64,000 bases of DNA, taken from an uncultured Lachnospiraceae bacterium. GTDB taxonomy: Bacteria; Bacillota; Clostridia; Lachnospirales; Lachnospiraceae. The notes under the pieces were generated by a model, which saw only the letters and a program-made list of their open reading frames with translations, searched no databases and had not been told where the DNA came from. The stretch is taken from contig CACZBK010000008.1 of NCBI GenBank assembly GCA_902779395.1, positions 62,001-126,000 on the forward strand, given 5' to 3'. Below are positions 1 through 64,000 of this stretch, in pieces (positions within the stretch are counted from its first letter, which is position 1; each line of letters starts with the position of its first letter). The translations under genes and the position numbers were made by a program.

Positions 1-628
1 TAGCGCCGCCAAGGATCGCAACGAAAGGACGAACCGGATTCTCTACAGCGTTACCCAGGAAGTCGATCTCCTTCTTCATAAGGTAACCAACAGCACAGTT
101 ACCGCCCTTAGCACGTACCTTCTCGGTAACAACTGCTACGGAAGCATGTGCACGGTGAGCAGAACCGAATGCATCACATACATAATCATCGCAAAGATCA
201 GCAAGTTCGCTTGCGAATTTATCTCCTGCCTTTGCAGGCTTGGTCTCTTCTTCGCCACGGAAACGTGTATTCTGAAGAAGGATAACATCGCCTTCAGCCA
301 TAGCTGCAACTGCAGCTGTAGCATCATCACCTGTTACATTATAGTCAGCGATGAACTTAACTTCCTTGCCCAGCTTCTCGGACAGACGCTTTGCAACGGG
401 TGCAAGAGACTCTTTCTCATTAGGGCCTTCCTTCACCTTGCCAAGATGAGAGCAAAGGATAACCTTTCCGCCATCTGCCACCAGCTTGTTGATAGTGGGC
501 AGAGCTGCATTGATACGGGTCTCATCAGTGATCTCGCCGTTCTTTAAAGGAACGTTAAAATCACAACGTACGAGTACTCTTCTTCCCTTTGCGCTGAAAT
601 CATCAACAGATTTCTTATTAAGTGCCAT
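1..628 (-). CDS. pgk: phosphoglycerate kinase, N-terminal part (cut by window edge)
   Basis: Phosphoglycerate kinase transfers the phosphate of 1,3-bisphosphoglycerate to ADP in glycolysis. Read on the minus strand from an ATG at 628 the protein begins [20 protein letters not shown] and continues with RCDFNVPL (the conserved N-terminal substrate-binding RxDFNVP motif), SHLGKVKEG (the SHLGRP-like segment), LLQNTRF (LLENxRF motif) and FVAILGGA (the AILGGAK start). About 209 residues are present; the C-terminal nucleotide-binding domain lies outside the window. An AGGAGG site sits eight bases upstream of the start. It lies 173 bp downstream of gap on the same strand, the usual gap-pgk order, with a strong hairpin between them. 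Confidence 0.95.
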
Positions 629-668
629 TTTATATTCCTCCTAAAAAATTATTATCTTTAACAAACAA

Positions 669-697
669 GGTCCGGCCGGCATATACCGGACCGGACC
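669..697 (-). terminator. gap-pgk intergenic hairpin
   Basis: GGTCCGG followed by CCGG, a short ATATA-type loop, then CCGG-A-CCGGACC gives an 11-pair G+C-rich stem with one bulged base. On the minus strand it is followed by CCTTGTTTGTT, which is only moderately T-rich. It may be a partial terminator or an RNA-stabilising processing hairpin that sets the gap:pgk ratio; the two options cannot be separated from the sequence. Confidence 0.55.
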
Positions 698-801
698 TTT
701 ATCTTGATTCATAGTCTCAACCTATCACGCGGTATGGTAGCACATACATTTGTGATGTGTCGCGGCTGATGAAGCATTTTGATCTTAGCTCAGATTATTT
801 C

Positions 802-1803
802 TCAGCCCAGCTCTGCAAAATACTTTATAGTACGTACCATCTGAGAGGTGTAGCTGTTCTCATTGTCATACCAGGATACAACCTGTACCAGGTTATCAGC
901 GCCAACCATAGTCTGGGTAGCATCGAAGATAGAACCATAGGTGCTTCCTACGATATCGGAAGAAACGATCTCATCCTCGTTGTAGCCGAAGCTCTCGGAT
1001 GCAGCAGCCTTCATTGCTGCGTTGATCTCTTCCTTGGTAACACTCTTCTCTACGGTAGCAACCAAGATGGTGGTAGAACCGGTAGGGGTAGGAACACGCT
1101 GTGCGGAACCGATCAGCTTGCCGTTCAGCTCAGGGATAACAAGGCCGATTGCCTTTGCAGCTCCGGTTGAGTTGGGAACGATGTTGATAGCGCCTGCACG
1201 GCTTCTTCTGAGATCACCCTTTCTCTGAGGACCGTCGAGGATCATCTGATCACCGGTGTAAGCATGGATGGTGCTCATGATACCGCTCTTGATACCTGCA
1301 AGGTCGTTAAGAGCCTTAGCCATAGGTGCAAGGCAGTTTGTGGTGCAGCTTGCAGCAGAGATGATCTTATCATCCTTGGTAAGGGTGGTGTGGTTTACAT
1401 TGTATACGATGGTAGGCAGATCATTGCCTGCGGGTGCGGAGATAACAACCTTCTTAGCACCAGCATTGATGTGTGCCTGAGCCTTCTCCTTAGAGGTGTA
1501 GAAACCGGAGCACTCAAGAACAACGTCTACGCCCAGCTCACCCCAAGGGCAATTGTTAGCATCGGGCTCTTTGTAGATCTTAAGGGTCTTGCCGTTAACG
1601 GTGATGGAATCCTCACCAGCTGAAACGGTATCAGCCAGAGCATACTTACCCTGTGAAGAATCATACTTAAGAAGATGAGCCAGCATCTTGGGAGAAGTAA
1701 GATCGTTGATAGCAACTACCTCATATCCCTCTGCTCCGAACATCTGACGGAATGCAAGACGACCGATACGGCCAAAACCATTGATTGCAACTTTTACTGC
1801 CAT
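802..1803 (-). CDS. gap: type I glyceraldehyde-3-phosphate dehydrogenase
   Basis: Catalyses NAD-dependent oxidation and phosphorylation of glyceraldehyde-3-phosphate in cytosolic glycolysis. The 333-residue product begins [20 protein letters not shown] with the Rossmann NGFGRIGR motif, contains the catalytic [15 protein letters not shown] segment (active Cys within SCTTNC) and the C-terminal [15 protein letters not shown] motif. The reading frame extends upstream to 1884, but the ATG at 1803 has a GGAGGAA site and matches the family N terminus, so it is chosen. It has its own sigma-A-type promoter at 1856-1884 and probably leads a transcript with pgk. Confidence 0.97.
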
Positions 1804-1831
1804 TGTTAATTCCTCCATAAAAGATATTAGT

Positions 1832-1846
1832 TGTGAACTATTCACA
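1832..1846. promoter_or_regulatory. inverted repeat in the gap leader, possible operator
   Basis: TGTGAA-CTA-TTCACA is a perfect 6-bp inverted repeat placed just downstream of the gap -10 box (1856-1861), so it would lie at about +3 to +17 of the transcript. The half sites resemble those of the NADH sensor Rex (TTGTGAA), but the spacing is one base shorter than the usual 18-bp Rex site. Confidence 0.35.
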
Positions 1847-1855
1847 TCGCCCACT

Positions 1856-1884
1856 ATTTTAGTACAAAGGCCGTTAAAATTCAA
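1856..1884 (-). promoter_or_regulatory. promoter of gap
   Basis: On the minus strand TTGAAT (1879-1884), a 17-bp spacer and TAAAAT (1856-1861) form a good sigma-A-type promoter about 50 bp before the gap start codon. Confidence 0.6.
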
Positions 1885-1948
1885 GCAGATTTTTCAGAAT
1901 GTTAAAGCCTTAAGCGCTATTACAAAGTTATGTCGACAAGATCTCCTG

Positions 1949-3034
1949 TCAATCCCTTATAAGCTCATCATTTTTATAATTCTCATAAACATACCAGTCT
2001 GCTTTATTATTAAGATATATATCAGTATATGCCGCATTCCAGGTGGAATGTGCGGAGGTAAGGGTAAATCCCTTATAATATGATTCCCTGCTGTACTGAT
2101 ATAATCCGGGATCAAATCTGATCCTGTATTCCCCGGTAGGTAAAGCAGTTATATTAGAAAATTCAGCCATAAAATAGCCTCTGCCGACTCCCGCCTCCCC
2201 ATCATAATCAAAGGATATGACAAATACCGTTTTCTGCTGTGAATAATCTTTTTTTATAAGGGAGTAGATCGCGCAAAGCTCAAAAGTCCCCGGCAGATAC
2301 TCGGAAAAATCACTCTCACACTCCGATTTAGCCAGAGCTATCGCATTTTTCTTCATCTCTTCAAGGTCTTCTTCACCTATAACATTGATATCACTCACAT
2401 ATTCCTCAAGCCCTTCCACAGTATAAGTCTTTTTTGTCTCGGTCAGCTTATAAGTGGTCGCCCCCTGCACAGCGCTGTCCTTTTCATAAGTTACGCTGAT
2501 AATATCACCATTACTTAGATTATCCATATCCGAAGTCTTTTTTCCGATCTGCGACACGACATAAGTATTCCTGTCATACAGCCTTGCCGTGGCGCTCCCG
2601 CTGATACCGTAATATGATATCTCAATATTATCAAAAGGGTCTATCTCCCGTGTACTACCCGATGATGAAGAACCCGAATTATTATAGGCGCTCTTCATGG
2701 CAACGCCGAAATAGATTGCATAAGTCAGCGCAGATATCAGGATAAGCACCGCATATATGCTTCCTATCACCGCAAATACGGTAAAAACTGTTTTTTTTCG
2801 ATTGGAGGCGCCTGTACCACGTCCGCCGGAATCCTTAGCATTCATGCTGTTCATGATCTGGCTTATCTGCCTGTCCTGGCGATCATCACGCTCACGGTCC
2901 ATCTTAGGGCCGTATACTTCAGTCATATCAAGTACAGCCCCGCAGAATTCGCAGCCTATGGTCCTGGTATTCCCGTCATATTGAACTGTCGCCCCGCAAT
3001 TGGGACATTTTACGGATCTTATATTAATGGCCAT
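1949..3034 (-). CDS. zinc-ribbon membrane protein of unknown function
   Basis: 361 residues. The N terminus carries a zinc-ribbon pattern, CPNC at 10-13 and CEFC at 28-31, followed by a charged linker, one transmembrane segment at roughly residues 86-113 and an exterior domain of about 240 residues with no family I recognise. A Ser/Gly-rich linker follows the membrane segment. This topology (cytosolic zinc ribbon, single span, external domain) is common among uncharacterised Clostridia envelope proteins. It starts ten bases after the stop of the secreted protein at 3044-5092, so the two are probably cotranscribed and may act together at the surface. Confidence 0.75.
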   Translation of the reverse strand: MAINIRSVKCPNCGATVQYDGNTRTIGCEFCGAVLDMTEVYGPKMDRERDDRQDRQISQIMNSMNAKDSGGRGTGASNRKKTVFTVFAVIGSIYAVLILISALTYAIYFGVAMKSAYNNSGSSSSGSTREIDPFDNIEISYYGISGSATARLYDRNTYVVSQIGKKTSDMDNLSNGDIISVTYEKDSAVQGATTYKLTETKKTYTVEGLEEYVSDINVIGEEDLEEMKKNAIALAKSECESDFSEYLPGTFELCAIYSLIKKDYSQQKTVFVISFDYDGEAGVGRGYFMAEFSNITALPTGEYRIRFDPGLYQYSRESYYKGFTLTSAHSTWNAAYTDIYLNNKADWYVYENYKNDELIRD

Positions 3035-3043
3035 CCATTTCTC

Positions 3044-5092
3044 CTATTCAGATATCCCCGGGCCGTTATATTTAAATTTCCCCTCTTTGACCTTTCCTGA
3101 CACCTTTTCATTCTTTTTGTTAACCTTGATCAGCGCTGTATCATCCGTAACTGTCAGATTACCTGTCAGCTTGATATCGCTTGTAAAAGTCAGGCTGTGT
3201 CCGTTTCCGTTTATCGTAAGCAATTCATATCCCTTTTTCGGAAGAAGGAATTTGCCCATCATGTTAACATCACCGATCAGCTTGATACTAAGCTCTTTCT
3301 CTCCGCTTTTCAGATTCGTATTCATGGCACTGACTGCATCTGTCCACAGACAGTATTGGCTTCCGCCAAACTCTATCGACTCTCCGAATAAGCATGCTTT
3401 ACCTTTATAGAAACAAAGGTAGGTAGGAACATCATTGGCCGTAAGACCTGTACAGTCAAATACACCTCTCAGATTATCTCCGGTCATATTCTTTTTACTG
3501 CACGAGATAACCTGGGTTCCGTCGGCAAGATCTTCATCTGAGTTGAATGTTAACATGCCTGTTGCTTTTCCTTTAAGCACTAAAGGTTTAAATCCTTTAT
3601 AAAGATATATCCCGGATCCCTCTTTGCCGATCAGTTCTTTGTTGACGGTGAACCTGTCACCACTTCCCACATTATAAACAGCCCCCGCTTCAAGAGTAAA
3701 CTTATCGGCAATAAGGGTATTAGCTGAAAGTGTTCCGGCAAGAACCATATCTTTCTTTACCTGTATCTTTACAGATTTACCGTCAAAGGCAACACCTGAA
3801 TTAATCGTAAGTCCTGATTTTGCATTTAAAGACAGTTTCTCGGGCACACCTTCCTTTTTACTGTGTACCGTTTTTATCACAACGTCTTCCAGAGTAAGCG
3901 GGCTGTTTGAAGTGATCTTATTGCCTTTTATCACTATACTATGTCCGTTTCCATATAAGGTAACCGAAGCAGGTTTCTTGGGAATGGATAAAGGCTTTTC
4001 ACCAACCATATCACTCTTAAGCTCTACGATATAGTCCTTAGCTTCGGTCATCTTACCAAAGGCTTCTTTTAAAGAGTGAACTTCAACAGACTCGTAACCA
4101 TCCTTTTCCATGATCACAGCCGTACCTGTCTCGGGGCTGCTCTTGCCGGCATCATCTTTTGCCGCTACTTTTAATTTATATTCGGTCCAGGACGTACCCG
4201 CTGTATCTATCCTAATACAGTAATCCCCGGCTGCCAGCGATTTGGTTATCACAGCTTCATTCCCACTATTATTAAATGCATGCTCTATCTTATTATCTTC
4301 CTTATAGTTCTTTTTAAACAGGTCTATATGAGAAGCCCAGGCACTGTTCAGCCATAATTCTACAGTTCCTTTTTTCTTGAGTGAAAACATATAATAATCA
4401 GCATAATCTCTTACAACTTCATCTCCGGATTTATTTATTATCACTCCATTGTATTCTTTATTCAGATCGATCTTTTTGGGGGAATTCTCCGAATCAGGCT
4501 CAGCCTCCCACAGATCGCTCTTCTCAAAGCCGGTCTTTACACGATATACTTTATATCCGTTTTCGTGGGCTTTATAAAATCTCAGAAGGAAACGCTCACC
4601 GGCCTTAACACCAAATGATTTTTTTTCTGCAGTACTGAATCCGTATTCATCTCCGCCTTTTACAACATCATCCAGACAAACACTGCCATTACTGTCCCAA
4701 ACGGTAATCCAGCCACTGGGAATTGCATTACCATCGGGAACACATCCCTGAATACTTAAAATTCCGTCATCTTTGGTTTCGATAAAATAGTAATCCCCGG
4801 TAAGCCCAAGGAGACCATCTACATCCTCATCATACGCAAGATTCCATGGATCATCTAAGGTACCGTCACCCCGTTGCCGTGATTCCCCCACACCACGAAC
4901 CGTTTCCCCGCTATCCGCTTCATTTTCTTCCGCTGTTGCTTTATCAGATGAATATTCTTCTGTTACAGCTTCCTCCACCGCAGTATCCTCTTCAGCTTCA
5001 TCTGCCGCAAGTACAAAGCCGCTGTTTCCGACAAGCATCGCAGCCGTCATCAATCCTGCAATTCCTTTTTTCAGTACTTCCTTCACTTTCAT
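3044..5092 (-). CDS. secreted protein with PPC-like domains
   Basis: 682 residues. A clear signal peptide (Lys-rich start, hydrophobic core, cleavage near VLAAD at about residue 30) is followed by an acidic Glu-rich linker. Residues about 75-200 and 205-315 look like two bacterial pre-peptidase C-terminal beta domains (pattern ADYYMFSLKKKGTVELWL and GDYCIRID). The rest, from about 330, alternates short beta segments such as LTLEDVVIKT and LTINGNGHSLTF and resembles a right-handed parallel beta-helix; no catalytic residues are evident. GAGG stands upstream of the ATG. Probably a surface carbohydrate- or wall-binding protein; the function is not known. Confidence 0.7.
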   Translation of the reverse strand: MKVKEVLKKGIAGLMTAAMLVGNSGFVLAADEAEEDTAVEEAVTEEYSSDKATAEENEADSGETVRGVGESRQRGDGTLDDPWNLAYDEDVDGLLGLTGDYYFIETKDDGILSIQGCVPDGNAIPSGWITVWDSNGSVCLDDVVKGGDEYGFSTAEKKSFGVKAGERFLLRFYKAHENGYKVYRVKTGFEKSDLWEAEPDSENSPKKIDLNKEYNGVIINKSGDEVVRDYADYYMFSLKKKGTVELWLNSAWASHIDLFKKNYKEDNKIEHAFNNSGNEAVITKSLAAGDYCIRIDTAGTSWTEYKLKVAAKDDAGKSSPETGTAVIMEKDGYESVEVHSLKEAFGKMTEAKDYIVELKSDMVGEKPLSIPKKPASVTLYGNGHSIVIKGNKITSNSPLTLEDVVIKTVHSKKEGVPEKLSLNAKSGLTINSGVAFDGKSVKIQVKKDMVLAGTLSANTLIADKFTLEAGAVYNVGSGDRFTVNKELIGKEGSGIYLYKGFKPLVLKGKATGMLTFNSDEDLADGTQVISCSKKNMTGDNLRGVFDCTGLTANDVPTYLCFYKGKACLFGESIEFGGSQYCLWTDAVSAMNTNLKSGEKELSIKLIGDVNMMGKFLLPKKGYELLTINGNGHSLTFTSDIKLTGNLTVTDDTALIKVNKKNEKVSGKVKEGKFKYNGPGISE

Positions 5093-5180
5093 TCAAATCG
5101 CCTCTCTTTCAGGTATCAACTTATGTCTGCCATGTAATTCTATAATATTTTTATATGTATTTCAAGTTTGCCCTAAAATG

Positions 5181-5206
5181 AAAAAGGGATCCGAAGATCC
5201 CTTTTT
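5181..5206 (-). terminator. rho-independent terminator after the chemoreceptor gene
   Basis: AAAAAGGGATC-CGAA-GATCCCTTTTT is a perfect 11-bp stem ending in a T tract on either strand, 18 bp beyond the stop of the 5224-7233 gene. Confidence 0.9.
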
Positions 5207-5223
5207 GCAGGCATATATACTGT

Positions 5224-7233
5224 TTAAACCGTGTATTTTGACAGATCGGAATTGATCGCTACGGAATACTGGTTTAAGTTCTCCGAGATACTTGTGATAT
5301 TATCGGTCTCCGTACGAAGCTTATTGCTTTCGGCAACTATGGTATTGCTAAGACCCAGCACCTCATTTATCCCCGCTGCCTGCTGCTCTGTGGTGGCAGC
5401 ATTATTGGAAGCAACATCATTGATCCTTTCTACACCGGTAGCTATATCACCTATACCCTCAGTAGCCTTGGCCACATCATTATATATCTTCTCAAATGAC
5501 TGGTTTGCTCCGTTCACGCCGCCCAGAGTAGCCTCCATATCTTTCAGGCATATCTCTGCTTTACGGTTGATATCGGCAATATTTTTCGTCACACCTTCTA
5601 TAAGCTTTCTGATAGTAACAGTAGCTTCGGATGACTGATTTGCCAAAGCTCCCACCTCTGAAGCAACCACTGCAAATCCGCGGCCCATCTCACCGGCTCT
5701 TGCTGCTTCTATCGATGCATTTAGCGAAAGCAGGTTTGTCTGCTCCGAAATAGCGTTGATCGTATCGGTGATCCCGGTTATTTCTTCTATGGAATGAGCG
5801 GTATCGCGTATAAGCCCGGTAAGTTCACCTATCGTCGTATTAAGCGTTGTGACATTCTGCGTCATCATCTGCATTTCTTCCCTGCCCTTAGCGGAAGCAT
5901 CAAGCATTTCAGAGCAAAGGCCTCTTACTTCTTCCGCATTCTCCGCAAGTTTACCGGAGGTTCCGGCCAGTTCCGTAGCCGCACGCGCCACTTCATCTAT
6001 CGATGAATTCATATCATTTAATGTAGAGTTGAGTCTTTCTATCGATTCACCCTGATTATTGTTAGCATCAGCAAGCGTATGAGATATATTGTAACATTCA
6101 CCGGCACTGCTGTTCATCTTTCCGGAGATATCTGCAAGACTGTTCAGAGTCGTACGCATATTGTCTATATACTCATTAAGACTCTCCGAAAGCGTAGTGA
6201 TCTCATTATTACCCTCCGGCGTTATCTTTACGGTAAAATCGCCCCTGCTTATATCCGTTATCCTCTTAGTCACAGTGGTCACAGGATTGATAGCCTTGCT
6301 TATTATGATGTATATCAAAACGGAAATAATACCTATCAGAACGATCCCGCCTATAAATGTTATGATCATAACCTTAAGTATAGCATCGCTAAGCAGGGAG
6401 CTGGGTGCAGCACTGACAACAGTCCACGATGTACCTTCTATATCCGTAGCGGTATACATATATGCACCAGATGCGGACTTAGCAGTCACCACTTTACTCT
6501 CGAGAGACGAATCACTCTTATCCATGCTGTCAAATATCCCTCCAAGTGTTGCTGCCACCGGTTCCGAAGTTGCTTCCAGTGTTTCTCCGACACACGAAAG
6601 CTCACTGCTTATCAGTATATCCTTTGTCTGTTTATTGATCATATAGTATTTGGTTTCATTGGAAATAGAGGAAAAACCGTTAACCTTCTCTACCACTTTG
6701 TCAAAATTGATATCACTTGAAAGCACTACATTGTCCCTGATCATAACTGCACAGGCAAGGCAGGTCTTTCCCGTGGAGGCATCTACGTAAGGTTCGGAAG
6801 TATAGATATCTCCCTTTGCCGCCAGAGCTCCCTGATACCATGGTCTGTCGGTAAATACAAAGCTGTCATCGGGTATCCATCCCGATCCATCGATGAACTT
6901 TCCCGTATCACCATATGCAATATAAATATCCTGTGAATCAGGATCAAGTTCCGTAAGCTTTAAAAGCAGAGCCTGCATCTCCTCATAAGAAAGATCGGAA
7001 ACGTTCCTGATAATATTTGCGGTCTGGCTAACCCTGTCTTCTATGCTGTTCCACCATTTGTGTATTTCTCCGGAATAGGCGGCAGACTCCCTCACAAGGA
7101 TCCCGTTTGTAAGCGACTGGATATTATCCGCTGCAAGCTTGATGCTGAGCTGTGTTATCGCCACTATTGCGATCGCCACATAGATGATGATCTTTGTTAG
7201 AAGGCTTTTTTTAAGAGATTTTCTTTTTTTCAT
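5224..7233 (-). CDS. methyl-accepting chemotaxis protein with dCache sensor
   Basis: 669 residues. Membrane span at about 14-34, a large extracellular dCache-type sensor to about 285, a second span near 285-315, a HAMP domain, then the signalling domain with the conserved tip [20 protein letters not shown] followed by [11 protein letters not shown]. In the sensor, R130-P-W132-Y133 and Y149-V-D151 match the arrangement of residues that bind amino-acid ligands in the dCache_1 amino-acid subfamily, so an amino acid ligand is a reasonable inference. It signals through CheW/CheA, which are not in the window. It sits downstream of an alanine/glycine-type symporter, with its own promoter and terminator. 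Confidence 0.92.
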
Positions 7234-7286
7234 TTTTTTACCTCCGAAAGAATTGATCTGATCTCACGGTACTGAATACCTGTAAT

Positions 7287-7315
7287 ATTTTAGCACTAAA
7301 GAAATCCATAGACAA
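7287..7315 (-). promoter_or_regulatory. promoter of the chemoreceptor gene
   Basis: Minus strand TTGTCT (7310-7315), 17-bp spacer, TAAAAT (7287-7292): a sigma-A-type promoter rather than the TAAA/GCCGATAA pattern of flagellar sigma-D genes. Confidence 0.55.
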
Positions 7316-7322
7316 CAACCTG

Positions 7323-8846
7323 TCAATAAGCTCCCTTCTGGACCGCTTTCATAGCATCCCTCTGCAGATCAGGATCAAATGAGAGCATCGGTTCGATATC
7401 CTTTCCTTTTATCCTGCGTTCTATGTAATTACGTGTAAGCTTGACTATAAGCGGCGACAATGCGAGCACACCTATCAGATTGGGTATCATCATCAGTCCG
7501 TTAAATGTATCGGATATTTCCCATGCAAGGCTGGATTCAGTAACAGACCCCCATATGATTATTATTACGAATATAACCCTGTATGCCCTGGCACTCTTAA
7601 CACCAAGGAGGTACTCTGTAACCTTCGCTCCGTAATATGACCAGCCTATAAAAGTCGAAAAGGCAAAAAGCACGATAGCCATTACCACAAACCATTCCCC
7701 CGGCTTACCAAGACAATCCCTGAATGCCCTTGCAACCAGGGTAGCATCACTTGTCCCCGCTGCTACCAGCCCTGTCTTCAGATCCACGGCATCCGACGAA
7801 AGTACCACTACTGCAGTCATAGTACATATTATGATCGTATCTACAAAAACTTCAGCCATCCCCCAAAGCCCCTGTTTTACAGGCTCTCTTGCACAGGAAT
7901 TACAATGCACGATAACCGATGATCCAAGCCCCGCTTCGTTTGAAAAAATACCTCTTTTACATCCGCTCTTTATGGTATTCAGCGCGATCTGTACAGCCGT
8001 ACCGACCGCACCGCCTTTAACAGCTTCCGGACCAAGAGCAAATTTAAATATCGCGGCAAAAACTGCCGGAAGTTTTGTGACATGAATAAGAGCAACGATA
8101 AGACATCCCAGGATATAACTGAAGCACATAAAGGGGATCAGTTTCTCCGATGCTAAAGCCACACGTCTGAATCCTCCGAAAATAATGATCGCAGCAGCCA
8201 GCATGAGCACGAGACCTATAGTCAGATTTACTTTCGGAAGGCCAAGAAATGTTCCTTTATCAACTCCCCGGAAAAAAGTCTCCTCAACATTTATCGTTAT
8301 CTTGCTTATCTGTATCATATTACCGATACCAAATGAAGCTACCATCGTCAGGATGCAGAAGATAACCCCAAGGCCTCTTCCCAGTTTCCTGCAATGTTTT
8401 AATGATCCCACTCCGTCCTCAAGATAATACATAGGTCCGCCTGACCAGGCCCCTTCCACATTTCTTCTTCTGTAATATATCCCAAGGACATTTTCGGAAT
8501 ACTTGACCATCATCCCGAAAAAAGCGGCTACCCACATCCAGAATACTGCTCCGGCACCTCCGACACAGATCGCAGAGGAAACTCCGGCGATATTCCCCGT
8601 ACCGACTGTAGCACAGAGTGCCGTACAGAAAGTCCTGTACTGTGACAGCGCACCTGCATCGTTAACTATCCTGCCTTCTCCCCTGATGCTTCCGAAAGTC
8701 TTTTTATACCAGTGTCCCAGATGCGTGATCTGAAAAAAGCCGGTGATCAGCGTACAGATAATACCGGTTCCCAAAAGCAGTACCAGACCGAATGTTCCCC
8801 ATGCAAAGCCGTTAACGGCGTTATTTATCCTTATGATCGTTTCCAT
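7323..8846 (-). CDS. alanine/glycine:cation symporter (AGCS family)
   Basis: 507 residues, the usual AGCS size, with about ten to eleven hydrophobic spans. Imports alanine or glycine with sodium. Family features include TVGTGNIAGVSSAI near residue 80 (the unwound-helix substrate site), MYYLEDGVG, and GIFSNEAGLGSS near residue 300. Its ATG follows the stop of the DegV-containing hybrid kinase (8850) by three bases, so it is very likely translated from the same transcript as the two kinases upstream, which suggests that they sense or control amino acid uptake. Confidence 0.93.
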   Translation of the reverse strand: METIIRINNAVNGFAWGTFGLVLLLGTGIICTLITGFFQITHLGHWYKKTFGSIRGEGRIVNDAGALSQYRTFCTALCATVGTGNIAGVSSAICVGGAGAVFWMWVAAFFGMMVKYSENVLGIYYRRRNVEGAWSGGPMYYLEDGVGSLKHCRKLGRGLGVIFCILTMVASFGIGNMIQISKITINVEETFFRGVDKGTFLGLPKVNLTIGLVLMLAAAIIIFGGFRRVALASEKLIPFMCFSYILGCLIVALIHVTKLPAVFAAIFKFALGPEAVKGGAVGTAVQIALNTIKSGCKRGIFSNEAGLGSSVIVHCNSCAREPVKQGLWGMAEVFVDTIIICTMTAVVVLSSDAVDLKTGLVAAGTSDATLVARAFRDCLGKPGEWFVVMAIVLFAFSTFIGWSYYGAKVTEYLLGVKSARAYRVIFVIIIIWGSVTESSLAWEISDTFNGLMMIPNLIGVLALSPLIVKLTRNYIERRIKGKDIEPMLSFDPDLQRDAMKAVQKGAY

Positions 8847-8849
8847 TGT

Positions 8850-11800
8850 TTATGTTTCTCCTTCAAGAGCTGTCAGAATACCATCATAATCATAATCATC
8901 CGCCCTCTCACAAATGGCTTTGAACCTCTTTGCCTCGTCTTCGGGAAGAGAATATCCTGATATTTTCTCAACTATAGCATCTATCTCAACGCTGTCAAAT
9001 TCCCTGACAGCCGTTTTCAGCTTAGAATATAACTCTTTCAGTTCATCCGGATCTATCAGTGTTTTATTTGCCTCCTCCTTTGCCAATCCGTTCTTATTAA
9101 TGACTTCGGCAAGTATACTCCTGTAGCTCTCATAATGCTCCATGCAGACTTTATGGTGTTCTTTTATATATGCTGTATTTTTTTCTTTTCCTGCTTCTTC
9201 CAGAAGTGCGGCTTCTTCTCCCAGTTCCACAGCTCCTATCAGTCTCGCCGAACTTTTCAGCGCATGGATCTTTATGGTGTAGTTCGGATAATCTTGGGCC
9301 GCTATAAAACCATCCAGAGCCGAACGGTTAGCATCCATATTATCGTAAAACATCTTAAGTATGTTTTTAAACGTTTCCTCATCCGCACAGTTTTTCAATG
9401 CCGCCGCAGCATCGATCCCTTTAATATCCGAATACCACTTATCTTCACTGTCTCCGCGTACCGTATCTGCCATATACTTTTCTTCAAGTGCTTCCATGGA
9501 AAACTTCGGTGAATCGCCTATACTCGGATCGTCTTCATTATCCACGGTTACTTCAGTTTCCGTATCGATATAGTTGGAAAGACTGTATGATTTATTCCCT
9601 TTCGCAAAATACAGTATTCCGAAAGTTCCCGATCCGCAGTTGGATGATATCGCCGCCGATGCCTGCTGGAAAACAACATTTTCAAAATAAGCGATCTTGC
9701 TTATCTCTTCCTTGATCCATAAAAGCGTATCTATAGGGATATCTACATAGGTTATGAAAACAATATCCGGATCAGGGATTATGTCCACCGGGAAAGCTTT
9801 ATGGATATAATTCCTGTATGCTCTTCTGCTGCTCCCTATCCACAGACCTCCTATGCTGAATCTGTCATCTCTGAAACTCAGGGCAGGGTGCAGATAGAAA
9901 CTTTTGGCAACTTTATGCATCAACGGACTTATAAAGTCCTTCCGTGCCATATATTCCGTAGTATCAACGACGAAGCTGCAGTGTATCCTCTTCTTTACTC
10001 CTTCAAGTTCGGAAACTATCTCTGAAACGCTTAAGTTCTGCTGTGCCAGTTTATGCGCTATCAGCACAAGAAGCCCGGTTGCGCTTGAGAGACATCCCGA
10101 ATTGATAACAGTAACATTATCGAACGACTTAGCTGCTTCGGTAGCCATTTTAAAGTCGGAACTCATACTGGAAGTTAAAGATATATGTATAAGATTATGT
10201 GCACGTCTTAGTGCATTGGCAAAGAAATCAGTATATTCAGACTCATCCATGGAAGACGACATTGCGTTTCCTCCGTTATCCATATAACGGATCAGTTCAT
10301 CCGCATCCATCTGAATCCCATCCTTAAAGATACCGTTTTCGGTACGGATGACCATGGGAATGATCGGAATATTCAGTTTCTTTATCACATTCCTCGGAAG
10401 ATCACATACCGAACTGGCGGTTATGATCACGGATGCTTTTCCGGAATAGCCGGCAGATGCATTGATATCTTCACTCATCCTTACCATCTTGGAGTTGATT
10501 ATCAGCTTGTCGGAAGGAATATGTCTGATAAGCTTCTTTTCCAGTGCTTCACCTGAAACAGGCTTTACAAGATACCCGTCAAAACCGCTCCGGTTATAAA
10601 GATCTCTGTTATCACTGCCCGCATTGGCGGTAAGAACTATGACAGGAGTAGTCCTGTTTAAACCGCCGGACTGATTTCTGATATGCTCAAGACACTCGAT
10701 ACCGTCCATTTCCGGCATCAGATGATCCATAAGTATAGTGTCGTAACGTTTTTTTACTGTCATGCCAAGAGCTTCCCGCCCGCTTAACGCCTTATCGATA
10801 TCCATCCCCGTTGCCGATAACAGCTTGCTCTCAACCTCTATGTTCATTTCATTATCATCTACGATCAGGATCTTTGCTTCAGGCGCTGTAAATCCCGCTT
10901 CATATGAAGATCTTTTAATCGTCTGCTCATTATGGATATTCAGTTCACCTATAGCGGCACGGTCCGATACCTCCTGTCTTACGACCACGGTAAAAACAGA
11001 ACCTTCTCCGTACACACTGTTGACCGAAACAGTTCCATCCATGAGCGAAACGATCTGCTTTACTATGCTGAGTCCCAGACCTGTACCCTCGATATATCTG
11101 TTTTTCTTTTCATCAACCCTTTTGAATGCATCAAAAAGAAACGGAAGCGATTCCTTTTTGATACCTATGCCTGTATCTGCTACGGAGATACTGAGCTCTA
11201 CAGTATCATCACTGATATATCCGCTCTCTATATGAAGCTCCACAGATCCCTCGGAGGTATACTTGACCGCATTATTAAGAAGATTGATGATTACCTGCTT
11301 GATCCTGACTTCATCACCGTAAAGAACCGAAGGGACTTCGGGATCTACGCTGACATTGAATTCCAGCCCCTTATCATGTGCACGGAGCCAGATCATATTT
11401 ACGATATCGGAAAGCATATCCCCCACACGGTAATCAACAGGTATAATGTCCATGCTGCCGGCTTCTATCTTAGAAAAATCAAGGATATCATTTATAAGGG
11501 CAAGAAGCATCTTTCCCGATCCCTGTATTCCCAGAGCATCTTTTATTATCTCATCAGAAGCGCTCTCATCTCTTAATATGAGCTCATTAAGCCCAAGGAT
11601 CGAATTTATCGGCGTCCTTATCTCATGACTCATACTCGAAAAAAACCGGTTTTGCGATCTGGTAAGCTCCTCTGCCCTCTCAGCCTCTTTTCCCGCTCTG
11701 TCGTTTTCTTGTTTAAACAGCCTTGTCTGAAACCATGTTATAAAAAAGCATATTAGTCCCAACAGGATAATTGACGAAAATGAATCTATAAAAAACATTT

Positions 11801-12278
11801 CACGGGAATGAGGAGTAACATATTCGGGATAATAATACTGGACAAGGAAACAAGCCCCGGTAAGAAGTGTGATCAGTACCAGCGATATTGCACGCCATAT
11901 ACCGTTGATCATGATCCCCACATATAAGAATACAAAGATTATCCAGAGTACGCCTCCGCCTTCAACACCTCCGCCGAAAAAGAACAGCCCCGGGATAACA
12001 AGCAATATAAGCCCGGTAACGATGATACGCACCGCATTCTTAAGCCTGTTCTTATATAAGCAGGTTATCGATACCGTCGGCACAAGAAGAAGCGTCGCAC
12101 CGATAACTATCAATTCTTTTATATTCTCATTTATCAGTATATTAACAGCAAAAGCGACCAGCACAACTATTTCGGAAATAATGGTAAATATCAGAAATAC
12201 CCTTTCCGAAAACTCCCTGTTATGGTCGTTTATGGCACTGAAAATGTCTTTAATAACTTTCTTAATCATGATGATCAC
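8850..12278 (-). CDS. hybrid histidine kinase with receiver, DegV and HPt domains
   Basis: 1142 residues. Five to six transmembrane segments fill residues 25-185. A HisKA box follows with SMSHEIRTP (His218), then an HATPase domain about 320-435 (NLLNNAVKYT, DTGIGI, GTGLGLSI), and a receiver about 468-585 with D518 in LMDHLMPEMDG. Residues about 615-893 match a complete DegV fatty-acid-binding fold: CDLP near the start, the central SLTSSMSSDF in place of SSGLSGTY, and GTFGILYF near the end. An HPt domain near 960-1075 has His1005 in IHALKSSARLIGA. A full internal phosphorelay is therefore possible, with a lipid-binding module set between receiver and HPt. It overlaps the upstream kinase gene by four bases (GTGA); an ATG at 12269 is an alternative start. 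Confidence 0.9.
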   Translation of the reverse strand: MIIMIKKVIKDIFSAINDHNREFSERVFLIFTIISEIVVLVAFAVNILINENIKELIVIGATLLLVPTVSITCLYKNRLKNAVRIIVTGLILLVIPGLFFFGGGVEGGGVLWIIFVFLYVGIMINGIWRAISLVLITLLTGACFLVQYYYPEYVTPHSREMFFIDSFSSIILLGLICFFITWFQTRLFKQENDRAGKEAERAEELTRSQNRFFSSMSHEIRTPINSILGLNELILRDESASDEIIKDALGIQGSGKMLLALINDILDFSKIEAGSMDIIPVDYRVGDMLSDIVNMIWLRAHDKGLEFNVSVDPEVPSVLYGDEVRIKQVIINLLNNAVKYTSEGSVELHIESGYISDDTVELSISVADTGIGIKKESLPFLFDAFKRVDEKKNRYIEGTGLGLSIVKQIVSLMDGTVSVNSVYGEGSVFTVVVRQEVSDRAAIGELNIHNEQTIKRSSYEAGFTAPEAKILIVDDNEMNIEVESKLLSATGMDIDKALSGREALGMTVKKRYDTILMDHLMPEMDGIECLEHIRNQSGGLNRTTPVIVLTANAGSDNRDLYNRSGFDGYLVKPVSGEALEKKLIRHIPSDKLIINSKMVRMSEDINASAGYSGKASVIITASSVCDLPRNVIKKLNIPIIPMVIRTENGIFKDGIQMDADELIRYMDNGGNAMSSSMDESEYTDFFANALRRAHNLIHISLTSSMSSDFKMATEAAKSFDNVTVINSGCLSSATGLLVLIAHKLAQQNLSVSEIVSELEGVKKRIHCSFVVDTTEYMARKDFISPLMHKVAKSFYLHPALSFRDDRFSIGGLWIGSSRRAYRNYIHKAFPVDIIPDPDIVFITYVDIPIDTLLWIKEEISKIAYFENVVFQQASAAISSNCGSGTFGILYFAKGNKSYSLSNYIDTETEVTVDNEDDPSIGDSPKFSMEALEEKYMADTVRGDSEDKWYSDIKGIDAAAALKNCADEETFKNILKMFYDNMDANRSALDGFIAAQDYPNYTIKIHALKSSARLIGAVELGEEAALLEEAGKEKNTAYIKEHHKVCMEHYESYRSILAEVINKNGLAKEEANKTLIDPDELKELYSKLKTAVREFDSVEIDAIVEKISGYSLPEDEAKRFKAICERADDYDYDGILTALEGET

Positions 12279-14320
12279 TTACCTTTCCGTTCTGAGGATG
12301 TAGATTTAAGTTCGCGTAACATCACTCTTTCAAAATCTGCCAGATTGATAGGCTTTGCGATAAACCCGTCAAAACCTTCTTTCATGAACATCTCTCTGGC
12401 ACCTGAAACGGCATTCGCTGTAAGCGCTATGATCTTTATATCCCTGTGCTGGTTTTTCGCATCTGCCTTTATCCGTTTCATGGCTTCCACACCATCCATT
12501 TCCGGCATCATGTGATCCATAAATATCACATCATAAGTATTATCACTGAATTTCCCTATGGCTTCCTTTCCGCTTCCGGCGGTATCAATGATCATCTTAT
12601 AATCCTTAAACAATCCTGTCGCGACCACAAGATTCATAGGTTCATCATCAACTATCAAAGCTCTCACGCCATCAAATACAGGCTTTTCCCTGTTCGCCGA
12701 GAGACTTCCGGTATCTGCATCCTTTCCTTCGTTAAGAATCTTTATTACCGGATATGCATATAGAGGCTTAGGCATCACAATGACCCCGCTTCCGGTATTG
12801 GCTTTGAACTTATCCGAGGCCGAAACCGCAACAACTATATCCTTTTTACTCAATTCATCAAAGTACGATGAATTCTCCGCATATTCTTCCTCTCCCATGA
12901 AAATGATCTTAACATTCAGCTTTTTCATTAAACGCTCTATCTCTGTGCGGTTTTCCGCAGGGTACAGAGGGACTTTTATTCCGCTTGCAAGATTTGACGC
13001 CATATAACGATAAAAATCCCTTACCCTGGGTACCTTATATTTATCCGATCTCACATGGAAAAGAACATCTCCTTCAAAGGAATCGGAAAGGATAAGACAG
13101 GGATCCATTTCCGCAACTTTCTGCGGTATAGTGACTCTTACCGTAGTTCCTGCCCCCTTCTGGCTTTCAATGATAACAAATCCACCCATGCTGTGCGTAA
13201 ATCCATAGACTATAAAAAGCCCCAGTCCTATCCCGCCGGAGCTCCTGTTGCGCTTCTTGTTTACCTGATACATTCCCTCCGAAACAATACGCGTGGTCCT
13301 GCTGTCCATACCAATACCGGTATCCGTCATCTCAATGCAGAGATTAACACCGTATTCCGTATTCTCGGAATACATCTTAACGTATATACCACCTCTTTTA
13401 GTAAACTTAACAGCATTCTCAAGTAAATGCCTGAAGATCTTATGAAGCTTGTTTACATCCCCCTTCATTTTGGTCGGGACTTTAGGATCAAGATCGACTA
13501 TCAGTTCCAGATCGTTACTGTTATCAATAAGCCTGAAACCAGTCACAACATCGTTGATAAGGGATGTGCTCATATACTCTTCTTCTTCAAGAACTACTTT
13601 ATTTCTTTTACACTCTGTATAATCCTGAATATCTTCTATCTGATACGAAAGCCTGATACCGGCGTTTTTGATAGCCCCCGCCTCATATCCGACCTTTCTT
13701 TTGATAAGAAGATCCGACATTCCGTTAACAACATTGACAGGGGTCCTGAGTTCATGAGAGATATTAGATAAGAAATCCTCCATATCCGCATCATAAGATT
13801 CGATCTGTTCATTTTTTTTCTGATCCAGTCTCTTATTCTCATTACGGTTGGTGATAGCCCTGACACAGCTGAAATATATCAGCACTGCGACAGCCACATG
13901 AAGAACGATCCTGGAAATACTTAAAATATCTGTAGAAATAATGTGATCGAAATATGAGATCATAAACTGCACCAGCATTAAGGAAATATATTCGATCAGC
14001 AGAAGATTCATCATATAAACATGATCCAGAAGTGAAAAACCGACCATTGCAAATGTTATCACAAGTGTCACATCAAAAAAACTGGATGCATGAACACCAT
14101 GATAAAAAGCAGCCAGCATGGCATATACGAAATAGATCACCGTCCTGACCTCATATTTGGGTTTTTCCAGAAGATTCATCACCCACAAAGATATTACAGC
14201 GATCATTATGATCGGCGGGACCCAGAATTCCCAGTCCAATAACAGATTTTCGATTAAAAGGCCGATACATCCAAGAGACACAAGAAGAATAATGAATTTT
14301 TCATTTCCGCTACGTTCCAT
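12275..14320 (-). CDS. hybrid histidine kinase with receiver domain
   Basis: About 681 residues. Six or so membrane segments occupy the first 155 residues without a large external domain. HisKA has LSNISHELRTP (phosphoacceptor His near 189-192), HATPase has HLLENAVKFTKRGG, DTGIGMD and GGIGLGLFIV. Between the HATPase domain and the true receiver lies about 130 residues that look like a receiver without its aspartates (VIVMPKPLYAYPVIKIL), and then a receiver with FMDHMMPEMDG and a C-terminal AKPINLADF. The ATG at 14320 has AAAGGA at eight bases; an ATG at 14329 is also in frame. It shares a four-base overlap with the DegV kinase and is driven by a near-consensus promoter at 14371-14399. Confidence 0.9.
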   Translation of the reverse strand: MERSGNEKFIILLVSLGCIGLLIENLLLDWEFWVPPIIMIAVISLWVMNLLEKPKYEVRTVIYFVYAMLAAFYHGVHASSFFDVTLVITFAMVGFSLLDHVYMMNLLLIEYISLMLVQFMISYFDHIISTDILSISRIVLHVAVAVLIYFSCVRAITNRNENKRLDQKKNEQIESYDADMEDFLSNISHELRTPVNVVNGMSDLLIKRKVGYEAGAIKNAGIRLSYQIEDIQDYTECKRNKVVLEEEEYMSTSLINDVVTGFRLIDNSNDLELIVDLDPKVPTKMKGDVNKLHKIFRHLLENAVKFTKRGGIYVKMYSENTEYGVNLCIEMTDTGIGMDSRTTRIVSEGMYQVNKKRNRSSGGIGLGLFIVYGFTHSMGGFVIIESQKGAGTTVRVTIPQKVAEMDPCLILSDSFEGDVLFHVRSDKYKVPRVRDFYRYMASNLASGIKVPLYPAENRTEIERLMKKLNVKIIFMGEEEYAENSSYFDELSKKDIVVAVSASDKFKANTGSGVIVMPKPLYAYPVIKILNEGKDADTGSLSANREKPVFDGVRALIVDDEPMNLVVATGLFKDYKMIIDTAGSGKEAIGKFSDNTYDVIFMDHMMPEMDGVEAMKRIKADAKNQHRDIKIIALTANAVSGAREMFMKEGFDGFIAKPINLADFERVMLRELKSTSSERKGK

Positions 14321-14370
14321 ACCCCTCATCCTTTCACCGCCCTGAGAACAGGCAGACTACCCCCATAAAA

Positions 14371-14399
14371 ATTATCATGTTATAAAGCATATGTGTCAA
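14371..14399 (-). promoter_or_regulatory. promoter of the hybrid kinase-symporter operon
   Basis: Minus strand TTGACA (14394-14399), exactly 17 bp, then GATAAT (14371-14376). This is close to a perfect sigma-A promoter. Confidence 0.75.
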
Positions 14400-14409
14400 G
14401 CTTTTTTTC

Positions 14410-14439
14410 TTGTATTTATCATATGATCCGTGATATCAT
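14410..14439 (+). promoter_or_regulatory. promoter of the PHP phosphatase gene
   Basis: TTGTAT (14410-14415), 18-bp spacer, TATCAT (14434-14439), diverging from the kinase promoter only a few bases away. Confidence 0.5.
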
Positions 14440-14474
14440 TTCAAACAGAAAAAATAATCCACGGAGGAAAAAAT

Positions 14475-15296
14475 ATGCCTGTTACAGCCGATTGCCATCT
14501 GCATTCATCACATTCAAAAGATTCCGAAACCCCTATGCGTGATATGGTGGAAAAAGCCATTTCTCTGGGCTACACCGAAATGTGCTTCACGGAACATATG
14601 GATTTTGACTTCATCTACATGCCGGATGAAGAGCCCGGCAGCTGGGAAGTGAATACCGATGCTTATCTATACGATCTGCTCCGCTTAAAGTCGGAATACG
14701 AAGGAAAGATCAAGATACTCTTCGGCATAGAACTGGGAATGCAGACAACCTGCTCCAGAAAGAACCTTATGTACTGCAAGCAGCACGAATTTGACTTCAT
14801 CATCGCCTCATCACACCTCTGCAACGGAAAAGATCCGTATATTAAGGAAAGCTTCTTTGACGGACGTGATGAAAAAGATGCTTATCACGAATATTTCCGC
14901 TATATCGTCGATTGTATAAAAGGCTTTCAGAACTTTGACGTATACGGACATCTTGATTATGTCTTAAGATACGGCCCCAATAAAAACAGCGGCTTTTCCA
15001 TGGCAGAGTACGGTGAGGATATCGATAATATACTCAAGCTCCTGATTGAAAACGAGAAGGGTATCGAAGCCAATACCAGCGGTTATGCGTACGGCATGGG
15101 CGGTCCTCATCCTTCGCGCGACATACTCTCACGCTACAAAGAACTGGGCGGCGAGATCATAACGATAGGCTCTGATGCCCACGACTGCGAACATATAGGC
15201 CAGCACTTTAATGAAGTCTCTGGCCTTCTAAAAGATATAGGCTATAAATACTATTGCATATATGAAAACCGTATTCCCGAATACAGACGTCTTTAA
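14475..15296 (+). CDS. PHP-domain phosphatase, histidinol-phosphatase (HisJ/HisK) family
   Basis: 273 residues. The start ATG at 14475 has GGAGGAAA five bases upstream; an upstream in-frame ATG at 14430 lacks one. Metal-binding PHP motifs are visible: DCHLHSSHSKDSE at the N terminus, FTEHMDFDF, SSHLC, YGHLDYVLRYG and the terminal GSDAHDCEHIG. The fold hydrolyses phosphate monoesters with a trinuclear metal centre. It resembles histidinol-phosphate phosphatase, but no other histidine genes are near, so the substrate is not certain. It is a single-gene transcription unit facing away from the kinases and ending in a bidirectional terminator. Confidence 0.85.
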   Translation: MPVTADCHLHSSHSKDSETPMRDMVEKAISLGYTEMCFTEHMDFDFIYMPDEEPGSWEVNTDAYLYDLLRLKSEYEGKIKILFGIELGMQTTCSRKNLMYCKQHEFDFIIASSHLCNGKDPYIKESFFDGRDEKDAYHEYFRYIVDCIKGFQNFDVYGHLDYVLRYGPNKNSGFSMAEYGEDIDNILKLLIENEKGIEANTSGYAYGMGGPHPSRDILSRYKELGGEIITIGSDAHDCEHIGQHFNEVSGLLKDIGYKYYCIYENRIPEYRRL

Positions 15297-15311
15297 CAGA
15301 TGATCAGGATT

Positions 15312-15348
15312 AAAAAAGCCCCGGCAGACAAGCCGGGGCTTTTTTTTA
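15312..15348. terminator. bidirectional terminator between PHP gene and secDF
   Basis: AAAAAAGCCCCGGC-AGACAA-GCCGGGGCTTTTTTTT: a long perfect G+C stem flanked by A and T tracts, serving the plus-strand PHP gene and the minus-strand secDF gene. Confidence 0.93.
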
Positions 15349-15352
15349 CACT

Positions 15353-17680
15353 TTATTCATCCTCTTCAGCAGGCGGGAACTTCTCTCTGAGTACAAACCA
15401 CAGAGCTCCGGTTACGCAGACTGATGAATATGTACCGCAAATGATACCTATTATCAGCGGAAGAGCAAATTCCCTGATGGAACTCACACCCAGTATAAAG
15501 AGCATGATGACCATTATTACAGTGGTCAGGGAAGTAAATATAGACCTGGAAAGAGTCTGTGTCACAGACTGGTTTACTACTTCCTCCAGCGACAGTTTCT
15601 TCTTCTTTCGATTCTCATTCTCAGTCATATTCTCACGTACACGGTCAAATATGACTATGGTGGCATTTATAGAATAACCGACTATCGTAAGCATACATGC
15701 GATAAAAGTTGAGCTTACGGAATATCTCACCAGTGCATAGAAGGTAAGCGTTACAAGAACGTCATGCACAAGCGCTGCAACGGCACTTGCACCAAAACGT
15801 ATATCACTGAAACGGAACCAGATGTAGATCAGCATACATACTACCGCAACCAGTATCGCCTTTATCGCTTCGCTCTTCATCTCTCCGGAGATAGTCGAAC
15901 CAATGGTCTCGGTGGTAATCTTTTCTTCCGGTACGCCGAATTTGGAAAGCAGCACATTGTTGAGCGTCTGTCTCTCATCAACATTTAAAACCCTTGTCTT
16001 AAATACTACCTGGTTGGAATCGTTAACAGTCTGCCACTGAACGTTAGCATCATGGGTAATGGCTTCAAATTCGGGAATAACATCCGCTTCTATCTGCTCA
16101 CGGCTCAGAAGCTCGTTAAAAGCAACTGTTGATGCGGTACCGCCCTTAAACTCAAGACTGTAATTAAGTGCATCACCGGTACTTACCTTGAATGCTATCA
16201 TTGCGATGATACCTACAACGATCACACCGATGGAGATCCCGAAGAAAAGCTTCTTCTTATCAAGGAATCTTATCATCTTTTCTTCTTTGCCCTTAAGAGC
16301 CTCTTTCTCCTTCTCTGTCAGTCCGTAAAGACCTGATGCTTTAAGTCCGATAGCATAGAAGGAATTAACAAGAAGCCTGGTAACAGCCAGAGCTGTAAAC
16401 ATCGAAAGAATTATACCTACAGCCAGTGTATAAGCAAAACCTTTTATCGAACCGCTGCCCATCAGCATCAGTACCACAGCCGCGATAAGTGTAGTGATAT
16501 TACCGTCAATAATGGCGGATAATGCCTTTGAGAAGCCTTCCTTGATCGACGCTTTTACATCGCTGCCGGCTTTAAGTTCTTCCTTGATACGTGCGAATAT
16601 GATAACGTTCGCATCCACCGCCATACCTACCGAAAGGATGATACCTGCGATACCCGGCAGGGTCAGGGTCATTTCAAACAGATTCATCACAAGGATAACA
16701 AGCATACAGTACAGGCAAAGTGCAAGAGAACTTGCAAGGCCCGGAAGTCTGTAAACACAGATCATAAGAAGAACTACCAGGATAAGACCGATAAGACCTG
16801 CTATAAGTGAAGTTTTTATCGCATCACTTCCGAGCTGGGCACCGACCACGTTTGATCTTAACTCCTGAAGCTCAAGCTTAAGTCCACCGATACGGATATT
16901 CTGAGCCAGGTTCTGGGCTTCGTTAAAGTCTCTCATACCGGTTATCTGCGCCTGTCCGCCGGTGATCCTCTCATTTACATTGGGAACACTGAGTATCTCA
17001 TTATCATAATATATGGCAATTGTTCTCTTCAATCCGCTCTGGGTCACTGCGGCACCTGTAGCATCAGCGAACTTAACAGAGCCCTCTGCACTGAATGTAA
17101 GGCTGACTATATTCTGAGTCTGGTTATACTCATCCGTATACGCCTTTGCCTCAGAGCTTGCAACATCGGTACCGGAAAGTATGGCGCTTCCATCTGCAAC
17201 TATCTCATCAATGGGGCGGGTAAGTTCATAAACCGCCTTGCCTTCTTCCGTATATACGGGAGCACCGCTCTCATCAAGCTTCTGCTGATAGTTCATGCTG
17301 CCATCGGCACCGGTAGCCTTTATAAAATACAGTGATCCGGGACTGCCAAGATCTTTTAAGATGGCATTTGCATCCGTAACACCGGGTATCTCTATACTGA
17401 TACGCTTGCTGCCTTCCGAATATACATTTGCCTCTGTAGAATACTGATCGATACGCTTCTTTAACTTAAATACCGTATCATCCAGATCCTCTTTAGAAGG
17501 ATCCTCATCTCCTACCACCTCATAGGTGATGGAAACACCGCCGGCCAGATCAAGGCCGAGCTTTGTCTTAGCTGCCGATCCTACTCCTGTCTCATCCACA
17601 CCATACATAACAAGATATGCACATCCTGCCATAGCAGCGATAAAGATGATCAGGCTTAAGAAACCCTGCCACTTTTTCAT
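15353..17680 (-). CDS. secDF: protein translocase subunits SecD and SecF, natural fusion
   Basis: 775 residues joining both accessory subunits of the Sec translocon, which use the proton motive force to help pull proteins through SecYEG. The SecD half (to about residue 450) has TKLGLDLAGGVSITYEV, IDQYSTEANVY, the P1 domain and GMAVDANVIIFARIKEEL; the SecF half has YSLEFKGGTAS, GYSINATIVIFDRVREN and a final run of spans. Each half has six predicted membrane segments. It starts about 30 bp after scfB ends, so it is probably cotranscribed with the SCIFF genes, a linkage that is common in Clostridia. Confidence 0.95.
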   Translation of the reverse strand: MKKWQGFLSLIIFIAAMAGCAYLVMYGVDETGVGSAAKTKLGLDLAGGVSITYEVVGDEDPSKEDLDDTVFKLKKRIDQYSTEANVYSEGSKRISIEIPGVTDANAILKDLGSPGSLYFIKATGADGSMNYQQKLDESGAPVYTEEGKAVYELTRPIDEIVADGSAILSGTDVASSEAKAYTDEYNQTQNIVSLTFSAEGSVKFADATGAAVTQSGLKRTIAIYYDNEILSVPNVNERITGGQAQITGMRDFNEAQNLAQNIRIGGLKLELQELRSNVVGAQLGSDAIKTSLIAGLIGLILVVLLMICVYRLPGLASSLALCLYCMLVILVMNLFEMTLTLPGIAGIILSVGMAVDANVIIFARIKEELKAGSDVKASIKEGFSKALSAIIDGNITTLIAAVVLMLMGSGSIKGFAYTLAVGIILSMFTALAVTRLLVNSFYAIGLKASGLYGLTEKEKEALKGKEEKMIRFLDKKKLFFGISIGVIVVGIIAMIAFKVSTGDALNYSLEFKGGTASTVAFNELLSREQIEADVIPEFEAITHDANVQWQTVNDSNQVVFKTRVLNVDERQTLNNVLLSKFGVPEEKITTETIGSTISGEMKSEAIKAILVAVVCMLIYIWFRFSDIRFGASAVAALVHDVLVTLTFYALVRYSVSSTFIACMLTIVGYSINATIVIFDRVRENMTENENRKKKKLSLEEVVNQSVTQTLSRSIFTSLTTVIMVIMLFILGVSSIREFALPLIIGIICGTYSSVCVTGALWFVLREKFPPAEEDE

Positions 17681-17709
17681 TTTCTTTCCTCCCAGACTTA
17701 CTTAATAAT

Positions 17710-19086
17710 TTAGTTATCTTCCATGGCCGCAGCCACTTTCAGCATTATAGCGCATTCGATACGCTTTCTCTGAAGCTCACAGCCCACTTCGTAAGCACCG
17801 TAAATATCTCCGGTAAAATGCTGTGAATTAGCCATACAGCCTCCGCTGCAGTAATACTTTGCGAAACAATCCTTACATGACGGCTTTGAATATACGTTAC
17901 AATTATGAAACTTGTCACGAAGTTCCGTATTCTGTATCCCGTCAGTCACATTCCCCAGCTTAAAGCTTTCCTCACCGACAAACTGATGACAGGGATATAT
18001 ATCCCCCCAGGGCGTAACCGAAACATATTCACATCCCGCACCGCATCCTGAAAGCCTCTTATAAACGCAGGGCCCGCATTCAAGATCTATCATAAAATGG
18101 AAGAAATTGAAGGGATCACCTTCTTTTCTTCTCTTAAGCATCTCAGAAGCAAGTATGTCATACTGTTCAAGAAGTACCGGCACATCTTCATCCGTAAGAG
18201 CATAATCCATCTCGGGAGAAGCCACCACCGGTTCAACCGAGATCTGTTTAAAGCCCAGATCTGCGAGATGAATGACATCTGCAGCAAAATCCGTATTAAA
18301 ATGAGTGTATGTCCCCCGGACATAGTAATTCATCTGGTCACGGGATTCTGCGGCTTTGATATACTTAGGCACTATATCATCATAGCTTCCGCCCCCCTTT
18401 CGGTAAGGCCGCATACGATCGTGTACTTCTTTTCTGCCGTCTATGGAAAGTACCAGATTGCTCATTTCCTTATTGGCAAATTCCAGAATATCATCAGTGA
18501 GAAGTGTACCGTTTGTGGTAAGTGTAAAACGAAAGTTCTTATCATGTTCCTTTTCTATGGAACGTCCGTACTCAACCAGCCGTTTTACCACATCCCAGTT
18601 CATAAGCGGTTCACCGCCGAAAAAATCCACTTCCAGATTCTTTCTGCTTCCTGAATGTGCCACCAGGTAATCGAGCGCCTGTTTCCCGACTTCAAACGAC
18701 ATAAGGCCGCAGGGGCCGTAATACTCACCCTCTCCGGCAAAGCAATACCTGCATGCAAGATTGCAGGCATGAGCGATATGCAGGCACATAGCCTTAACGA
18801 CTGTCTCCCTGCCGGTATAAGCCTCTATCTGTTTTTCATAATCATCCCTTGCGTAGAGTCTGCCGGCATTCTTAAGCTCCAGTATCTCCGCTAACGCCTC
18901 TTTCCTCTCTATGTCGGCAAGGCCTCCGCCCAGCCTTTCCGCTATTGCTTCATCAGAAAGCCCGTTTTCCAGAGCTTCCTCTACAAGCGGTATCAGATCA
19001 TAGACTACATCATCAACTACATGAACGCTGCCGCTGTCTACATCAAGGACTATATTGTAACCATGACTTTTATATCTGTGTACCAT
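17710..19086 (-). CDS. scfB: SCIFF peptide maturase (radical SAM, thioether-forming)
   Basis: 458 residues. Radical SAM/SPASM enzyme that forms Cys-to-alpha-carbon thioether links in the SCIFF peptide. The N-terminal region (MVHRYKSHGYNIVLDVDSGS) is the peptide-recognition domain typical of this family. The SAM cluster is C108-NLA-C112-RY-C115. SPASM cysteines follow in CGPCVYKRLSGCGAGC, PCHQF and CKDCFAKYYCSGGC, giving two auxiliary clusters. No good ribosome site precedes the ATG at 19086, which agrees with low expression relative to the peptide, and a hairpin lies between scfA and scfB. Confidence 0.95.
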   Translation of the reverse strand: MVHRYKSHGYNIVLDVDSGSVHVVDDVVYDLIPLVEEALENGLSDEAIAERLGGGLADIERKEALAEILELKNAGRLYARDDYEKQIEAYTGRETVVKAMCLHIAHACNLACRYCFAGEGEYYGPCGLMSFEVGKQALDYLVAHSGSRKNLEVDFFGGEPLMNWDVVKRLVEYGRSIEKEHDKNFRFTLTTNGTLLTDDILEFANKEMSNLVLSIDGRKEVHDRMRPYRKGGGSYDDIVPKYIKAAESRDQMNYYVRGTYTHFNTDFAADVIHLADLGFKQISVEPVVASPEMDYALTDEDVPVLLEQYDILASEMLKRRKEGDPFNFFHFMIDLECGPCVYKRLSGCGAGCEYVSVTPWGDIYPCHQFVGEESFKLGNVTDGIQNTELRDKFHNCNVYSKPSCKDCFAKYYCSGGCMANSQHFTGDIYGAYEVGCELQRKRIECAIMLKVAAAMEDN

Positions 19087-19106
19087 ATTTTTTCACAACA
19101 AAACAC

Positions 19107-19137
19107 GGGAAACAGTGGCGTTTAACCGCTGTTCCCC
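19107..19137 (-). terminator. scfA-scfB attenuating hairpin
   Basis: On the minus strand GGGAACAG and CTGTTTCCC pair with one bulge around a 13-base loop and are followed by a T-rich stretch. It probably lets most transcripts stop after the abundant peptide gene while a fraction reads into scfB. Confidence 0.55.
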
Positions 19138-19166
19138 AGTTATCTTACCTGACCGATCCCTGCAGA

Positions 19167-19319
19167 TTACTTGGAACTCTTTACCTGCTCGCAGCTCTGG
19201 TTGCCTACGGTGCAGCTTGTCTTGCATGCGCTCTGGCATGAAGTCTGGCACTCACCGCATCCGCCCTTCTGCAGGCTCTTCTTAAAATCTCTGGTATCAA
19301 GGCTCTTGATATGCTTCAT
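19167..19319 (-). CDS. scfA: SCIFF ranthipeptide precursor (six cysteines in forty-five)
   Basis: A 50-residue peptide starting MKHIKSLDTRDFKKSLQ and ending with the highly conserved SCQSACKTSCTVGNQSCE segment. Cysteines fall at 21, 24, 28, 32, 36 and 43, the spacing that names the family. The peptide is modified by ScfB into a thioether-linked ranthipeptide; its biological role has been tied to quorum sensing and metabolism in Clostridia but is not settled. A GGAGG site precedes the ATG and a consensus-like promoter lies at 19366-19394. Confidence 0.96.
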   Translation of the reverse strand: MKHIKSLDTRDFKKSLQKGGCGECQTSCQSACKTSCTVGNQSCEQVKSSK

Positions 19320-19365
19320 TATTTTTTCCTCCATAAATTAGTACTTGCATTTTTGCACGAGCCAC

Positions 19366-19394
19366 ACTATAACACATTTCATTTTATTATGCAA
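19366..19394 (-). promoter_or_regulatory. promoter of scfA-scfB-secDF
   Basis: Minus strand TTGCAT (19389-19394), 17 bp, TATAGT (19366-19371). Its -35 box is one arm of a 16-bp palindrome. Confidence 0.65.
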
Positions 19395-19403
19395 GCTTGC
19401 ATA
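19388..19403. promoter_or_regulatory. 16-bp perfect palindrome shared by two divergent promoters
   Basis: TATGCAAGCTTGCATA. Each arm supplies a TTGCAT -35 hexamer, one for scfA on the minus strand and one for the CorC/HlyC gene on the plus strand. Either this is the geometric result of back-to-back promoters or a dimeric regulator binds here and controls both. Confidence 0.55.
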
Positions 19404-19425
19404 TAATCCGGATATCTGATAATAT
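19397..19425 (+). promoter_or_regulatory. promoter of the CorC/HlyC gene
   Basis: TTGCAT (19397-19402), 17-bp spacer, TAATAT (19420-19425), about 37 bp before the start codon. Confidence 0.55.
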
Positions 19426-19461
19426 TTCATAATATTATTTGAAAGACTCTTTGGGAGGAAT

Positions 19462-20754
19462 ATGGAAACCCCGCAATTGATAAATTTTATCATACTGCTC
19501 ATACTCCTTTTACTGTCAGCTTTTTTTTCGTCAGCTGAGACAGCATTTACAACCGTTAAAAAGGTACGTCTGAATATATTAAAAGAGGAAGGTAATAAAC
19601 GTGCCGCTCTCGTTCTTAAGATACTTGAAAATCCCAGCAAAATGCTATCCACCATTCTCATAGGCAATAATGTTGTTAATATTTCCGCCTCCGCTCTTTC
19701 TACCATGCTGGCCACAGAACTCTTCGGAAACATGGCTGTAGGTATAGCGACCGGAATACTGACTCTTCTTGTCCTTCTTTTCGGCGAGATACTCCCAAAG
19801 ACTCTGGCCCTTCGCAGCAATGAACGATGCGCACTTGGCTACGCCCCCTTTATACGTGCCCTGTCCGTGATCCTTACCCCGCTCATCTTTGTTATCGATA
19901 AGCTTTCTAACGGGATCCTCCGTCTGCTGGGTGTTGATCCGAACAAAAAAGTCATACGCATCACCGAAAGCGAACTGTTAAGCTATGTTGATGTCGGACA
20001 TCAGGATGGTGTCATAGAAAGCGAAGAACGCGAGATGATCCATAATATGTTCGAATTTTCCGATGCGATAGCCAGGGATATCATGATCCCCCGAGTAAAC
20101 ATGATAATGGCAGATCTGCATGACTCTTATGACGATATAAAAGCTCTTTTCAAAGAGCATATGTACACACGTCTTCCGATATATAAAGACGAACCCGATA
20201 ATATCGTGGGTGTTATCAACATCAAGGATTTTCTCTTTCTCGAGGATCCCGAGCACTTCCATATAAACAAGATCATGCGTGAGCCTTACTATACTTATGA
20301 GTCAAAAAAGATCGCCGATCTGTTAAACGAAATGCGCAAAAAGAACCAATCTGTCTGTATAGTACTCAATGAATACGGTACTGCCGAAGGAATGATAAGC
20401 ATGGAGGATATGGTCGAAGAAATAATAGGCCAGATAAGGGACGAATACGATGCCGATGAAGCCGAACTTTTAAAGCCGCTTTCCGACAGAGAATATCTTG
20501 TGGATGGCACAATGAACCTGGATGATATTAACGAGCAGCTTGGTACTTCTTACGAAAGTGAAGATTACGATTCGATCAGCGGTATCATCATAGAACAGCT
20601 TGATGACCGTCTGCCTGCGGAAGGCGAGACTGTCTCTCTGCCTGACGGCACCGTACTCAAGGTCGAAAAACTGGATAATCAGCGCATCGAAACTGTAAGG
20701 CTTACACTGCCGGAGAAGGAAGTTCCCAAAGACAGCGAGAGTGAAAAATCATAA
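19462..20754 (+). CDS. CNNM/CorC/HlyC family membrane protein with CBS pair
   Basis: 430 residues. DUF21 (CNNM) membrane domain with three to four spans in residues 1-190, including LLLSAFFSSAETAF and ILLNP-type SKMLSTILIGNNVVNI; then two CBS domains about 205-325 (IMIPRVNM, TRLPIYKDEPDNIVGVINIKDFL) and the C-terminal CorC_HlyC domain (REYLVDGTMNLDDINE). Family members move or regulate Mg2+ efflux; older annotations call them haemolysins. GGGAGGAA precedes the ATG. It converges on the response regulator gene with only eight bases between the stops and no clear terminator. Confidence 0.9.
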   Translation: METPQLINFIILLILLLLSAFFSSAETAFTTVKKVRLNILKEEGNKRAALVLKILENPSKMLSTILIGNNVVNISASALSTMLATELFGNMAVGIATGILTLLVLLFGEILPKTLALRSNERCALGYAPFIRALSVILTPLIFVIDKLSNGILRLLGVDPNKKVIRITESELLSYVDVGHQDGVIESEEREMIHNMFEFSDAIARDIMIPRVNMIMADLHDSYDDIKALFKEHMYTRLPIYKDEPDNIVGVINIKDFLFLEDPEHFHINKIMREPYYTYESKKIADLLNEMRKKNQSVCIVLNEYGTAEGMISMEDMVEEIIGQIRDEYDADEAELLKPLSDREYLVDGTMNLDDINEQLGTSYESEDYDSISGIIIEQLDDRLPAEGETVSLPDGTVLKVEKLDNQRIETVRLTLPEKEVPKDSESEKS

Positions 20755-20762
20755 CAGTATCC

Positions 20763-21374
20763 TCAGGACAGCGCCACTACCAGCTTAACCCGATCATGTA
20801 TCCCCGTCTTGTCATAGATCGAAGAAATATAATTCTTGACCGTCCCCTCTGAAATAAAAAGTTTATCGGCTATCTGCTTATTGCTCAGGCCTTCCACGAG
20901 CAAAGAAGCTATCTCCCGCTCCCTGTCCGTCAATTCCTCGTACAGGGACTTATTATTATTCTTACTCATCATCGCGGTAAGCCGCTGCATGACCTTGGGA
21001 TCGAGCACGCTTACACCGTTCATAAGCTGGGATATAGCGCCTAGTATGGCATCTTTCCCGGAGTCCTTTAAAAGATATCCGTCAGCGCCGTTGCTGATCG
21101 CCTCGGTGATATTACCGTCATCATAAAACGTGGTAAGCACCAGTATGCGGATACCGGGATATTTCTTTTTAAGATGCCCTATCAGTTCGATCCCTCCCAT
21201 ACCTTTCATGTTCAGGTCCACCAGGGCGATATCACAGGATACATCTTTAAGCAGCTTAAGGCATTCATTACCGTCGTGAGCTTTCCCCACTATCTCCATG
21301 TCATTTAAAGACAGTATTATCTCCAGACTGTCAAGGAGCATTTCTTCATCATCTACAAGTAAAACCCTGTACAT
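20763..21374 (-). CDS. NarL/FixJ-family response regulator
   Basis: About 203 residues starting MYRVLLVDDEEML. The receiver has the acidic pair DDEE, the phosphoacceptor Asp in CDIALVDLNMKGMGG and the Lys in YLLKDSGK. The C-terminal LuxR-type helix-turn-helix reads LTDREREIASLLVEGLSNKQIADKLFISEGTVKNY (cited in pieces: LTDRERE, GLSNKQIA, EGTVKNYIS). The ATG at 21374 has AAGGA seven bases upstream; a further in-frame ATG at 21395 overlaps the kinase stop as ATGA. It is the cognate regulator of the kinase immediately upstream and probably controls the adjacent ABC operon. Confidence 0.9.
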   Translation of the reverse strand: MYRVLLVDDEEMLLDSLEIILSLNDMEIVGKAHDGNECLKLLKDVSCDIALVDLNMKGMGGIELIGHLKKKYPGIRILVLTTFYDDGNITEAISNGADGYLLKDSGKDAILGAISQLMNGVSVLDPKVMQRLTAMMSKNNNKSLYEELTDREREIASLLVEGLSNKQIADKLFISEGTVKNYISSIYDKTGIHDRVKLVVALS

Positions 21375-21391
21375 AAGCTTTTCCTTTTCTT

Positions 21392-22564
21392 TCATTTTAT
21401 CTGCATAGGCAGTTCTATCATCGCACAGAATCCGTTTTCATTCTTAAACTCTGTATTTCCACCGCAGCGCTGTGCGTATGACGCAAGCTTCTTAAGTCCG
21501 AATCCGTTTCTGATCAGTTCATCAGCATTCTCTTTGTTAAAAACACTGTGCCCGTTATCCTTAACTTCCATCCGGATGTGAGTCGAATCCGCCGTTATCT
21601 TTACGATAAACTGTGTTGCTTTGCCATGTTTTACCCCGTTGGTAAGCATTTCGCTGAGCGCCCCGCTTAAGAATTCCGCATGTTCCTTCGGGAGCATCAG
21701 ACTCTCCGAGTACAGATCCTTTATCAGGTCGCAGTTTATCTGCGTATCCATGGTAAATTCATTTATGATATTGTCAGTATAGCATAAGAGGTCTTTGATG
21801 GAAACATCCTCATCCTCCGTATCCAATGCCCTGACAGCGCTGCGTATCGCTTCCAGGCTGCCCCGTATTCGTCCCGAAGCATCATTCATGCGCTTATGCG
21901 CCTCCTGCGGATCCTTATCAAAGAGCATGTCCGCGGCATCCAGTGTCATTATAGCGGCCGTGATCGAATGCCCCACGCTGTTATGGATATTACGGCTTAT
22001 ATTCTCACGTTCCATCAGCCGCGCGTTTTTGTTCTCATAAAAGCTCTGCCTGATCATTTCATTATTTCTTTTTATTTCATGCATTTCCGATAAGCTGGCA
22101 CGCTGAAGTCGTTCCCTGTCGGTTCTTCTTCTCTTTTCTTCCTTCTGCCATGCTGTTTGAATGAGCAGGATAATGACCGCAGCTGCTGTCAGCATCATGA
22201 TCTCTGCCAGTTTATGTGCCAGAAAGTTTGCAATGTCAATATCATTGCTCATACACATCATCAGTCTTACGACAGCAGAACATATAAAGACTGCTTCGGC
22301 AAGCACCGTATCGATCCATCTGCGCTTTAGAGGCAGCAGCATAAATATAAGGCAGCTATACCACTGTCCAAGCGCAAAAGCAAAAGACAATACCATCTGC
22401 AGGATAATGACACTCTTATCCTCATCATCCTTCATATATGACATCGTGGCAATGATCATAATAACGCTGCCAAGCAGCAGTACCGGATATGTATGTTCCG
22501 ATACCACTGCCGAGATGATAGTCAATATCATAATGCTTATGTCTTTAATAATGATACCTGTCAT
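21392..22564 (-). CDS. sensor histidine kinase (HisKA_3/DesK-LiaS type)
   Basis: About 390 residues. Six membrane segments in the first 140 residues with little external sequence, a coiled coil rich in Glu and Arg, a dimerisation box with ERENISRNIHNSVGHS (His near 194) and an HATPase domain with GALSEMLTNGVKHG and EVKDNG...NGFGLKKL. Short intramembrane sensors of this kind often watch an associated ABC transporter. The ATG at 22564 has AAGGAAG seven bases upstream; the in-frame ATG at 22594 would overlap the permease gene and lacks a site. Confidence 0.85.
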   Translation of the reverse strand: MTGIIIKDISIMILTIISAVVSEHTYPVLLLGSVIMIIATMSYMKDDEDKSVIILQMVLSFAFALGQWYSCLIFMLLPLKRRWIDTVLAEAVFICSAVVRLMMCMSNDIDIANFLAHKLAEIMMLTAAAVIILLIQTAWQKEEKRRRTDRERLQRASLSEMHEIKRNNEMIRQSFYENKNARLMERENISRNIHNSVGHSITAAIMTLDAADMLFDKDPQEAHKRMNDASGRIRGSLEAIRSAVRALDTEDEDVSIKDLLCYTDNIINEFTMDTQINCDLIKDLYSESLMLPKEHAEFLSGALSEMLTNGVKHGKATQFIVKITADSTHIRMEVKDNGHSVFNKENADELIRNGFGLKKLASYAQRCGGNTEFKNENGFCAMIELPMQIK

Positions 22565-22577
22565 TAAAAAGCTTCCT

Positions 22578-23672
22578 TTAAAACTCTGTAACATCCGCCT
22601 TTGACATCGCTTTTGATCTGCTGATCACATTAGGTATCAGCACACACAGATCCGATATCGCAAATGCTGATAGTCCCAGCTTTGAAAAGTACGGAAGGTA
22701 CTGTCCTTTGGGTATATAATACAATTCATTCATCATAAATGTGAAGACCAGACTTATCAAAATGCCCGCAGCTATCCCGCACAGATCCGTTGCCAGCATT
22801 TCTGAAGCACACTTTCTGAATATCCTGCCTTTACTCATGCCCAGTGCCCTGTAGATGCCAAACTCATATGTCCTTTTTATAAAGTGCCCGGTCAGCACCG
22901 TACCGACTGTTATGGCATGTATCACCGAAAGCAATACTATTATCGCCAGGAAAATATAATCAAAAGGCTTCAGCTGTTCATCTATCGTTTCCGACATCAT
23001 CTGTTCTACCCAAACCATGCGGCTGCCGGCTTTTTCTTTAAGATACTCACGAAGATCATTTCCGGACATCTCATCGCTCATCACATAGGCCCGAAGAAGC
23101 GTATCGTTATCATTTATCACATAAAAAAGCATGTAACTGTTATCATCCGTAAGAGCAGCAACTTTATATGATCCTCTGATATTCTCACACGTTTTTTCAT
23201 CGATCACATCGCCTTCTTTAAGACCGTATTGCGCTGCCAATGCTTTGGACATTATCACGCTCCGGTTACCTGCATTTGAAAGATCACAGTCTATCCCCAG
23301 ATGATCAAATGCTGTCTTTAGATCCCCGACACTGTTAAACACCATTGAGCTGCTGCCCATTTCAATGCCCATTGTCGTCATCCAGTCAAGTCCCGAATAT
23401 CCTCTCGAAGTACGCATCAGCACAGTCAGCTTATTGTCATTCTTAAGCTCTGCGATAAATGATCCGAAGTCTTTGAAATCTTCATCTTTTGTCATTGCAT
23501 TTATCAGGCATATCTTTGAATCATACTCTTCGATCTTATCCCAGTAATACTGCATGCTGCTGATATAGTTTCCCGCAACAAACAGCAGCACGGTACACAT
23601 AAACAGAATGATCAGTATGCCCGATCTTAATTTATTCTCTTTGATGTAATAAAAAGATGATAATGGATTCAT
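22578..23672 (-). CDS. FtsX-type ABC transporter permease
   Basis: About 364 residues from MNPLSSFYYIKENKLRSGILI. One N-terminal span, an exterior domain of roughly 200 residues and three C-terminal spans including YEFGIYRALGMSKGRIFRK, the cytoplasmic coupling segment typical of MacB/FtsX permeases. ATG overlaps the stop of the ATPase gene by four bases (ATGA), which selects this start over the upstream one at 23708. It works with the ATPase and the second permease as a mechanotransmission-type exporter. Confidence 0.88.
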   Translation of the reverse strand: MNPLSSFYYIKENKLRSGILIILFMCTVLLFVAGNYISSMQYYWDKIEEYDSKICLINAMTKDEDFKDFGSFIAELKNDNKLTVLMRTSRGYSGLDWMTTMGIEMGSSSMVFNSVGDLKTAFDHLGIDCDLSNAGNRSVIMSKALAAQYGLKEGDVIDEKTCENIRGSYKVAALTDDNSYMLFYVINDNDTLLRAYVMSDEMSGNDLREYLKEKAGSRMVWVEQMMSETIDEQLKPFDYIFLAIIVLLSVIHAITVGTVLTGHFIKRTYEFGIYRALGMSKGRIFRKCASEMLATDLCGIAAGILISLVFTFMMNELYYIPKGQYLPYFSKLGLSAFAISDLCVLIPNVISRSKAMSKADVTEF

Positions 23673-24340
23673 TCTGCTTCTCCGTTCACACTGATCTCTC
23701 CGTCCCACATCTCTATGACCGAATCTGCGTCCTTTAATATGCTCTTATCGTGTGTTACTACCAGCACCAGCCTGTCTTTTGAATACTCCTTTAAGATCTT
23801 CATAACATTGTACGCGTTCTCATGGTCCAAGGATGCTGTAGGTTCATCTGCAAATATGACCTTCGGATCGTTTATGACCGCTCTGGCTATGGCAACCCTC
23901 TGGCACTGCCCGCCGGAAAGCTTTGCCGGCTTTTTATTAAACTCTCTTTCGCCTATGCCCAGCTCTTTAAGTATATCTTCAGCCTTTTTACGAAGCGCTT
24001 TATCTTTCCCGTTAGCAGCAACCATAACATTATCTACAGCTCCCATATACGGTACCAGATAGTGTTTCTGAAAGACAAAACCAAACTCACTGCGCCGCAG
24101 CTGTTCTCTTTGCGCATTGCTGCATTCACACAGCTCCCGGCCGTTATAGACTATACTGCCTTCCGTGGGTTTTTTAAGAGTCGAAATACAATACATAAGC
24201 GTACTCTTTCCGCTGCCCGAAGGTCCTATGATACCTATAAGTCCTTTATCGGGAAGTTTAAGGTCAAAGCCCTTTAAGGCATACATCTTTTCTTCTTTTT
24301 CCATGTCGTAGATCATACAGATCTTTTTTATATCGAACAT
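23669..24340 (-). CDS. ABC transporter ATP-binding protein (MacB/LolD-like)
   Basis: 223 residues. Walker A GPSGSGKSTL, Q-loop region FVFQKHYLVPYM, signature LSGGQCQRVAIARA, Walker B KVIFADEPTASLD and switch VVTHDKSI are all intact. The size and motifs fit the MacB/LolD/FtsE group that powers periplasmic or extracellular work rather than bulk import. It lies between its two permease genes, 11 bp after the first and overlapping the second. Confidence 0.93.
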   Translation of the reverse strand: MFDIKKICMIYDMEKEEKMYALKGFDLKLPDKGLIGIIGPSGSGKSTLMYCISTLKKPTEGSIVYNGRELCECSNAQREQLRRSEFGFVFQKHYLVPYMGAVDNVMVAANGKDKALRKKAEDILKELGIGEREFNKKPAKLSGGQCQRVAIARAVINDPKVIFADEPTASLDHENAYNVMKILKEYSKDRLVLVVTHDKSILKDADSVIEMWDGEISVNGEAE

Positions 24341-24351
24341 AGATTTCCTCC

Positions 24352-25512
24352 CTAGTCTTCTATTGCATCTATAGTTTTTACTTTATTTATCCCCAGTATC
24401 ACCGGTATCTGCAAGGCCCCCATGATAATTACGTATGCTGCAGCTATCTTAAATATCACTTCCGGCATAAATATGCGGCAGTATAGTCCCTTTGCCTCTA
24501 TGAGCAATTTATATATGATCCATCCTCCGCACAGACCAAGTACCATTCCTATCAGACTTCCGCTCAGGAAGATAAAGAGCATTTCCCTCATGATCATTCC
24601 GTAGATCGCGCTGCGGCTGTATCCTATCGACATATACAGACAGTATTCACTTATGCGGTTTCTGATATAAGCTATATAGGCGATCAAAACCGTAAAGGCC
24701 AAAAACAGCATTGCTGCCAGGTACATAACATCAATAACTTTGTCTAAAACGCCTTTTACCTCTTCATCATAGAATTTTTTATAATCCACTTCGTCTGTTA
24801 CTTTATCTGTATCCGATGCATTTATTCCAAGCTGCTTAAGCACAGCTCTCATATCATATATACTCTCATCTTTTTCTACTGCGATCGCCCAGCCGCTGTT
24901 AGTATATCCGTTAGGGGTGCCGACTCCCATCATTGTGGGCGAGCTTATTATCCCCACTATCGTAAAGGTCTCATTGTAAGCATTGGGGTTAAAATGATCA
25001 CCTATCTCTTTGCCGTTATTCTTCATCACCGTTTCATCCACAAGCACCTCTCCGGCACCTGACGGCATCCTTCCCGCTTTAAGGCGCGCATTTAGATGGT
25101 CCAGAAAGCCCGGTATTTCTTCCGGTTCCAAAAGCGGTATCTCATAACCTATCATCCCGAATACAGCCTGATAAGTACACATTATTACCTGCGTGTAATA
25201 CACGTCCGTAATGCCGTCAACGCCTTTCAGCTTTTCTATCAGTTCGTTCTGCTTCTCATCGTAGGCCGCCTGCAGCGCCCCGGTATCGGTATAGTTATCA
25301 GGATCTATGCCATAGCTCTCAAGTGACAGAGAAAGATATGCGATCTTCTTCGGAAGCGTATATACTATCGGTTCAAAGCTTTCGATCGAAACGTTTAAAA
25401 GCATCGCTATCAGATACATTGCGGTAAATACCATCATCAGCGCCACTACCATCGCGCCTACTCTCTTTTTATTATTCTTAATGAATTTCCATGCGGATAA
25501 TTCTGCCCTCAT
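24352..25512 (-). CDS. FtsX-type ABC transporter permease
   Basis: About 386 residues. N-terminal span at VGAMVVALMMVFTAMYLIAML, an exterior domain of about 220 residues, and three C-terminal spans with YCLYMSIGYSRSAIYGMI as the coupling segment. The ATG at 25512 has AAAGGAG six bases upstream; the frame is open to 25569 but without a ribosome site. It is the first gene of a five-gene operon (permease, ATPase, permease, kinase, regulator), probably for export of or defence against a lipid-associated compound or antimicrobial peptide. Confidence 0.87.
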   Translation of the reverse strand: MRAELSAWKFIKNNKKRVGAMVVALMMVFTAMYLIAMLLNVSIESFEPIVYTLPKKIAYLSLSLESYGIDPDNYTDTGALQAAYDEKQNELIEKLKGVDGITDVYYTQVIMCTYQAVFGMIGYEIPLLEPEEIPGFLDHLNARLKAGRMPSGAGEVLVDETVMKNNGKEIGDHFNPNAYNETFTIVGIISSPTMMGVGTPNGYTNSGWAIAVEKDESIYDMRAVLKQLGINASDTDKVTDEVDYKKFYDEEVKGVLDKVIDVMYLAAMLFLAFTVLIAYIAYIRNRISEYCLYMSIGYSRSAIYGMIMREMLFIFLSGSLIGMVLGLCGGWIIYKLLIEAKGLYCRIFMPEVIFKIAAAYVIIMGALQIPVILGINKVKTIDAIED

Positions 25513-25572
25513 CGCCGCTCCTTTATCTGTACCGGTCATTCTGAGCATTATGATAAAGCATCCTCTCATACA

Positions 25573-25613
25573 AAAAAAGTGACCGCGGTCATATCTTTGT
25601 ATGACTGCGGTCA
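25573..25613 (-). terminator. terminator after rlmB
   Basis: On the minus strand TGACCGCAGTCATA and TATGACCGCGGTCA pair over 14 bases with one mismatch and are followed by a run of seven T. It ends the ispF-cysS-mrnC-rlmB transcript. Confidence 0.9.
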
Positions 25614-25645
25614 GATTATTAAATGTTCGTGTTTATCGGATGACT

Positions 25646-26392
25646 TTAGTTCTGATAATCCCTCTGCCTTACTATCTCATAGGCTAGTACACCGGCAGCT
25701 ACCGATGCATTAAGCGAATCAAGCTTCCCGATCATAGGAATGGATACTTTATAATCACACTTCTCCTTAACCAGGCGGCTTACGCCTTCTCCTTCAGAAC
25801 CTATCACCAGACCGATCGAACCGGTGAGGTTTGCTTTATACATCACATCCCCGTCCATATCGGCGCAGGCAAACCACATTCCTTCTTTCTTGAGACTCTC
25901 TATTGTCTGTACCAGATTGGTAACTCTGGCAACCGGCAGATAATTAAGCGCCCCGGCAGAAGTTCTGGCAACCGTAGGCGTAAGTCCTACCGCTCTGTTC
26001 TTGGGTATCACCACACCGTGGGCTCCGGCCTGATAAGCAGTACGTATTATAGCGCCAAGGTTATGCGGATCCTCTATGCCGTCCAGGAAGAAAAGGAAAG
26101 GCGCGCGCCCGCTTTCCTCTGCCGCTTTCATAATATCTTCAAGCTCTGCATATTCATACGCGGCAGCTATTGCGATAACTCCCTGATGCTTTCCGGTCTG
26201 CGAAAGCTGGTCCAGGCGTTCCTTAGCCACATACTTGATAAGGCAGTCATTCTTTTTGGCTTCTCTTTTGATGGTCAGTACCGGACCATCCTGGCAGCCG
26301 TCAAGTACATATATCTTATCTATTGTCTTACCGCTGCGGAATGCTTCCAGCACCGCATTACGGCCTTCTATCTGTGATTCTGAATATCCCAT
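25646..26392 (-). CDS. rlmB: 23S rRNA 2'-O-methyltransferase RlmB (TrmH/SpoU family)
   Basis: 248 residues. N-terminal L30-like substrate domain (IEGRNAVLEAFRSGKTIDKIY) and SPOUT methyltransferase domain with the three knot motifs: DGIEDPHNLGAIIRTA, LVIGSEGEGVSRLV and SIPMIGKLDSLNASVAAGVL. Methylates the ribose of G2251 (E. coli numbering) in the peptidyl-transferase centre using S-adenosylmethionine. The order cysS-mrnC-rlmB is conserved in Firmicutes, which supports the call. Confidence 0.94.
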   Translation of the reverse strand: MGYSESQIEGRNAVLEAFRSGKTIDKIYVLDGCQDGPVLTIKREAKKNDCLIKYVAKERLDQLSQTGKHQGVIAIAAAYEYAELEDIMKAAEESGRAPFLFFLDGIEDPHNLGAIIRTAYQAGAHGVVIPKNRAVGLTPTVARTSAGALNYLPVARVTNLVQTIESLKKEGMWFACADMDGDVMYKANLTGSIGLVIGSEGEGVSRLVKEKCDYKVSIPMIGKLDSLNASVAAGVLAYEIVRQRDYQN

Positions 26393-26427
26393 GATAAACC
26401 TTTCATTCTCTGGTTATTGTACTTCTG

Positions 26428-26832
26428 TCAGGATGACCGGGGTGTATCCGTCTCCAGTAAGTCTACCGCTGCTTTCATGAGCTCTTTGACGCGCTCTTCC
26501 CTGCCGTTAAGGCTTAAATATCCTATCAGTGCTTCAAAACCTGTAGCTTTTCTGTATTCTCCGGGGCTGGAGCTTTTGGGCGCCGCATGCGCCTTGGCAT
26601 TACGCCCCCTTCTGTATACTCCCTCTTCTTCCTCGGAAAGAGTTTCCATAAGGGTTTCGATCGCTTTAGCCTGTGCAGCCGCACATACAAAACGTGTAGC
26701 TATTACATGATACTTTTCAACAGGCATATTGCCACGGCTCTCCATTATATACTCACGCACATAACGTTCATATACCGCGTCACCCAGATATGCATATCCC
26801 AGCGCCGAATAATTCTTTAAATCTTCTCCCAC
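26428..26832 (-). CDS. mrnC: Mini-ribonuclease 3 (23S rRNA 3' and 5' maturation)
   Basis: 134 residues, the expected size of this RNase III relative without a double-stranded-RNA-binding domain. It has ALGYAYLGDAVYERYVREY near the N terminus (catalytic Asp and following acidic residues) and FEALIGYLSLNG near the C terminus (second acidic motif). It trims 23S rRNA precursors. The start codon is GTG with GAGG seven bases upstream and it overlaps the end of cysS by 16 bases, indicating translational coupling. Confidence 0.93.
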   Translation of the reverse strand: MGEDLKNYSALGYAYLGDAVYERYVREYIMESRGNMPVEKYHVIATRFVCAAAQAKAIETLMETLSEEEEGVYRRGRNAKAHAAPKSSSPGEYRKATGFEALIGYLSLNGREERVKELMKAAVDLLETDTPRSS

Positions 26833-28217
26833 TTAACGCCCTCTCTGGTATCCTTTATTGCAATACCTCTGGCAAGAAGCTCATCCCTTATGGCATCAGC
26901 CCTGGCAAAATCTTTATCCTTCTTTGCCTGTGCACGTTCAGCTATCTTTTCATTAACGAAAGCTTCCAGCTCTTCATCGATCTCTTCAGCAGGAAGCGCC
27001 TCAAGAAGTTTTAATGAAAGCACTTCATCAAAGCTGCCGATCAGTTTACGCTTTGTAGCATCATTTGTATCTGCCTTGAGTACATCGTAAAGCACCGTAA
27101 ATGCCATGGATGTATTGCAGTCATCCGTAAGCGCATCTTCAAATTTCTGACGATATGCTGCAAATACCGCTTCATCAGCCTCTCCGTCAGCGGCCAGCTC
27201 CGAAGTACGTTTACGGAGCTTTTTATACGCATCACTCATCTGATCGAGTACTTCATAAGAGAATTCAAGCGGTTTCCTGTAATGCGACTGCAGGCAGAAA
27301 TACCTGTAAGCAAGCGGATCATAACCTTTTTCCTCAAGCAGTGATACGGTAAGGAATTCCCCGCTCGACTTGCTCATCTTTCCTTTATCTTTTTCAACAA
27401 GATGATGAACATGGAACCAGTACCGGCACCAGGGATGCCCTAAAAATGCTTCGCTCTGGGCTATCTCATTGGTATGATGGGGGAAGATATTATCTACACC
27501 GCCGCAATGGATATCCATATATTCCCCCAGATGCTTGATCCCTATGCAGGAGCACTCTATATGCCATCCGGGATATCCCTTGCCCCATGGGCTGTCCCAT
27601 TTAAGTTCCTGATCTTCAAATTTTGATTTGGTAAACCACAGTACGAAATCAGTCTTGTTTCGCTTATTCGTATCCTCTTCGACATCTTCACGAACACCTA
27701 CTTTAAGATCATCCTCGCTCTGATTAGACAGCTTATAGTATTTATCAAGTTTCGAAGTATCAAAATAAACATTTTCTCCTGCCTGATAAGCAAATCCCTT
27801 TTCAAGGAGAACTTCTATCATATTGATGAACTCGGGGATGCAATGGGTTGCAGGCTCCACTACATCAGGCATCCTCATATTCAATTTATTAAAATCACTG
27901 AAAAAAGCCTTAGTATACCTGTCTGCTATATCCAATACGGTTGTATGCTCCCGCTTAGCGCCTTTAAGCATCTTATCCTCGCCTGTATCGGCATCGGATG
28001 AAAGATGTCCGACATCAGTTATATTCATGACGCGCTTAACATCATACCCCGCATAGAGCAATGTTTTGACAAGTATATCCTCGCAGATATAACTGCGAAG
28101 GTTACCTATGTGTGCAAAGTGATACACTGTAGGTCCGCAGGTATATACCGCTGCCTTTCCCTCTTCGTGCGGCTTAAAATCCTCAACCAGCCTGCTGGCA
28201 GTGTTGTATAATCTCAT
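26817..28217 (-). CDS. cysS: cysteinyl-tRNA synthetase
   Basis: 466 residues. Class I aminoacyl-tRNA synthetase charging tRNA-Cys. Landmarks: YTCGPTVYHFAHIGNLRSY (HIGH-type motif HFAHIGN plus the first zinc Cys), HIECSCIG and HHTNEIAQSEA zinc/substrate ligands, and KGKMSKSSGEF (KMSKS loop). GGGAGG precedes the ATG. No T-box leader is present since the gene begins only 29 bp after ispF; expression depends on the operon promoter far upstream. Confidence 0.97.
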   Translation of the reverse strand: MRLYNTASRLVEDFKPHEEGKAAVYTCGPTVYHFAHIGNLRSYICEDILVKTLLYAGYDVKRVMNITDVGHLSSDADTGEDKMLKGAKREHTTVLDIADRYTKAFFSDFNKLNMRMPDVVEPATHCIPEFINMIEVLLEKGFAYQAGENVYFDTSKLDKYYKLSNQSEDDLKVGVREDVEEDTNKRNKTDFVLWFTKSKFEDQELKWDSPWGKGYPGWHIECSCIGIKHLGEYMDIHCGGVDNIFPHHTNEIAQSEAFLGHPWCRYWFHVHHLVEKDKGKMSKSSGEFLTVSLLEEKGYDPLAYRYFCLQSHYRKPLEFSYEVLDQMSDAYKKLRKRTSELAADGEADEAVFAAYRQKFEDALTDDCNTSMAFTVLYDVLKADTNDATKRKLIGSFDEVLSLKLLEALPAEEIDEELEAFVNEKIAERAQAKKDKDFARADAIRDELLARGIAIKDTREGVKWEKI

Positions 28218-28246
28218 AGTATTCCTCCCATGAACAATTTTTACTA

Positions 28247-28807
28247 TTATGCCTGTATATTATTTTTCGGACATCCGCTGCAGCCTCCGGCCAAAGCACA
28301 GCCCGGAGCTGATACATCAGTTGAAAACATCTCTCTGGCCGTATATAACAAACAGACCGCTTCAGCAGCTATGCCTTCTCCCCTGCCTGTAAACCCTAAA
28401 TTTTCTTCTGTAGTAGCTTTTATATTGATCTGATCCATTTCCAGCTCAAGACATTCACAATAACGCTTTCTCATCTCATCAATATAAGGCCGCATCCTGG
28501 GTGCCTGAGCGATGATCGTTGCATCTATATTCTCTATCAGATAAGCTTTTTCCTGAAGCAGATCTCTTACTTTAGCAAGCAGTTCAAAACTGTCTATCCC
28601 CTTATACTTCTCATCATTATCCGGGAAAAGTTTTCCTATGTCCCCCATGGATGCAGCGCCAAGAAGAGCATCCATGATAGCATGTGTAAGCACATCTGCA
28701 TCAGAATGCCCGACAAGCCCAAGTTTATACGGGATCTTTATCCCTCCGATGATCAGATTCCTGCCTTCACCAAGTCTATGGACATCGTAGCCCATTCCTA
28801 TCCTCAT
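28247..28807 (-). CDS. ispF: 2-C-methyl-D-erythritol 2,4-cyclodiphosphate synthase, with Cys-rich tail
   Basis: Converts CDP-ME 2-phosphate to MEcPP in the non-mevalonate isoprenoid pathway. Metal ligands D8-V-H10 and H42 are present, as are [29 protein letters not shown] and the final [23 protein letters not shown]. The typical enzyme ends near residue 157; here about 29 more residues follow with three cysteines (C170, C176, C179) in [15 protein letters not shown]. The ATG overlaps the stop of the upstream gene by four bases. Confidence 0.94.
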
Positions 28808-29463
28808 ATGTACCTCCTGTAATTACCCTGTGGACGCCTTTCTACATTTCGTCCACCTTTCCCGCTCTCTGAGGAAAGGATACGCCCGGTCTGTGAATCA
28901 TCCGGTTTTACGAGCCGCCCACGTCTGTCATAATGTGTAAGAAGGCTTGTATTTTTGGCGAGATGCTTTTTTCCGCCCTCTGTTAACTCCTCCATCAAAC
29001 CTTCTTCGTCTTTATCGGCTATCAGAGTCTTTATCCTGCTTTCTCGGTTTTCAATATCATCTATCCCGGCAAATGGATCAGCAGCATCCGTTTTTAGATC
29101 TCCGTCTGCTTTTTTCTCATCCCCGTACCATATACGTTTAAAGAAGTTTTTTATCGCTTCTCCCAAGCGTCCGATAAAATTTCCGAAACCGGATGGTTTA
29201 TATTCTTCTATATCATCCGTAATACCGTCCTGAACCTCTTTTTCCGGTTTATCGGCATATTCTTTTCTCTTACCGCTTTCCTCTTCTTTCTTTACCGCTG
29301 ACTTTAATACATCATCTTTGGGAGACCTGTCCCATATTACACCGCCATTTTCTTCTCCGGGCAACAAAAAAGCCGGCGCATCACCTTCTACACGCGCAGC
29401 TTTTTTTCCTCCTCTGTCATAAGGAGAAGTATATATATTTCCGTTTCCTATACGATCTATCAT
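28804..29463 (-). CDS. hypothetical protein, hydrophilic
   Basis: 219 residues, strongly charged, without signal peptide or membrane span. A short amphipathic stretch [22 protein letters not shown] near residues 95-115 could touch a membrane, and the C-terminal third ([20 protein letters not shown]) looks folded. I do not recognise the family. It is coupled to ispF by an ATGA overlap and follows the zinc-ribbon gene by 20 bp, so it belongs to the same transcript. No good ribosome site precedes its ATG. Confidence 0.65.
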
Positions 29464-29483
29464 TATAAAAGATCTATATTATT

Positions 29484-31298
29484 TCAGACACCGCCTCCAA
29501 GCAGGGGATTTGCATTACCGCCACCCAACACTGGATTTCCGCCTCCAAGCATGGGATTAGCATTTGCTGCAGGCGTATCTGTTATATATGGAATAGCGCC
29601 ATTTGTAGGTGCATAAGGATTTCCCATACCGGGGCCGGCTGCAAAAGCAGGAACACCATTCTGCATTCCGGGCTGAGGTGCATATGCCGGAGCAGTAGGC
29701 TGCGCATAAGCCGTTGTAGCGGGAGATACAGGTATCTGATAAGATAATCCTCCCGGGCCGGCTCCCTGTGTAGCAGCGTAAGGCGGTATGGAAGACTGTG
29801 CCCCGCCGCCGGCTCCTGCCGCAACATAAGCTGCCTGCTGGATCTGATAAGCAGTAGCCTGACCGAATGATCCACGCTCAGGCGCGATATAATTCTCAAA
29901 ATCTATCTCACCATGTAATCCGCCTGCCGGCTGACGTGTACCATTCTTAAGCTCTCTTTCGGCAGCACGCAGATTAGGTGATTCAAAAATAGATGCATTT
30001 GCTTTTTTCTGTTCCTCTTCAGCGCGAAGTTTTTCCAGAATAGTAGGTCCGCTTACTTCGCCTGAAAGCGCTCCTCCACCGCTCACTCCGCAATTTAATG
30101 CTGCAGATTCAAACAGACCGCTTACCGCAGGTGCCGGCTGGGATGCATATGATGACTGATATGCGGCTGCAGGCTGTGCAGACTGAACCTGTCTGGCTGC
30201 CTGATACTCACGGTGAACAGGTGATGCCTGCTGATAAGGTACTGCAGGCTGCGCATAAGGCGCTGCAGGCTGCGCGTAAGGCGCTGCAGGCTGAGCGTAA
30301 GGTGCTGCAGGCTGTGCGTAAGGTGCTGCAGGCTGTGCGTAAGGTGCTGCAGGCTGTGCATAAGGTGCTGCAGGTGCTGGTGACGCAGGTGCTGCAGGCC
30401 TTTGATACAAAAGTGCTTCAGGCGGAACATCTCCGTTAGGCGTATATCCGACAGAAGCTGCTGACTGGGCAGATGCCGCAACAGGAACTGCAGGAACTAC
30501 AGGTGACGCAGGTGCTGCAGGTATTGCTGCAACAGGTGCCGCAACCGGTGCCGCAGGTGCTGCAGGAGTCACCGGAGCCGCCACCGGAACAGCAGTTACA
30601 GGTACTGCCGGTACCGGAGCTGCCGCTGCAGGGGCTTCATAAGCAGGCGCAGCAGGAGCCTCATAAGCCGGTGTTTCAGGAGCTGCCGGTGCTTCATAAG
30701 AAGCAGGCTGAACATCTTCTATATGGGTATTTGAATGATTTGCTTTATAATTAGGATCATATACAGGTCCCTGAGACATAACTCTGGGCTTATATGCAGG
30801 CCTGAAAGGTGTTGTTTCCTTAGGAAACAGACTTGCAGGATCCACCGAAGAGACTCCGTTCTTTACCTCTTCAACAACCGCAGATTCATCGTATGAATAT
30901 GCTGCCGGTTCCTGATAAGCCGGTACAGGTGCGGGAGCAGGAGCAGGAGTTTCATATGCAGGTACCGGTGCCGCAGGTGCCTCATAAACCGGCGCCGCTT
31001 CCTGGTATGCAGGCGCAGGTGTCTCATATGCCGCTGCAATAGATGGCGTCTCGGTAGTCTCTGCCACAGGCTTATCCGGTGCAGGGATCGCAGGCTTTAA
31101 AAACTCAAGCTCAGGTATCGCGTCAGTACCCGCGGAGGTCTTACTGTATACACTCCCGAAGGATATCGACCCGCTTACAGAGCTACCCTTCTTTTTCATT
31201 TCCTTAACATATTTTTTTATGTTGAATTTACATCCCGGACATAGCTTTGAACTGTCATCCACGAAGCGGCTGCACTGAGGGCAGGTGATGTTTGCCAT
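29484..31298 (-). CDS. zinc-ribbon protein with long Pro/Ala-rich repeat region
   Basis: 604 residues. An N-terminal zinc ribbon (C6, C9, C20, C23 in CPQC and CPGC) is followed by about 430 residues dominated by Pro, Ala, Tyr, Gln and Glu, including EAPAAP repeats and six tandem PYAQPAA units, and then a Gly/Asn-rich end with LLGGG-type motifs. No membrane span is visible. Such architecture suggests an intrinsically disordered scaffold. AGGAGG precedes the ATG. It is first in the transcript carrying ispF, cysS, mrnC and rlmB. Confidence 0.75.
   Translation of the reverse strand: MANITCPQCSRFVDDSSKLCPGCKFNIKKYVKEMKKKGSSVSGSISFGSVYSKTSAGTDAIPELEFLKPAIPAPDKPVAETTETPSIAAAYETPAPAYQEAAPVYEAPAAPVPAYETPAPAPAPVPAYQEPAAYSYDESAVVEEVKNGVSSVDPASLFPKETTPFRPAYKPRVMSQGPVYDPNYKANHSNTHIEDVQPASYEAPAAPETPAYEAPAAPAYEAPAAAAPVPAVPVTAVPVAAPVTPAAPAAPVAAPVAAIPAAPASPVVPAVPVAASAQSAASVGYTPNGDVPPEALLYQRPAAPASPAPAAPYAQPAAPYAQPAAPYAQPAAPYAQPAAPYAQPAAPYAQPAVPYQQASPVHREYQAARQVQSAQPAAAYQSSYASQPAPAVSGLFESAALNCGVSGGGALSGEVSGPTILEKLRAEEEQKKANASIFESPNLRAAERELKNGTRQPAGGLHGEIDFENYIAPERGSFGQATAYQIQQAAYVAAGAGGGAQSSIPPYAATQGAGPGGLSYQIPVSPATTAYAQPTAPAYAPQPGMQNGVPAFAAGPGMGNPYAPTNGAIPYITDTPAANANPMLGGGNPVLGGGNANPLLGGGV
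30240..30372. repeat. tandem 21-bp repeat inside the zinc-ribbon gene
   Basis: About six copies of a 21-bp unit of the type GGCTGYGCRTAAGGYGCTGCA (shown in ambiguity code within 20-21 bases) encoding PYAQPAA. Third-position changes between copies show that the protein repeat is kept while codons vary. Confidence 0.85.
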
Positions 31299-31361
31299 CT
31301 AAATATCCTCCTGATCTGTTAAATAAGCAACAACAAAAAAAGCATTTGGGTCGCTCATGTA

Positions 31362-31389
31362 ATTATACACTAATCCTCTTTATTTGCAA
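31362..31389 (-). promoter_or_regulatory. promoter of the zinc-ribbon/ispF/cysS operon
   Basis: Minus strand TTGCAA (31384-31389), 16-bp spacer, TATAAT (31362-31367). Confidence 0.6.
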
Positions 31390-31441
31390 AGAATTTTATT
31401 GATAATAATATACAAAAAATCAATATATTCTTTTATCCGTG

Positions 31442-31466
31442 AAAAAGGGCTCCCAAAAGGGAGCCC
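31442..31466 (-). terminator. terminator after the 31485-32123 gene
   Basis: GGGCTCCC-AAAA-GGGAGCCC perfect stem; on the minus strand it is followed by TTTTTC. Confidence 0.9.
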
Positions 31467-31484
31467 CTGAAACATTCTATAAAC

Positions 31485-32123
31485 TTATACCATCATCTTT
31501 GCCTTGCCGAGGAAGCCAAGATACTGGAAGAATATTATGATCAATATAATACCGCCTGCAAGCGAAAGCAGCCCGCCAATAAAAGGTATAAATGATAAGA
31601 ACTGAAGTATGATCGCTACAATATAAAGGGTTTTGAAAGAATTAGCTCTCTGCTGGCCAAGGTTGAACACCTCAATGTTTCCTATAGCCTGTGCAACAGT
31701 AACAGTTGCATTGATCACACTGTAAACTACCATAAAGTTACAGAAACTGCTTCCTGCATTAAGTACTGCCTTGAGGAATTTCCAGATCCCGCTTTTCTCC
31801 CCGATCGCAGAAACGATAAGTGATACTACTATGCCGATAACCAGCCATACAAGTGCATTCTTATAAAGCTGTTCATCTTTGGAAGCATTAAGTATGCCAA
31901 GAAGTCCCAGGACAAAATCACCTATCATAGCCAGAATAAGCACAATGGCAAAAAGACCGGTAAGTACGGCAAATAACGACGCCAGCCCTCCCGATGCCAA
32001 AAACGCAAGCCCGATAGTAAGTGCCCCTAATAACGTCGTGATGATCGTAAGCACAAGTTCAACGATCCTGAGGATCTGAGACAGATACAGCTGATCCAAA
32101 CCTTTCTTAACATTCATGTACAT
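31485..32123 (-). CDS. multi-pass membrane protein of unknown function
   Basis: 212 residues with about five hydrophobic spans and short loops; no catalytic motif. The ATG at 32123 has GGGAGGT seven bases upstream and is preferred over the frame opening at 32159. The fold could be a small four- or five-helix integral membrane protein of the type with glycine-rich helices (FIPFIGGLLSLAGGIILIII). It is transcribed alone, between the tRNA and a strong terminator. Confidence 0.75.
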   Translation of the reverse strand: MYMNVKKGLDQLYLSQILRIVELVLTIITTLLGALTIGLAFLASGGLASLFAVLTGLFAIVLILAMIGDFVLGLLGILNASKDEQLYKNALVWLVIGIVVSLIVSAIGEKSGIWKFLKAVLNAGSSFCNFMVVYSVINATVTVAQAIGNIEVFNLGQQRANSFKTLYIVAIILQFLSFIPFIGGLLSLAGGIILIIIFFQYLGFLGKAKMMV

Positions 32124-32228
32124 TTCAACTACCTCCCTTTTCTCTATTCTGCTTACCATCCACTGCGGATCGTAATGCGATTGTCAATACAGGTGCGACA
32201 AAAGTCACACCCGTTAAATAACAATAAT

Positions 32229-32256
32229 GCGGAAGGGCTCCTATATGCTCTTCCGC
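32229..32256 (-). terminator. hairpin downstream of the tRNA gene
   Basis: GCGGAAG and CTTCCGC form a seven-pair stem extended by partial pairing; the T tract after it on the minus strand is weak. Confidence 0.55.
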
Positions 32257-32268
32257 AGGATCTCATAG

Positions 32269-32342
32269 TAGCGAGGGGGGGACTCGAACCCTCGACACCG
32301 CGGGTATGAACCGCGTGCTCTAGCCAGCTGAGCTACCTCGCC
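32269..32342 (-). tRNA. tRNA with CAU anticodon (probably elongator Met)
   Basis: 74 nt without encoded CCA. Acceptor GGCGAGG pairs with CCTCGCT (one G-U), D arm GCTC-AGCTGGCTA-GAGC, anticodon stem CGCGG-TTCATAC-CCGCG with anticodon CAU, T arm GAGGG-TTCGAGT-CCCCC, discriminator A. The T stem has an A-C mismatch at its second pair. CAU could also mark a tRNA-Ile2 modified by TilS; the sequence alone does not decide. Confidence 0.92.
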
Positions 32343-32478
32343 ATATTAACCTTCATCTGCTCTCACAGACGAAGGTAATTCTACTACCTGCAGATATAAT
32401 TGTCAAGTTAATTTTTCAGTCTGTTGCAATAATTTTTACTATTCACGGCCCTCAGGCTGTGAGTGGCAACATAAATCA

Positions 32479-33615
32479 TTACTGTACGAAGTCATCATAG
32501 ATCGCCACATGATCATATATGGCACGCCATGCGCTGTGGGAGTCACCGGTAACACAGATATACTGATTTCCGTCGTTTGATCTTTCATAACTTACCGCAC
32601 AGTTGCGTGATTCATTAACAAATCCTGTCTTGGCTCCGAGCACTTCCCCATGAGTATCCTTATCTTCTATCCTGCGTAGAAACCAGTTTGATATCTCGAT
32701 GCCGTCAGGATGAAATTCGGTAGGTGCCGTAGTATACTTCTTTTCTTTCAATGCCTCCCTGCATAATTCATTTTCCAGGGCAGCTTTCATGATCATAGCC
32801 ATAGCAGCCGGGGTACAATAATTCTGCTCATTAAAGATGCCTACGGGATTTGTAAAATGTGCCACATCGGAAAGCCCGAGTTCAACTAGTTTTTCGTTCA
32901 TCATATCCACAAAAGCTTCCATACTTCCAGCAGTATAGTAAGCCAAAGCCATTGCAGCATCCCCGCCGCTGGGCATAATAGTTGAATATAACAGTTCACG
33001 GACCGTCATAGTCTCTCCTACAGCATACCCTGCCTGCGAGCAGCCGTTTGAAAACACATAATCGGTTATATCCTGTGTCATTGTAAAGGTATCTTCCGGA
33101 TCATCCATATGCTCAGCAGCCACAAGGATCGTCATGACTTTTGTCATAGATGCCGGATACATACGTTCAAAAGCATTCCTCTGCGCAACCACATGTCCGT
33201 CTTTAAGATCCACCAGTATGCCAAAATTGCTTATAACTTCCTGATTCCATATCTCACGGGTATTTTTATCCGTATAAACCTCATACCCTTCATAAAAAGT
33301 GTCGGGATGTGAATAAAGTGCCTTCGGAGGAACGGGCGTAGGCTCGGGTGTGGGTGTAGGTTCAGCTGCCATTACAAGCTGGGTAGCCACAACAGAAGGC
33401 ATCTGCACCGTTTCCTTTGTCCCTTCTTTATCTCCTTCTTTTTTATGGCCGGATATCAGGCATATAATAAAGACCACTATGGCCAAAAACACACCTGCGC
33501 TTATCCCCATCCGGATGCGCATCTGTCTCAGCCTTCTGTAATACCGCTCCGACCGGCGCCTTATATTCCCCTCGCTGTCAATATATTCATCCCTGCTAAT
33601 TCTGTTATTTTTCAT
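32479..33615 (-). CDS. D-alanyl-D-alanine carboxypeptidase (penicillin-binding protein, S11 family)
   Basis: 378 residues. Membrane anchor near residues 37-56, a Thr/Pro linker (EPTPTPEPTPVPP), then the S11 catalytic domain. Catalytic S156-MT-K159 lies in PASMTKVMT, KTG lies in GAKTGFVNES. The second motif, usually SxN, reads S216-G-G in MPSGGDAAMALA. It trims the terminal D-Ala of peptidoglycan stem peptides outside the cell. It is the last gene in a row of minus-strand genes after the partner-switching operon but has 116 bp of its own upstream sequence. Confidence 0.9.
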   Translation of the reverse strand: MKNNRISRDEYIDSEGNIRRRSERYYRRLRQMRIRMGISAGVFLAIVVFIICLISGHKKEGDKEGTKETVQMPSVVATQLVMAAEPTPTPEPTPVPPKALYSHPDTFYEGYEVYTDKNTREIWNQEVISNFGILVDLKDGHVVAQRNAFERMYPASMTKVMTILVAAEHMDDPEDTFTMTQDITDYVFSNGCSQAGYAVGETMTVRELLYSTIMPSGGDAAMALAYYTAGSMEAFVDMMNEKLVELGLSDVAHFTNPVGIFNEQNYCTPAAMAMIMKAALENELCREALKEKKYTTAPTEFHPDGIEISNWFLRRIEDKDTHGEVLGAKTGFVNESRNCAVSYERSNDGNQYICVTGDSHSAWRAIYDHVAIYDDFVQ

Positions 33616-33731
33616 ATGTTAAAATGAACTCAGATCCCGAAATTATTAATAGTTAACATAACAAAGCAAATTCTAACACAAAAAGCCTGATCTAGTCAAA
33701 CAAAAACCGATCACGTAAACGGCTTATCATA

Positions 33732-34595
33732 TCAGTCTTTCCGTTCTTCATTCCTGTTCCCATAATATACATCCTTACCGTTAACCCCCGGCAGCAGATA
33801 ATCTATCAGCTTCATTACATCATCATCTCTTCTGCATATGACGACCTCAGTATCTTCCGGATATATAGAAGCCGCCTGTTTTACGGAAAAAGTCATCATA
33901 TTAAGCAGATCCCAGCGAGCAGTACTTTCGGTAGATGTGAATACTTCTACTTTCAGCCTCCCTGATGCACACATATGCACCAGCAAAAAACCGCTTACGC
34001 GATCATCCGTTTCCACATAGCTTGATACCTGCTGTTCAAACCAGCTCATCGGTATTGTACCCAGGTCCTCCATCAATGCCCTTTTGCTTCTGTAGATGCA
34101 GTCCATCACTCCGCGCCGGAACGGACGTACCATCAGACTGCCAAGTTCCCTGACGTAAGAAGGGACTTTTTTTCTTTTTGCAAACGGCAGTTTCAGAAGG
34201 TCTCCCAGAGTAGTCACTATTACCCTTCCTTCTCCCTTATTTATCTCATAACCCGATCTTTCAAGCAGATCTACCGGAAGATGTTCATCTCCGGCAGGCA
34301 GTTCAAAAAAACTCCTGCATACACCGTCTTCTTCAAAAAGATAAGAACACCTGTCTATCAGTTCCTCACCCGCCTTATCCGAAGAAGCATACAGAGCTTC
34401 GATCCTGGCCTCTGTGTCCTTATCATCATCTTCCAGATGAAGAAGTTCCCATACAGCGGCACAGTCAGCTTTTTCTCCCGTAGATGACAGAACAAATCCG
34501 CGGTAAAATTCGCGCCCTATGTTTTCGGCACCATCGGGGCCTACTATATCCGCATATAATTCCAGATTATCTTCAGACAGTTCGATAACTTCCAT
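33732..34595 (-). CDS. GNAT-fold-like protein linked to partner-switching operon
   Basis: 287 residues, cytosolic. Its second half (DDRVSGFLLVHMCASGRLKVE and PEDTEVVICRRDDDVMKLIDYLLPG) lines up with the last half of the 405-residue acetyltransferase at 39922-41139 (ELNPAGLLLAHKRRSGDISTE, QDDLLCISVESDEDAYVLDEYFP), so both contain the same acyl-CoA-N-acyltransferase-like module. The first half lacks a clear acetyl-CoA motif. AAGGAGAG precedes the ATG, 37 bp after the HATPase gene. Its function is unknown; position suggests a target or input of the switch. Confidence 0.65.
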   Translation of the reverse strand: MEVIELSEDNLELYADIVGPDGAENIGREFYRGFVLSSTGEKADCAAVWELLHLEDDDKDTEARIEALYASSDKAGEELIDRCSYLFEEDGVCRSFFELPAGDEHLPVDLLERSGYEINKGEGRVIVTTLGDLLKLPFAKRKKVPSYVRELGSLMVRPFRRGVMDCIYRSKRALMEDLGTIPMSWFEQQVSSYVETDDRVSGFLLVHMCASGRLKVEVFTSTESTARWDLLNMMTFSVKQAASIYPEDTEVVICRRDDDVMKLIDYLLPGVNGKDVYYGNRNEERKD

Positions 34596-34631
34596 TTATC
34601 TCTCCTTATTTTGGTCAACAGCCTTTAAACA

Positions 34632-35066
34632 TCATGATAATCTCATCCTGAAACGCAGGATATTCTTCCCTTCTTCATAGCTGTACCTGACATCTTCGGC
34701 TACCTGACGCAGAAGAAAAATGCCCAGGCCTCCTATCTGCCGTTCTTCCGATGAAAGCGTGATATCCGGTTCGGGGACCGACAAAGGATCAAAACGTTTT
34801 CCTGTATCAGCAAAGCAGATATCCACAGATTCACCATTTTCAGCGGATCTTATCGATACCTCCGCTTCCCCGCTCTTATCTTCATAAGCATAACTTGCAA
34901 TATTAACGAATATCTCTTCCACTGCAAGCTCTGTATTTAACAGGACCATGTCATCCGCTCCCGCCTTACACATATAATCCCGCACAAACGACTGCACATC
35001 AGGCAGATTATCGATAAGAGCAGCAACCCTGATCCTTTCCTCTTCCGTGATCACCGGATCTGTCAA
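34632..35066 (-). CDS. anti-sigma-type serine/threonine kinase (RsbW/SpoIIAB-like HATPase)
   Basis: 144 residues. HATPase_c_2 domain with N box ELAVEEIFVNIASYAY (Glu and Asn both kept), G1 box CFADTGKRFDPLS and G2 box GGLGIFLLRQVAEDVRYSYEEGKNIL. In partner switching this kinase phosphorylates the STAS protein and binds the effector. The start appears to be TTG at 35066, overlapping the previous stop as TTGA, with AGGAAAGG upstream. No sigma factor is encoded nearby, so its partner may be another protein of this operon. Confidence 0.85.
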   Translation of the reverse strand: MTDPVITEEERIRVAALIDNLPDVQSFVRDYMCKAGADDMVLLNTELAVEEIFVNIASYAYEDKSGEAEVSIRSAENGESVDICFADTGKRFDPLSVPEPDITLSSEERQIGGLGIFLLRQVAEDVRYSYEEGKNILRFRMRLS

Positions 35067-35698
35067 CCAGCCTTTCCTGTTTTTTTAACAATAGTTATCT
35101 CTACTATATCTCCGCGCACTCCTACACGGACATCATCAGCGATATTGGCTACAATGGATTTTTCCAGTTCATCCCAGGCTTCTACAGCCTTTTTTTGTTT
35201 TTTCTCCTTTTCCACCATACTTTTATACTGAAGCAGCGACCATTCAAAATCCATGGGATTTATCGCCCCGTCTTCCCGCACACCAAGATTACCGTACATA
35301 ACAGTTTCGCCGTCAAATTCATTCTGCAGGCCGTCTATGCTTTCCGGGTCATTAAGCGCGTTTACGACTATATTCCGTATCATCTCCATGATACCCACAC
35401 TGCTCTCATTCTTTCCGCCGGATGAAAGGGCGATCAGTTTCTTTTTTTTGGTCCGGTCCATATAAGCATCCGCTCTCAGACATATACGGTACTCACCGTC
35501 TCCGCTCTCGATCCAGAATTTTCCTTCAAATCCTCCGGTTATCCCCCGTACCATACCAAGCATCTCTTCACTCAAAAGCCTGAGATACAGCCCTTCTTCA
35601 GGATCAATATGCTCATATTCCGCAAAACGTTCAGCTTCTTCAAGCGCTTTTTCTATTCCGGCCCCTTCACTGTATACCATTATCTTATCTGTGATCAT
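35063..35698 (-). CDS. degenerate HATPase-like protein of the partner-switching operon
   Basis: 211 residues. Near residue 38 it reads YLRLLSEEMLGMVRGITGGF, which resembles the first helix of an HATPase_c_2 domain, but the Asn that holds Mg-ATP is not evident and the G1 box is not recognisable. A later GGKNESSVGIMEMIRNIVVNAL may be the remnant of the G2 region. The C-terminal 60 residues are charged with a Lys-rich helix. It may be a non-catalytic partner or decoy for the STAS protein. It overlaps the following kinase gene by four bases. Confidence 0.6.
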   Translation of the reverse strand: MITDKIMVYSEGAGIEKALEEAERFAEYEHIDPEEGLYLRLLSEEMLGMVRGITGGFEGKFWIESGDGEYRICLRADAYMDRTKKKKLIALSSGGKNESSVGIMEMIRNIVVNALNDPESIDGLQNEFDGETVMYGNLGVREDGAINPMDFEWSLLQYKSMVEKEKKQKKAVEAWDELEKSIVANIADDVRVGVRGDIVEITIVKKTGKAG

Positions 35699-35713
35699 TA
35701 TCCCCTCCTGTTG

Positions 35714-35989
35714 TCAGACTATAGTAAGGATCTGTGAAAATCCGGTAATTTCCATAACTTTATTTACCATCTCGCCGGCATTTTTGATTACAAGCTTCCC
35801 ACCGTTTTTTTTGCACTCTTTATCCATTGCAAGGATAGTACGAAGACCTACGGATGAGATATAGACCGTATCCTCCATATCCAGGACCAGATCAAATATC
35901 CCCCTGGATGCGATTTCTTTAAGGTCCTCCGAAAAAGCCGTATTTGTCCCGATGTCTATCTTCTCCGGGGTTCTGTAGATTTCACTCAT
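35714..35989 (-). CDS. anti-sigma factor antagonist (STAS domain)
   Basis: 91 residues, one STAS domain. The phosphorylatable Ser lies in the conserved YISSVGLRTIL segment (S46 by alignment with SpoIIAA/RsbV). It would be phosphorylated by the HATPase kinase downstream and dephosphorylated by the PP2C phosphatase upstream. A good GGAGAAAG site precedes the ATG, 33 bp after the phosphatase gene. Confidence 0.93.
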   Translation of the reverse strand: MSEIYRTPEKIDIGTNTAFSEDLKEIASRGIFDLVLDMEDTVYISSVGLRTILAMDKECKKNGGKLVIKNAGEMVNKVMEITGFSQILTIV

Positions 35990-36021
35990 AATCTTTCTCC
36001 TTTATATATTATTTCGCGGGT

Positions 36022-37581
36022 TTAACCCCCGATGTATTCCAGGCATAGCATAGTCAGATCATCTGACTGTTCTGCACCTTCCGTAAAAACAGCGATAGCA
36101 TTATCCACTTCTCCGATAAGCTTATCGGGATCCAGCTGACCGCAGCTCTTCAATACCTCCAGCAGACGTTCTTCTCCGAAAAGTTCGGACCTGTCATTCA
36201 TCGCTTCTGTTACTCCGTCAGTATAAACCAACAGCTTATCCCCTTTATTCAGCTTAAATCCATGTTCCGTAAAAGGAATATCTTCCATAACCGCTACAGG
36301 CGGTGAATGTTTATATTCTACCAGCAGGGCTTCTCCGTTTGCAGATATCAGTCCCGGATGTTCATGTCCGGCATTAGCCGCGATCCCTTCTCCCGTCTTA
36401 ATATTCAACACAGCAAGCCACACCGTTATAAACATTCCGATATCCCCGCGCTCAAGGAGCTGACGGTTTATCTGGCTGAGACATTGTGCCGGCGAAGCAC
36501 CTGCCTGCATACTGTTCTTGATGATCGATTTTGCAACCATCATCAATAACGACGCAGGGACACCTTTCCCGGACACATCAGCCATCACAAGGCCAAGATG
36601 ATCTTTATCTACAAGGAAGAAATCATAAAAATCTCCACCTACTTCCTTAGCCGGTCTCATTGAGGCATAGATCTCAAATTCACCGTGTTCCGGAAAAGCA
36701 GGAAATTCATCGGGAAGCATACGCTTCTGTATTGCCGCCGCAACCTGCATATCCCTCGAGGCCGCTGCAGCCTCCCTGCCCTTAGAGACGTTGACAACAC
36801 AGTACATAAGCAGCATAACCGCCATAAGCACCGGATAAGCCAAAGACAGACCGAATATCATCATCGTCATCACGCTCACCGCAAAAGGCGTGATCAGATA
36901 TAATACCATAGCTATCAGCTGATAAAATCTGAGCTTTCTGCGCTGCAGCTTCATCAGCCACAGACACAGCGCTATCATAACAAAACCATATATCTGATGG
37001 ATCGGATAAAGCGCATTCCTTCCGTATTCACCTTCGGCATTCACAGTAAAATACTGTCCGGCAAAAAGGTTTATGATACACAGGGCTATACATATGATCA
37101 TCCCAGCAAGCACAGTTTTATCAAGCTTTGCCCTTATCTTTTCCTCGGGCTTAAGCAGCTCGGCGATATAATGCCAGAAGAAAAAACATGACACGGGCAT
37201 ACATATATAATATATGGTATTGTCAATAATATTTGCAGCTCTGAAATCCGGCAATCCGTTCAACAGCCAGGCAACAGCATCGGTAAACAGAGCCAGGATC
37301 ACTACATTCAACAGATACTGATAATACCTGCTGCTGTCAGCCCCACGAGAAACATCTATGATACAGCAGATATAAAGCACGTATCCCGTAACCATCCCCG
37401 ACAGATCGGCACTTATATTGATCAGGTATACCGGTTTAATATTTCCGGCACCCCTTATCATTAAGAATGCTATCACAAATACGATAAGCAAAATACATAC
37501 AAAGCTGTCGGTTATTATCCTTCCGGCGATCTTTTCATTACGAAGGGAGCTGTTTGATTTTTTTCCGTTTTCTGCTGCCAA
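36022..37581 (-). CDS. membrane PP2C phosphatase (SpoIIE/RsbU type)
   Basis: 519 residues. Eight or so transmembrane spans in residues 20-265, a short helical linker (AAAASRDMQVAAAIQKRMLP) and a PPM/PP2C domain to the end with the metal-binding acidic residues in EVGGDFYDFF, LVMADVSGKGVPASLLM, LLVYTDGVTEAMN and GAEQSDDLTMLCLE. It would dephosphorylate the STAS antagonist and thus release the switch on a membrane or envelope signal. The start seems to be TTG at 37581, six bases after the stop of the calpain-like gene; the next in-frame ATG lies inside the first span. Confidence 0.92.
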   Translation of the reverse strand: MAAENGKKSNSSLRNEKIAGRIITDSFVCILLIVFVIAFLMIRGAGNIKPVYLINISADLSGMVTGYVLYICCIIDVSRGADSSRYYQYLLNVVILALFTDAVAWLLNGLPDFRAANIIDNTIYYICMPVSCFFFWHYIAELLKPEEKIRAKLDKTVLAGMIICIALCIINLFAGQYFTVNAEGEYGRNALYPIHQIYGFVMIALCLWLMKLQRRKLRFYQLIAMVLYLITPFAVSVMTMMIFGLSLAYPVLMAVMLLMYCVVNVSKGREAAAASRDMQVAAAIQKRMLPDEFPAFPEHGEFEIYASMRPAKEVGGDFYDFFLVDKDHLGLVMADVSGKGVPASLLMMVAKSIIKNSMQAGASPAQCLSQINRQLLERGDIGMFITVWLAVLNIKTGEGIAANAGHEHPGLISANGEALLVEYKHSPPVAVMEDIPFTEHGFKLNKGDKLLVYTDGVTEAMNDRSELFGEERLLEVLKSCGQLDPDKLIGEVDNAIAVFTEGAEQSDDLTMLCLEYIGG

Positions 37582-37586
37582 TGTGC

Positions 37587-39929
37587 TTATGCCTCATCCC
37601 CGCTGATGTTCACGACAGAAAAACATATTTTGAATATGCCAAACGGCACATCAACAGTTTCCTGCTTCCTGATATCCCTTATACGAAGTGTTCTCTGACC
37701 GGCGGTCTTTTCACCTTCTCCGTATACGACAAATTCATGATTCTGCTCAAGATCCACAGGGAATATCACGCTGTCTTTTTTACGATTATACTTAAGGCTG
37801 CCTCCGTTTGTACATGTGGTTGCCGTTATACTCTTACCGGCCTCAGAATACGCCAGTATCTGACCTATAACTTCATCTCCCGTTACGTGCAGGACCTGCA
37901 TAGACGTTCCGTCTTTCAGATAATCTGTATCAGCCCCCGGAAGATCCCTTGTACCAAGATGCAAACCATCTCTCCCAAACAGAAGTCTGGCTGCAAGTTC
38001 CTGACTTCCCGAATGGATATCATTTCTGGAAAGAGATCTGTCGGCAATACCTGCATTTCTCCAGTCCTTCTTTTCCTTCTTGGGATCATAACGGAAAGCT
38101 GCACCACCTTCAGTATTTTTCAGAAGTACACAGGCCGCTTTTTCTACCAGATCTACCCACATCGGTCTGTTAACATCGGAAGATTTGGTCTTCTTTACCC
38201 TTATATTCTGTGGATGACCCTTTTCATCATAGAGCCTTACTATAGCCATCTTTTCATCTGCCGGATCATCTTTTATGAGCTTTTCTAAAATATAAGCCGG
38301 ATCACGCAGGGCAAGCGCCGCCAGAGCCGCAATAAAATAAGAATCATTTATCTTTTTGTCCTGCAGTACTGCTTCGGCCTTAATATCATCATGCGGATAA
38401 AACAATGAATACTTCTTTGAACCCGGCATCTCATAAAACCGCTCTTTAAACATATTATCTGATGCATCTATCACATAATCCGGCTCAATAATATCACCCA
38501 TACGCGCTACCATAACATGCGCCCGGTTCTGTTCTATTTTTTCTTTCGCCCTTAAATATGCCTGATCTATCCGCTTTTCCATCGCTTCAAGATCCGCCAG
38601 GATGTATCTGCCGTGTATCTCTTTAACCTTTTTGATCTGCTGAAGTTTCTGATCCTGTGCTGAAAGCTTTTTATCTACAGCTTTCTTAAGTTCCTCCATC
38701 AGCGCCTTTTCTTCCAGGCCGGCCGCTTTTTCAGCCTCTTCTTTCTTTTTCTGCTCTGCTTTTTTCTTTTCCTCTTCCTCTTTTTTCTTCTGTTTTGTCT
38801 TTTTCTTCTCTTCTTCCTCTTTTTTCTTCTGTTCTGCCTTTTTCTTCTCTTCTTCCTCTTTTTTCTTCTGCTCTGTCTTTTTCTTCTCTTCTTCCTCTTT
38901 TTTCTTCTGTTCTGTCTTTTTCTTCTCTTCTTCCTCTTTTTTCTTCTGTTCTGCTTTTTTCTTTTCCTCTTCCTCTTTTCTTTTTTTATCCTCTTCAGCC
39001 TTCTTTTTCTCGGCTTTCTTCCTGTCTTCCTCCTGCTTCTGTATCATCTGAAGCTTGATGGCAGTATCATTTTTATCAGACGTTATACGACTGTCTTCTT
39101 TCTTTTTGACCTGTTCAGTACTGTTAGTTTTTTCCTGTTTTTCCTCTTCCTGATCCGTTTTTTTCTTTTTAACAACTTCTATAACTTCAGGTTCTTTAAC
39201 AGTTTTTTTATGTTTCTTTCTCTTAGGCACCTCAAGATACTTCTCATCAGCCGCTTCCCTGTTAACCATCCAGTAGGGAATGGTTATCGTCGTAAAAGGA
39301 CGGCGTCGGGATAACCCTACCGTATATGTGATCAGGCCGGGATTATCCGCCATGATATTGTCTTCCCCGAATTCCTCATCATATATGGCATTTCTTTCAA
39401 ATCGTATCGATTCACCGATATTTTCTTTATCATCAAGCAGTTTTTCCGCCAGCATACGGCGCGCCTCATTCTTAAGGTCCTCTACCTCCTCAAGTCTTTT
39501 TGCTCCGGTTTCGCCCTTTAAAAAAGTAAACCTGAAGCGGGAATAAGCCTTACATGCTTCTATGATATTCTTAAGATCTTCCGGATCTTCTTTTCCTTTA
39601 TCCTTATTTTTGTAATAACGTGCCAGAGCTTCGCGCACCATCGGCATGCGCCCTTTCTCGCCCTCTATCTTTTTTGCAAATTTTCTGTGAAACCCGATAA
39701 ACACAGCTTCATCAGGTATGTCTCCTTCAAGTACTTTTACATTATCTTCCAGCTCCAGCTGGGAAAACCCATCATCCGTAGCATCATAAACCTCTTTCTT
39801 TTTGGATCTGTCCAGACTGAGATCACTCTTTAAGCGCACGATCTCTTCGGGCTTTTCTATTTCAAGAGTCCGCTTCTGCTCTATATGGATAGACGCACTT
39901 CTCTTCTTTTCTTTTTCAACATCACACAT
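37587..39929 (-). CDS. coiled-coil protein with calpain-like C-terminal domain
   Basis: 780 residues, no signal peptide or span. Residues 1-230 form an unrecognised domain, 240-430 is a highly charged coiled coil with a 13-residue tandem repeat, and about 490-775 resembles the calpain (C2) cysteine-peptidase fold: KINDSYFIAALAAL at the position of the GDCWLLAALASL nucleophile motif, MWVDLVEKAACVLL for the LW..LLEKAYAK helix, NHEFVVYG for the catalytic His strand (H731) and LRIRDIRK for the Asn/Asp strand (D752). The nucleophile position is Ser530 instead of Cys. The gene overlaps its upstream neighbour by eight bases and is followed at six bases by the phosphatase. Confidence 0.7.
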   Translation of the reverse strand: MCDVEKEKKRSASIHIEQKRTLEIEKPEEIVRLKSDLSLDRSKKKEVYDATDDGFSQLELEDNVKVLEGDIPDEAVFIGFHRKFAKKIEGEKGRMPMVREALARYYKNKDKGKEDPEDLKNIIEACKAYSRFRFTFLKGETGAKRLEEVEDLKNEARRMLAEKLLDDKENIGESIRFERNAIYDEEFGEDNIMADNPGLITYTVGLSRRRPFTTITIPYWMVNREAADEKYLEVPKRKKHKKTVKEPEVIEVVKKKKTDQEEEKQEKTNSTEQVKKKEDSRITSDKNDTAIKLQMIQKQEEDRKKAEKKKAEEDKKRKEEEEKKKAEQKKKEEEEKKKTEQKKKEEEEKKKTEQKKKEEEEKKKAEQKKKEEEEKKKTKQKKKEEEEKKKAEQKKKEEAEKAAGLEEKALMEELKKAVDKKLSAQDQKLQQIKKVKEIHGRYILADLEAMEKRIDQAYLRAKEKIEQNRAHVMVARMGDIIEPDYVIDASDNMFKERFYEMPGSKKYSLFYPHDDIKAEAVLQDKKINDSYFIAALAALALRDPAYILEKLIKDDPADEKMAIVRLYDEKGHPQNIRVKKTKSSDVNRPMWVDLVEKAACVLLKNTEGGAAFRYDPKKEKKDWRNAGIADRSLSRNDIHSGSQELAARLLFGRDGLHLGTRDLPGADTDYLKDGTSMQVLHVTGDEVIGQILAYSEAGKSITATTCTNGGSLKYNRKKDSVIFPVDLEQNHEFVVYGEGEKTAGQRTLRIRDIRKQETVDVPFGIFKICFSVVNISGDEA
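38718..38951. repeat. tandem 39-bp repeat in the calpain-like gene
   Basis: Six units encoding EQKKKEEEEKKKT/A variants (residues 327-404). The DNA is almost pure purine on the coding strand and the copies are near identical, so slippage-driven length variation is expected. Confidence 0.85.
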
Positions 39930-41139
39930 CCGCTCTTACCTCCGGCTCCTGAAGAATTGCGCCCAGTATATAATTCCCCTGTTGAACAGGAAAATATTCA
40001 TCAAGCACATATGCATCCTCATCACTTTCAACACTGATACATAACAGATCATCCTGGGGAGATGTACGTGACGCTTTCAGTACAAAACTGTAAAGCAATA
40101 ATTCCGCATCGTCTTCTGCTTCAGGCATACAATACAGAAACTCCGTACTTATATCTCCGGACCTGCGTTTATGGGCAAGCAAAAGGCCTGCCGGATTCAG
40201 CTCATCACCGGTAAAACAGCTGAGTTTTAAGTCAATGTAACTTTTGGGAAGCGTATCAGAAGCAATATACCCGCTGTATTCGGTGACTGCCAGAAATCTT
40301 TTTATCAGCGATTGCGCCTTTTCCTCTTCCAGTTCCGAAAGAAATACCACTTTATCGCTAAACCGGTCTGCTATCCCATGAGTATCTATATCACCGATCC
40401 TGCATACAAAATCCGTCTCGATCGCAGGTGTAAAAGTAAAACGCCAATTATCCAGCATCATACCAATGCTTTCAAACTGATCTCCGGGATGAAAATCAAG
40501 GGTGATCGCAGAAACCTTTTTGTCTATAGCCACATTAATGATCTCAGATAAGAGAACGTCAGCACATCCGCGTCTTCTGTGATCGGGATGGATATAAAGC
40601 CAGACTATCCTGAGTATCGATTCATCCTCAGCTCCCTTATCGTAATAATATGCCAGAGCACCTACACCTGCTTTTCTTATCCCATGAAGCTGAAGTATTC
40701 CGATCGCACGGTATTTTCCCGCATCAACAGCTTCACGCACATCCTCATCCAGCACGGTCGAAAAGCATGCGGAATCAGCTTTATTGATCGCCGCTATAAG
40801 CTTTCCCGTACGTTTTTCATATTCTTTACGGTCTGAGCGGACTGCGCTTAATACTGCACTCCCTTTAGCGCTCAGCGGATGGAACCTTCCGGCTATACGG
40901 CACATGACCTTCTGCCTTTGCATAAACAGTTTTTCTGCCTCTTTAGGATAAAAAGCAGCTCCCCTGTCTTCCGAAAGAATGGTTTTCAGCTTTTCCTTAA
41001 GTTCTGAAGCCATCCTTAAGTCATTATTATAGTCCTGCATGATCTTATCCGGATCATCCAGACCCTGTCTTTCTTTTTCAAGTATATCTATCTTTTCCGG
41101 ATCAGGCTGGAAAAATTCTTTTTCTTTCCGGCTTAACAT
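39922..41139 (-). CDS. GNAT acetyltransferase with second GNAT-like module
   Basis: 405 residues. A helical N-terminal 120 residues lead into a GNAT domain with RIVWLYIHPDHRRRGCADVLL (motif A, R-R-x-G-x-A pyrophosphate loop). The C-terminal 180 residues form a second module of similar fold without that loop and related to the 33732-34595 protein. It is the first gene of the partner-switching operon and overlaps the calpain-like gene by eight bases. Substrate unknown; a protein lysine or N-terminus is possible. Confidence 0.75.
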   Translation of the reverse strand: MLSRKEKEFFQPDPEKIDILEKERQGLDDPDKIMQDYNNDLRMASELKEKLKTILSEDRGAAFYPKEAEKLFMQRQKVMCRIAGRFHPLSAKGSAVLSAVRSDRKEYEKRTGKLIAAINKADSACFSTVLDEDVREAVDAGKYRAIGILQLHGIRKAGVGALAYYYDKGAEDESILRIVWLYIHPDHRRRGCADVLLSEIINVAIDKKVSAITLDFHPGDQFESIGMMLDNWRFTFTPAIETDFVCRIGDIDTHGIADRFSDKVVFLSELEEEKAQSLIKRFLAVTEYSGYIASDTLPKSYIDLKLSCFTGDELNPAGLLLAHKRRSGDISTEFLYCMPEAEDDAELLLYSFVLKASRTSPQDDLLCISVESDEDAYVLDEYFPVQQGNYILGAILQEPEVRADV

Positions 41140-41186
41140 AATAATCTCTCCTGTAAATCGATCTAATATATAAACTCCTGCCAGAT

Positions 41187-43310
41187 CTAAACAAGCTCAT
41201 ACTCAGCAGTAAGACACTTTTTACCCGTAAGCTCAACACTGCGAACATCCGGCTGCTGGGTACCGGCAAATATCTTATACCGCCCTTTTATCCTTATACG
41301 CTCTCCTTTTTCAGTAACGGTATCAAAAGCCGCAGCAGGTATCGTGATGCATAAGCGCTTTTCTTCTCCGGCATCCAGTTTCACATGTTCAAATGCACAA
41401 AGCGAATAAAACGGCTGATCATCTGCATTCATTCCGCAGGAAATTAGCGCTTCCCTGTTTGATATATATATCTGAACGATCTCATCCTGTATGCCCAGGC
41501 CTTTATTCTTTATAAGCAGCTGCGCCGAAACATCACCTGTCTCTCCGATCGCATGCAATTCAAGACCGGAACAATCCGTATCATTGTATGACAGGCCATA
41601 TCCGAAAGGATAAAGCGGCTTTTTATCGGTATATCTGTATGTACGTCCTTTCATTGAATAATCCGTGAATTCCGGAAGATCGCCCTCATAACTCATCGTT
41701 ACGGGCAGCTTTCCGGAAGGAGAAACCTTACCGAATAAAATATCTCCCAGTGCTTCTCCGCCGCACTCACCACTATACCAGCACTGAAGTATTGCAGAGC
41801 AGTCTTTCTCTTCTTCGGATACATCCATTGCACTTCCGGTGTTGAGTATAAGAACTATCGGTTTCCCGCTTTCCTTAAGCGCATTAAACAGCCGTCTTTG
41901 AGACTCCATCAGATAAAGGCTCTGCTTATCTCCGGCTGCAAATGCATTTCCCGCATCACCCTCTTCACCTTCTATGGATGAATCAAGACCAAGGCACAGT
42001 ATCACTGCATCCGAATGCTCCGCAACACTTAAAGCTTCGCTGATACGATCATCATTTTCCCCAAGCGGCTGCACTTTATCTTTAAACAGATGGCAGCCTT
42101 CCGAATACAATATGCGTACACCGCTGCCGGCAGCAGCACGTATACCATCCAGGTCAGTCACATAACGCGATGCCGTACCGTTATAATTGCCATTTAATAC
42201 CTCTATAGATGAAGCGGTAGGGCCGATAATACCGATAGTTTTTATCCCGGATCTGTCAAGCGGTAAGATCCCGTCATTCTTAAGCATCACCGCACTGCGG
42301 CAGGCAGCTTCATATGCCAGATGGCGGTTTGCATCAGTATCAACATCATTCAGTCCGAGTGAATCATATTCGCAGTCATCGGCAAACATCCCCAGTCTGA
42401 AACGGGTGGTAAATACCCTTACCGCAGCTTCCCGAATATCCTCTTCGCTTACCTTTTTATCCTGATATGCCTTATACAGTGTGGGATATACCCACCCGGC
42501 ATTAAGATTGCATCCTGCTTTCAGAGCTAAAGCAGCTGTCTCTTCCGCATTTTCAGTCACATGATGATTGGCATGGATGTCATTGAGCGCGCCGAAATCC
42601 GAAACGACATGTCCGTCAAACCCCCATTCCTCCCTCAGTTTTTTCTTAAGAAGATAATTGCTGGCACAGCAGGGTTCGGAATTGGTACGGTTATATGCTC
42701 CCATAACGCTCTCAACACCTGCTTCGCATACTGCAGCTTTAAACGCGGGAAGATAGGTTTCCTCAAGATCCTTTTCGCTTACTTTTGCGTCAAAAGAATG
42801 CCGCAGGGCTTCCGGCCCCGAATGTACTGCAAAATGTTTAGCACAGGCTGCAGTCTTTAAATACTTTCCTTCTCCCTGAAGTCCTTTTATAAAAGCCACT
42901 CCCAGTCTGGATGTAAGATAAGGATCTTCCCCGTAAGTCTCCTGTCCGCGCCCCCAGCGCTGATCCCTGAACAGATTGATATTGGGTGACCACAGAGTTA
43001 TTCCCTTATATATCCCTCTGTCACCGTGTTTACGGGCCTCATTATATTTTGCACGGGTTTCTGTAGCTATGACATCTGCGATCTTTTCAAGCAGTTCAGC
43101 ATCAAACATTGCCGCAAGACCTATAGCCTGCGGAAAAACCGTTGCCGTACCACTCCTGGCAGTACCGTGAAGGCCCTCATTCCAGTAATTATATGCCGGT
43201 ATGCCAAGCCTTTCGATCGCAGGAGAATTATACAAAAGCTGCGATGCACATTCCTCTACAGTCATTTTTCCGACAAGTTCTCTTGCTTCTTTTTTAAAGT
43301 CTCTCTTCAT
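41187..43310 (-). CDS. glycoside hydrolase family 3 (beta-xylosidase/beta-glucosidase type)
   Basis: 707 residues, no signal peptide, so intracellular. NYWNEGLHG at 41-49 and LWSPNINLFRDQRWGRGQETYGEDPYL from 107 are typical of the xylosidase branch of GH3; the nucleophile is D238 in GHVVSDFGAL. A C-terminal fibronectin-III-like domain holds PLYPFGYGLSYNDTDC. It probably cleaves xylo- or gluco-oligosaccharides after uptake. GGAGG precedes the ATG. The gene stands 47 bp upstream of the acetyltransferase operon with no clear terminator, so read-through is possible. Confidence 0.92.
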   Translation of the reverse strand: MKRDFKKEARELVGKMTVEECASQLLYNSPAIERLGIPAYNYWNEGLHGTARSGTATVFPQAIGLAAMFDAELLEKIADVIATETRAKYNEARKHGDRGIYKGITLWSPNINLFRDQRWGRGQETYGEDPYLTSRLGVAFIKGLQGEGKYLKTAACAKHFAVHSGPEALRHSFDAKVSEKDLEETYLPAFKAAVCEAGVESVMGAYNRTNSEPCCASNYLLKKKLREEWGFDGHVVSDFGALNDIHANHHVTENAEETAALALKAGCNLNAGWVYPTLYKAYQDKKVSEEDIREAAVRVFTTRFRLGMFADDCEYDSLGLNDVDTDANRHLAYEAACRSAVMLKNDGILPLDRSGIKTIGIIGPTASSIEVLNGNYNGTASRYVTDLDGIRAAAGSGVRILYSEGCHLFKDKVQPLGENDDRISEALSVAEHSDAVILCLGLDSSIEGEEGDAGNAFAAGDKQSLYLMESQRRLFNALKESGKPIVLILNTGSAMDVSEEEKDCSAILQCWYSGECGGEALGDILFGKVSPSGKLPVTMSYEGDLPEFTDYSMKGRTYRYTDKKPLYPFGYGLSYNDTDCSGLELHAIGETGDVSAQLLIKNKGLGIQDEIVQIYISNREALISCGMNADDQPFYSLCAFEHVKLDAGEEKRLCITIPAAAFDTVTEKGERIRIKGRYKIFAGTQQPDVRSVELTGKKCLTAEYELV

Positions 43311-43348
43311 ACGTAACCTCCGCAGTTATCATATCCCCTTTATCCGTC

Positions 43349-45226
43349 TCAGACTTTCTTACCGTTATTTTGGATAAGAAATTCCAGGAAATTGTTTTCC
43401 GGGATCGGCTTTGAAAAATAAAACCCCTGTATATATTCAACTCCCATTTCTTTCATCATCATAACCTGCTCTTTGGTCTCTATTCCTTCCGATACTACAC
43501 TCAGATTCATTTTATGCACTATATCCGCCATACCGGTCAATACATATCTGGTCTTATCATTATCAAAAAAGCCCTGGGTAAAAGACTGGTCAAACTTGAT
43601 ATTGCTTATGGGCATATTGATGAAGTATTCAAGATTAGACCGCCCCGTTCCAAAATCGTCCAGAGAAAATGTAACCCCCATATTTATCAGCTTATCCATA
43701 TTCAACAGCATTACATCTCTGTTTCTTGCCGCCGCCGTTTCCGTTATCTCCAGATTTATCCATTCGGGTTTTATGTTATATTCTTCCATATACTTCGAAA
43801 CAAACGTAGCAGGATTTTCATAATCGAACTGAGCCGCAGATACATTTACCTCAACCTGCTCAAGTCCGTATTCCTGTGCTTTCTGTGAAGACAGAAAGCG
43901 GCATACCTTTTCAAAAACACGCATTCCCAACGGGATTATCTGTCCGGTCTCTTCCGCCACAGGAATGAAAAGTCCCGGCGGAACGATCTCTCCGTTTTCG
44001 CGTCTTATCCTGACAAGAGCTTCAGCAACATTAAAACAGGACTTTTTCACATTGTAAAACGGCTGATAGAAAACCTCCACTCTGTCATTCTTAAGCGCAT
44101 CATCTATCAGCTCTTTAATACTGTTCTGCTCTCTGAGCCTGTTTATCAGCTCTTTATCTGCGACTGTTATCTCCTGCTCGGTTTCCAGATATGTATGCAG
44201 AAAACGAAAGAACTCATCGGGTCCGCTCATTTCCATACTGTCAGGGATCAGAAGATAAGTTCCTTTAGCCGGAAGATCGTTTACCGCATCCTTTTGTCTC
44301 TTTATGTTCTTCGCCATTTCAAACATACGGTCTTTATCGTCATAAACGACACAGAAGGTATCATCATCTATGCGGAAAGCAGGCTCGGGACCAAGAGCTA
44401 TAAGCGCCCGGGAAGTACGTGTAACAGCATCCTGCTGCATATCAAACTCGACAAACGCAGTCAGATAATGGATCTTGGCAGTAAACATGGAAAAACGCCT
44501 GCCAAACTTATATCTGTCAAATACGTAAACAGACAGGGCGTTGGTCGTAAACAGCCCTGTAGCGGCATCGATATATTCGCTGGGGTTCTCCAGCTGTATA
44601 TAAAGAATGACCATTCCGAATGCAGATGCAAACCCGACCAGAAGGATCTGCGGAACAATAAACTGTATCAGCGCAGCCAGGAGCCATATCCCCTGCCATA
44701 AAAGCATGGCGGTAAGGCGTCTTCCGGGTATCACTTTTCTGTATGCTATGGTCGTTATTATCGTTGCTATGATAAAAACAGCACACAGGAAGTAAGCTGC
44801 GGTAGCTGAAAGTCCATGAGTATATACTATACGTCCGTCAAGTTCATACTTTAAAGGCATTACAAATACCAGTATCTCACCGGTAATAAATATGATATGA
44901 AAGATGATCTTTAAAGTTTTCGCCCATGTTTCTTTTCCCGGAAGCATACTGGTAGCAGCATACATATAACCGAAATACCCCTGCATTACAAGGATCATTA
45001 TATATACCTTACAGGTAAAAAGAGTCAACGCGGGACTGACTCCTTCGTTAACCGCTTTGTTTATCATTATTATAGAAAGGATATCAAAGATCAGACACGC
45101 AAAGCAGGCACTGATGGCCCTGAGAAAAAGCTTGCGGTTCATAAGATCAAGCTTTTTCTCACGCGAAAACATCACAAAGATAGTAAATATGATAAATAAG
45201 GCACAGCATTGAAGTTCGATATTCAT
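43349..45226 (-). CDS. membrane c-di-GMP phosphodiesterase (degenerate GGDEF + EAL)
   Basis: About 625 residues. Seven or eight transmembrane segments (to about 225), a GGDEF-like domain in which the signature reads DDDTF (so not a cyclase), and an EAL domain from about 375 with EALVRI, FSLDDFGTGRSNL, NIKFDQSF and VSEGIETKEQ. All metal and catalytic acids that I can align are kept, so it probably hydrolyses c-di-GMP. The ATG at 45226 has GGAGG five bases upstream; the in-frame ATG at 45238 does not. Confidence 0.9.
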   Translation of the reverse strand: MNIELQCCALFIIFTIFVMFSREKKLDLMNRKLFLRAISACFACLIFDILSIIMINKAVNEGVSPALTLFTCKVYIMILVMQGYFGYMYAATSMLPGKETWAKTLKIIFHIIFITGEILVFVMPLKYELDGRIVYTHGLSATAAYFLCAVFIIATIITTIAYRKVIPGRRLTAMLLWQGIWLLAALIQFIVPQILLVGFASAFGMVILYIQLENPSEYIDAATGLFTTNALSVYVFDRYKFGRRFSMFTAKIHYLTAFVEFDMQQDAVTRTSRALIALGPEPAFRIDDDTFCVVYDDKDRMFEMAKNIKRQKDAVNDLPAKGTYLLIPDSMEMSGPDEFFRFLHTYLETEQEITVADKELINRLREQNSIKELIDDALKNDRVEVFYQPFYNVKKSCFNVAEALVRIRRENGEIVPPGLFIPVAEETGQIIPLGMRVFEKVCRFLSSQKAQEYGLEQVEVNVSAAQFDYENPATFVSKYMEEYNIKPEWINLEITETAAARNRDVMLLNMDKLINMGVTFSLDDFGTGRSNLEYFINMPISNIKFDQSFTQGFFDNDKTRYVLTGMADIVHKMNLSVVSEGIETKEQVMMMKEMGVEYIQGFYFSKPIPENNFLEFLIQNNGKKV

Positions 45227-45338
45227 GAATGCCTCCATCCATGCATTTGCCGGTATTTCAAGTCCAGTATTATTTCTATATTGTCTTTTACGATAATGAT
45301 TATATCATGTTGAGCCGATCTGTGAAACCATAAATTAC

Positions 45339-45377
45339 AAAAACTGCAGCTTCGCAAAAACGGAAGCTGCAGTTTTT
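45339..45377 (-). terminator. terminator after the SleB-type hydrolase gene
   Basis: AAAAACTGCAGCTTC and GAAGCTGCAGTTTTT: a 15-bp perfect inverted repeat with a nine-base loop and a T tract on the minus strand. Confidence 0.93.
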
Positions 45378-45410
45378 CAATCGTCTTCTTTACTAAACAG
45401 ATAAGATCCG

Positions 45411-46496
45411 TTACCAGAAAACATGCCCTGCTATCACTATACCATCCCTATAGCCGGCTGCACGGAAATGAGTGGCCGCCCCAACATTCGAATAGCCGTC
45501 AAGTGCCTGCTGCGCGGCCTGCAGACAGCTCTGACTCACTCCTCCGGCAATGCGCCTGTCAACGCCTCCGTTACCGGCAGGACTGAACTGTCCCGAAGCA
45601 TAGATAACTCCATAAAGAGTATTGGGATATGCCGGGCTGCGTAAGCGGTTCATTACAACCGCCCCTACAGCAACCTGCCCCTCGTAGGGCTGATTGCCGG
45701 CTTCACACTGGATAAGAGCTCCCAGCAATACCACATCAGATGCGCTTGCAGCATATACACCGTAATATTTTATCCTCTCAGCCTCAAGCTTGGCTCTTTT
45801 TTCAGCCTCTTCTCTTTCTTTTATGGCTTCTAAGGTCTCACCGTAATCCATATGGAAGGACAGATCAAGATACTTCTCACTAAGATACCCGCCTTCTCCT
45901 TCAAAATCTATCTTTACCCAGCCATCAAGTTCCTCAACTACATCGTATACTTCTCCGACTCCAACAAGCCCCCAGGTATCACATTCGGTATTGGGTTCTT
46001 TCCGGACACGAAGCTGGTCTGTATTAACCTTCGCCTGCATGACTCCCACTTCGTTCAAAAGTTCCTCTGCTTCATCGCCGAAAAGCAGATAATCATTGCA
46101 CACCCAGCCTTCCATATCGCCGGATCTGACTAAAGTCCAATCGTCGGTATACTGAACTATATAGCCGCCGCAATCCTTATATAACAATCCTATCCGGTCC
46201 GAAGTCTCGTCCGGCTCTTTACGGACATTTACCGAAGAATAAACATCTGCCATCACAACAGATCCCGGATTCTTCCAAGCATTATTCTTTTCAATAAGTT
46301 CTCTTACTTCTTCCTCAGACGGAACTATATCTACTTCTATGACATCTGCAGCACCGGCACTCGCTTCCTCCAGAACTTCAGCGGCATAAGACGCCCCCGC
46401 ATTACCGTTTAACGAAAACAGTAATAAAGAAGATACTCCTGCCAATAAAGCCCCGCAAATACGATATAAGTTTTTTCTGCAGTTCACAAACTTCAT
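45411..46496 (-). CDS. secreted SH3-domain cell-wall hydrolase (SleB family)
   Basis: 361 residues from MKFVNCRKN. Signal peptide with cleavage near ASYAAE, two bacterial SH3 domains (SSVNVRKEPDETSDRIGLLY and TDQLRVRKEPNTECDTWGLV), a helical linker (EAIKEREEAEKRAKLEAERI) and a C-terminal Hydrolase_2/SleB domain: LLGALIQCEAGNQPYEGQ with the catalytic Glu, VMNRLRSPAYPNTLYGVIY and GATHF-type AATHFRAAGY. It cuts peptidoglycan, either for spore germination or growth. The frame is open five codons further upstream from a GTG at 46508. A palindrome-dense leader lies upstream. Confidence 0.9.
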   Translation of the reverse strand: MKFVNCRKNLYRICGALLAGVSSLLLFSLNGNAGASYAAEVLEEASAGAADVIEVDIVPSEEEVRELIEKNNAWKNPGSVVMADVYSSVNVRKEPDETSDRIGLLYKDCGGYIVQYTDDWTLVRSGDMEGWVCNDYLLFGDEAEELLNEVGVMQAKVNTDQLRVRKEPNTECDTWGLVGVGEVYDVVEELDGWVKIDFEGEGGYLSEKYLDLSFHMDYGETLEAIKEREEAEKRAKLEAERIKYYGVYAASASDVVLLGALIQCEAGNQPYEGQVAVGAVVMNRLRSPAYPNTLYGVIYASGQFSPAGNGGVDRRIAGGVSQSCLQAAQQALDGYSNVGAATHFRAAGYRDGIVIAGHVFW

Positions 46497-46528
46497 ATCC
46501 GGCAACACTTTCCCGTTATTATCGATCT

Positions 46529-46602
46529 TGCGTTAACTTGTTAAATAATTATGTCAACTTATTACGCAAATGTTTCGTAAATGTTACAAATTTGTTAACG
46601 CA
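46529..46602. promoter_or_regulatory. nested inverted repeats upstream of the SleB-type gene
   Basis: Outer arms TGCGTTAAC (46529-46537) and GTTAACGCA (46594-46602) enclose a second inverted repeat TTACG-(9)-CGTAA (46562-46580), with TTGACA between. The gene begins just beyond the left end. It looks like a multi-site operator or a cruciform-forming control region. Confidence 0.5.
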
Positions 46603-46662
46603 CAGAGATAATAGCACAGAACTGCTTTGATGTCAAGAATCCCGAAAAAACGAAAAAGCTTT

Positions 46663-47598
46663 CTACAGTACAACAGAAACTGCGGTTATGAGAGCAGTGA
46701 TAGTAAATATCGATACTGCTGTAGTAACAGCAATAGCCGACGAGAGTATCGAAGTATCCATCCCCTGCTTTTCTGCCTGGATCATGGGAAGATTTCCTAC
46801 CGGAACAGCAGCCATAAGGCACATCGCAAGTATGGCTGTTTTGTCAAATGAAATGCTGTGCATGATAAGCACGATAATAAGCGGGACAAGGACCATCCGT
46901 AACAGTATGAACGCCCATATCCTTATATCTTTAAGAGCATCCCCAAGCCCGGATCTTGATATGGACACTCCTAACAATACCATTGAAAGAAATACCGTGG
47001 CATTACCCACATACTGTATCGTATTTCCCAGGATCGGCGGCAGATCCAAGTGAAACCAGAATACCACAAGGCTTAAGAGCGCCATGATCGTCCCCGGATT
47101 TAAGATCTTTAATACAGAACTCTTTCCCCTGTTACCGCCTTCTCCTTTCCCCAGGACCGTAAGACCGTGGGTATAAAAGAGCAGGCTGTAGAATACATTT
47201 ATCACTATAACATAGATTATCGCATTCGGCGGGAGTATGGCCCTGGCAACGGGTATCCCCAGAAAGCCTGTATTGGTATATACACTCATAAGGTTATAGA
47301 ATTTTCTGTCTGAGCGCTTAACTCTGAGGATATGCGGCATCACCAGGCCAATGATCATAAGAAATGCATAAAACACCGCGCCTATGACTGCGGCATATAT
47401 CAGATCCCTGTGTCCGGCTGTGATATCTCCGCCCAATATTGATGCCATTATCATAGCCGGATTACATACATCAACAACAATAGCCGAAAGCTTTTTTGAA
47501 GTCAGTGCATCTACCACAGCCCTCTTTTGCAGCAATACTCCTATTGCAACCAGAATGCAGATAACTCCCATCTGCTGCAGGATCACCGATAAGCTCAT
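46663..47598 (-). CDS. AEC (auxin efflux carrier) family transporter
   Basis: 311 residues with about ten spans in two inverted bundles of five, the AEC arrangement. Conserved prolines and asparagines appear in VVDVCNPAMIMASIL and YTNTGFLGIPVARAI, and AVPVGNLPMIQAEKQG in the second half. Members export organic acids such as malate in bacteria; substrate here is unknown. It follows the TraX-like gene by 26 bp and is probably in the same transcript. Confidence 0.88.
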   Translation of the reverse strand: MSLSVILQQMGVICILVAIGVLLQKRAVVDALTSKKLSAIVVDVCNPAMIMASILGGDITAGHRDLIYAAVIGAVFYAFLMIIGLVMPHILRVKRSDRKFYNLMSVYTNTGFLGIPVARAILPPNAIIYVIVINVFYSLLFYTHGLTVLGKGEGGNRGKSSVLKILNPGTIMALLSLVVFWFHLDLPPILGNTIQYVGNATVFLSMVLLGVSISRSGLGDALKDIRIWAFILLRMVLVPLIIVLIMHSISFDKTAILAMCLMAAVPVGNLPMIQAEKQGMDTSILSSAIAVTTAVSIFTITALITAVSVVL

Positions 47599-47624
47599 CT
47601 CACCATCTCCGGCACACAGGCAGC

Positions 47625-48650
47625 TTATTTAAGGGCAAACGTCGTATAGCCCATGATCAGAGTCAAAAGGTATATAAGGCCGATATGTACGGGATAAAAA
47701 GCATAGAACACGTATTTATTCATCTTCATTCCTCTGGTCCCATTATATAATCCAACAGGAATAAGCATAAGAAATGCCGTAACCTCGGAAAAATCCATCA
47801 GGAAAAGAACCAGGCACCCCAATGCAAAAGACAGCATTTTACGCTTGCGCAGAAGGTAGATAACAAGGATAGTAAGAACACCGCCGGCAGAATAATCCGT
47901 CATCAAAAGCTCCGCTATCAGGCCAAAGACAAAAAACGGAAGTATTACTCCGGTAAATGCATTCTTCTTCGCAGTCTCCCATTTCGATCCGATCAGAATA
48001 AAGATCAAAAGAGTCACAAGACCGGATGCACCCATTATGATAAATAAAACAGGTGTATTTATCACGTTACCGAGCACCGCGCCATTCAGAACTATCCCCA
48101 CCCAGAAGCGGGCAAACAGCATATATGTTACAGACGGTCCGGCCAGAAACGCAGCCACATAGAAGAGCGGCTTAAGGGTAGAGTTATTCTTTGCCGTCTG
48201 TGTAAAGAAACGGGTAAATGTTATGCACATCAGCCCCAGAAGCAGCGTAAAAAATACATTCTGATATGAAGGAAAAAGCAGAACACTCGAAAATCCCAGA
48301 TTAAACGGAAGTTCCGATATCAATGCAAATATCAGCATATTCAGGGCATACTTTCTCAAACTGCGCGTATGTTCAAATCCCTCTACCAAAAGGAAGGCAA
48401 AAAGAGGGAAGCCGAATCTGCCCACAAGGCGCATTACAACCATAAGCATATTTAATCCCACAAGTGCCGGTTCCGCCTCAAAAAGTTCTGTATACTGCTC
48501 CTGTGTCAGATCATCGGGAATACGAAGATTCAGATAATCCGAAAGAAATATAGCCGCAAAATGATCGATAAACATAGCGGCAAGAGCTATAAGCTTTACA
48601 GCAGTACCGCTTATTCCTTTACTTTTTTCTGCTACCGCAGTCTCTCCCAT
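47625..48650 (-). CDS. TraX-family membrane protein
   Basis: 341 residues with nine or ten spans. The start KGISGTAVKLIALAAMFIDHFAAIF and the later LVEGFEHTRSLRKYALNMLIFALISELPFNL match TraX, the family named for the F-pilin acetylase and later found in many chromosomes as a putative membrane acyltransferase. AGGAAAAG precedes the ATG. It may acylate an envelope molecule; nothing conjugative is nearby. Confidence 0.87.
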   Translation of the reverse strand: MGETAVAEKSKGISGTAVKLIALAAMFIDHFAAIFLSDYLNLRIPDDLTQEQYTELFEAEPALVGLNMLMVVMRLVGRFGFPLFAFLLVEGFEHTRSLRKYALNMLIFALISELPFNLGFSSVLLFPSYQNVFFTLLLGLMCITFTRFFTQTAKNNSTLKPLFYVAAFLAGPSVTYMLFARFWVGIVLNGAVLGNVINTPVLFIIMGASGLVTLLIFILIGSKWETAKKNAFTGVILPFFVFGLIAELLMTDYSAGGVLTILVIYLLRKRKMLSFALGCLVLFLMDFSEVTAFLMLIPVGLYNGTRGMKMNKYVFYAFYPVHIGLIYLLTLIMGYTTFALK

Positions 48651-48726
48651 ATTCTTTTCCTCTCAACATTGTATTTTTAACACAGATACCAATGCTACAT
48701 CATCCGCATTACTGTGTCAAGTTTGC

Positions 48727-48764
48727 AAAAATACGGGACAAGAAGTCATTAATCCCGGTATTTT
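48727..48764 (-). terminator. terminator after the lipoprotein gene
   Basis: Minus strand AAAATACCGGGA, 14-base loop, TCCCGTATTTTT, stem with one bulge and a T tract, starting at the stop codon of the 48763-49761 gene. Confidence 0.85.
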
Positions 48765-49761
48765 ACTCATCCTCCTCAGTCTCGGATATCACTCCGCCGC
48801 GAATATCTTTGATACGCTGCCCCAGTTCCCTGATAAGACCATAGTCCTCATCCGTATATTCCTTATATTCCTCTATATTGTACTCTTTCTTTTCGCCCGT
48901 ACTATTATCCGAAAATTCTATAGTATATCCCCAGGCACTGTAGTCGGTTACAAACAGATCACTGTCTTCTCTCTGTGTAAGCGCTTCGATATCCGGTTTT
49001 CGGATAAATGCTTCAAGCTGTTTGATATCCTCTTCATTTACCTCATATATCGTATTGACGATCGGATCGGAAAAAACCTCTCTGTCCCTGCTTTCCAGTA
49101 TCCACTCCCCTGCTTCGTTCTTCTTCAATTCCTGATAATGATAGGCTCCTGCCATATCACTGTAGCCCGGTCTGTAGATCAGCCTGATCAGCGCAATATC
49201 CGCTTCACCGGTGTGAGGAGTGGTATCGTCACATTCTGCAGCCAATTCCTTACAATATGATCCAAAGTCCTTTTCTTTTTCATATGATGCAAAACTATAC
49301 ACCTGATACTTGGACTTATCTCCCTTCCAGTAAATATAATACCAGGGTCCTTTGTCTCCGGAATCAGCATTATCTTTTCTTGCTTTAACTATACCGTCGC
49401 CGATCAGATCACAAAAAGCCTGCCATTGTTCATCCGTAAGCTCCAACGTTCCCTTTGAAACAGCATCTTCTTCTGTGCATGGTCCATAATCATTATTTCT
49501 TTCCCTTCTCTCATGAAAGAAATAATACTTTCCGTCCTTAACATAAAAAAGATATCTCTGATAATAAGCATCATAATTAATATTCTCTTCAGTATCATAA
49601 AACTCGGTAATATCATCGAATTTAATATTTTTACCCACCACATATTCTCCGAATCCAAATAAACCTCTTCCTCCGGCTTTCACGTCATCATCCTCCTTTG
49701 CTTCACATCCTGCGATAAACAGGATCATCAATACAGCAGCAAAACACAGGTACTTTTTCAT
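48763..49761 (-). CDS. lipoprotein of unknown function
   Basis: 332 residues. Lipobox IAGC at about 15-19 after a short hydrophobic signal. The remainder is acidic and mixes helices with beta strands; repeated pieces such as FDDITEFYDTEENINYDAYYQ and EDSDLFVTDYSAWGYTIEFSDNSTGEKKE suggest a sensor-like or substrate-binding surface protein. The ATG at 49761 has GGAG eight bases upstream; a GTG three codons earlier is less likely. It stands just downstream of a two-component system but behind a terminator. Confidence 0.75.
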   Translation of the reverse strand: MKKYLCFAAVLMILFIAGCEAKEDDDVKAGGRGLFGFGEYVVGKNIKFDDITEFYDTEENINYDAYYQRYLFYVKDGKYYFFHERRERNNDYGPCTEEDAVSKGTLELTDEQWQAFCDLIGDGIVKARKDNADSGDKGPWYYIYWKGDKSKYQVYSFASYEKEKDFGSYCKELAAECDDTTPHTGEADIALIRLIYRPGYSDMAGAYHYQELKKNEAGEWILESRDREVFSDPIVNTIYEVNEEDIKQLEAFIRKPDIEALTQREDSDLFVTDYSAWGYTIEFSDNSTGEKKEYNIEEYKEYTDEDYGLIRELGQRIKDIRGGVISETEEDE

Positions 49762-49800
49762 CTGTATCACTCCTCATATCAATCGTATCGCACCATATAA

Positions 49801-49824
49801 TAAACCACGGATATCCGTGGTTTA
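49801..49824 (-). terminator. terminator after the OmpR-type two-component operon
   Basis: TAAACCACGG-ATAT-CCGTGGTTTA perfect 10-bp stem; both sides A/T-rich. Confidence 0.85.
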
Positions 49825-49856
49825 TTATATACAATTAAATGTGATTTTTAAAGATA

Positions 49857-51959
49857 TCAGATCAATGTTCCAAGAAGAACAACCGCTTTAAACATATCAC
49901 CATCCGTTTTTATGGTAAGTCTTCCCCCCATGAGTTCCATAAGGCTGCGCGCTATGGACAGACCCAGGCCTGATCCTTCCGTATTTCTTGATGTATCCCC
50001 TCTTACAAAACGTTCCATTAATTCCTCCTCTGAAATGCCCAATTCATCTTTAGAGATATTTGTAATACTGAAGAAAGCCGACTCCTTCTGTTTCCCGGTC
50101 TCGAGATAAACACGGGTCCCCGGCATTGCATACTTCAGGGTATTGCCAAAAAGATTATCCAGCACTCTCCATAGCAGATTACTGTCAGCTCTTACCGCAC
50201 ATTTCTCATCCATATTCTTCATTACAATGCTAAGTCCGGCCTCCTCAAATTTATCCTGATATTCACCGGCTACCTGCTTGACCATGGTGGAAAGATCGGT
50301 CTGAGCCAGTTCTACCTCTATAGCTCCGGATGATGCCTTAGAAGCATCTATCAGATCCTGTATCAGTTTCTTTAAACGGTCCGACTGCTTCGAAAGTATC
50401 TCAAGATATTCCTTCTTATCAGCCTCTGTTGTGTCTTCCTTTTTTAGCAGATCCACATAATTGATGATCGAAGTCAGCGGGGTTTTTATGTCATGCGAAA
50501 CATTCGTTATAAGCGCCGTCTTCATACGCTCGCTCTTCATGCGCTCATCAACAGCCAGCTGTATGCTCTGTCCCACCCCGTTAAGATCCCTTGCAAAAAG
50601 CCGGTATGAACCGATCAAGCGCTTCTCATCAACAGCCTGATCCGTCTTCCCCCCGGCGATGCGTTTAGCGCCGTCACGCAGCTTAGTATATCCCCATATC
50701 AGATAAAGCATCAGCACTATGCATGCAAGTCTTTCCAGTACAAAGAAGAAGGCCATGGCTTCCGACGCATCCTGCATAAAGGCCGCTTCCAGAACGGATA
50801 TCACCGCTATCACAGGCAGGGATAATCCCAGTATCACTGCCAGGGGAACATGCTCTGCCGTCCACATAGCGAACTTTGCTATAGATCTAAACATCCAATC
50901 TTTTATGCGCCATATAAGCGTATTCTTCCAGAAAGTCTTTGCTTTGATGCGCACGGCGATCGTTCCCAGAAAGCCGATACCGGTCAGAGCCGCGATGAAG
51001 ATAAGCGCGCAGCATATAAATACCATTTCCGTAAAACCTATATAATCCTCGATATCCCGCGCGAAATACTTAAGCATGTTATATAGTACATATGCCATAA
51101 AGATCTCAACGCAGATGGCGATCGCAAACATCACTTCAAGCGGGATACGGTCGAAGAAGTTAAGATATATCCCTTCCTTATTCCGGCGATAGCCCGCGCT
51201 TACAAAATACAGTATAAGAAATACCAGCGCCGCTATCGTCAGACTCACTGCCAGAACATCACCCTGCTGATCGATCACAAAAAGAGTATTCAGAAAAGCG
51301 TTGAGACTGCCATTTACATACATATCATCAAAGGGATCATCCGGATTATGTGATATGGTATCCGCTGTCTTAAACAATATATGCACATAATACTGCATAT
51401 CAGAAAATCCGCCTGATCTGTTCGATCCCATATCTAATTCATCATCATGTATCACTATGCTGTATAAACTGCTCCTGACCCAAAAGTTTGACAAAAACAC
51501 TTTTCCGCTCAGTACATACTTATAGCTGCCGGTATAGGCGGGACTTTTGTAAAAAAATGAATCCTCTTTCCCCGTATCGATCCTGTCAATATCCTCATTT
51601 TCCGAAACGATCACAGCGAAATCCACATTCTTAATGCCGCTGTATTTTTTAAGATACCTTTTCCAGTTTTCATTAAGCTTCGCATACACGCCTTCGGGAT
51701 CCGCTTCCACCTCTTCCTTTTCCGGCGCATATCCTACAGTAAAGCCATTCATCAGCATGCGCATATTGTTTGCGCTGATGCGGTCCATAGCCTTGCTCAC
51801 CATCCCCTCACGGCTCATGCCGGAATATCCGCCTACTCTTGCCACCATCATAATGACCGTAACATAGATCAGTGCCGTGGCTGCTGCCGCGCACAGTACC
51901 GCACATATGGCATTAAAAATGCCCGTTCGTATAAAGCTCTTCTTTTTCTCTTCCATCAT
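49857..51959 (-). CDS. sensor histidine kinase
   Basis: About 700 residues. One N-terminal span, an exterior domain of about 190 residues, then a large membrane region with around six spans (to about residue 425), a HAMP-like linker and the kinase core: TNVSHDIKTPLTSIINYVD (His), RVLDNLFGNTLKYA (N box), GSGLGLSIARSLMELMGG (G2). The start at 51959 is chosen because GGAGG lies just upstream; ATG at 51956 is a close alternative and the open frame to 52025 overlaps the regulator. Cognate regulator is directly upstream. Confidence 0.9.
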   Translation of the reverse strand: MMEEKKKSFIRTGIFNAICAVLCAAAATALIYVTVIMMVARVGGYSGMSREGMVSKAMDRISANNMRMLMNGFTVGYAPEKEEVEADPEGVYAKLNENWKRYLKKYSGIKNVDFAVIVSENEDIDRIDTGKEDSFFYKSPAYTGSYKYVLSGKVFLSNFWVRSSLYSIVIHDDELDMGSNRSGGFSDMQYYVHILFKTADTISHNPDDPFDDMYVNGSLNAFLNTLFVIDQQGDVLAVSLTIAALVFLILYFVSAGYRRNKEGIYLNFFDRIPLEVMFAIAICVEIFMAYVLYNMLKYFARDIEDYIGFTEMVFICCALIFIAALTGIGFLGTIAVRIKAKTFWKNTLIWRIKDWMFRSIAKFAMWTAEHVPLAVILGLSLPVIAVISVLEAAFMQDASEAMAFFFVLERLACIVLMLYLIWGYTKLRDGAKRIAGGKTDQAVDEKRLIGSYRLFARDLNGVGQSIQLAVDERMKSERMKTALITNVSHDIKTPLTSIINYVDLLKKEDTTEADKKEYLEILSKQSDRLKKLIQDLIDASKASSGAIEVELAQTDLSTMVKQVAGEYQDKFEEAGLSIVMKNMDEKCAVRADSNLLWRVLDNLFGNTLKYAMPGTRVYLETGKQKESAFFSITNISKDELGISEEELMERFVRGDTSRNTEGSGLGLSIARSLMELMGGRLTIKTDGDMFKAVVLLGTLI

Positions 51960-51981
51960 ATCCTCCGTAGCCGGTGGCCGG

Positions 51982-52680
51982 TTACCTGCTGCCACCTTCG
52001 ATCTTATATCCTCTTCCCCAAACAACTTTAAGATACCTTGGCTTCGCAGGATCTATCTCGATCTTCTCCCGAAGACGTCTTATATGCACCGCAACTGTAT
52101 TCTCCGTCCCGTAAGGATCGTCACCCCAGACTTTGGCATAGATCTCGTTAGGTGCAAACACCTTTCCGGGTTCCCTGATAAGAAGCTTTAAGATCTCATA
52201 CTCGGTCCTGGTAAGATTAACTATATCTCCGTCAACACGCACTTCCTTTGCAGGATCATTTAAGTTTATACTTCCTATGGTATAAACATCTTTTTCTTCC
52301 GATATGCTTCCCAGCATCGTATAGCGCCTTAAGGAAGATCTGACTCTTGCCGTAAGCTCTGCCGGGAGAAACGGTTTAGTGATATAATCATCTGCACCAA
52401 GATTAAGCCCGAGGATCTTATCTGTATCCTCCGATTTTGCCGTAAGGAATATCACCGGGACATTAGATATCTTTCTGATCTCGGTGAGCGCTTCTATCCC
52501 GTCCATTTTAGGCATCATAATGTCTATCAGGACCAGACGTATATCCGGCTCGGCGTGTAATATTTCCAATGCCTGTTCCCCGTCATAGGCTTTACACAGC
52601 TCATAACCTTCGGCCTTGAGATAAATTTCAAGCGCACGGACAATATCTTTCTCGTCATCACATATAAGTATCTTTGTCAT
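51982..52680 (-). CDS. OmpR/PhoB-family response regulator
   Basis: 232 residues. Receiver with DDEKDIVRAL, phosphoacceptor Asp in RLVLIDIMMPKMDG, Lys in YITKPFLPAEL; winged-helix DNA-binding domain with LTRTEYEILKLLIREPGKVF and VAVHIRRLREKIE. Pairs with the kinase that follows. Upstream is a promoter (52717-52745) and two direct copies of ATTAAGA 23 bp apart, consistent with autoregulation. Confidence 0.95.
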   Translation of the reverse strand: MTKILICDDEKDIVRALEIYLKAEGYELCKAYDGEQALEILHAEPDIRLVLIDIMMPKMDGIEALTEIRKISNVPVIFLTAKSEDTDKILGLNLGADDYITKPFLPAELTARVRSSLRRYTMLGSISEEKDVYTIGSINLNDPAKEVRVDGDIVNLTRTEYEILKLLIREPGKVFAPNEIYAKVWGDDPYGTENTVAVHIRRLREKIEIDPAKPRYLKVVWGRGYKIEGGSR

Positions 52681-52716
52681 TTTGGGTACCTGCTTTCTTA
52701 AGAGCTCTTGGCCGTA

Positions 52717-52745
52717 ATTATAATATAGAAATAATTAAGATAAAA
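52717..52745 (-). promoter_or_regulatory. promoter of the response regulator-kinase operon
   Basis: Minus strand TTTTAT (52740-52745), 17-bp spacer, TATAAT (52717-52722). The -35 box is poor, as expected of an activated promoter, and two direct ATTAAGA repeats (52734-52740 and 52757-52763) overlap and precede it. Confidence 0.5.
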
Positions 52746-52790
52746 TATGACAAAAGATTAAGAATTTATTACAAAAAGCCCCATGACGGT

Positions 52791-52964
52791 TTATTCCTCA
52801 ATGAAATACTGCAAAAGTTCATATTTTAATCTTGTACCTTCACTGATCTCCGGAGGCAGCAACGCTCTTGCCACCAGCTTCAGATCATCCGACTCTGTAT
52901 CTGTCCTGCGCAGATTAGCATAGTCACCTTCTATGCTGTCAACAACATAATAAAATGTTTCCAT
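52791..52964 (-). CDS. small DUF3006-like protein
   Basis: 57 residues, METFYYVVDSIEGDYANL then RALLPPEISEGTRLKYELL. The pattern (short beta strand with D-x-I-E-G-x-x-A, later LLP and EG) matches DUF3006, a small beta-barrel-like family often found next to metallo-hydrolases. GAGGTGAT lies at the right distance from the ATG. It follows rtcB by about 100 bp on the same strand. Too short for standard ORF cut-offs but well supported by ribosome site and composition. Confidence 0.75.
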   Translation of the reverse strand: METFYYVVDSIEGDYANLRRTDTESDDLKLVARALLPPEISEGTRLKYELLQYFIEE

Positions 52965-53067
52965 AGATTATCACCTCTTTCTCTGAAATCAAGCTGCTTA
53001 ACATTGTAAACTACTGCCGGCTTTTTTTCCACATTTTCTTGCACTGTCAGGCGGGGAGTCTCCCGAT

Positions 53068-54276
53068 TCAATCGGAAGCTTTAAAGTTGTAGATGGGCTT
53101 CATAACGTCGATGACATCTACAGTCTCCCTTATAACATCTATGATATCTTCAAGGGATTTATAAGCCATAGGCGCTTCATCCAGTGTTTTCTCATTAACG
53201 GATGTAGTATATATACCCTTCATTTCTGCCTGATACTCCTCCATCGAAAGAGTATTCTTTGCCTTGCTGCGTGACATCAGCCTGCCTGCGCCGTGAGGCG
53301 CGGAATAGTTCCATTCGGGATTACCTTTTCCTGTCGCAAGCACACTTCCGTCTCTCATATTTATAGGGATCAGCAGCTTCTCTCCGGCTCGGGCAGCTAT
53401 CGCGCCCTTACGCAGTATCATCTCGTCCGTATCAATATAATTATGGATAGTATGAAATGCCTCGCCGCCGCTTATCCCGCTGTGCTCAAGCAGTATCTCC
53501 GCCATCTTCTCACGGTTTCTTCGCGCAAAGCTCTGGCATATCACCACATCAAACAGATAGTCTTCAAGATATTTACCCGACAGATAGCACAGATCCTCAG
53601 GAATAGGCGTCTCACTCTCATAAACCTGCCAGTGAAGCTCCTTAAGTGCCGCCTGGATCTCGCTTCTTCTGCCCTGCTCCTTGTATGTACGGATTATCTC
53701 ATCACGCTTGTCAAGGTAATCTCCGTATCCCCTGCTCAGATTTATCGCCAGTTTCTGGTACAGTTCCGCCACCTGTTTTCCAAGGTTACGGCTGCCTGAA
53801 TGTATCACCAGATAATTGGTCCCATCCGCTGCCCGGTCTATCTCTATAAAGTGGTTACCGCCGCCTAATGTCCCCAGGGATCTTTCAAGCCACTTAGTTT
53901 CCTTAAGTTCCCTGAAGCAGCGTAACGCAGTCAGGTCAAATCTTTCCTGACGTCCTTCCCACACATTCATGCCGGAAGGTATAAAATGTGCAGCCTCATC
54001 GAACTTCTCCAGGTCTATATCTGCTTTCCCCAGATTTACGGTATACATACCACAGCCTATATCAACGCCTACTATATTAGGCACAGCCTTTCCTTCTACG
54101 GTCATGGTAGTACCTATCGTGCAGCCTTTTCCTGCATGTACATCCGGCATGATACGTATCTTAGAGCCTTCCGTGAAATCATGATCACACATGCGGCGGA
54201 TCTGCTCTATCGCCTCTTCCTCTATGATGGTTGCATAGCTTACAGCTGTATTGTATATGCCTTTGATCTCTAACAT
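53068..54276 (-). CDS. rtcB: RNA ligase RtcB
   Basis: 402 residues. Joins RNA 2',3'-cyclic-phosphate or 3'-phosphate ends to 5'-OH ends using GTP and Mn2+. Metal-binding motifs: MPDVHAGKG, VGVDIGCGM (D72, C75), GGGNHFIEI, HSGSRNLGKQ and HTIHNYIDTD; the guanylylated His is in SAPHGAGRLMSR. All residues that I can align are kept. GGAGGAAAAAG precedes the ATG, directly after a hairpin. Downstream of it stand genes for an unknown protein, VWA and macro proteins in transcription order upstream, forming a block. Confidence 0.94.
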   Translation of the reverse strand: MLEIKGIYNTAVSYATIIEEEAIEQIRRMCDHDFTEGSKIRIMPDVHAGKGCTIGTTMTVEGKAVPNIVGVDIGCGMYTVNLGKADIDLEKFDEAAHFIPSGMNVWEGRQERFDLTALRCFRELKETKWLERSLGTLGGGNHFIEIDRAADGTNYLVIHSGSRNLGKQVAELYQKLAINLSRGYGDYLDKRDEIIRTYKEQGRRSEIQAALKELHWQVYESETPIPEDLCYLSGKYLEDYLFDVVICQSFARRNREKMAEILLEHSGISGGEAFHTIHNYIDTDEMILRKGAIAARAGEKLLIPINMRDGSVLATGKGNPEWNYSAPHGAGRLMSRSKAKNTLSMEEYQAEMKGIYTTSVNEKTLDEAPMAYKSLEDIIDVIRETVDVIDVMKPIYNFKASD

Positions 54277-54299
54277 TTCTTTTTCCTCCTATATAACAA

Positions 54300-54329
54300 A
54301 CCGCTTATCCTGTATCCAGAATAAGCGGT
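54300..54329 (-). promoter_or_regulatory. hairpin immediately before the rtcB ribosome site
   Basis: ACCGCTTAT, 12-base loop, ATAAGCGGT. The T run after it is short (TTTGTTATAT) and the rtcB GGAGG begins ten bases later, so it may be an attenuator, a weak terminator or a processing site. Confidence 0.5.
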
Positions 54330-54393
54330 CTTAGTTTAAATGTAAAATCAAAAAAGCTGCGAGGTTTTTCCTGCTTGGATCCATAAGGATAAG

Positions 54394-55842
54394 TCAATAT
54401 CCGAAAAAGCTTTTCAGTTCTTTATCCTTAAGCAGATCTTTTTTTGTCAATCCAAACGCTTCACCCGGAACGATCTTAAGATAACGGTCAAGAAACTCCT
54501 CATAAGAGGCAGCTTCAAAACAATCCCGTGTTATAAAAAACTCTCTGCTCCCGCCTGCAACGCGGTCTCCTGCCGTTACATTTACTTTATAGTCACCTGT
54601 CTTCATTTTGGAAACAGCATATCTTTCCAGATTCCATCCGTGGATCTCAACATGGCCGAAGGGCACTTCATATACAGCCATAACCTCATTCGCCTGAAGT
54701 GCTATCTGCCTGTAATCATTCTCCACTTTTTCTATAAACTCCTCTGCAGAGCCGCATTCACATTCCGAAAAGCTGCCATTCCCGTATATACTTACAAATT
54801 CCCATTCTCCGTCAAGCTGCATGATCGAATAATTACAATATTGATCTTTCTTTATCATGTCTTTATCAAGCCAGTGATACTGCTTTCTGACATTCTCATA
54901 TGCCCTTTCCAGATATGGCTTTATTTCCCTGCCATACTTAAACTTTTTCTCCGGATCGGAATTCGCTACCTTGTCTTCCGCATACTTATAAAGAAAATCA
55001 ATGAATTCTTCGGCGGTACTTCCGTCTTTCCATTCATGGACGATCTTTCTGCCGTCATAGATCTCTTCCACCTGTCCGAAAACATATTTCCCGTATTTAG
55101 GCGTGATCTCCCATACGGTCTTCTTCTTCATCTGCGTCAGTGTAGCCCAGGGATAGTCCATCTTAAGCTTTTCCAGGGCTTTTTCGTAATATACGCTGAT
55201 ATCTGTCCCGTACTTAAACAGAGTAGTGTCAGTTGTGGGATTTTTGTTTAGTTTCTCCTCTTTCAGCCTCTCATTTTCATTTTCTTCCTCCGCCAGGAAG
55301 AACTCGTCATCCCCCAGAGCCGTCCATGCCCACACTTTCTCCTTGCTGATGTTGAATCCGCCGGAAGAATGTTCAAACTGCCCGTCATTATCATCTATGC
55401 GCCATCGGTCCCATCTGCCCCCGGACAGGCTGCCATCCATCAGTATCAGAAGACAGTATTGTTCGCTTTTTGGAAATTCTCCATCCCGCCAGGACTTAAA
55501 ATCCTTTACCTCCACAGAATAACCCTTATCTTTGTCAGCTTTAAGATTTATAATCTCGGTATCACCTTTTTCCATGCACTTTGACAGATCGTAGCAATTA
55601 AGGCGGTGCCATCTTGCTACATCATCGCTTAAGACTTTATCCGCCAAGCCCCGTAAAAAATATCCGGAAAGCTTTTCCCCCTGTTTTTCATCGTCAGGAT
55701 GCCAGGCTCCCGCAGTCAGGCGGCCGTCTTTCAGTTCAAGCAGACAGAATTCTCCATACTGCGGCAGGTCCTTATATACCAGATCACGGAAGTCTTTAAA
55801 AACAAGTATAAGTCCCTTAATATCAAATTTGTATTTATCCAT
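54394..55842 (-). CDS. hypothetical protein linked to rtcB
   Basis: 482 residues, soluble, rich in Tyr, Trp and acidic residues. It has internal duplication: CLLELKDGRLTAGAWHP (about residue 33) and CLLILMDGSLSGGRWDR (about 128) are copies of one beta motif preceded in both cases by a (V/L)KDF(R/K)x(L/W)R(D/E) segment; later FKYGTDISVYYEKALEKLKMDYPW and FKYGREIKPYLERAYENVRKQYHW form a second repeated pair. I do not recognise the family. No catalytic motif is seen. GGAGAA precedes the ATG. It sits between the VWA gene and rtcB on one strand. Confidence 0.65.
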   Translation of the reverse strand: MDKYKFDIKGLILVFKDFRDLVYKDLPQYGEFCLLELKDGRLTAGAWHPDDEKQGEKLSGYFLRGLADKVLSDDVARWHRLNCYDLSKCMEKGDTEIINLKADKDKGYSVEVKDFKSWRDGEFPKSEQYCLLILMDGSLSGGRWDRWRIDDNDGQFEHSSGGFNISKEKVWAWTALGDDEFFLAEEENENERLKEEKLNKNPTTDTTLFKYGTDISVYYEKALEKLKMDYPWATLTQMKKKTVWEITPKYGKYVFGQVEEIYDGRKIVHEWKDGSTAEEFIDFLYKYAEDKVANSDPEKKFKYGREIKPYLERAYENVRKQYHWLDKDMIKKDQYCNYSIMQLDGEWEFVSIYGNGSFSECECGSAEEFIEKVENDYRQIALQANEVMAVYEVPFGHVEIHGWNLERYAVSKMKTGDYKVNVTAGDRVAGGSREFFITRDCFEAASYEEFLDRYLKIVPGEAFGLTKKDLLKDKELKSFFGY

Positions 55843-55913
55843 ACATGTATTCTCCGTCTCTTAAAAGTTTCGAAACCTTATTATCAGTTTCCCGGCCGGG
55901 ATTGATGCAGATC

Positions 55914-56591
55914 TTAAGCCATATGCCGCTTTTTATAATCTGCCTGGATGGGAGCAAGCAGCTCATCATTGTCGAAAACTTCTTCCATATCCTCCGCACT
56001 GCTGCAGGCCCTTGCACAGCTGACCATCTTAGACATTACGCTGAAGTTAAGCGCTGTACCGGCACTGTCACATTCATACCTGACAGCCCTGTTTGCAGAA
56101 ACACCAAACCTTCCTGCCACCTCGACCGCATCTATGTTGGCTCCGAGGAATACGAACTCCCAGTGCTGCTTCTTTTTCTTTTTCTCCACCATCTTTTTCA
56201 CTTTATCGTACGAATACTTTTTGCTGGCATTCTCCATGCCGTCGGTCGTGATGATGAATAACGTCTTTTCCGGTCTTTCTTCCTCCGGTGTTTCTTTCTG
56301 AATACGGCTGATATGATGGATCGCGCCGCCTACCGCATCCAGGAGAGCCGTACATCCCCTGACATAATATTCCTTATCGGTGATCTTCTCTACTTTATCA
56401 AGTTCCTTTCTGTCATGAAGGATCTCTGTCCGGTCGTCGAAGAGGACAGTGGAGATCAGCGCATCTCCCTCTTCCTTCTTCTGCTTATCCAGCATGGAAT
56501 TGTATCCCCCGATAGTGTCAGCTTCAAGTCCCGACATTGAACCGCTGCGGTCCAGTATAAAAACTATCTCTGTTAAACCTTTTTTCATCAT
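55914..56591 (-). CDS. VWA-domain protein with complete MIDAS
   Basis: 225 residues, one von Willebrand A domain, cytosolic. Metal-ion-dependent adhesion site: DRSGSMSG at about 14-21 (DxSxS), Thr in RGCTALLDAVGG and Asp in IITTDGMENAS. Related stand-alone VWA proteins (YegL/TerY-type) are found in stress and tellurite-type gene groups, often with phosphatases or kinases. GAGAGGTAGGT precedes the ATG. It lies between a macro-domain gene (upstream) and the unknown protein plus rtcB (downstream). Confidence 0.88.
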   Translation of the reverse strand: MMKKGLTEIVFILDRSGSMSGLEADTIGGYNSMLDKQKKEEGDALISTVLFDDRTEILHDRKELDKVEKITDKEYYVRGCTALLDAVGGAIHHISRIQKETPEEERPEKTLFIITTDGMENASKKYSYDKVKKMVEKKKKKQHWEFVFLGANIDAVEVAGRFGVSANRAVRYECDSAGTALNFSVMSKMVSCARACSSAEDMEEVFDNDELLAPIQADYKKRHMA

Positions 56592-56736
56592 ACCTACCTC
56601 TCTTTCACTTTGAGCCGCTCACCGGCTGTTTTTTTGTTCTGAGGTAAGTATATTAGATCACATTATTAAAGTGGTCGCTTGAAAAACGACATTATACGCC
56701 CTGCTGCAAGCTGTATAGATCCCCGGCAGATCCCGC

Positions 56737-57882
56737 TCACTCTCCCAAAAGCGGCTGCTCATGCTCAAATAATGCCAGGTTTATGGTGTACGTATCATAT
56801 ACCTCCTGTCTTATAAAATACTCAATGATCAGGTCAAAACGGTTGCTTGGAGAAAGCGCATACCCCGCCCGCCCCAGCAGATCCTTAGTCTCATCAAGAC
56901 TCAGTTTCAAAGCCAGTGCAAACGCCACCGCAGTGATCTTCTTTGGCTGATACTGCGTATTGCTCCTGATCTTTGAAAAAAGCTTCCTGTCCACATTTGC
57001 ACGCTTATAGACTTCTGTATCAGTAAAGCCTTTCTCATCTATCAATCTTAAAAGGCTCTCCTGCCATGTTTCGCTCACATTAGCCATAAGCTCATCAAGC
57101 GATCGTGGAGTCTTCCCGGTCCCGGCCGCCGCCATAGGCGATGCCATGACCGGTTCTTCCGCACATTCTGCATCGTCGCAATACGCGTTGGCAGGCTCAT
57201 CAGCCATTGCGGCTGCATCGGGCATAGATTCCTTCCGTCTTGAATGAAAAAGCGTATCTGCAAACAGTCTTCTGCCCCTGCTTCTTTCTTTGGCAGGCTC
57301 ATCATAAGCAAAAGATGTTGCTAACGGACTATATTCGGAATCCATCTTTTCCGAAACATAGTTTTCATCAATGTAGGCATCTACGCCGGTAAAGATCTTT
57401 CCCGACAGCACAAAGGAAGCATCATCAAATACAACCAGTATTATCTCCAGGTCATTTTCAGTCAGAAACTCACTGAATACCGATACTGCGATCTGAAGTG
57501 CATCAGCCTTCGGAAAACCATAAACCCCGGTAGCGATCAGCGGGAATGCTATGCTTGTGCACTTAAGCTCTGCAGCCAGCCTTAAGCTGTTTATGTAACA
57601 GCTGCGTACAGCCTCCTTTTCCCCATGCTCACCATCGATCCACACCGGACCGACGGTATGGATTATATATTCAGCGTTCAGTGCAAAGGCAGGCGTTGCC
57701 GCTGCCTGCCCAACTTCGATGTTTCCTATCTTTTTTCTTTCCTTAAGAAGTGCTTCCGCTCCCGCCGCCTTGTAAATGGCATAGTCCGTCCCACTCGCAT
57801 ATACGGGCTCAGGATTTGCCGTATTCACTATGGCATCCGCAGATACCTTTGTTATATCATTTCTGATTATCTTAAATGCCAT
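56737..57882 (-). CDS. macro-domain protein with C-terminal helical (HTH-like) domain
   Basis: 381 residues. Macro domain in 1-175: N20-x-x-N23 in AIVNTANPEPVYASGTDYAIYKAAG, VGQAAATPAF, IIHTVGP and LIATGVYGFP. The usual Gly-rich loop after the Asn pair is YASGTD rather than GGGGVD. A linker of about 90 residues (Ser, Ala, Glu-rich) leads to a 115-residue helical domain with DTEVYKRANVDRKLFSKIR, which looks like an XRE-type helix-turn-helix. Macro domains bind ADP-ribose or remove it. The ATG has AAGGGG upstream and overlaps the GGDEF fusion gene by 11 bases. Confidence 0.87.
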   Translation of the reverse strand: MAFKIIRNDITKVSADAIVNTANPEPVYASGTDYAIYKAAGAEALLKERKKIGNIEVGQAAATPAFALNAEYIIHTVGPVWIDGEHGEKEAVRSCYINSLRLAAELKCTSIAFPLIATGVYGFPKADALQIAVSVFSEFLTENDLEIILVVFDDASFVLSGKIFTGVDAYIDENYVSEKMDSEYSPLATSFAYDEPAKERSRGRRLFADTLFHSRRKESMPDAAAMADEPANAYCDDAECAEEPVMASPMAAAGTGKTPRSLDELMANVSETWQESLLRLIDEKGFTDTEVYKRANVDRKLFSKIRSNTQYQPKKITAVAFALALKLSLDETKDLLGRAGYALSPSNRFDLIIEYFIRQEVYDTYTINLALFEHEQPLLGE

Positions 57883-59773
57883 AACCCCTTCTTCCCGGTT
57901 TAGTCATCTTCTGTTCATACATCCTCGAATCACTTATCTTAAGGAAATCCTCGATCAATCCGAAAGAATCAGTTTCAGTTATATATGCTCCCCAGCTGAA
58001 ATCAAGCTTATAATCCAGCCTGTTGGACCTGTTATAATCTGCCGCATGATCTTTCATGCGCTCTATAAGTCTCTTAAGACAAGCTTCCGAATAATCGGGT
58101 GCAAAGATACAGAATTCATCACCACCGGTTCTTCCTGCTATCTCTCCACAGTCGCAGCTGCGTGTAATTATATCTGCCAGGGCCCTGATAGCACGGTCTC
58201 CTTCATAATGACCGTATTCATCATTTATATGTTTCAAACCGTCCATATCTATTACTAACGTACAAACATTCTTCTTCCCGTTAATATTTGATATAAGCTT
58301 GCGGGATTTGTCATCAAAACCACGCCTGTTCAGTAAACCTGTAAGCCCGTCGGTTATACTGTGCCCCTCAAGTTTTGTGATCAGCTTACTTATGTGATCT
58401 TTCTGGTGAAGCGAATTGAGTGTAAGACCGAGCGTATGCAGCCACACATTATGGAACTCATTAAAGATATCTTTTCCTGCCATCTCAACGACCGAGTACC
58501 CAAAGATACTCTCTGCGAAATGAACTACCATAACATAATATACGTGACATCTGTCTGCCGAAGACTGCGGGATCAGCGAAGAACTTTCAAACGCATGAGG
58601 GCTCTGTGTATATTCCTTATTTTTATCGATCCAGATAACAGGAACAAATTTCCCCGAAGGAGCTGAATAAGCGCTGTCATACACCGGTTTCCCTGCCTGA
58701 TCGGTATGTACCATCAGGAAAAACGAAGTATACTCTCCAAAATTAACCGAATCCTCTGCAAATACAGATTCCATCTCACGCACGTTGTTGACTTTATTGA
58801 GCTTCAGCATCGCAGATTCCAGTTCATATACGGCGGTGGCAAGCAAGCGCTTATCCTCATATGCCCTGTCAACGGTCTCAAGCACATGCCTGTATTCCAA
58901 GGGATCACAGCCGCATGATTGGGCATAAACAGGCTTTGGATGCACTGTAAGATCATATTCCTTACCATCTCCCTCATCCGAATAATCTTTCAACAGCTTC
59001 AACGCCTTATATGCTATGCTGTGCCATTCACGTGTTACAGAAGACAGATGCGGAAGGTATTCATTTCCTTCTACGGTTCCATCATAACCTGAAACAGCAA
59101 TAGTTTCCGGCACTTTGATCCCCATCTGCCTGAATGCATCTATCAGGGATATCGCCATATAATCATTGGCACAGACTACAGCCTCCGGGCGCTCCGGAAG
59201 TGATAAAAAGAAATGTGCCGCCTCTACCCCCTTATTGTACCAGAAATCCCCTTCGAACATCCCTACGCCGTCTTCCGGAAAACCGCGTTCCTTCATTACA
59301 GAACGAAACTCCTTCAGACGAAGCTGTGCATCCGGATGTGAAAGATAACCGGACATATAACCTATCCTGGTAAAATGATGATCATCGATAAAATGCTCAA
59401 CCATCTTTCGAAGACCGCCTGCATCATCAAATTCTATATTATAAAAGCCCTCGACATGACTGCTTATGGAAACAACCGGACACTTTGCACTGCGAAGCTT
59501 TCTTTCTACCCTGTCAGCCATACCCTCGATATTATAGCCTTCACCGTCAAAGACAATACCGTCAAACTGATCCAGATCAATAAATTCCAGGAATCCCGAT
59601 TCCTGATCTTCGGCTTTTGAATTGATACTGCGCAGCTTGCCATATGAATTAAAATATACCAGATCTACGCCCAGTTCCTCCGCTGCAATATTCAGCTCTC
59701 TGCAGAGCCGGCATTTATATCGGCCTGTAAGGCTGCTTCCGAAAACCGCTATCCTTTTCCTTTTTCCGTTCAT
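57872..59773 (-). CDS. LacI-type ligand sensor fused to GGDEF (diguanylate cyclase)
   Basis: 633 residues with no signal peptide, helix-turn-helix or membrane span. Residues 8-270 form a periplasmic-binding-protein-like type 1 fold as in LacI effector domains: IDLDQFDGIVFDG, CPVVSISSHVEGFYNIEFDDAGG, EAVVCANDYMAISLIDAFRQMGIKVPE. A middle region of about 170 residues follows, then GGDEF (DGLTGLLNRRGFDD, VIDMDGLKHINDEYGH, AGRTGGDEFCIF). It would couple a cytosolic small ligand to c-di-GMP synthesis. AAAGGATC precedes the ATG. Confidence 0.9.
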   Translation of the reverse strand: MNGKRKRIAVFGSSLTGRYKCRLCRELNIAAEELGVDLVYFNSYGKLRSINSKAEDQESGFLEFIDLDQFDGIVFDGEGYNIEGMADRVERKLRSAKCPVVSISSHVEGFYNIEFDDAGGLRKMVEHFIDDHHFTRIGYMSGYLSHPDAQLRLKEFRSVMKERGFPEDGVGMFEGDFWYNKGVEAAHFFLSLPERPEAVVCANDYMAISLIDAFRQMGIKVPETIAVSGYDGTVEGNEYLPHLSSVTREWHSIAYKALKLLKDYSDEGDGKEYDLTVHPKPVYAQSCGCDPLEYRHVLETVDRAYEDKRLLATAVYELESAMLKLNKVNNVREMESVFAEDSVNFGEYTSFFLMVHTDQAGKPVYDSAYSAPSGKFVPVIWIDKNKEYTQSPHAFESSSLIPQSSADRCHVYYVMVVHFAESIFGYSVVEMAGKDIFNEFHNVWLHTLGLTLNSLHQKDHISKLITKLEGHSITDGLTGLLNRRGFDDKSRKLISNINGKKNVCTLVIDMDGLKHINDEYGHYEGDRAIRALADIITRSCDCGEIAGRTGGDEFCIFAPDYSEACLKRLIERMKDHAADYNRSNRLDYKLDFSWGAYITETDSFGLIEDFLKISDSRMYEQKMTKPGRRGYGI

Positions 59774-59870
59774 AATACTATGATCCTTTCTTCATTTACG
59801 GTAACATCACATTGTCTTCTGATATATTTATAGTCTGTAAGTATTCTACCACAGCCATGGCAATTTGTCT

Positions 59871-60677
59871 TCAAAGCAGTCCAAACGCAAATACCCGTTC
59901 ATAAAAATCCTTTGCCTCCTCAAAAGCTCCATGCCCCAGTCCGTCATACACAAACAGTTCACTGTCAGTTATCCCGCCTTTAAATTCCCCCGGTGCATCA
60001 TTTCCTACAGTTTTATCATCACTCCCGGCTAAGATCAGTGTCGGACAGCTTATCTTTGATAATTCCTCCCTCGCATCAAAACGCAGGATCGCATCTGCAT
60101 TTTTCAGGAAACGGTCATAAGACGATGGCTTTGTAAATCTGGCGATCAGCGGAAAATACTTTCTGTTTTTTTTCAGGTACCGGTCCGAATACATTTTATC
60201 AGCGGTATCTACCATAAGGGCAGTGTGATCTCCGCGTTTTACCATATCGATCCAGCCTGAAACCGCATCTTTCGCAACCTTGTTTGCATATGGCGCCGTT
60301 ACTGCCAGGATCAGACGTTCCACTACCTCCGGATGTCTTATTGCAATGCACTGGGCGACCATCCCGCCCTGGGATACTCCAAGTACACAGGCCCTGTCGA
60401 TCCCAAGCTTCTTCATTACCATCACCTGGTCATCCGCCATATCCTCTATGCTATACCCTTCCGGCATAACGTTCTTTCTGCTGAACATATAAACCGTAAA
60501 GTCACGTAAAAATCTTTTATATGGTGCAGAAAGTATCAATGCCTTTCCTTTAACAGTTGCAAGCCCGTCCGATAATCCCGGCAGAACGATCATCTTTTTC
60601 TTACCGTTTCCGAAAGATACATAATACATTTCAGTATCACCGATATCCACGCATCCGTTTATAAGTTTTTTACCCAT
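59871..60677 (-). CDS. alpha/beta hydrolase
   Basis: 268 residues. Nucleophile elbow GVSQGGMV (Ser), acid in LILAGSDDKTV and His in YDGLGHGAFEEA complete the triad; oxyanion region IVLPGLSDG. A helical cap (about residues 130-200) is present. Substrate unknown. AAAAGGAG precedes the ATG. The gene follows the TetR regulator by 70 bp on the same strand and is probably under its control. Confidence 0.85.
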   Translation of the reverse strand: MGKKLINGCVDIGDTEMYYVSFGNGKKKMIVLPGLSDGLATVKGKALILSAPYKRFLRDFTVYMFSRKNVMPEGYSIEDMADDQVMVMKKLGIDRACVLGVSQGGMVAQCIAIRHPEVVERLILAVTAPYANKVAKDAVSGWIDMVKRGDHTALMVDTADKMYSDRYLKKNRKYFPLIARFTKPSSYDRFLKNADAILRFDAREELSKISCPTLILAGSDDKTVGNDAPGEFKGGITDSELFVYDGLGHGAFEEAKDFYERVFAFGLL

Positions 60678-60747
60678 TTTTTCTCCTTTTCACCGTCTCG
60701 CGTGCAGCTTTGCCGCCCGGATTTAAGTTTATACATAAGCCTAAAGC

Positions 60748-61365
60748 TTACAGCCCGTTTTTGAGCACCTGAAGATATCCCTTTAATTGTTTGATATAGC
60801 TGTTCTTTAATGTTTCAATATCATCGTTGCTGCCGGCAATGCTCTTAAGAAAGCTTCTTTTAAATCCCATAAGAACCCACCTCAGTATATCTGTGATCTT
60901 TCTTCTGCTGTTATGAAGTCCGGACATGTCAACTTCCTTAAGCAATGCTTCATAAATGTCCTCACTCTTTTCCCCATACCTTTCAATGATCTTTTTACCT
61001 ATATCAGATCCGGCCTCAGAAGCGATCCCGATAAGAAATCTTCCCTTAACGGGATTAGCTGCATACCAGGATATCTCACTTGCGGAATACTCGATCACTC
61101 TTTCATATAAGTCTTTTGATAATCTGTTTATGTCAAGCCGCGTCTCCAAAGCCATCTGCGCTGATACCATATCGATCAGATAGAAATAAAGCTCTTCTTT
61201 ATTCTCAAAATACTTAAACAGACTGCCCTTACTTACTCCGCAGGTCTTTACGATCCTGTTGGTAGAGGCGTTTTCATATCCATACTCTGCGAATTCTTTT
61301 AATGCAGCATCTAATACACGCTCCTGCTTTTTTTCGTCAAGATCTGTAAAAATCTTCGTCGGCAT
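60748..61365 (-). CDS. TetR/AcrR-family regulator
   Basis: 205 residues from MPTKIFTDLDEKKQERVLDAALKEF. The N-terminal DNA-binding domain reads YENASTNRIVKTCGVSKGSLFKYF; the C-terminal ligand domain is all-helical. The ATG at 61365 has GAGGAGGA upstream; the frame extends to 61434 but that lies in the operator region. It is likely autoregulated through the two inverted repeats in its promoter. Confidence 0.92.
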   Translation of the reverse strand: MPTKIFTDLDEKKQERVLDAALKEFAEYGYENASTNRIVKTCGVSKGSLFKYFENKEELYFYLIDMVSAQMALETRLDINRLSKDLYERVIEYSASEISWYAANPVKGRFLIGIASEAGSDIGKKIIERYGEKSEDIYEALLKEVDMSGLHNSRRKITDILRWVLMGFKRSFLKSIAGSNDDIETLKNSYIKQLKGYLQVLKNGL

Positions 61366-61383
61366 ACGTCCTCCTCTCTTTGT

Positions 61384-61401
61384 GGTGACCACCCGGTCAC
61401 C
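61384..61401. promoter_or_regulatory. TetR operator 1
   Basis: GGTGACC-ACCC-GGTCACC, perfect 7-bp arms with a four-base centre, between the promoter and the TetR start codon. Confidence 0.85.
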
Positions 61402-61413
61402 GCAAGTGTCAAA

Positions 61414-61439
61414 ATACAGTGACCACCCGGTCACTGTAT
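61414..61439. promoter_or_regulatory. TetR operator 2
   Basis: ATACAGTGACC-ACCC-GGTCACTGTAT, perfect 11-bp arms with the same ACCC centre as operator 1; centres are about 34 bp apart (three helical turns). It abuts the -10 box. Confidence 0.9.
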
Positions 61440-61441
61440 TT

Positions 61442-61471
61442 ATGATACACTTAATTATATAAACCTGTCAA
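61442..61471 (-). promoter_or_regulatory. promoter of the TetR gene
   Basis: Minus strand TTGACA (61466-61471), 18-bp spacer, TATCAT (61442-61447). Operator 2 begins two bases after the -10 box, so bound repressor would block initiation. Confidence 0.7.
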
Positions 61472-61488
61472 GACCGATCTATAAGGTA

Positions 61489-61517
61489 TTGTCACTTTGC
61501 ATAAAGTGATGTAAAAT
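61489..61517 (+). promoter_or_regulatory. promoter of the diguanylate cyclase gene with internal palindrome
   Basis: TTGTCA (61489-61494), 17 bp, TAAAAT (61512-61517). The spacer contains TCACTTT-GCAT-AAAGTGA (61492-61509), a perfect 7-bp inverted repeat exactly placed for a repressor or a spacer-distorting activator. Confidence 0.6.
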
Positions 61518-61569
61518 TCTATTTACACCGACGCATTATTCAGGTCGGGTACGCTTGCAGGAGGGACAT

Positions 61570-63000
61570 ATGCAATCAGATTTAGTCATCAAAGAAAACG
61601 AATTGATTGATCCTTCGAACTACCCGGAAGACCAGCGCGGACTGGTCGATGATTTTAATGCGCGTATACGGCGTCTGACAGGTATCATCACCGGTATCGG
61701 TAAAGAATACCATACTATCTGGGTCATTAACGCCGTCACAAAAAAGATGTATCTGTACCGTTCAACCGGCGAAAATACTAATCATTATGCCGTAGAATTG
61801 GGATTTCGATTTAACAATTACGACCGTTTTATCGAGGAATACGTAGACCGCTGCGTGGTAAGCAGCATTGAAAGTGTCCAGAGGGATGTAAAACTGGATG
61901 TCGTGTTTTCACGGATCAAAGACGGAGAACTGTTTACCCTCGATTATATGCGTCTGGCCGATGACGGGAATATGTCCTATCATCAGATGGCTTTCGCGCT
62001 GGCCGGACAGCCGGGAGAAACTGATAATTTCATTCTGGCTTTCAGGGATATTGACAAATCCATCCGCAAGCACATTTCCGACAAGCGCTATTTAAGGGAG
62101 CAGCTGGATATCGTTGAAACCTTAAGCCGCGATTACTACAATATCTTCAAGATCAATCCCAAAACGGGTGATGTGGTGATCCTTAAGCTTGACGGCTATG
62201 TTACAAAAGGCATGGAGGGTGCCGGAGAAAAGATCTATTCCTACGATGTACTCTATAAACAGTATGTAAAGGATCGTGTTTATTCCGAAGATCAGGAATG
62301 GATGTATGATGCCATTTCACTTAAAACGATCAATAGCAAGCTTGCCGATAATCCTGAATATGTTTCCAGTTACCGTGTTATAGATAAAGGCGAAGTGCAT
62401 TATTATCAGTTCACTTATATCCTTATCAATGCCAATATCCCGGGCAGCGATATGCTGGCAGGTTTTAAGAACGTAGACGACATCGTAGCCTCAGCGAAGG
62501 AACGACAGAATCTGGAGATCCTGGCCACCACTGATATCATGACAGGTATCTTAAACCGCGGCAGCGGCGAACAGAAAGTGATCGAAGCCATGGCTAACGG
62601 ACGGACGGGAATGCTCTGCATCCTGGACGTCGACAAGTTCAAGGATATCAACGATGACTATGGCCATAATACAGGCGACAAGGTGATCCGCGGGATCGCG
62701 GATGCGTTAAAACATATTTTCCACGATGAGGATATCATCTTCCGTCTTGGCGGGGATGAGTACGCTCTATATGTTATGGATCTTTTGGATGAAGAAACCG
62801 CCAAAGAGCTGATGGACCGCTTCTTTAAGGAAATCTCCCGGATCGATATCCCGGAGCTTAGCGGCAGACAGGTCTGCGTCAGCGCCGGTGCTGCATTCTT
62901 CAAAGCAGGGGATACATGCTCCTTCGAAGACCTTTATAAGCGGGCAGACAGCGGAGTCTATGCAGGAAAAAATATCAGCGGAAGCACATTAAATTTCTGA
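61570..63000 (+). CDS. diguanylate cyclase with duplicated N-terminal sensor domain
   Basis: 476 residues, soluble. Two tandem PAS-like modules of about 130 residues: YHTIWVINAVTKKMYLYRST...ILAFRDIDKSI and YYNIFKINPKTGDVVILKLD...LAGFKNVDDIV; each ends in the same beta strand before a helix. GGDEF follows with DIMTGILNRGSGE, CILDVDKFKDINDDYGHNTGDKVI and RLGGDEYALYV (GGDEY, an accepted active variant). The ATG at 61570 follows AGGAGGG; an upstream ATG at 61555 is inside the ribosome site region. Transcribed divergently from the TetR gene. Confidence 0.9.
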   Translation: MQSDLVIKENELIDPSNYPEDQRGLVDDFNARIRRLTGIITGIGKEYHTIWVINAVTKKMYLYRSTGENTNHYAVELGFRFNNYDRFIEEYVDRCVVSSIESVQRDVKLDVVFSRIKDGELFTLDYMRLADDGNMSYHQMAFALAGQPGETDNFILAFRDIDKSIRKHISDKRYLREQLDIVETLSRDYYNIFKINPKTGDVVILKLDGYVTKGMEGAGEKIYSYDVLYKQYVKDRVYSEDQEWMYDAISLKTINSKLADNPEYVSSYRVIDKGEVHYYQFTYILINANIPGSDMLAGFKNVDDIVASAKERQNLEILATTDIMTGILNRGSGEQKVIEAMANGRTGMLCILDVDKFKDINDDYGHNTGDKVIRGIADALKHIFHDEDIIFRLGGDEYALYVMDLLDEETAKELMDRFFKEISRIDIPELSGRQVCVSAGAAFFKAGDTCSFEDLYKRADSGVYAGKNISGSTLNF

Positions 63001-63041
63001 TATAGCATCCTTCTCCTTGGGTATTGCTTAATAATACACTG

Positions 63042-63806
63042 TTATTGCGGTTTCTTTCCGATCAAACGTATTACCGCTTCATCATCAGCTTCTTCATACA
63101 ATTCCTTTATGTGATCAAATAATCTCTGCCAGGACCGCAGCGGCGTCTCCTTATACGCGGAGGTCACTGTATCATATCCCCAGATCTTTTCGGGCGGAAA
63201 CATTATGGATACAGCCATTCCGTACTCTCCGCCCTTCTTATTCGTGCGCCTGCGAAAGTCCGCAGTCACAAGATAAAACTGCATCTGCAGACCGGTGATG
63301 ATCCCGGGATAATTCTTATCGCCCTCTTTTCCAAAGCCTGCTTTCTTCTTTAATTCCGTAGAGAGGATCTCCTCCTCCGTATAAACCGTATCTCCGTCTT
63401 CATCCGTACGGATGTAGTAATCCATGATCTTCTTCTCACGGCGGTTCGAAAGTCCGTCTTCCCAGCGGGCGTCAAAATCATATCCCTCACGACGATAATT
63501 CACAAAGTACGGCAACCACTTCAGCGAAACGAAACCGGCCTTCTTATCGAAGAACTTGCCATAGGCTATCTTATGTTTCCGGGAAATCTGTTCTCTCCAG
63601 ATCCACGGGTCCCTGACCGTATTATCCGTCCACCAGTATTTAGGGTCGGTCCATTCCTCTACAGAAAAACCTTCCACCCCGTTTGCGAACAGCGGCAGAA
63701 AGCCGATCCTCTCAATATACTCTTCCAGTTCCTCTATTGTATGGATACATTCCGGATGTCTTGAACTGACACCATTCATAACCCATTCCCCGTTTTCTAC
63801 TGACAT
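63042..63806 (-). CDS. AlkZ-related (winged-helix) protein
   Basis: 254 residues, soluble. The sequence HTIEELEEYIERIGFLPLFAN, DPWIWREQISRKHKIAYGKFF and KKAGFVSLKWLPYFVNYRREGYDFDARWEDG resembles a group of Firmicutes proteins named AlkZ-related, which share part of the HTH_42 DNA-glycosylase fold of AlkZ. Whether it has glycosylase activity is not known. It converges with the cyclase gene; in-frame ATGs occur at 63806 and 63779. Confidence 0.6.
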   Translation of the reverse strand: MSVENGEWVMNGVSSRHPECIHTIEELEEYIERIGFLPLFANGVEGFSVEEWTDPKYWWTDNTVRDPWIWREQISRKHKIAYGKFFDKKAGFVSLKWLPYFVNYRREGYDFDARWEDGLSNRREKKIMDYYIRTDEDGDTVYTEEEILSTELKKKAGFGKEGDKNYPGIITGLQMQFYLVTADFRRRTNKKGGEYGMAVSIMFPPEKIWGYDTVTSAYKETPLRSWQRLFDHIKELYEEADDEAVIRLIGKKPQ

Positions 63807-63902
63807 ATCATCTTATGCCTCATTCTTTTTATCAGGCATTGTAACAGAAACTTTACCAAACTATTTTCCTGCCTGAGTTTTTAAAGTAACAATATACCCC
63901 TG

Positions 63903-64000
63903 TCAATACCCTTTTTTCCTGTCTACAATATACTTTAAGTCATGTCCCTCAAAATAATTATCAAGATCCTCTATAAACATTTCGACATTTTTATCCAGAG
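63903..64000 (-). CDS. C-terminal end of an unknown protein (cut by window edge)
   Basis: On the minus strand the last 31 codons read LDKNVEMFIEDLDNYFEGHDLKYIVDRKKGY before TGA at 63903-63905 (quoted in part here: EDLDNYFEGHDLKYIVD). Charged and helical; too short to assign. Confidence 0.5.
   Translation of the reverse strand, partial: LDKNVEMFIEDLDNYFEGHDLKYIVDRKKGY

Follow-up and report, generated by a model that had tools for sequence, protein, structure and literature searches.

Partner switches are known mainly for the control of sigma factors. The operon described here resembles the RsbU/RsbV/RsbW system of SigB and the SpoIIE/SpoIIAA/SpoIIAB system of SigF in that a PP2C phosphatase, a STAS protein with a conserved serine and a HATPase are encoded in one operon. 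Unlike these systems, it holds no sigma factor, encodes an additional protein of predicted RsbW fold (ORF5), and lies among effector and GNAT genes linked to a contractile injection system (CIS). It also differs from the SiaABCD system of Pseudomonas aeruginosa, because here ORF4 is a STAS protein, a second protein with a predicted HATPase fold is present, and no diguanylate cyclase is encoded in the operon.

Cargo choice, loading and firing by the CIS of Gram-positive gut bacteria are, to our knowledge, largely open questions. The CIS genes of this genome share with extracellular CIS, as presented in the main texts of PMC8213781 and PMC11297309, the sheath, tube, gp25 and Pvc16_N set and large toxin-like proteins; tandem GNAT partners and a partner switch do not appear in the excerpted text of either paper, and the terms GNAT, acetyltransferase, anti-sigma and calpain are absent from both main texts. 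For the CIS of Streptomyces, function and firing need an accessory membrane protein, the bitopic CisA, according to the excerpted text of PMC12237407. Judged against that excerpt, ours is likewise a Gram-positive CIS with candidate accessory membrane proteins, but these candidates are PP2C and TM336 proteins with several hydrophobic segments. CIS, eCIS toxins, partner switches and SiaABCD are already known. The literature searched (open-licence PMC) yielded neither a tandem-GNAT family bound to CIS nor a partner switch with a link to CIS effectors.

The operon lies in the window (the whole stretch of DNA analysed, 64,000 nucleotides from an uncultured Lachnospiraceae bacterium) at 33732-41139, which is filled by seven minus-strand ORFs that either overlap, by 8 and 4 bases, or are separated by 5, 32, 15 and 36 bases. 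These calls agree with the sequence-only reading, which had described seven minus-strand genes running head to tail with overlaps or short gaps. The features are as follows.

ORF1, 39922..41139, minus strand, 405 aa: N-terminal extension of ~115 residues followed by a two-domain GNAT-like protein of ORF7's family
ORF2, 37587..39929, minus strand, 780 aa: putative CIS effector with an N-terminal helical part, a Lys/Glu-rich repeat and a C-terminal calpain-like domain
ORF2 residues 116-157, 39459..39584, minus strand: short motif C..Y ... G..R...V
ORF2 residues 496-780, 37587..38444, minus strand: calpain-like domain, triad positions Ser/His/Asp in an alignment of nine domains
ORF3, 36022..37581, minus strand, 519 aa, TTG start: membrane PP2C phosphatase of SpoIIE/RsbU type (PF07228)
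ORF4, 35714..35989, minus strand, 91 aa: STAS antagonist with ISSVGLR serine site S45/S46 (PF01740, TIGR00377)
ORF5, 35063..35698, minus strand, 211 aa: predicted degenerate RsbW/SpoIIAB-fold protein, likely pseudokinase
ORF6, 34632..35066, minus strand, 144 aa, TTG start: HATPase switch kinase with N, G1 and G2 boxes (PF13581)
ORF7, 33732..34595, minus strand, 287 aa: tandem-GNAT-fold protein

Only 47 bases separate ORF1 from the end of a same-strand gene at 41187-43310, by eye a GH3 glycoside hydrolase, and transcription may therefore extend beyond the seven genes; promoter and terminator scans gave results near shuffle level. The second gene upstream of the operon, also on this strand, encodes an EAL protein (43349-45238) whose N-terminal part resembles TM336. 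Neither ORF2 nor ORF5 nor ORF7 matches a Pfam or NCBIfam family above cut-off.

The core of a partner switch is readily recognized. ORF3 matches PF07228 (3.4e-47, residues 326-515), ORF4 matches PF01740 (1.5e-16) and exceeds the TIGR00377 cut-off, and ORF6 matches PF13581 (3.2e-22) with N, G1 and G2 boxes that are intact by eye; the serine pair of ORF4, an ISS.G-type site, is kept in all nine rows printed. No SigB/F/G sigma factor passed the TIGR02980 cut-off in the own genome, which is 97% complete (best score 134.7 vs 234.35 bits), and the same cut-off was passed in 1 of 14 control genomes. The Pfam and NCBIfam matches and this genome-wide result bear out the earlier claim of a complete PP2C-STAS-HATPase switch without a sigma factor, and this combination makes a non-sigma output plausible. 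A switch that works as in classical Rsb systems, controlling a transcription factor or a sigma factor other than SigB/F/G encoded elsewhere, with the flanking genes as passengers, is in our view very unlikely: the PP2C, STAS and HATPase genes are the classical Rsb set and six sigma-like matches lie below the cut-off in the genome, but nothing exceeded the SigB/F/G cut-off and none of the seven operon proteins matched a regulator family in Pfam or NCBIfam. A GGDEF domain was likewise without a match among the seven.

The main connection of the operon, missed by the sequence-only reading, is CIS. ORF7 matches occur in 12 of 35 congeners, exactly the 12 that have a CIS sheath (PF04984; 12/12 vs 0/23, Fisher 1.2e-9, not corrected for relatedness), and a Pvc16-like gene was also seen in all 12 in the stretches read. 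A family sample of 299 genomes, about one per genus, contained Pvc16_N in 25 (24 over the cut-off) and the ORF7 profile in seven, all of them within the 25 (p 1.2e-8; 1.5e-7 without the own genome). Full-length matches were those in G000, G041, G180 and G277; when only these are counted, 4/4 are Pvc16_N-positive (p 3.9e-5; 4.6e-4 without the own genome). The remaining three (G006, G080 and G129) are weak or partial, as is the match of one sheath-bearing congener (G318; 7.8e-5, residues 94-270), and these four may be other members of the GNAT group. A class sample of 391 genomes had Pvc16_N in 15 and ORF7 in three, all Pvc16_N-positive; the sole new ORF7 genome there (G549) has both, and its four listed congeners have neither. 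Across the genus, family and class samples ORF7 was found only in CIS-bearing genomes, and we hold its association with CIS to be very probable. Since most Pvc16_N genomes are without ORF7 (18/25 in the family sample and 12/15 in the class sample), ORF7 belongs to one CIS branch. Searches of viral contigs with ORF7 found no relative, and a profile search of the PDB with its alignment gave no match at E up to 1. A stretch that resembles ORF7 but is interrupted by two stop codons (own genome, C11:79618-79968) indicates that the family also seems to leave pseudogenes.

The CIS structural genes are on a different contig (C17) from the operon (C8). They comprise gp25, Phage_base_V, T4-gp19 tube, sheath, DUF4280, Pvc16_N and two CIS_tube proteins over ~38 kb. 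Classical eCIS loci encode an AAA+ ATPase; here an AAA match at E up to 0.01 was found in 0 of the 19 CIS-region proteins scanned with Pfam, which represent part of a locus inside which the contig ends. PF13699 (DUF4157/eCIS_core) has no match in the own genome and is present in 5 of 35 congeners, one of which (G330) carries it without a sheath and without ORF7. Beside Pvc16 on C17 (L071/L072, ~17.9-34.9 kb) are long proteins of 1,743, 1,349, 1,306, 412 (MORN repeats) and 819 aa, for most of which other CIS congeners have relatives; several seem by eye to start with a signal-like or membrane segment, a possible sign of an envelope-anchored CIS. In two other genomes ORF7 lies together with CIS structural genes. 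G041, from another genus, has ORF7 within its CIS cluster, where one strand carries a 1,042-residue effector-like protein, a GNAT, ORF7 and two TM336-type genes, directly followed by CIS structural genes, and in G321 PP2C, HATPase, STAS, ORF5, ORF7, TM336, GNAT, effector-like and CIS structural genes share one strand of one contig over ~65 kb.

ORF1 and ORF7 belong to the same GNAT family, and the fold of ORF7 is a tandem GNAT. ORF1 matches PF00583 (5e-5), and its comparison with ORF7 through disjoint profiles in hhalign gave a probability of 98.3% (E 1e-14); the earlier labels of GNAT for ORF1 and GNAT-like for ORF7 are thus upheld. The acetyl-CoA motif of GNAT proteins is R/Q-x-x-G-x-G/A. 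Reading ORF1 by eye we find RRRGCA, which we take to be a motif of this acetyl-CoA type, while an alignment of 15 ORF7-family sequences has, by eye, no conserved acetyl-CoA motif columns. ORF7 is apparently a non-catalytic member of the family.

Members of this family recur beside large proteins. In the own genome such pairs are found on C4, C8 (the window), C9, C11, C17, C23 and C27, and several of the GNAT-adjacent candidate effectors are without a recognized domain. The neighbors include calpain-like, Ntox11 and ABC1-kinase-like proteins; in G329 an ORF1 orthologue adjoins a calpain-like gene and a further GNAT follows a protein with Ntox11, a Pfam toxin domain. Two GNAT-adjoining proteins of the own genome, at L123:10433-16768 and L126:10955-16882, have ~2,000 residues each and ABC1-type atypical kinase domains. 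That the GNAT proteins serve as adaptors for CIS effectors is a tentative assignment, to which we give slightly less than even weight. Were they instead enzymes or immunity proteins, ORF1 would acetylate ORF2 for activation or silencing, or protect the producer, and the switch would regulate this modification. The RRRGCA motif kept in ORF1, the gene order of GNAT then effector, and the repeated flanking of toxin-like proteins by GNATs would agree with such a role; we nevertheless regard it as distinctly unlikely, given that no acetyl-CoA motif is conserved across the 15 ORF7-family sequences and that one family pairs with proteins as different as calpain-like, ABC1-kinase-like and Ntox11 proteins. 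Because of these very different partners, an adaptor fits better than dedicated immunity.

For ORF2 the role we favor is that of cargo: it is probably a CIS effector, and ORF1 and ORF2 look like a helper-effector pair. No direct Pfam match was obtained for ORF2, including DUF4157, and its one NCBIfam row (E 0.009) falls in a low-complexity part. Its calpain-like domain was recognized through relatives. An orthologue domain in G329 is 52% identical, and a paralogue in the own genome matches both ORF2 (9e-7) and PF00648 (Peptidase_C2; 3.7e-13). At the catalytic positions, the alignment of nine domains shows Ser for Cys, His kept and Asp for Asn, and ORF2 therefore departs from the Cys-His-Asn triad. 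A full-length query was discarded: all of its matches outside the own genome were weak and fell in the Lys/Glu-rich residues 249-464, and because these were misleading, only the C-terminal domain was used as query afterwards. A scan of genome contigs with ORF2 found no relative. Only 5 of the 35 congeners and 1 of the 299 genomes in the family sample gave a match to the domain, so ORF2 does not belong to the CIS core. Two observations place such genes near CIS. A 1,131-residue calpain-like gene lies behind a GNAT gene on C17 itself (63.9-67.3 kb), and eCIS_core/DUF4157 genes lie near calpain-like genes in G308 and G321, which is a pointer to CIS. We infer that ORF2 would be delivered by this system.

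Several further proteins accompany calpain-like genes. On C12 of the own genome (L010:1653-10415) a 230-residue protein precedes one of 2,920 residues, in which two calpain-like domains are accompanied by unassigned regions, and a similar pair starts in G329 (L026). Directly after each of two calpain-like proteins that have Cys-His-Asn lies a protein of 239-255 residues (L019:8156-8923 and L027:720-1439); these two are mutually similar by eye, the one scanned had no Pfam match, and a chaperone or immunity protein is possible.

ORF2 also carries a short motif shared with other candidate effectors. Starting from ORF2 residues 96-205, we ran six rounds of searches against 3,204 ORFs from loci of CIS genomes (the full set of 6,860 without the 3,655 controls and without ORF2 itself), which led to ~45 residues of the form C..Y ... 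G..R...V; the alignment leaves out a duplicate stretch (L121) and a second, short match in L124. The included rows were still changing at the stop, ranging between 9 and 27 with 25 in the last round. Since only the G329 orthologue fell below 0.01 in round 1, the profile was extended gradually and may have drifted on the way. The motif is common to ORF2 and 16 other ORFs, mostly large effector-like proteins, and in leave-one-out searches each of the 16 was recovered at ranks 2-4 among the 6,860 ORFs, with E between 1.4e-12 and 0.038. With filters off, E for ORF2 was 1.7e-6 when it was held out and 0.0099 when the G329 orthologue was left out as well. Under default filters the 3,655 control ORFs, ORF2 included, gave no motif match, ORF2 being found only with filters off. 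The motif occurs in 12 of 51 large GNAT-adjacent genes vs 3 of 226 others (p 1.4e-7), a comparison in which 14 of the 15 had trained the profile and ORF2 had not. The other 39 of the 51, a set that includes ordinary neighbors, are without it, among them the own-genome paralogues on C4 and C17.

We turn to whether the switch acts on this machinery. By model ORF5 is a degenerate RsbW-fold protein, likely a pseudokinase, in line with the earlier label of a degenerate HATPase-like protein; its profile-profile match to the HATPase family is weak (probability 9%), so that the fold rests on the model. A PDB profile search with the ORF5 alignment gave no match at E up to 1, and 42 ORF5 members had no common Pfam family beyond chance-like rows; the alignment leaves out L163, L185 and L201 (a stop inside the match coordinates) and 36 further loci of 80. 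The family is present in at least 542 candidate loci, of which the best 80 come from Lachnospiraceae, other Clostridia and Synergistales. Among these best 80, a STAS-like gene was recognized in 69 (it immediately precedes ORF5 in 55 and immediately follows it in another 7), GNAT-family matches were found only in L140, L141 and L143, and none matched 21 CIS reference proteins within the flanks read. ORF5-family genes in four Synergistales or Fretibacterium records (L190, L198, L200 and L206), far from Clostridia, reflect either horizontal spread or wrongly binned MAG contigs.

Within the genus, 18 of 35 congeners have ORF5, and all 12 with a CIS are among them (p 3e-5; for G308 just a fragment where the contig stops). 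In the other six, which have no CIS, it stands with one or more of the PP2C, STAS and HATPase genes, and no GNAT-family or effector gene was recognized nearby. This distribution does not support the earlier proposal as it stands, in which the switch simply acts on one of the proteins encoded with it in a single conserved set of genes, although a non-sigma output is plausible; likewise, of the gene order expected in relatives, sub-blocks are conserved and the full seven-gene set is not. Because the block is found in CIS-less congeners and ORF5 lies with a STAS-like gene in 69 of the 80 loci, ORF3-ORF6 appears to be a general module, coupled to ORF7 and effectors in those lineages that bear a CIS.

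The same distribution would agree with juxtaposition, in which the block is a general signaling module of rumen Clostridia beside which CIS effector and GNAT genes settled, ORF1, ORF2 and ORF7 belonging to the CIS and the switch not controlling it. The wide occurrence of ORF5 away from CIS reference genes in the best 80 of at least 542 loci agrees with it, as do the own-genome ORF7 copies on C27, C35 and C23, where no PP2C/STAS block was recognized in the stretches read. Three observations lead us to consider juxtaposition somewhat unlikely. First, the ORF5 block has ORF7 or GNAT-effector genes next to it in 7 of 12 CIS genomes vs 0 of 6 CIS-less ones (p 0.038; the contig of G308, one of the 12, breaks off there); on the other side, a divergent ORF5 is not beside ORF7 or effectors in four CIS genomes (G299, G303, G318 and G328). 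Second, the N-terminal membrane part of ORF3 is related to TM336, a frequent ORF7 neighbor elsewhere, although immediately next to only 10 of the 21 ORF7-family rows that lie outside the window. The TM336 profile aligns both with this membrane part and with the N-terminal part of the EAL protein encoded in the window. Third, in two further genera (G041, and G180, there together with a HATPase gene) PP2C genes again lie among the GNAT-effector genes. This evidence is circumstantial and favors control of CIS by the switch; as the switch is also present in six CIS-less congeners, we infer such control, and consider it possible, a little below an even balance. The C-terminal part of TM336 had no match to HATPase, STAS, ORF5, ORF7, GNAT or PP2C profiles and by eye looks like a degenerate GGDEF; eight TM336 proteins scanned had no Pfam family above cut-off.

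We therefore propose, as an evenly balanced judgement, that the operon is an outlying effector-and-control island of a CIS whose structural genes are on another contig, with the switch gating effector loading or firing. ORF2 would be a CIS effector or effector-derived protein, and ORF1 its two-domain GNAT-fold partner, probably an adaptor or chaperone and possibly a modifying enzyme; ORF7 would be a second, apparently non-catalytic family member specific to CIS genomes. ORF3 would dephosphorylate ORF4 and ORF6 would rephosphorylate it, with ORF5 as a second STAS-binding arm. Free ORF4 would then pull ORF6 or ORF5 off a target, presumably ORF7 or the GNAT-effector complex, such that an external signal could control effector loading or firing through the switch. 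A broader version is speculative and, taken as a whole, unlikely: tandem-GNAT-fold proteins would be an unrecognized class of CIS adaptors that bind effectors partly via the C..Y/G..R motif as a helical docking site, and a sigma-less switch, with a pseudokinase as one arm and with receptors that have a membrane domain in common, would gate loading or firing.

A GNAT-fold family seen only in CIS genomes among those tested offers a sequence handle for unknown effectors and makes the question of loading testable. If the proposal is true, a partner switch with a CIS as its output would be a new kind of target for this class of regulators, a phospho-switch acting directly on an injection machine. 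The window also encodes, at 29484-31298, an Ala/Pro-rich protein of 604 residues with an N-terminal Cys-pair (zinc-ribbon-like) segment, repeats and no Pfam match, which lies near dacA also in G309, G314 and G329.
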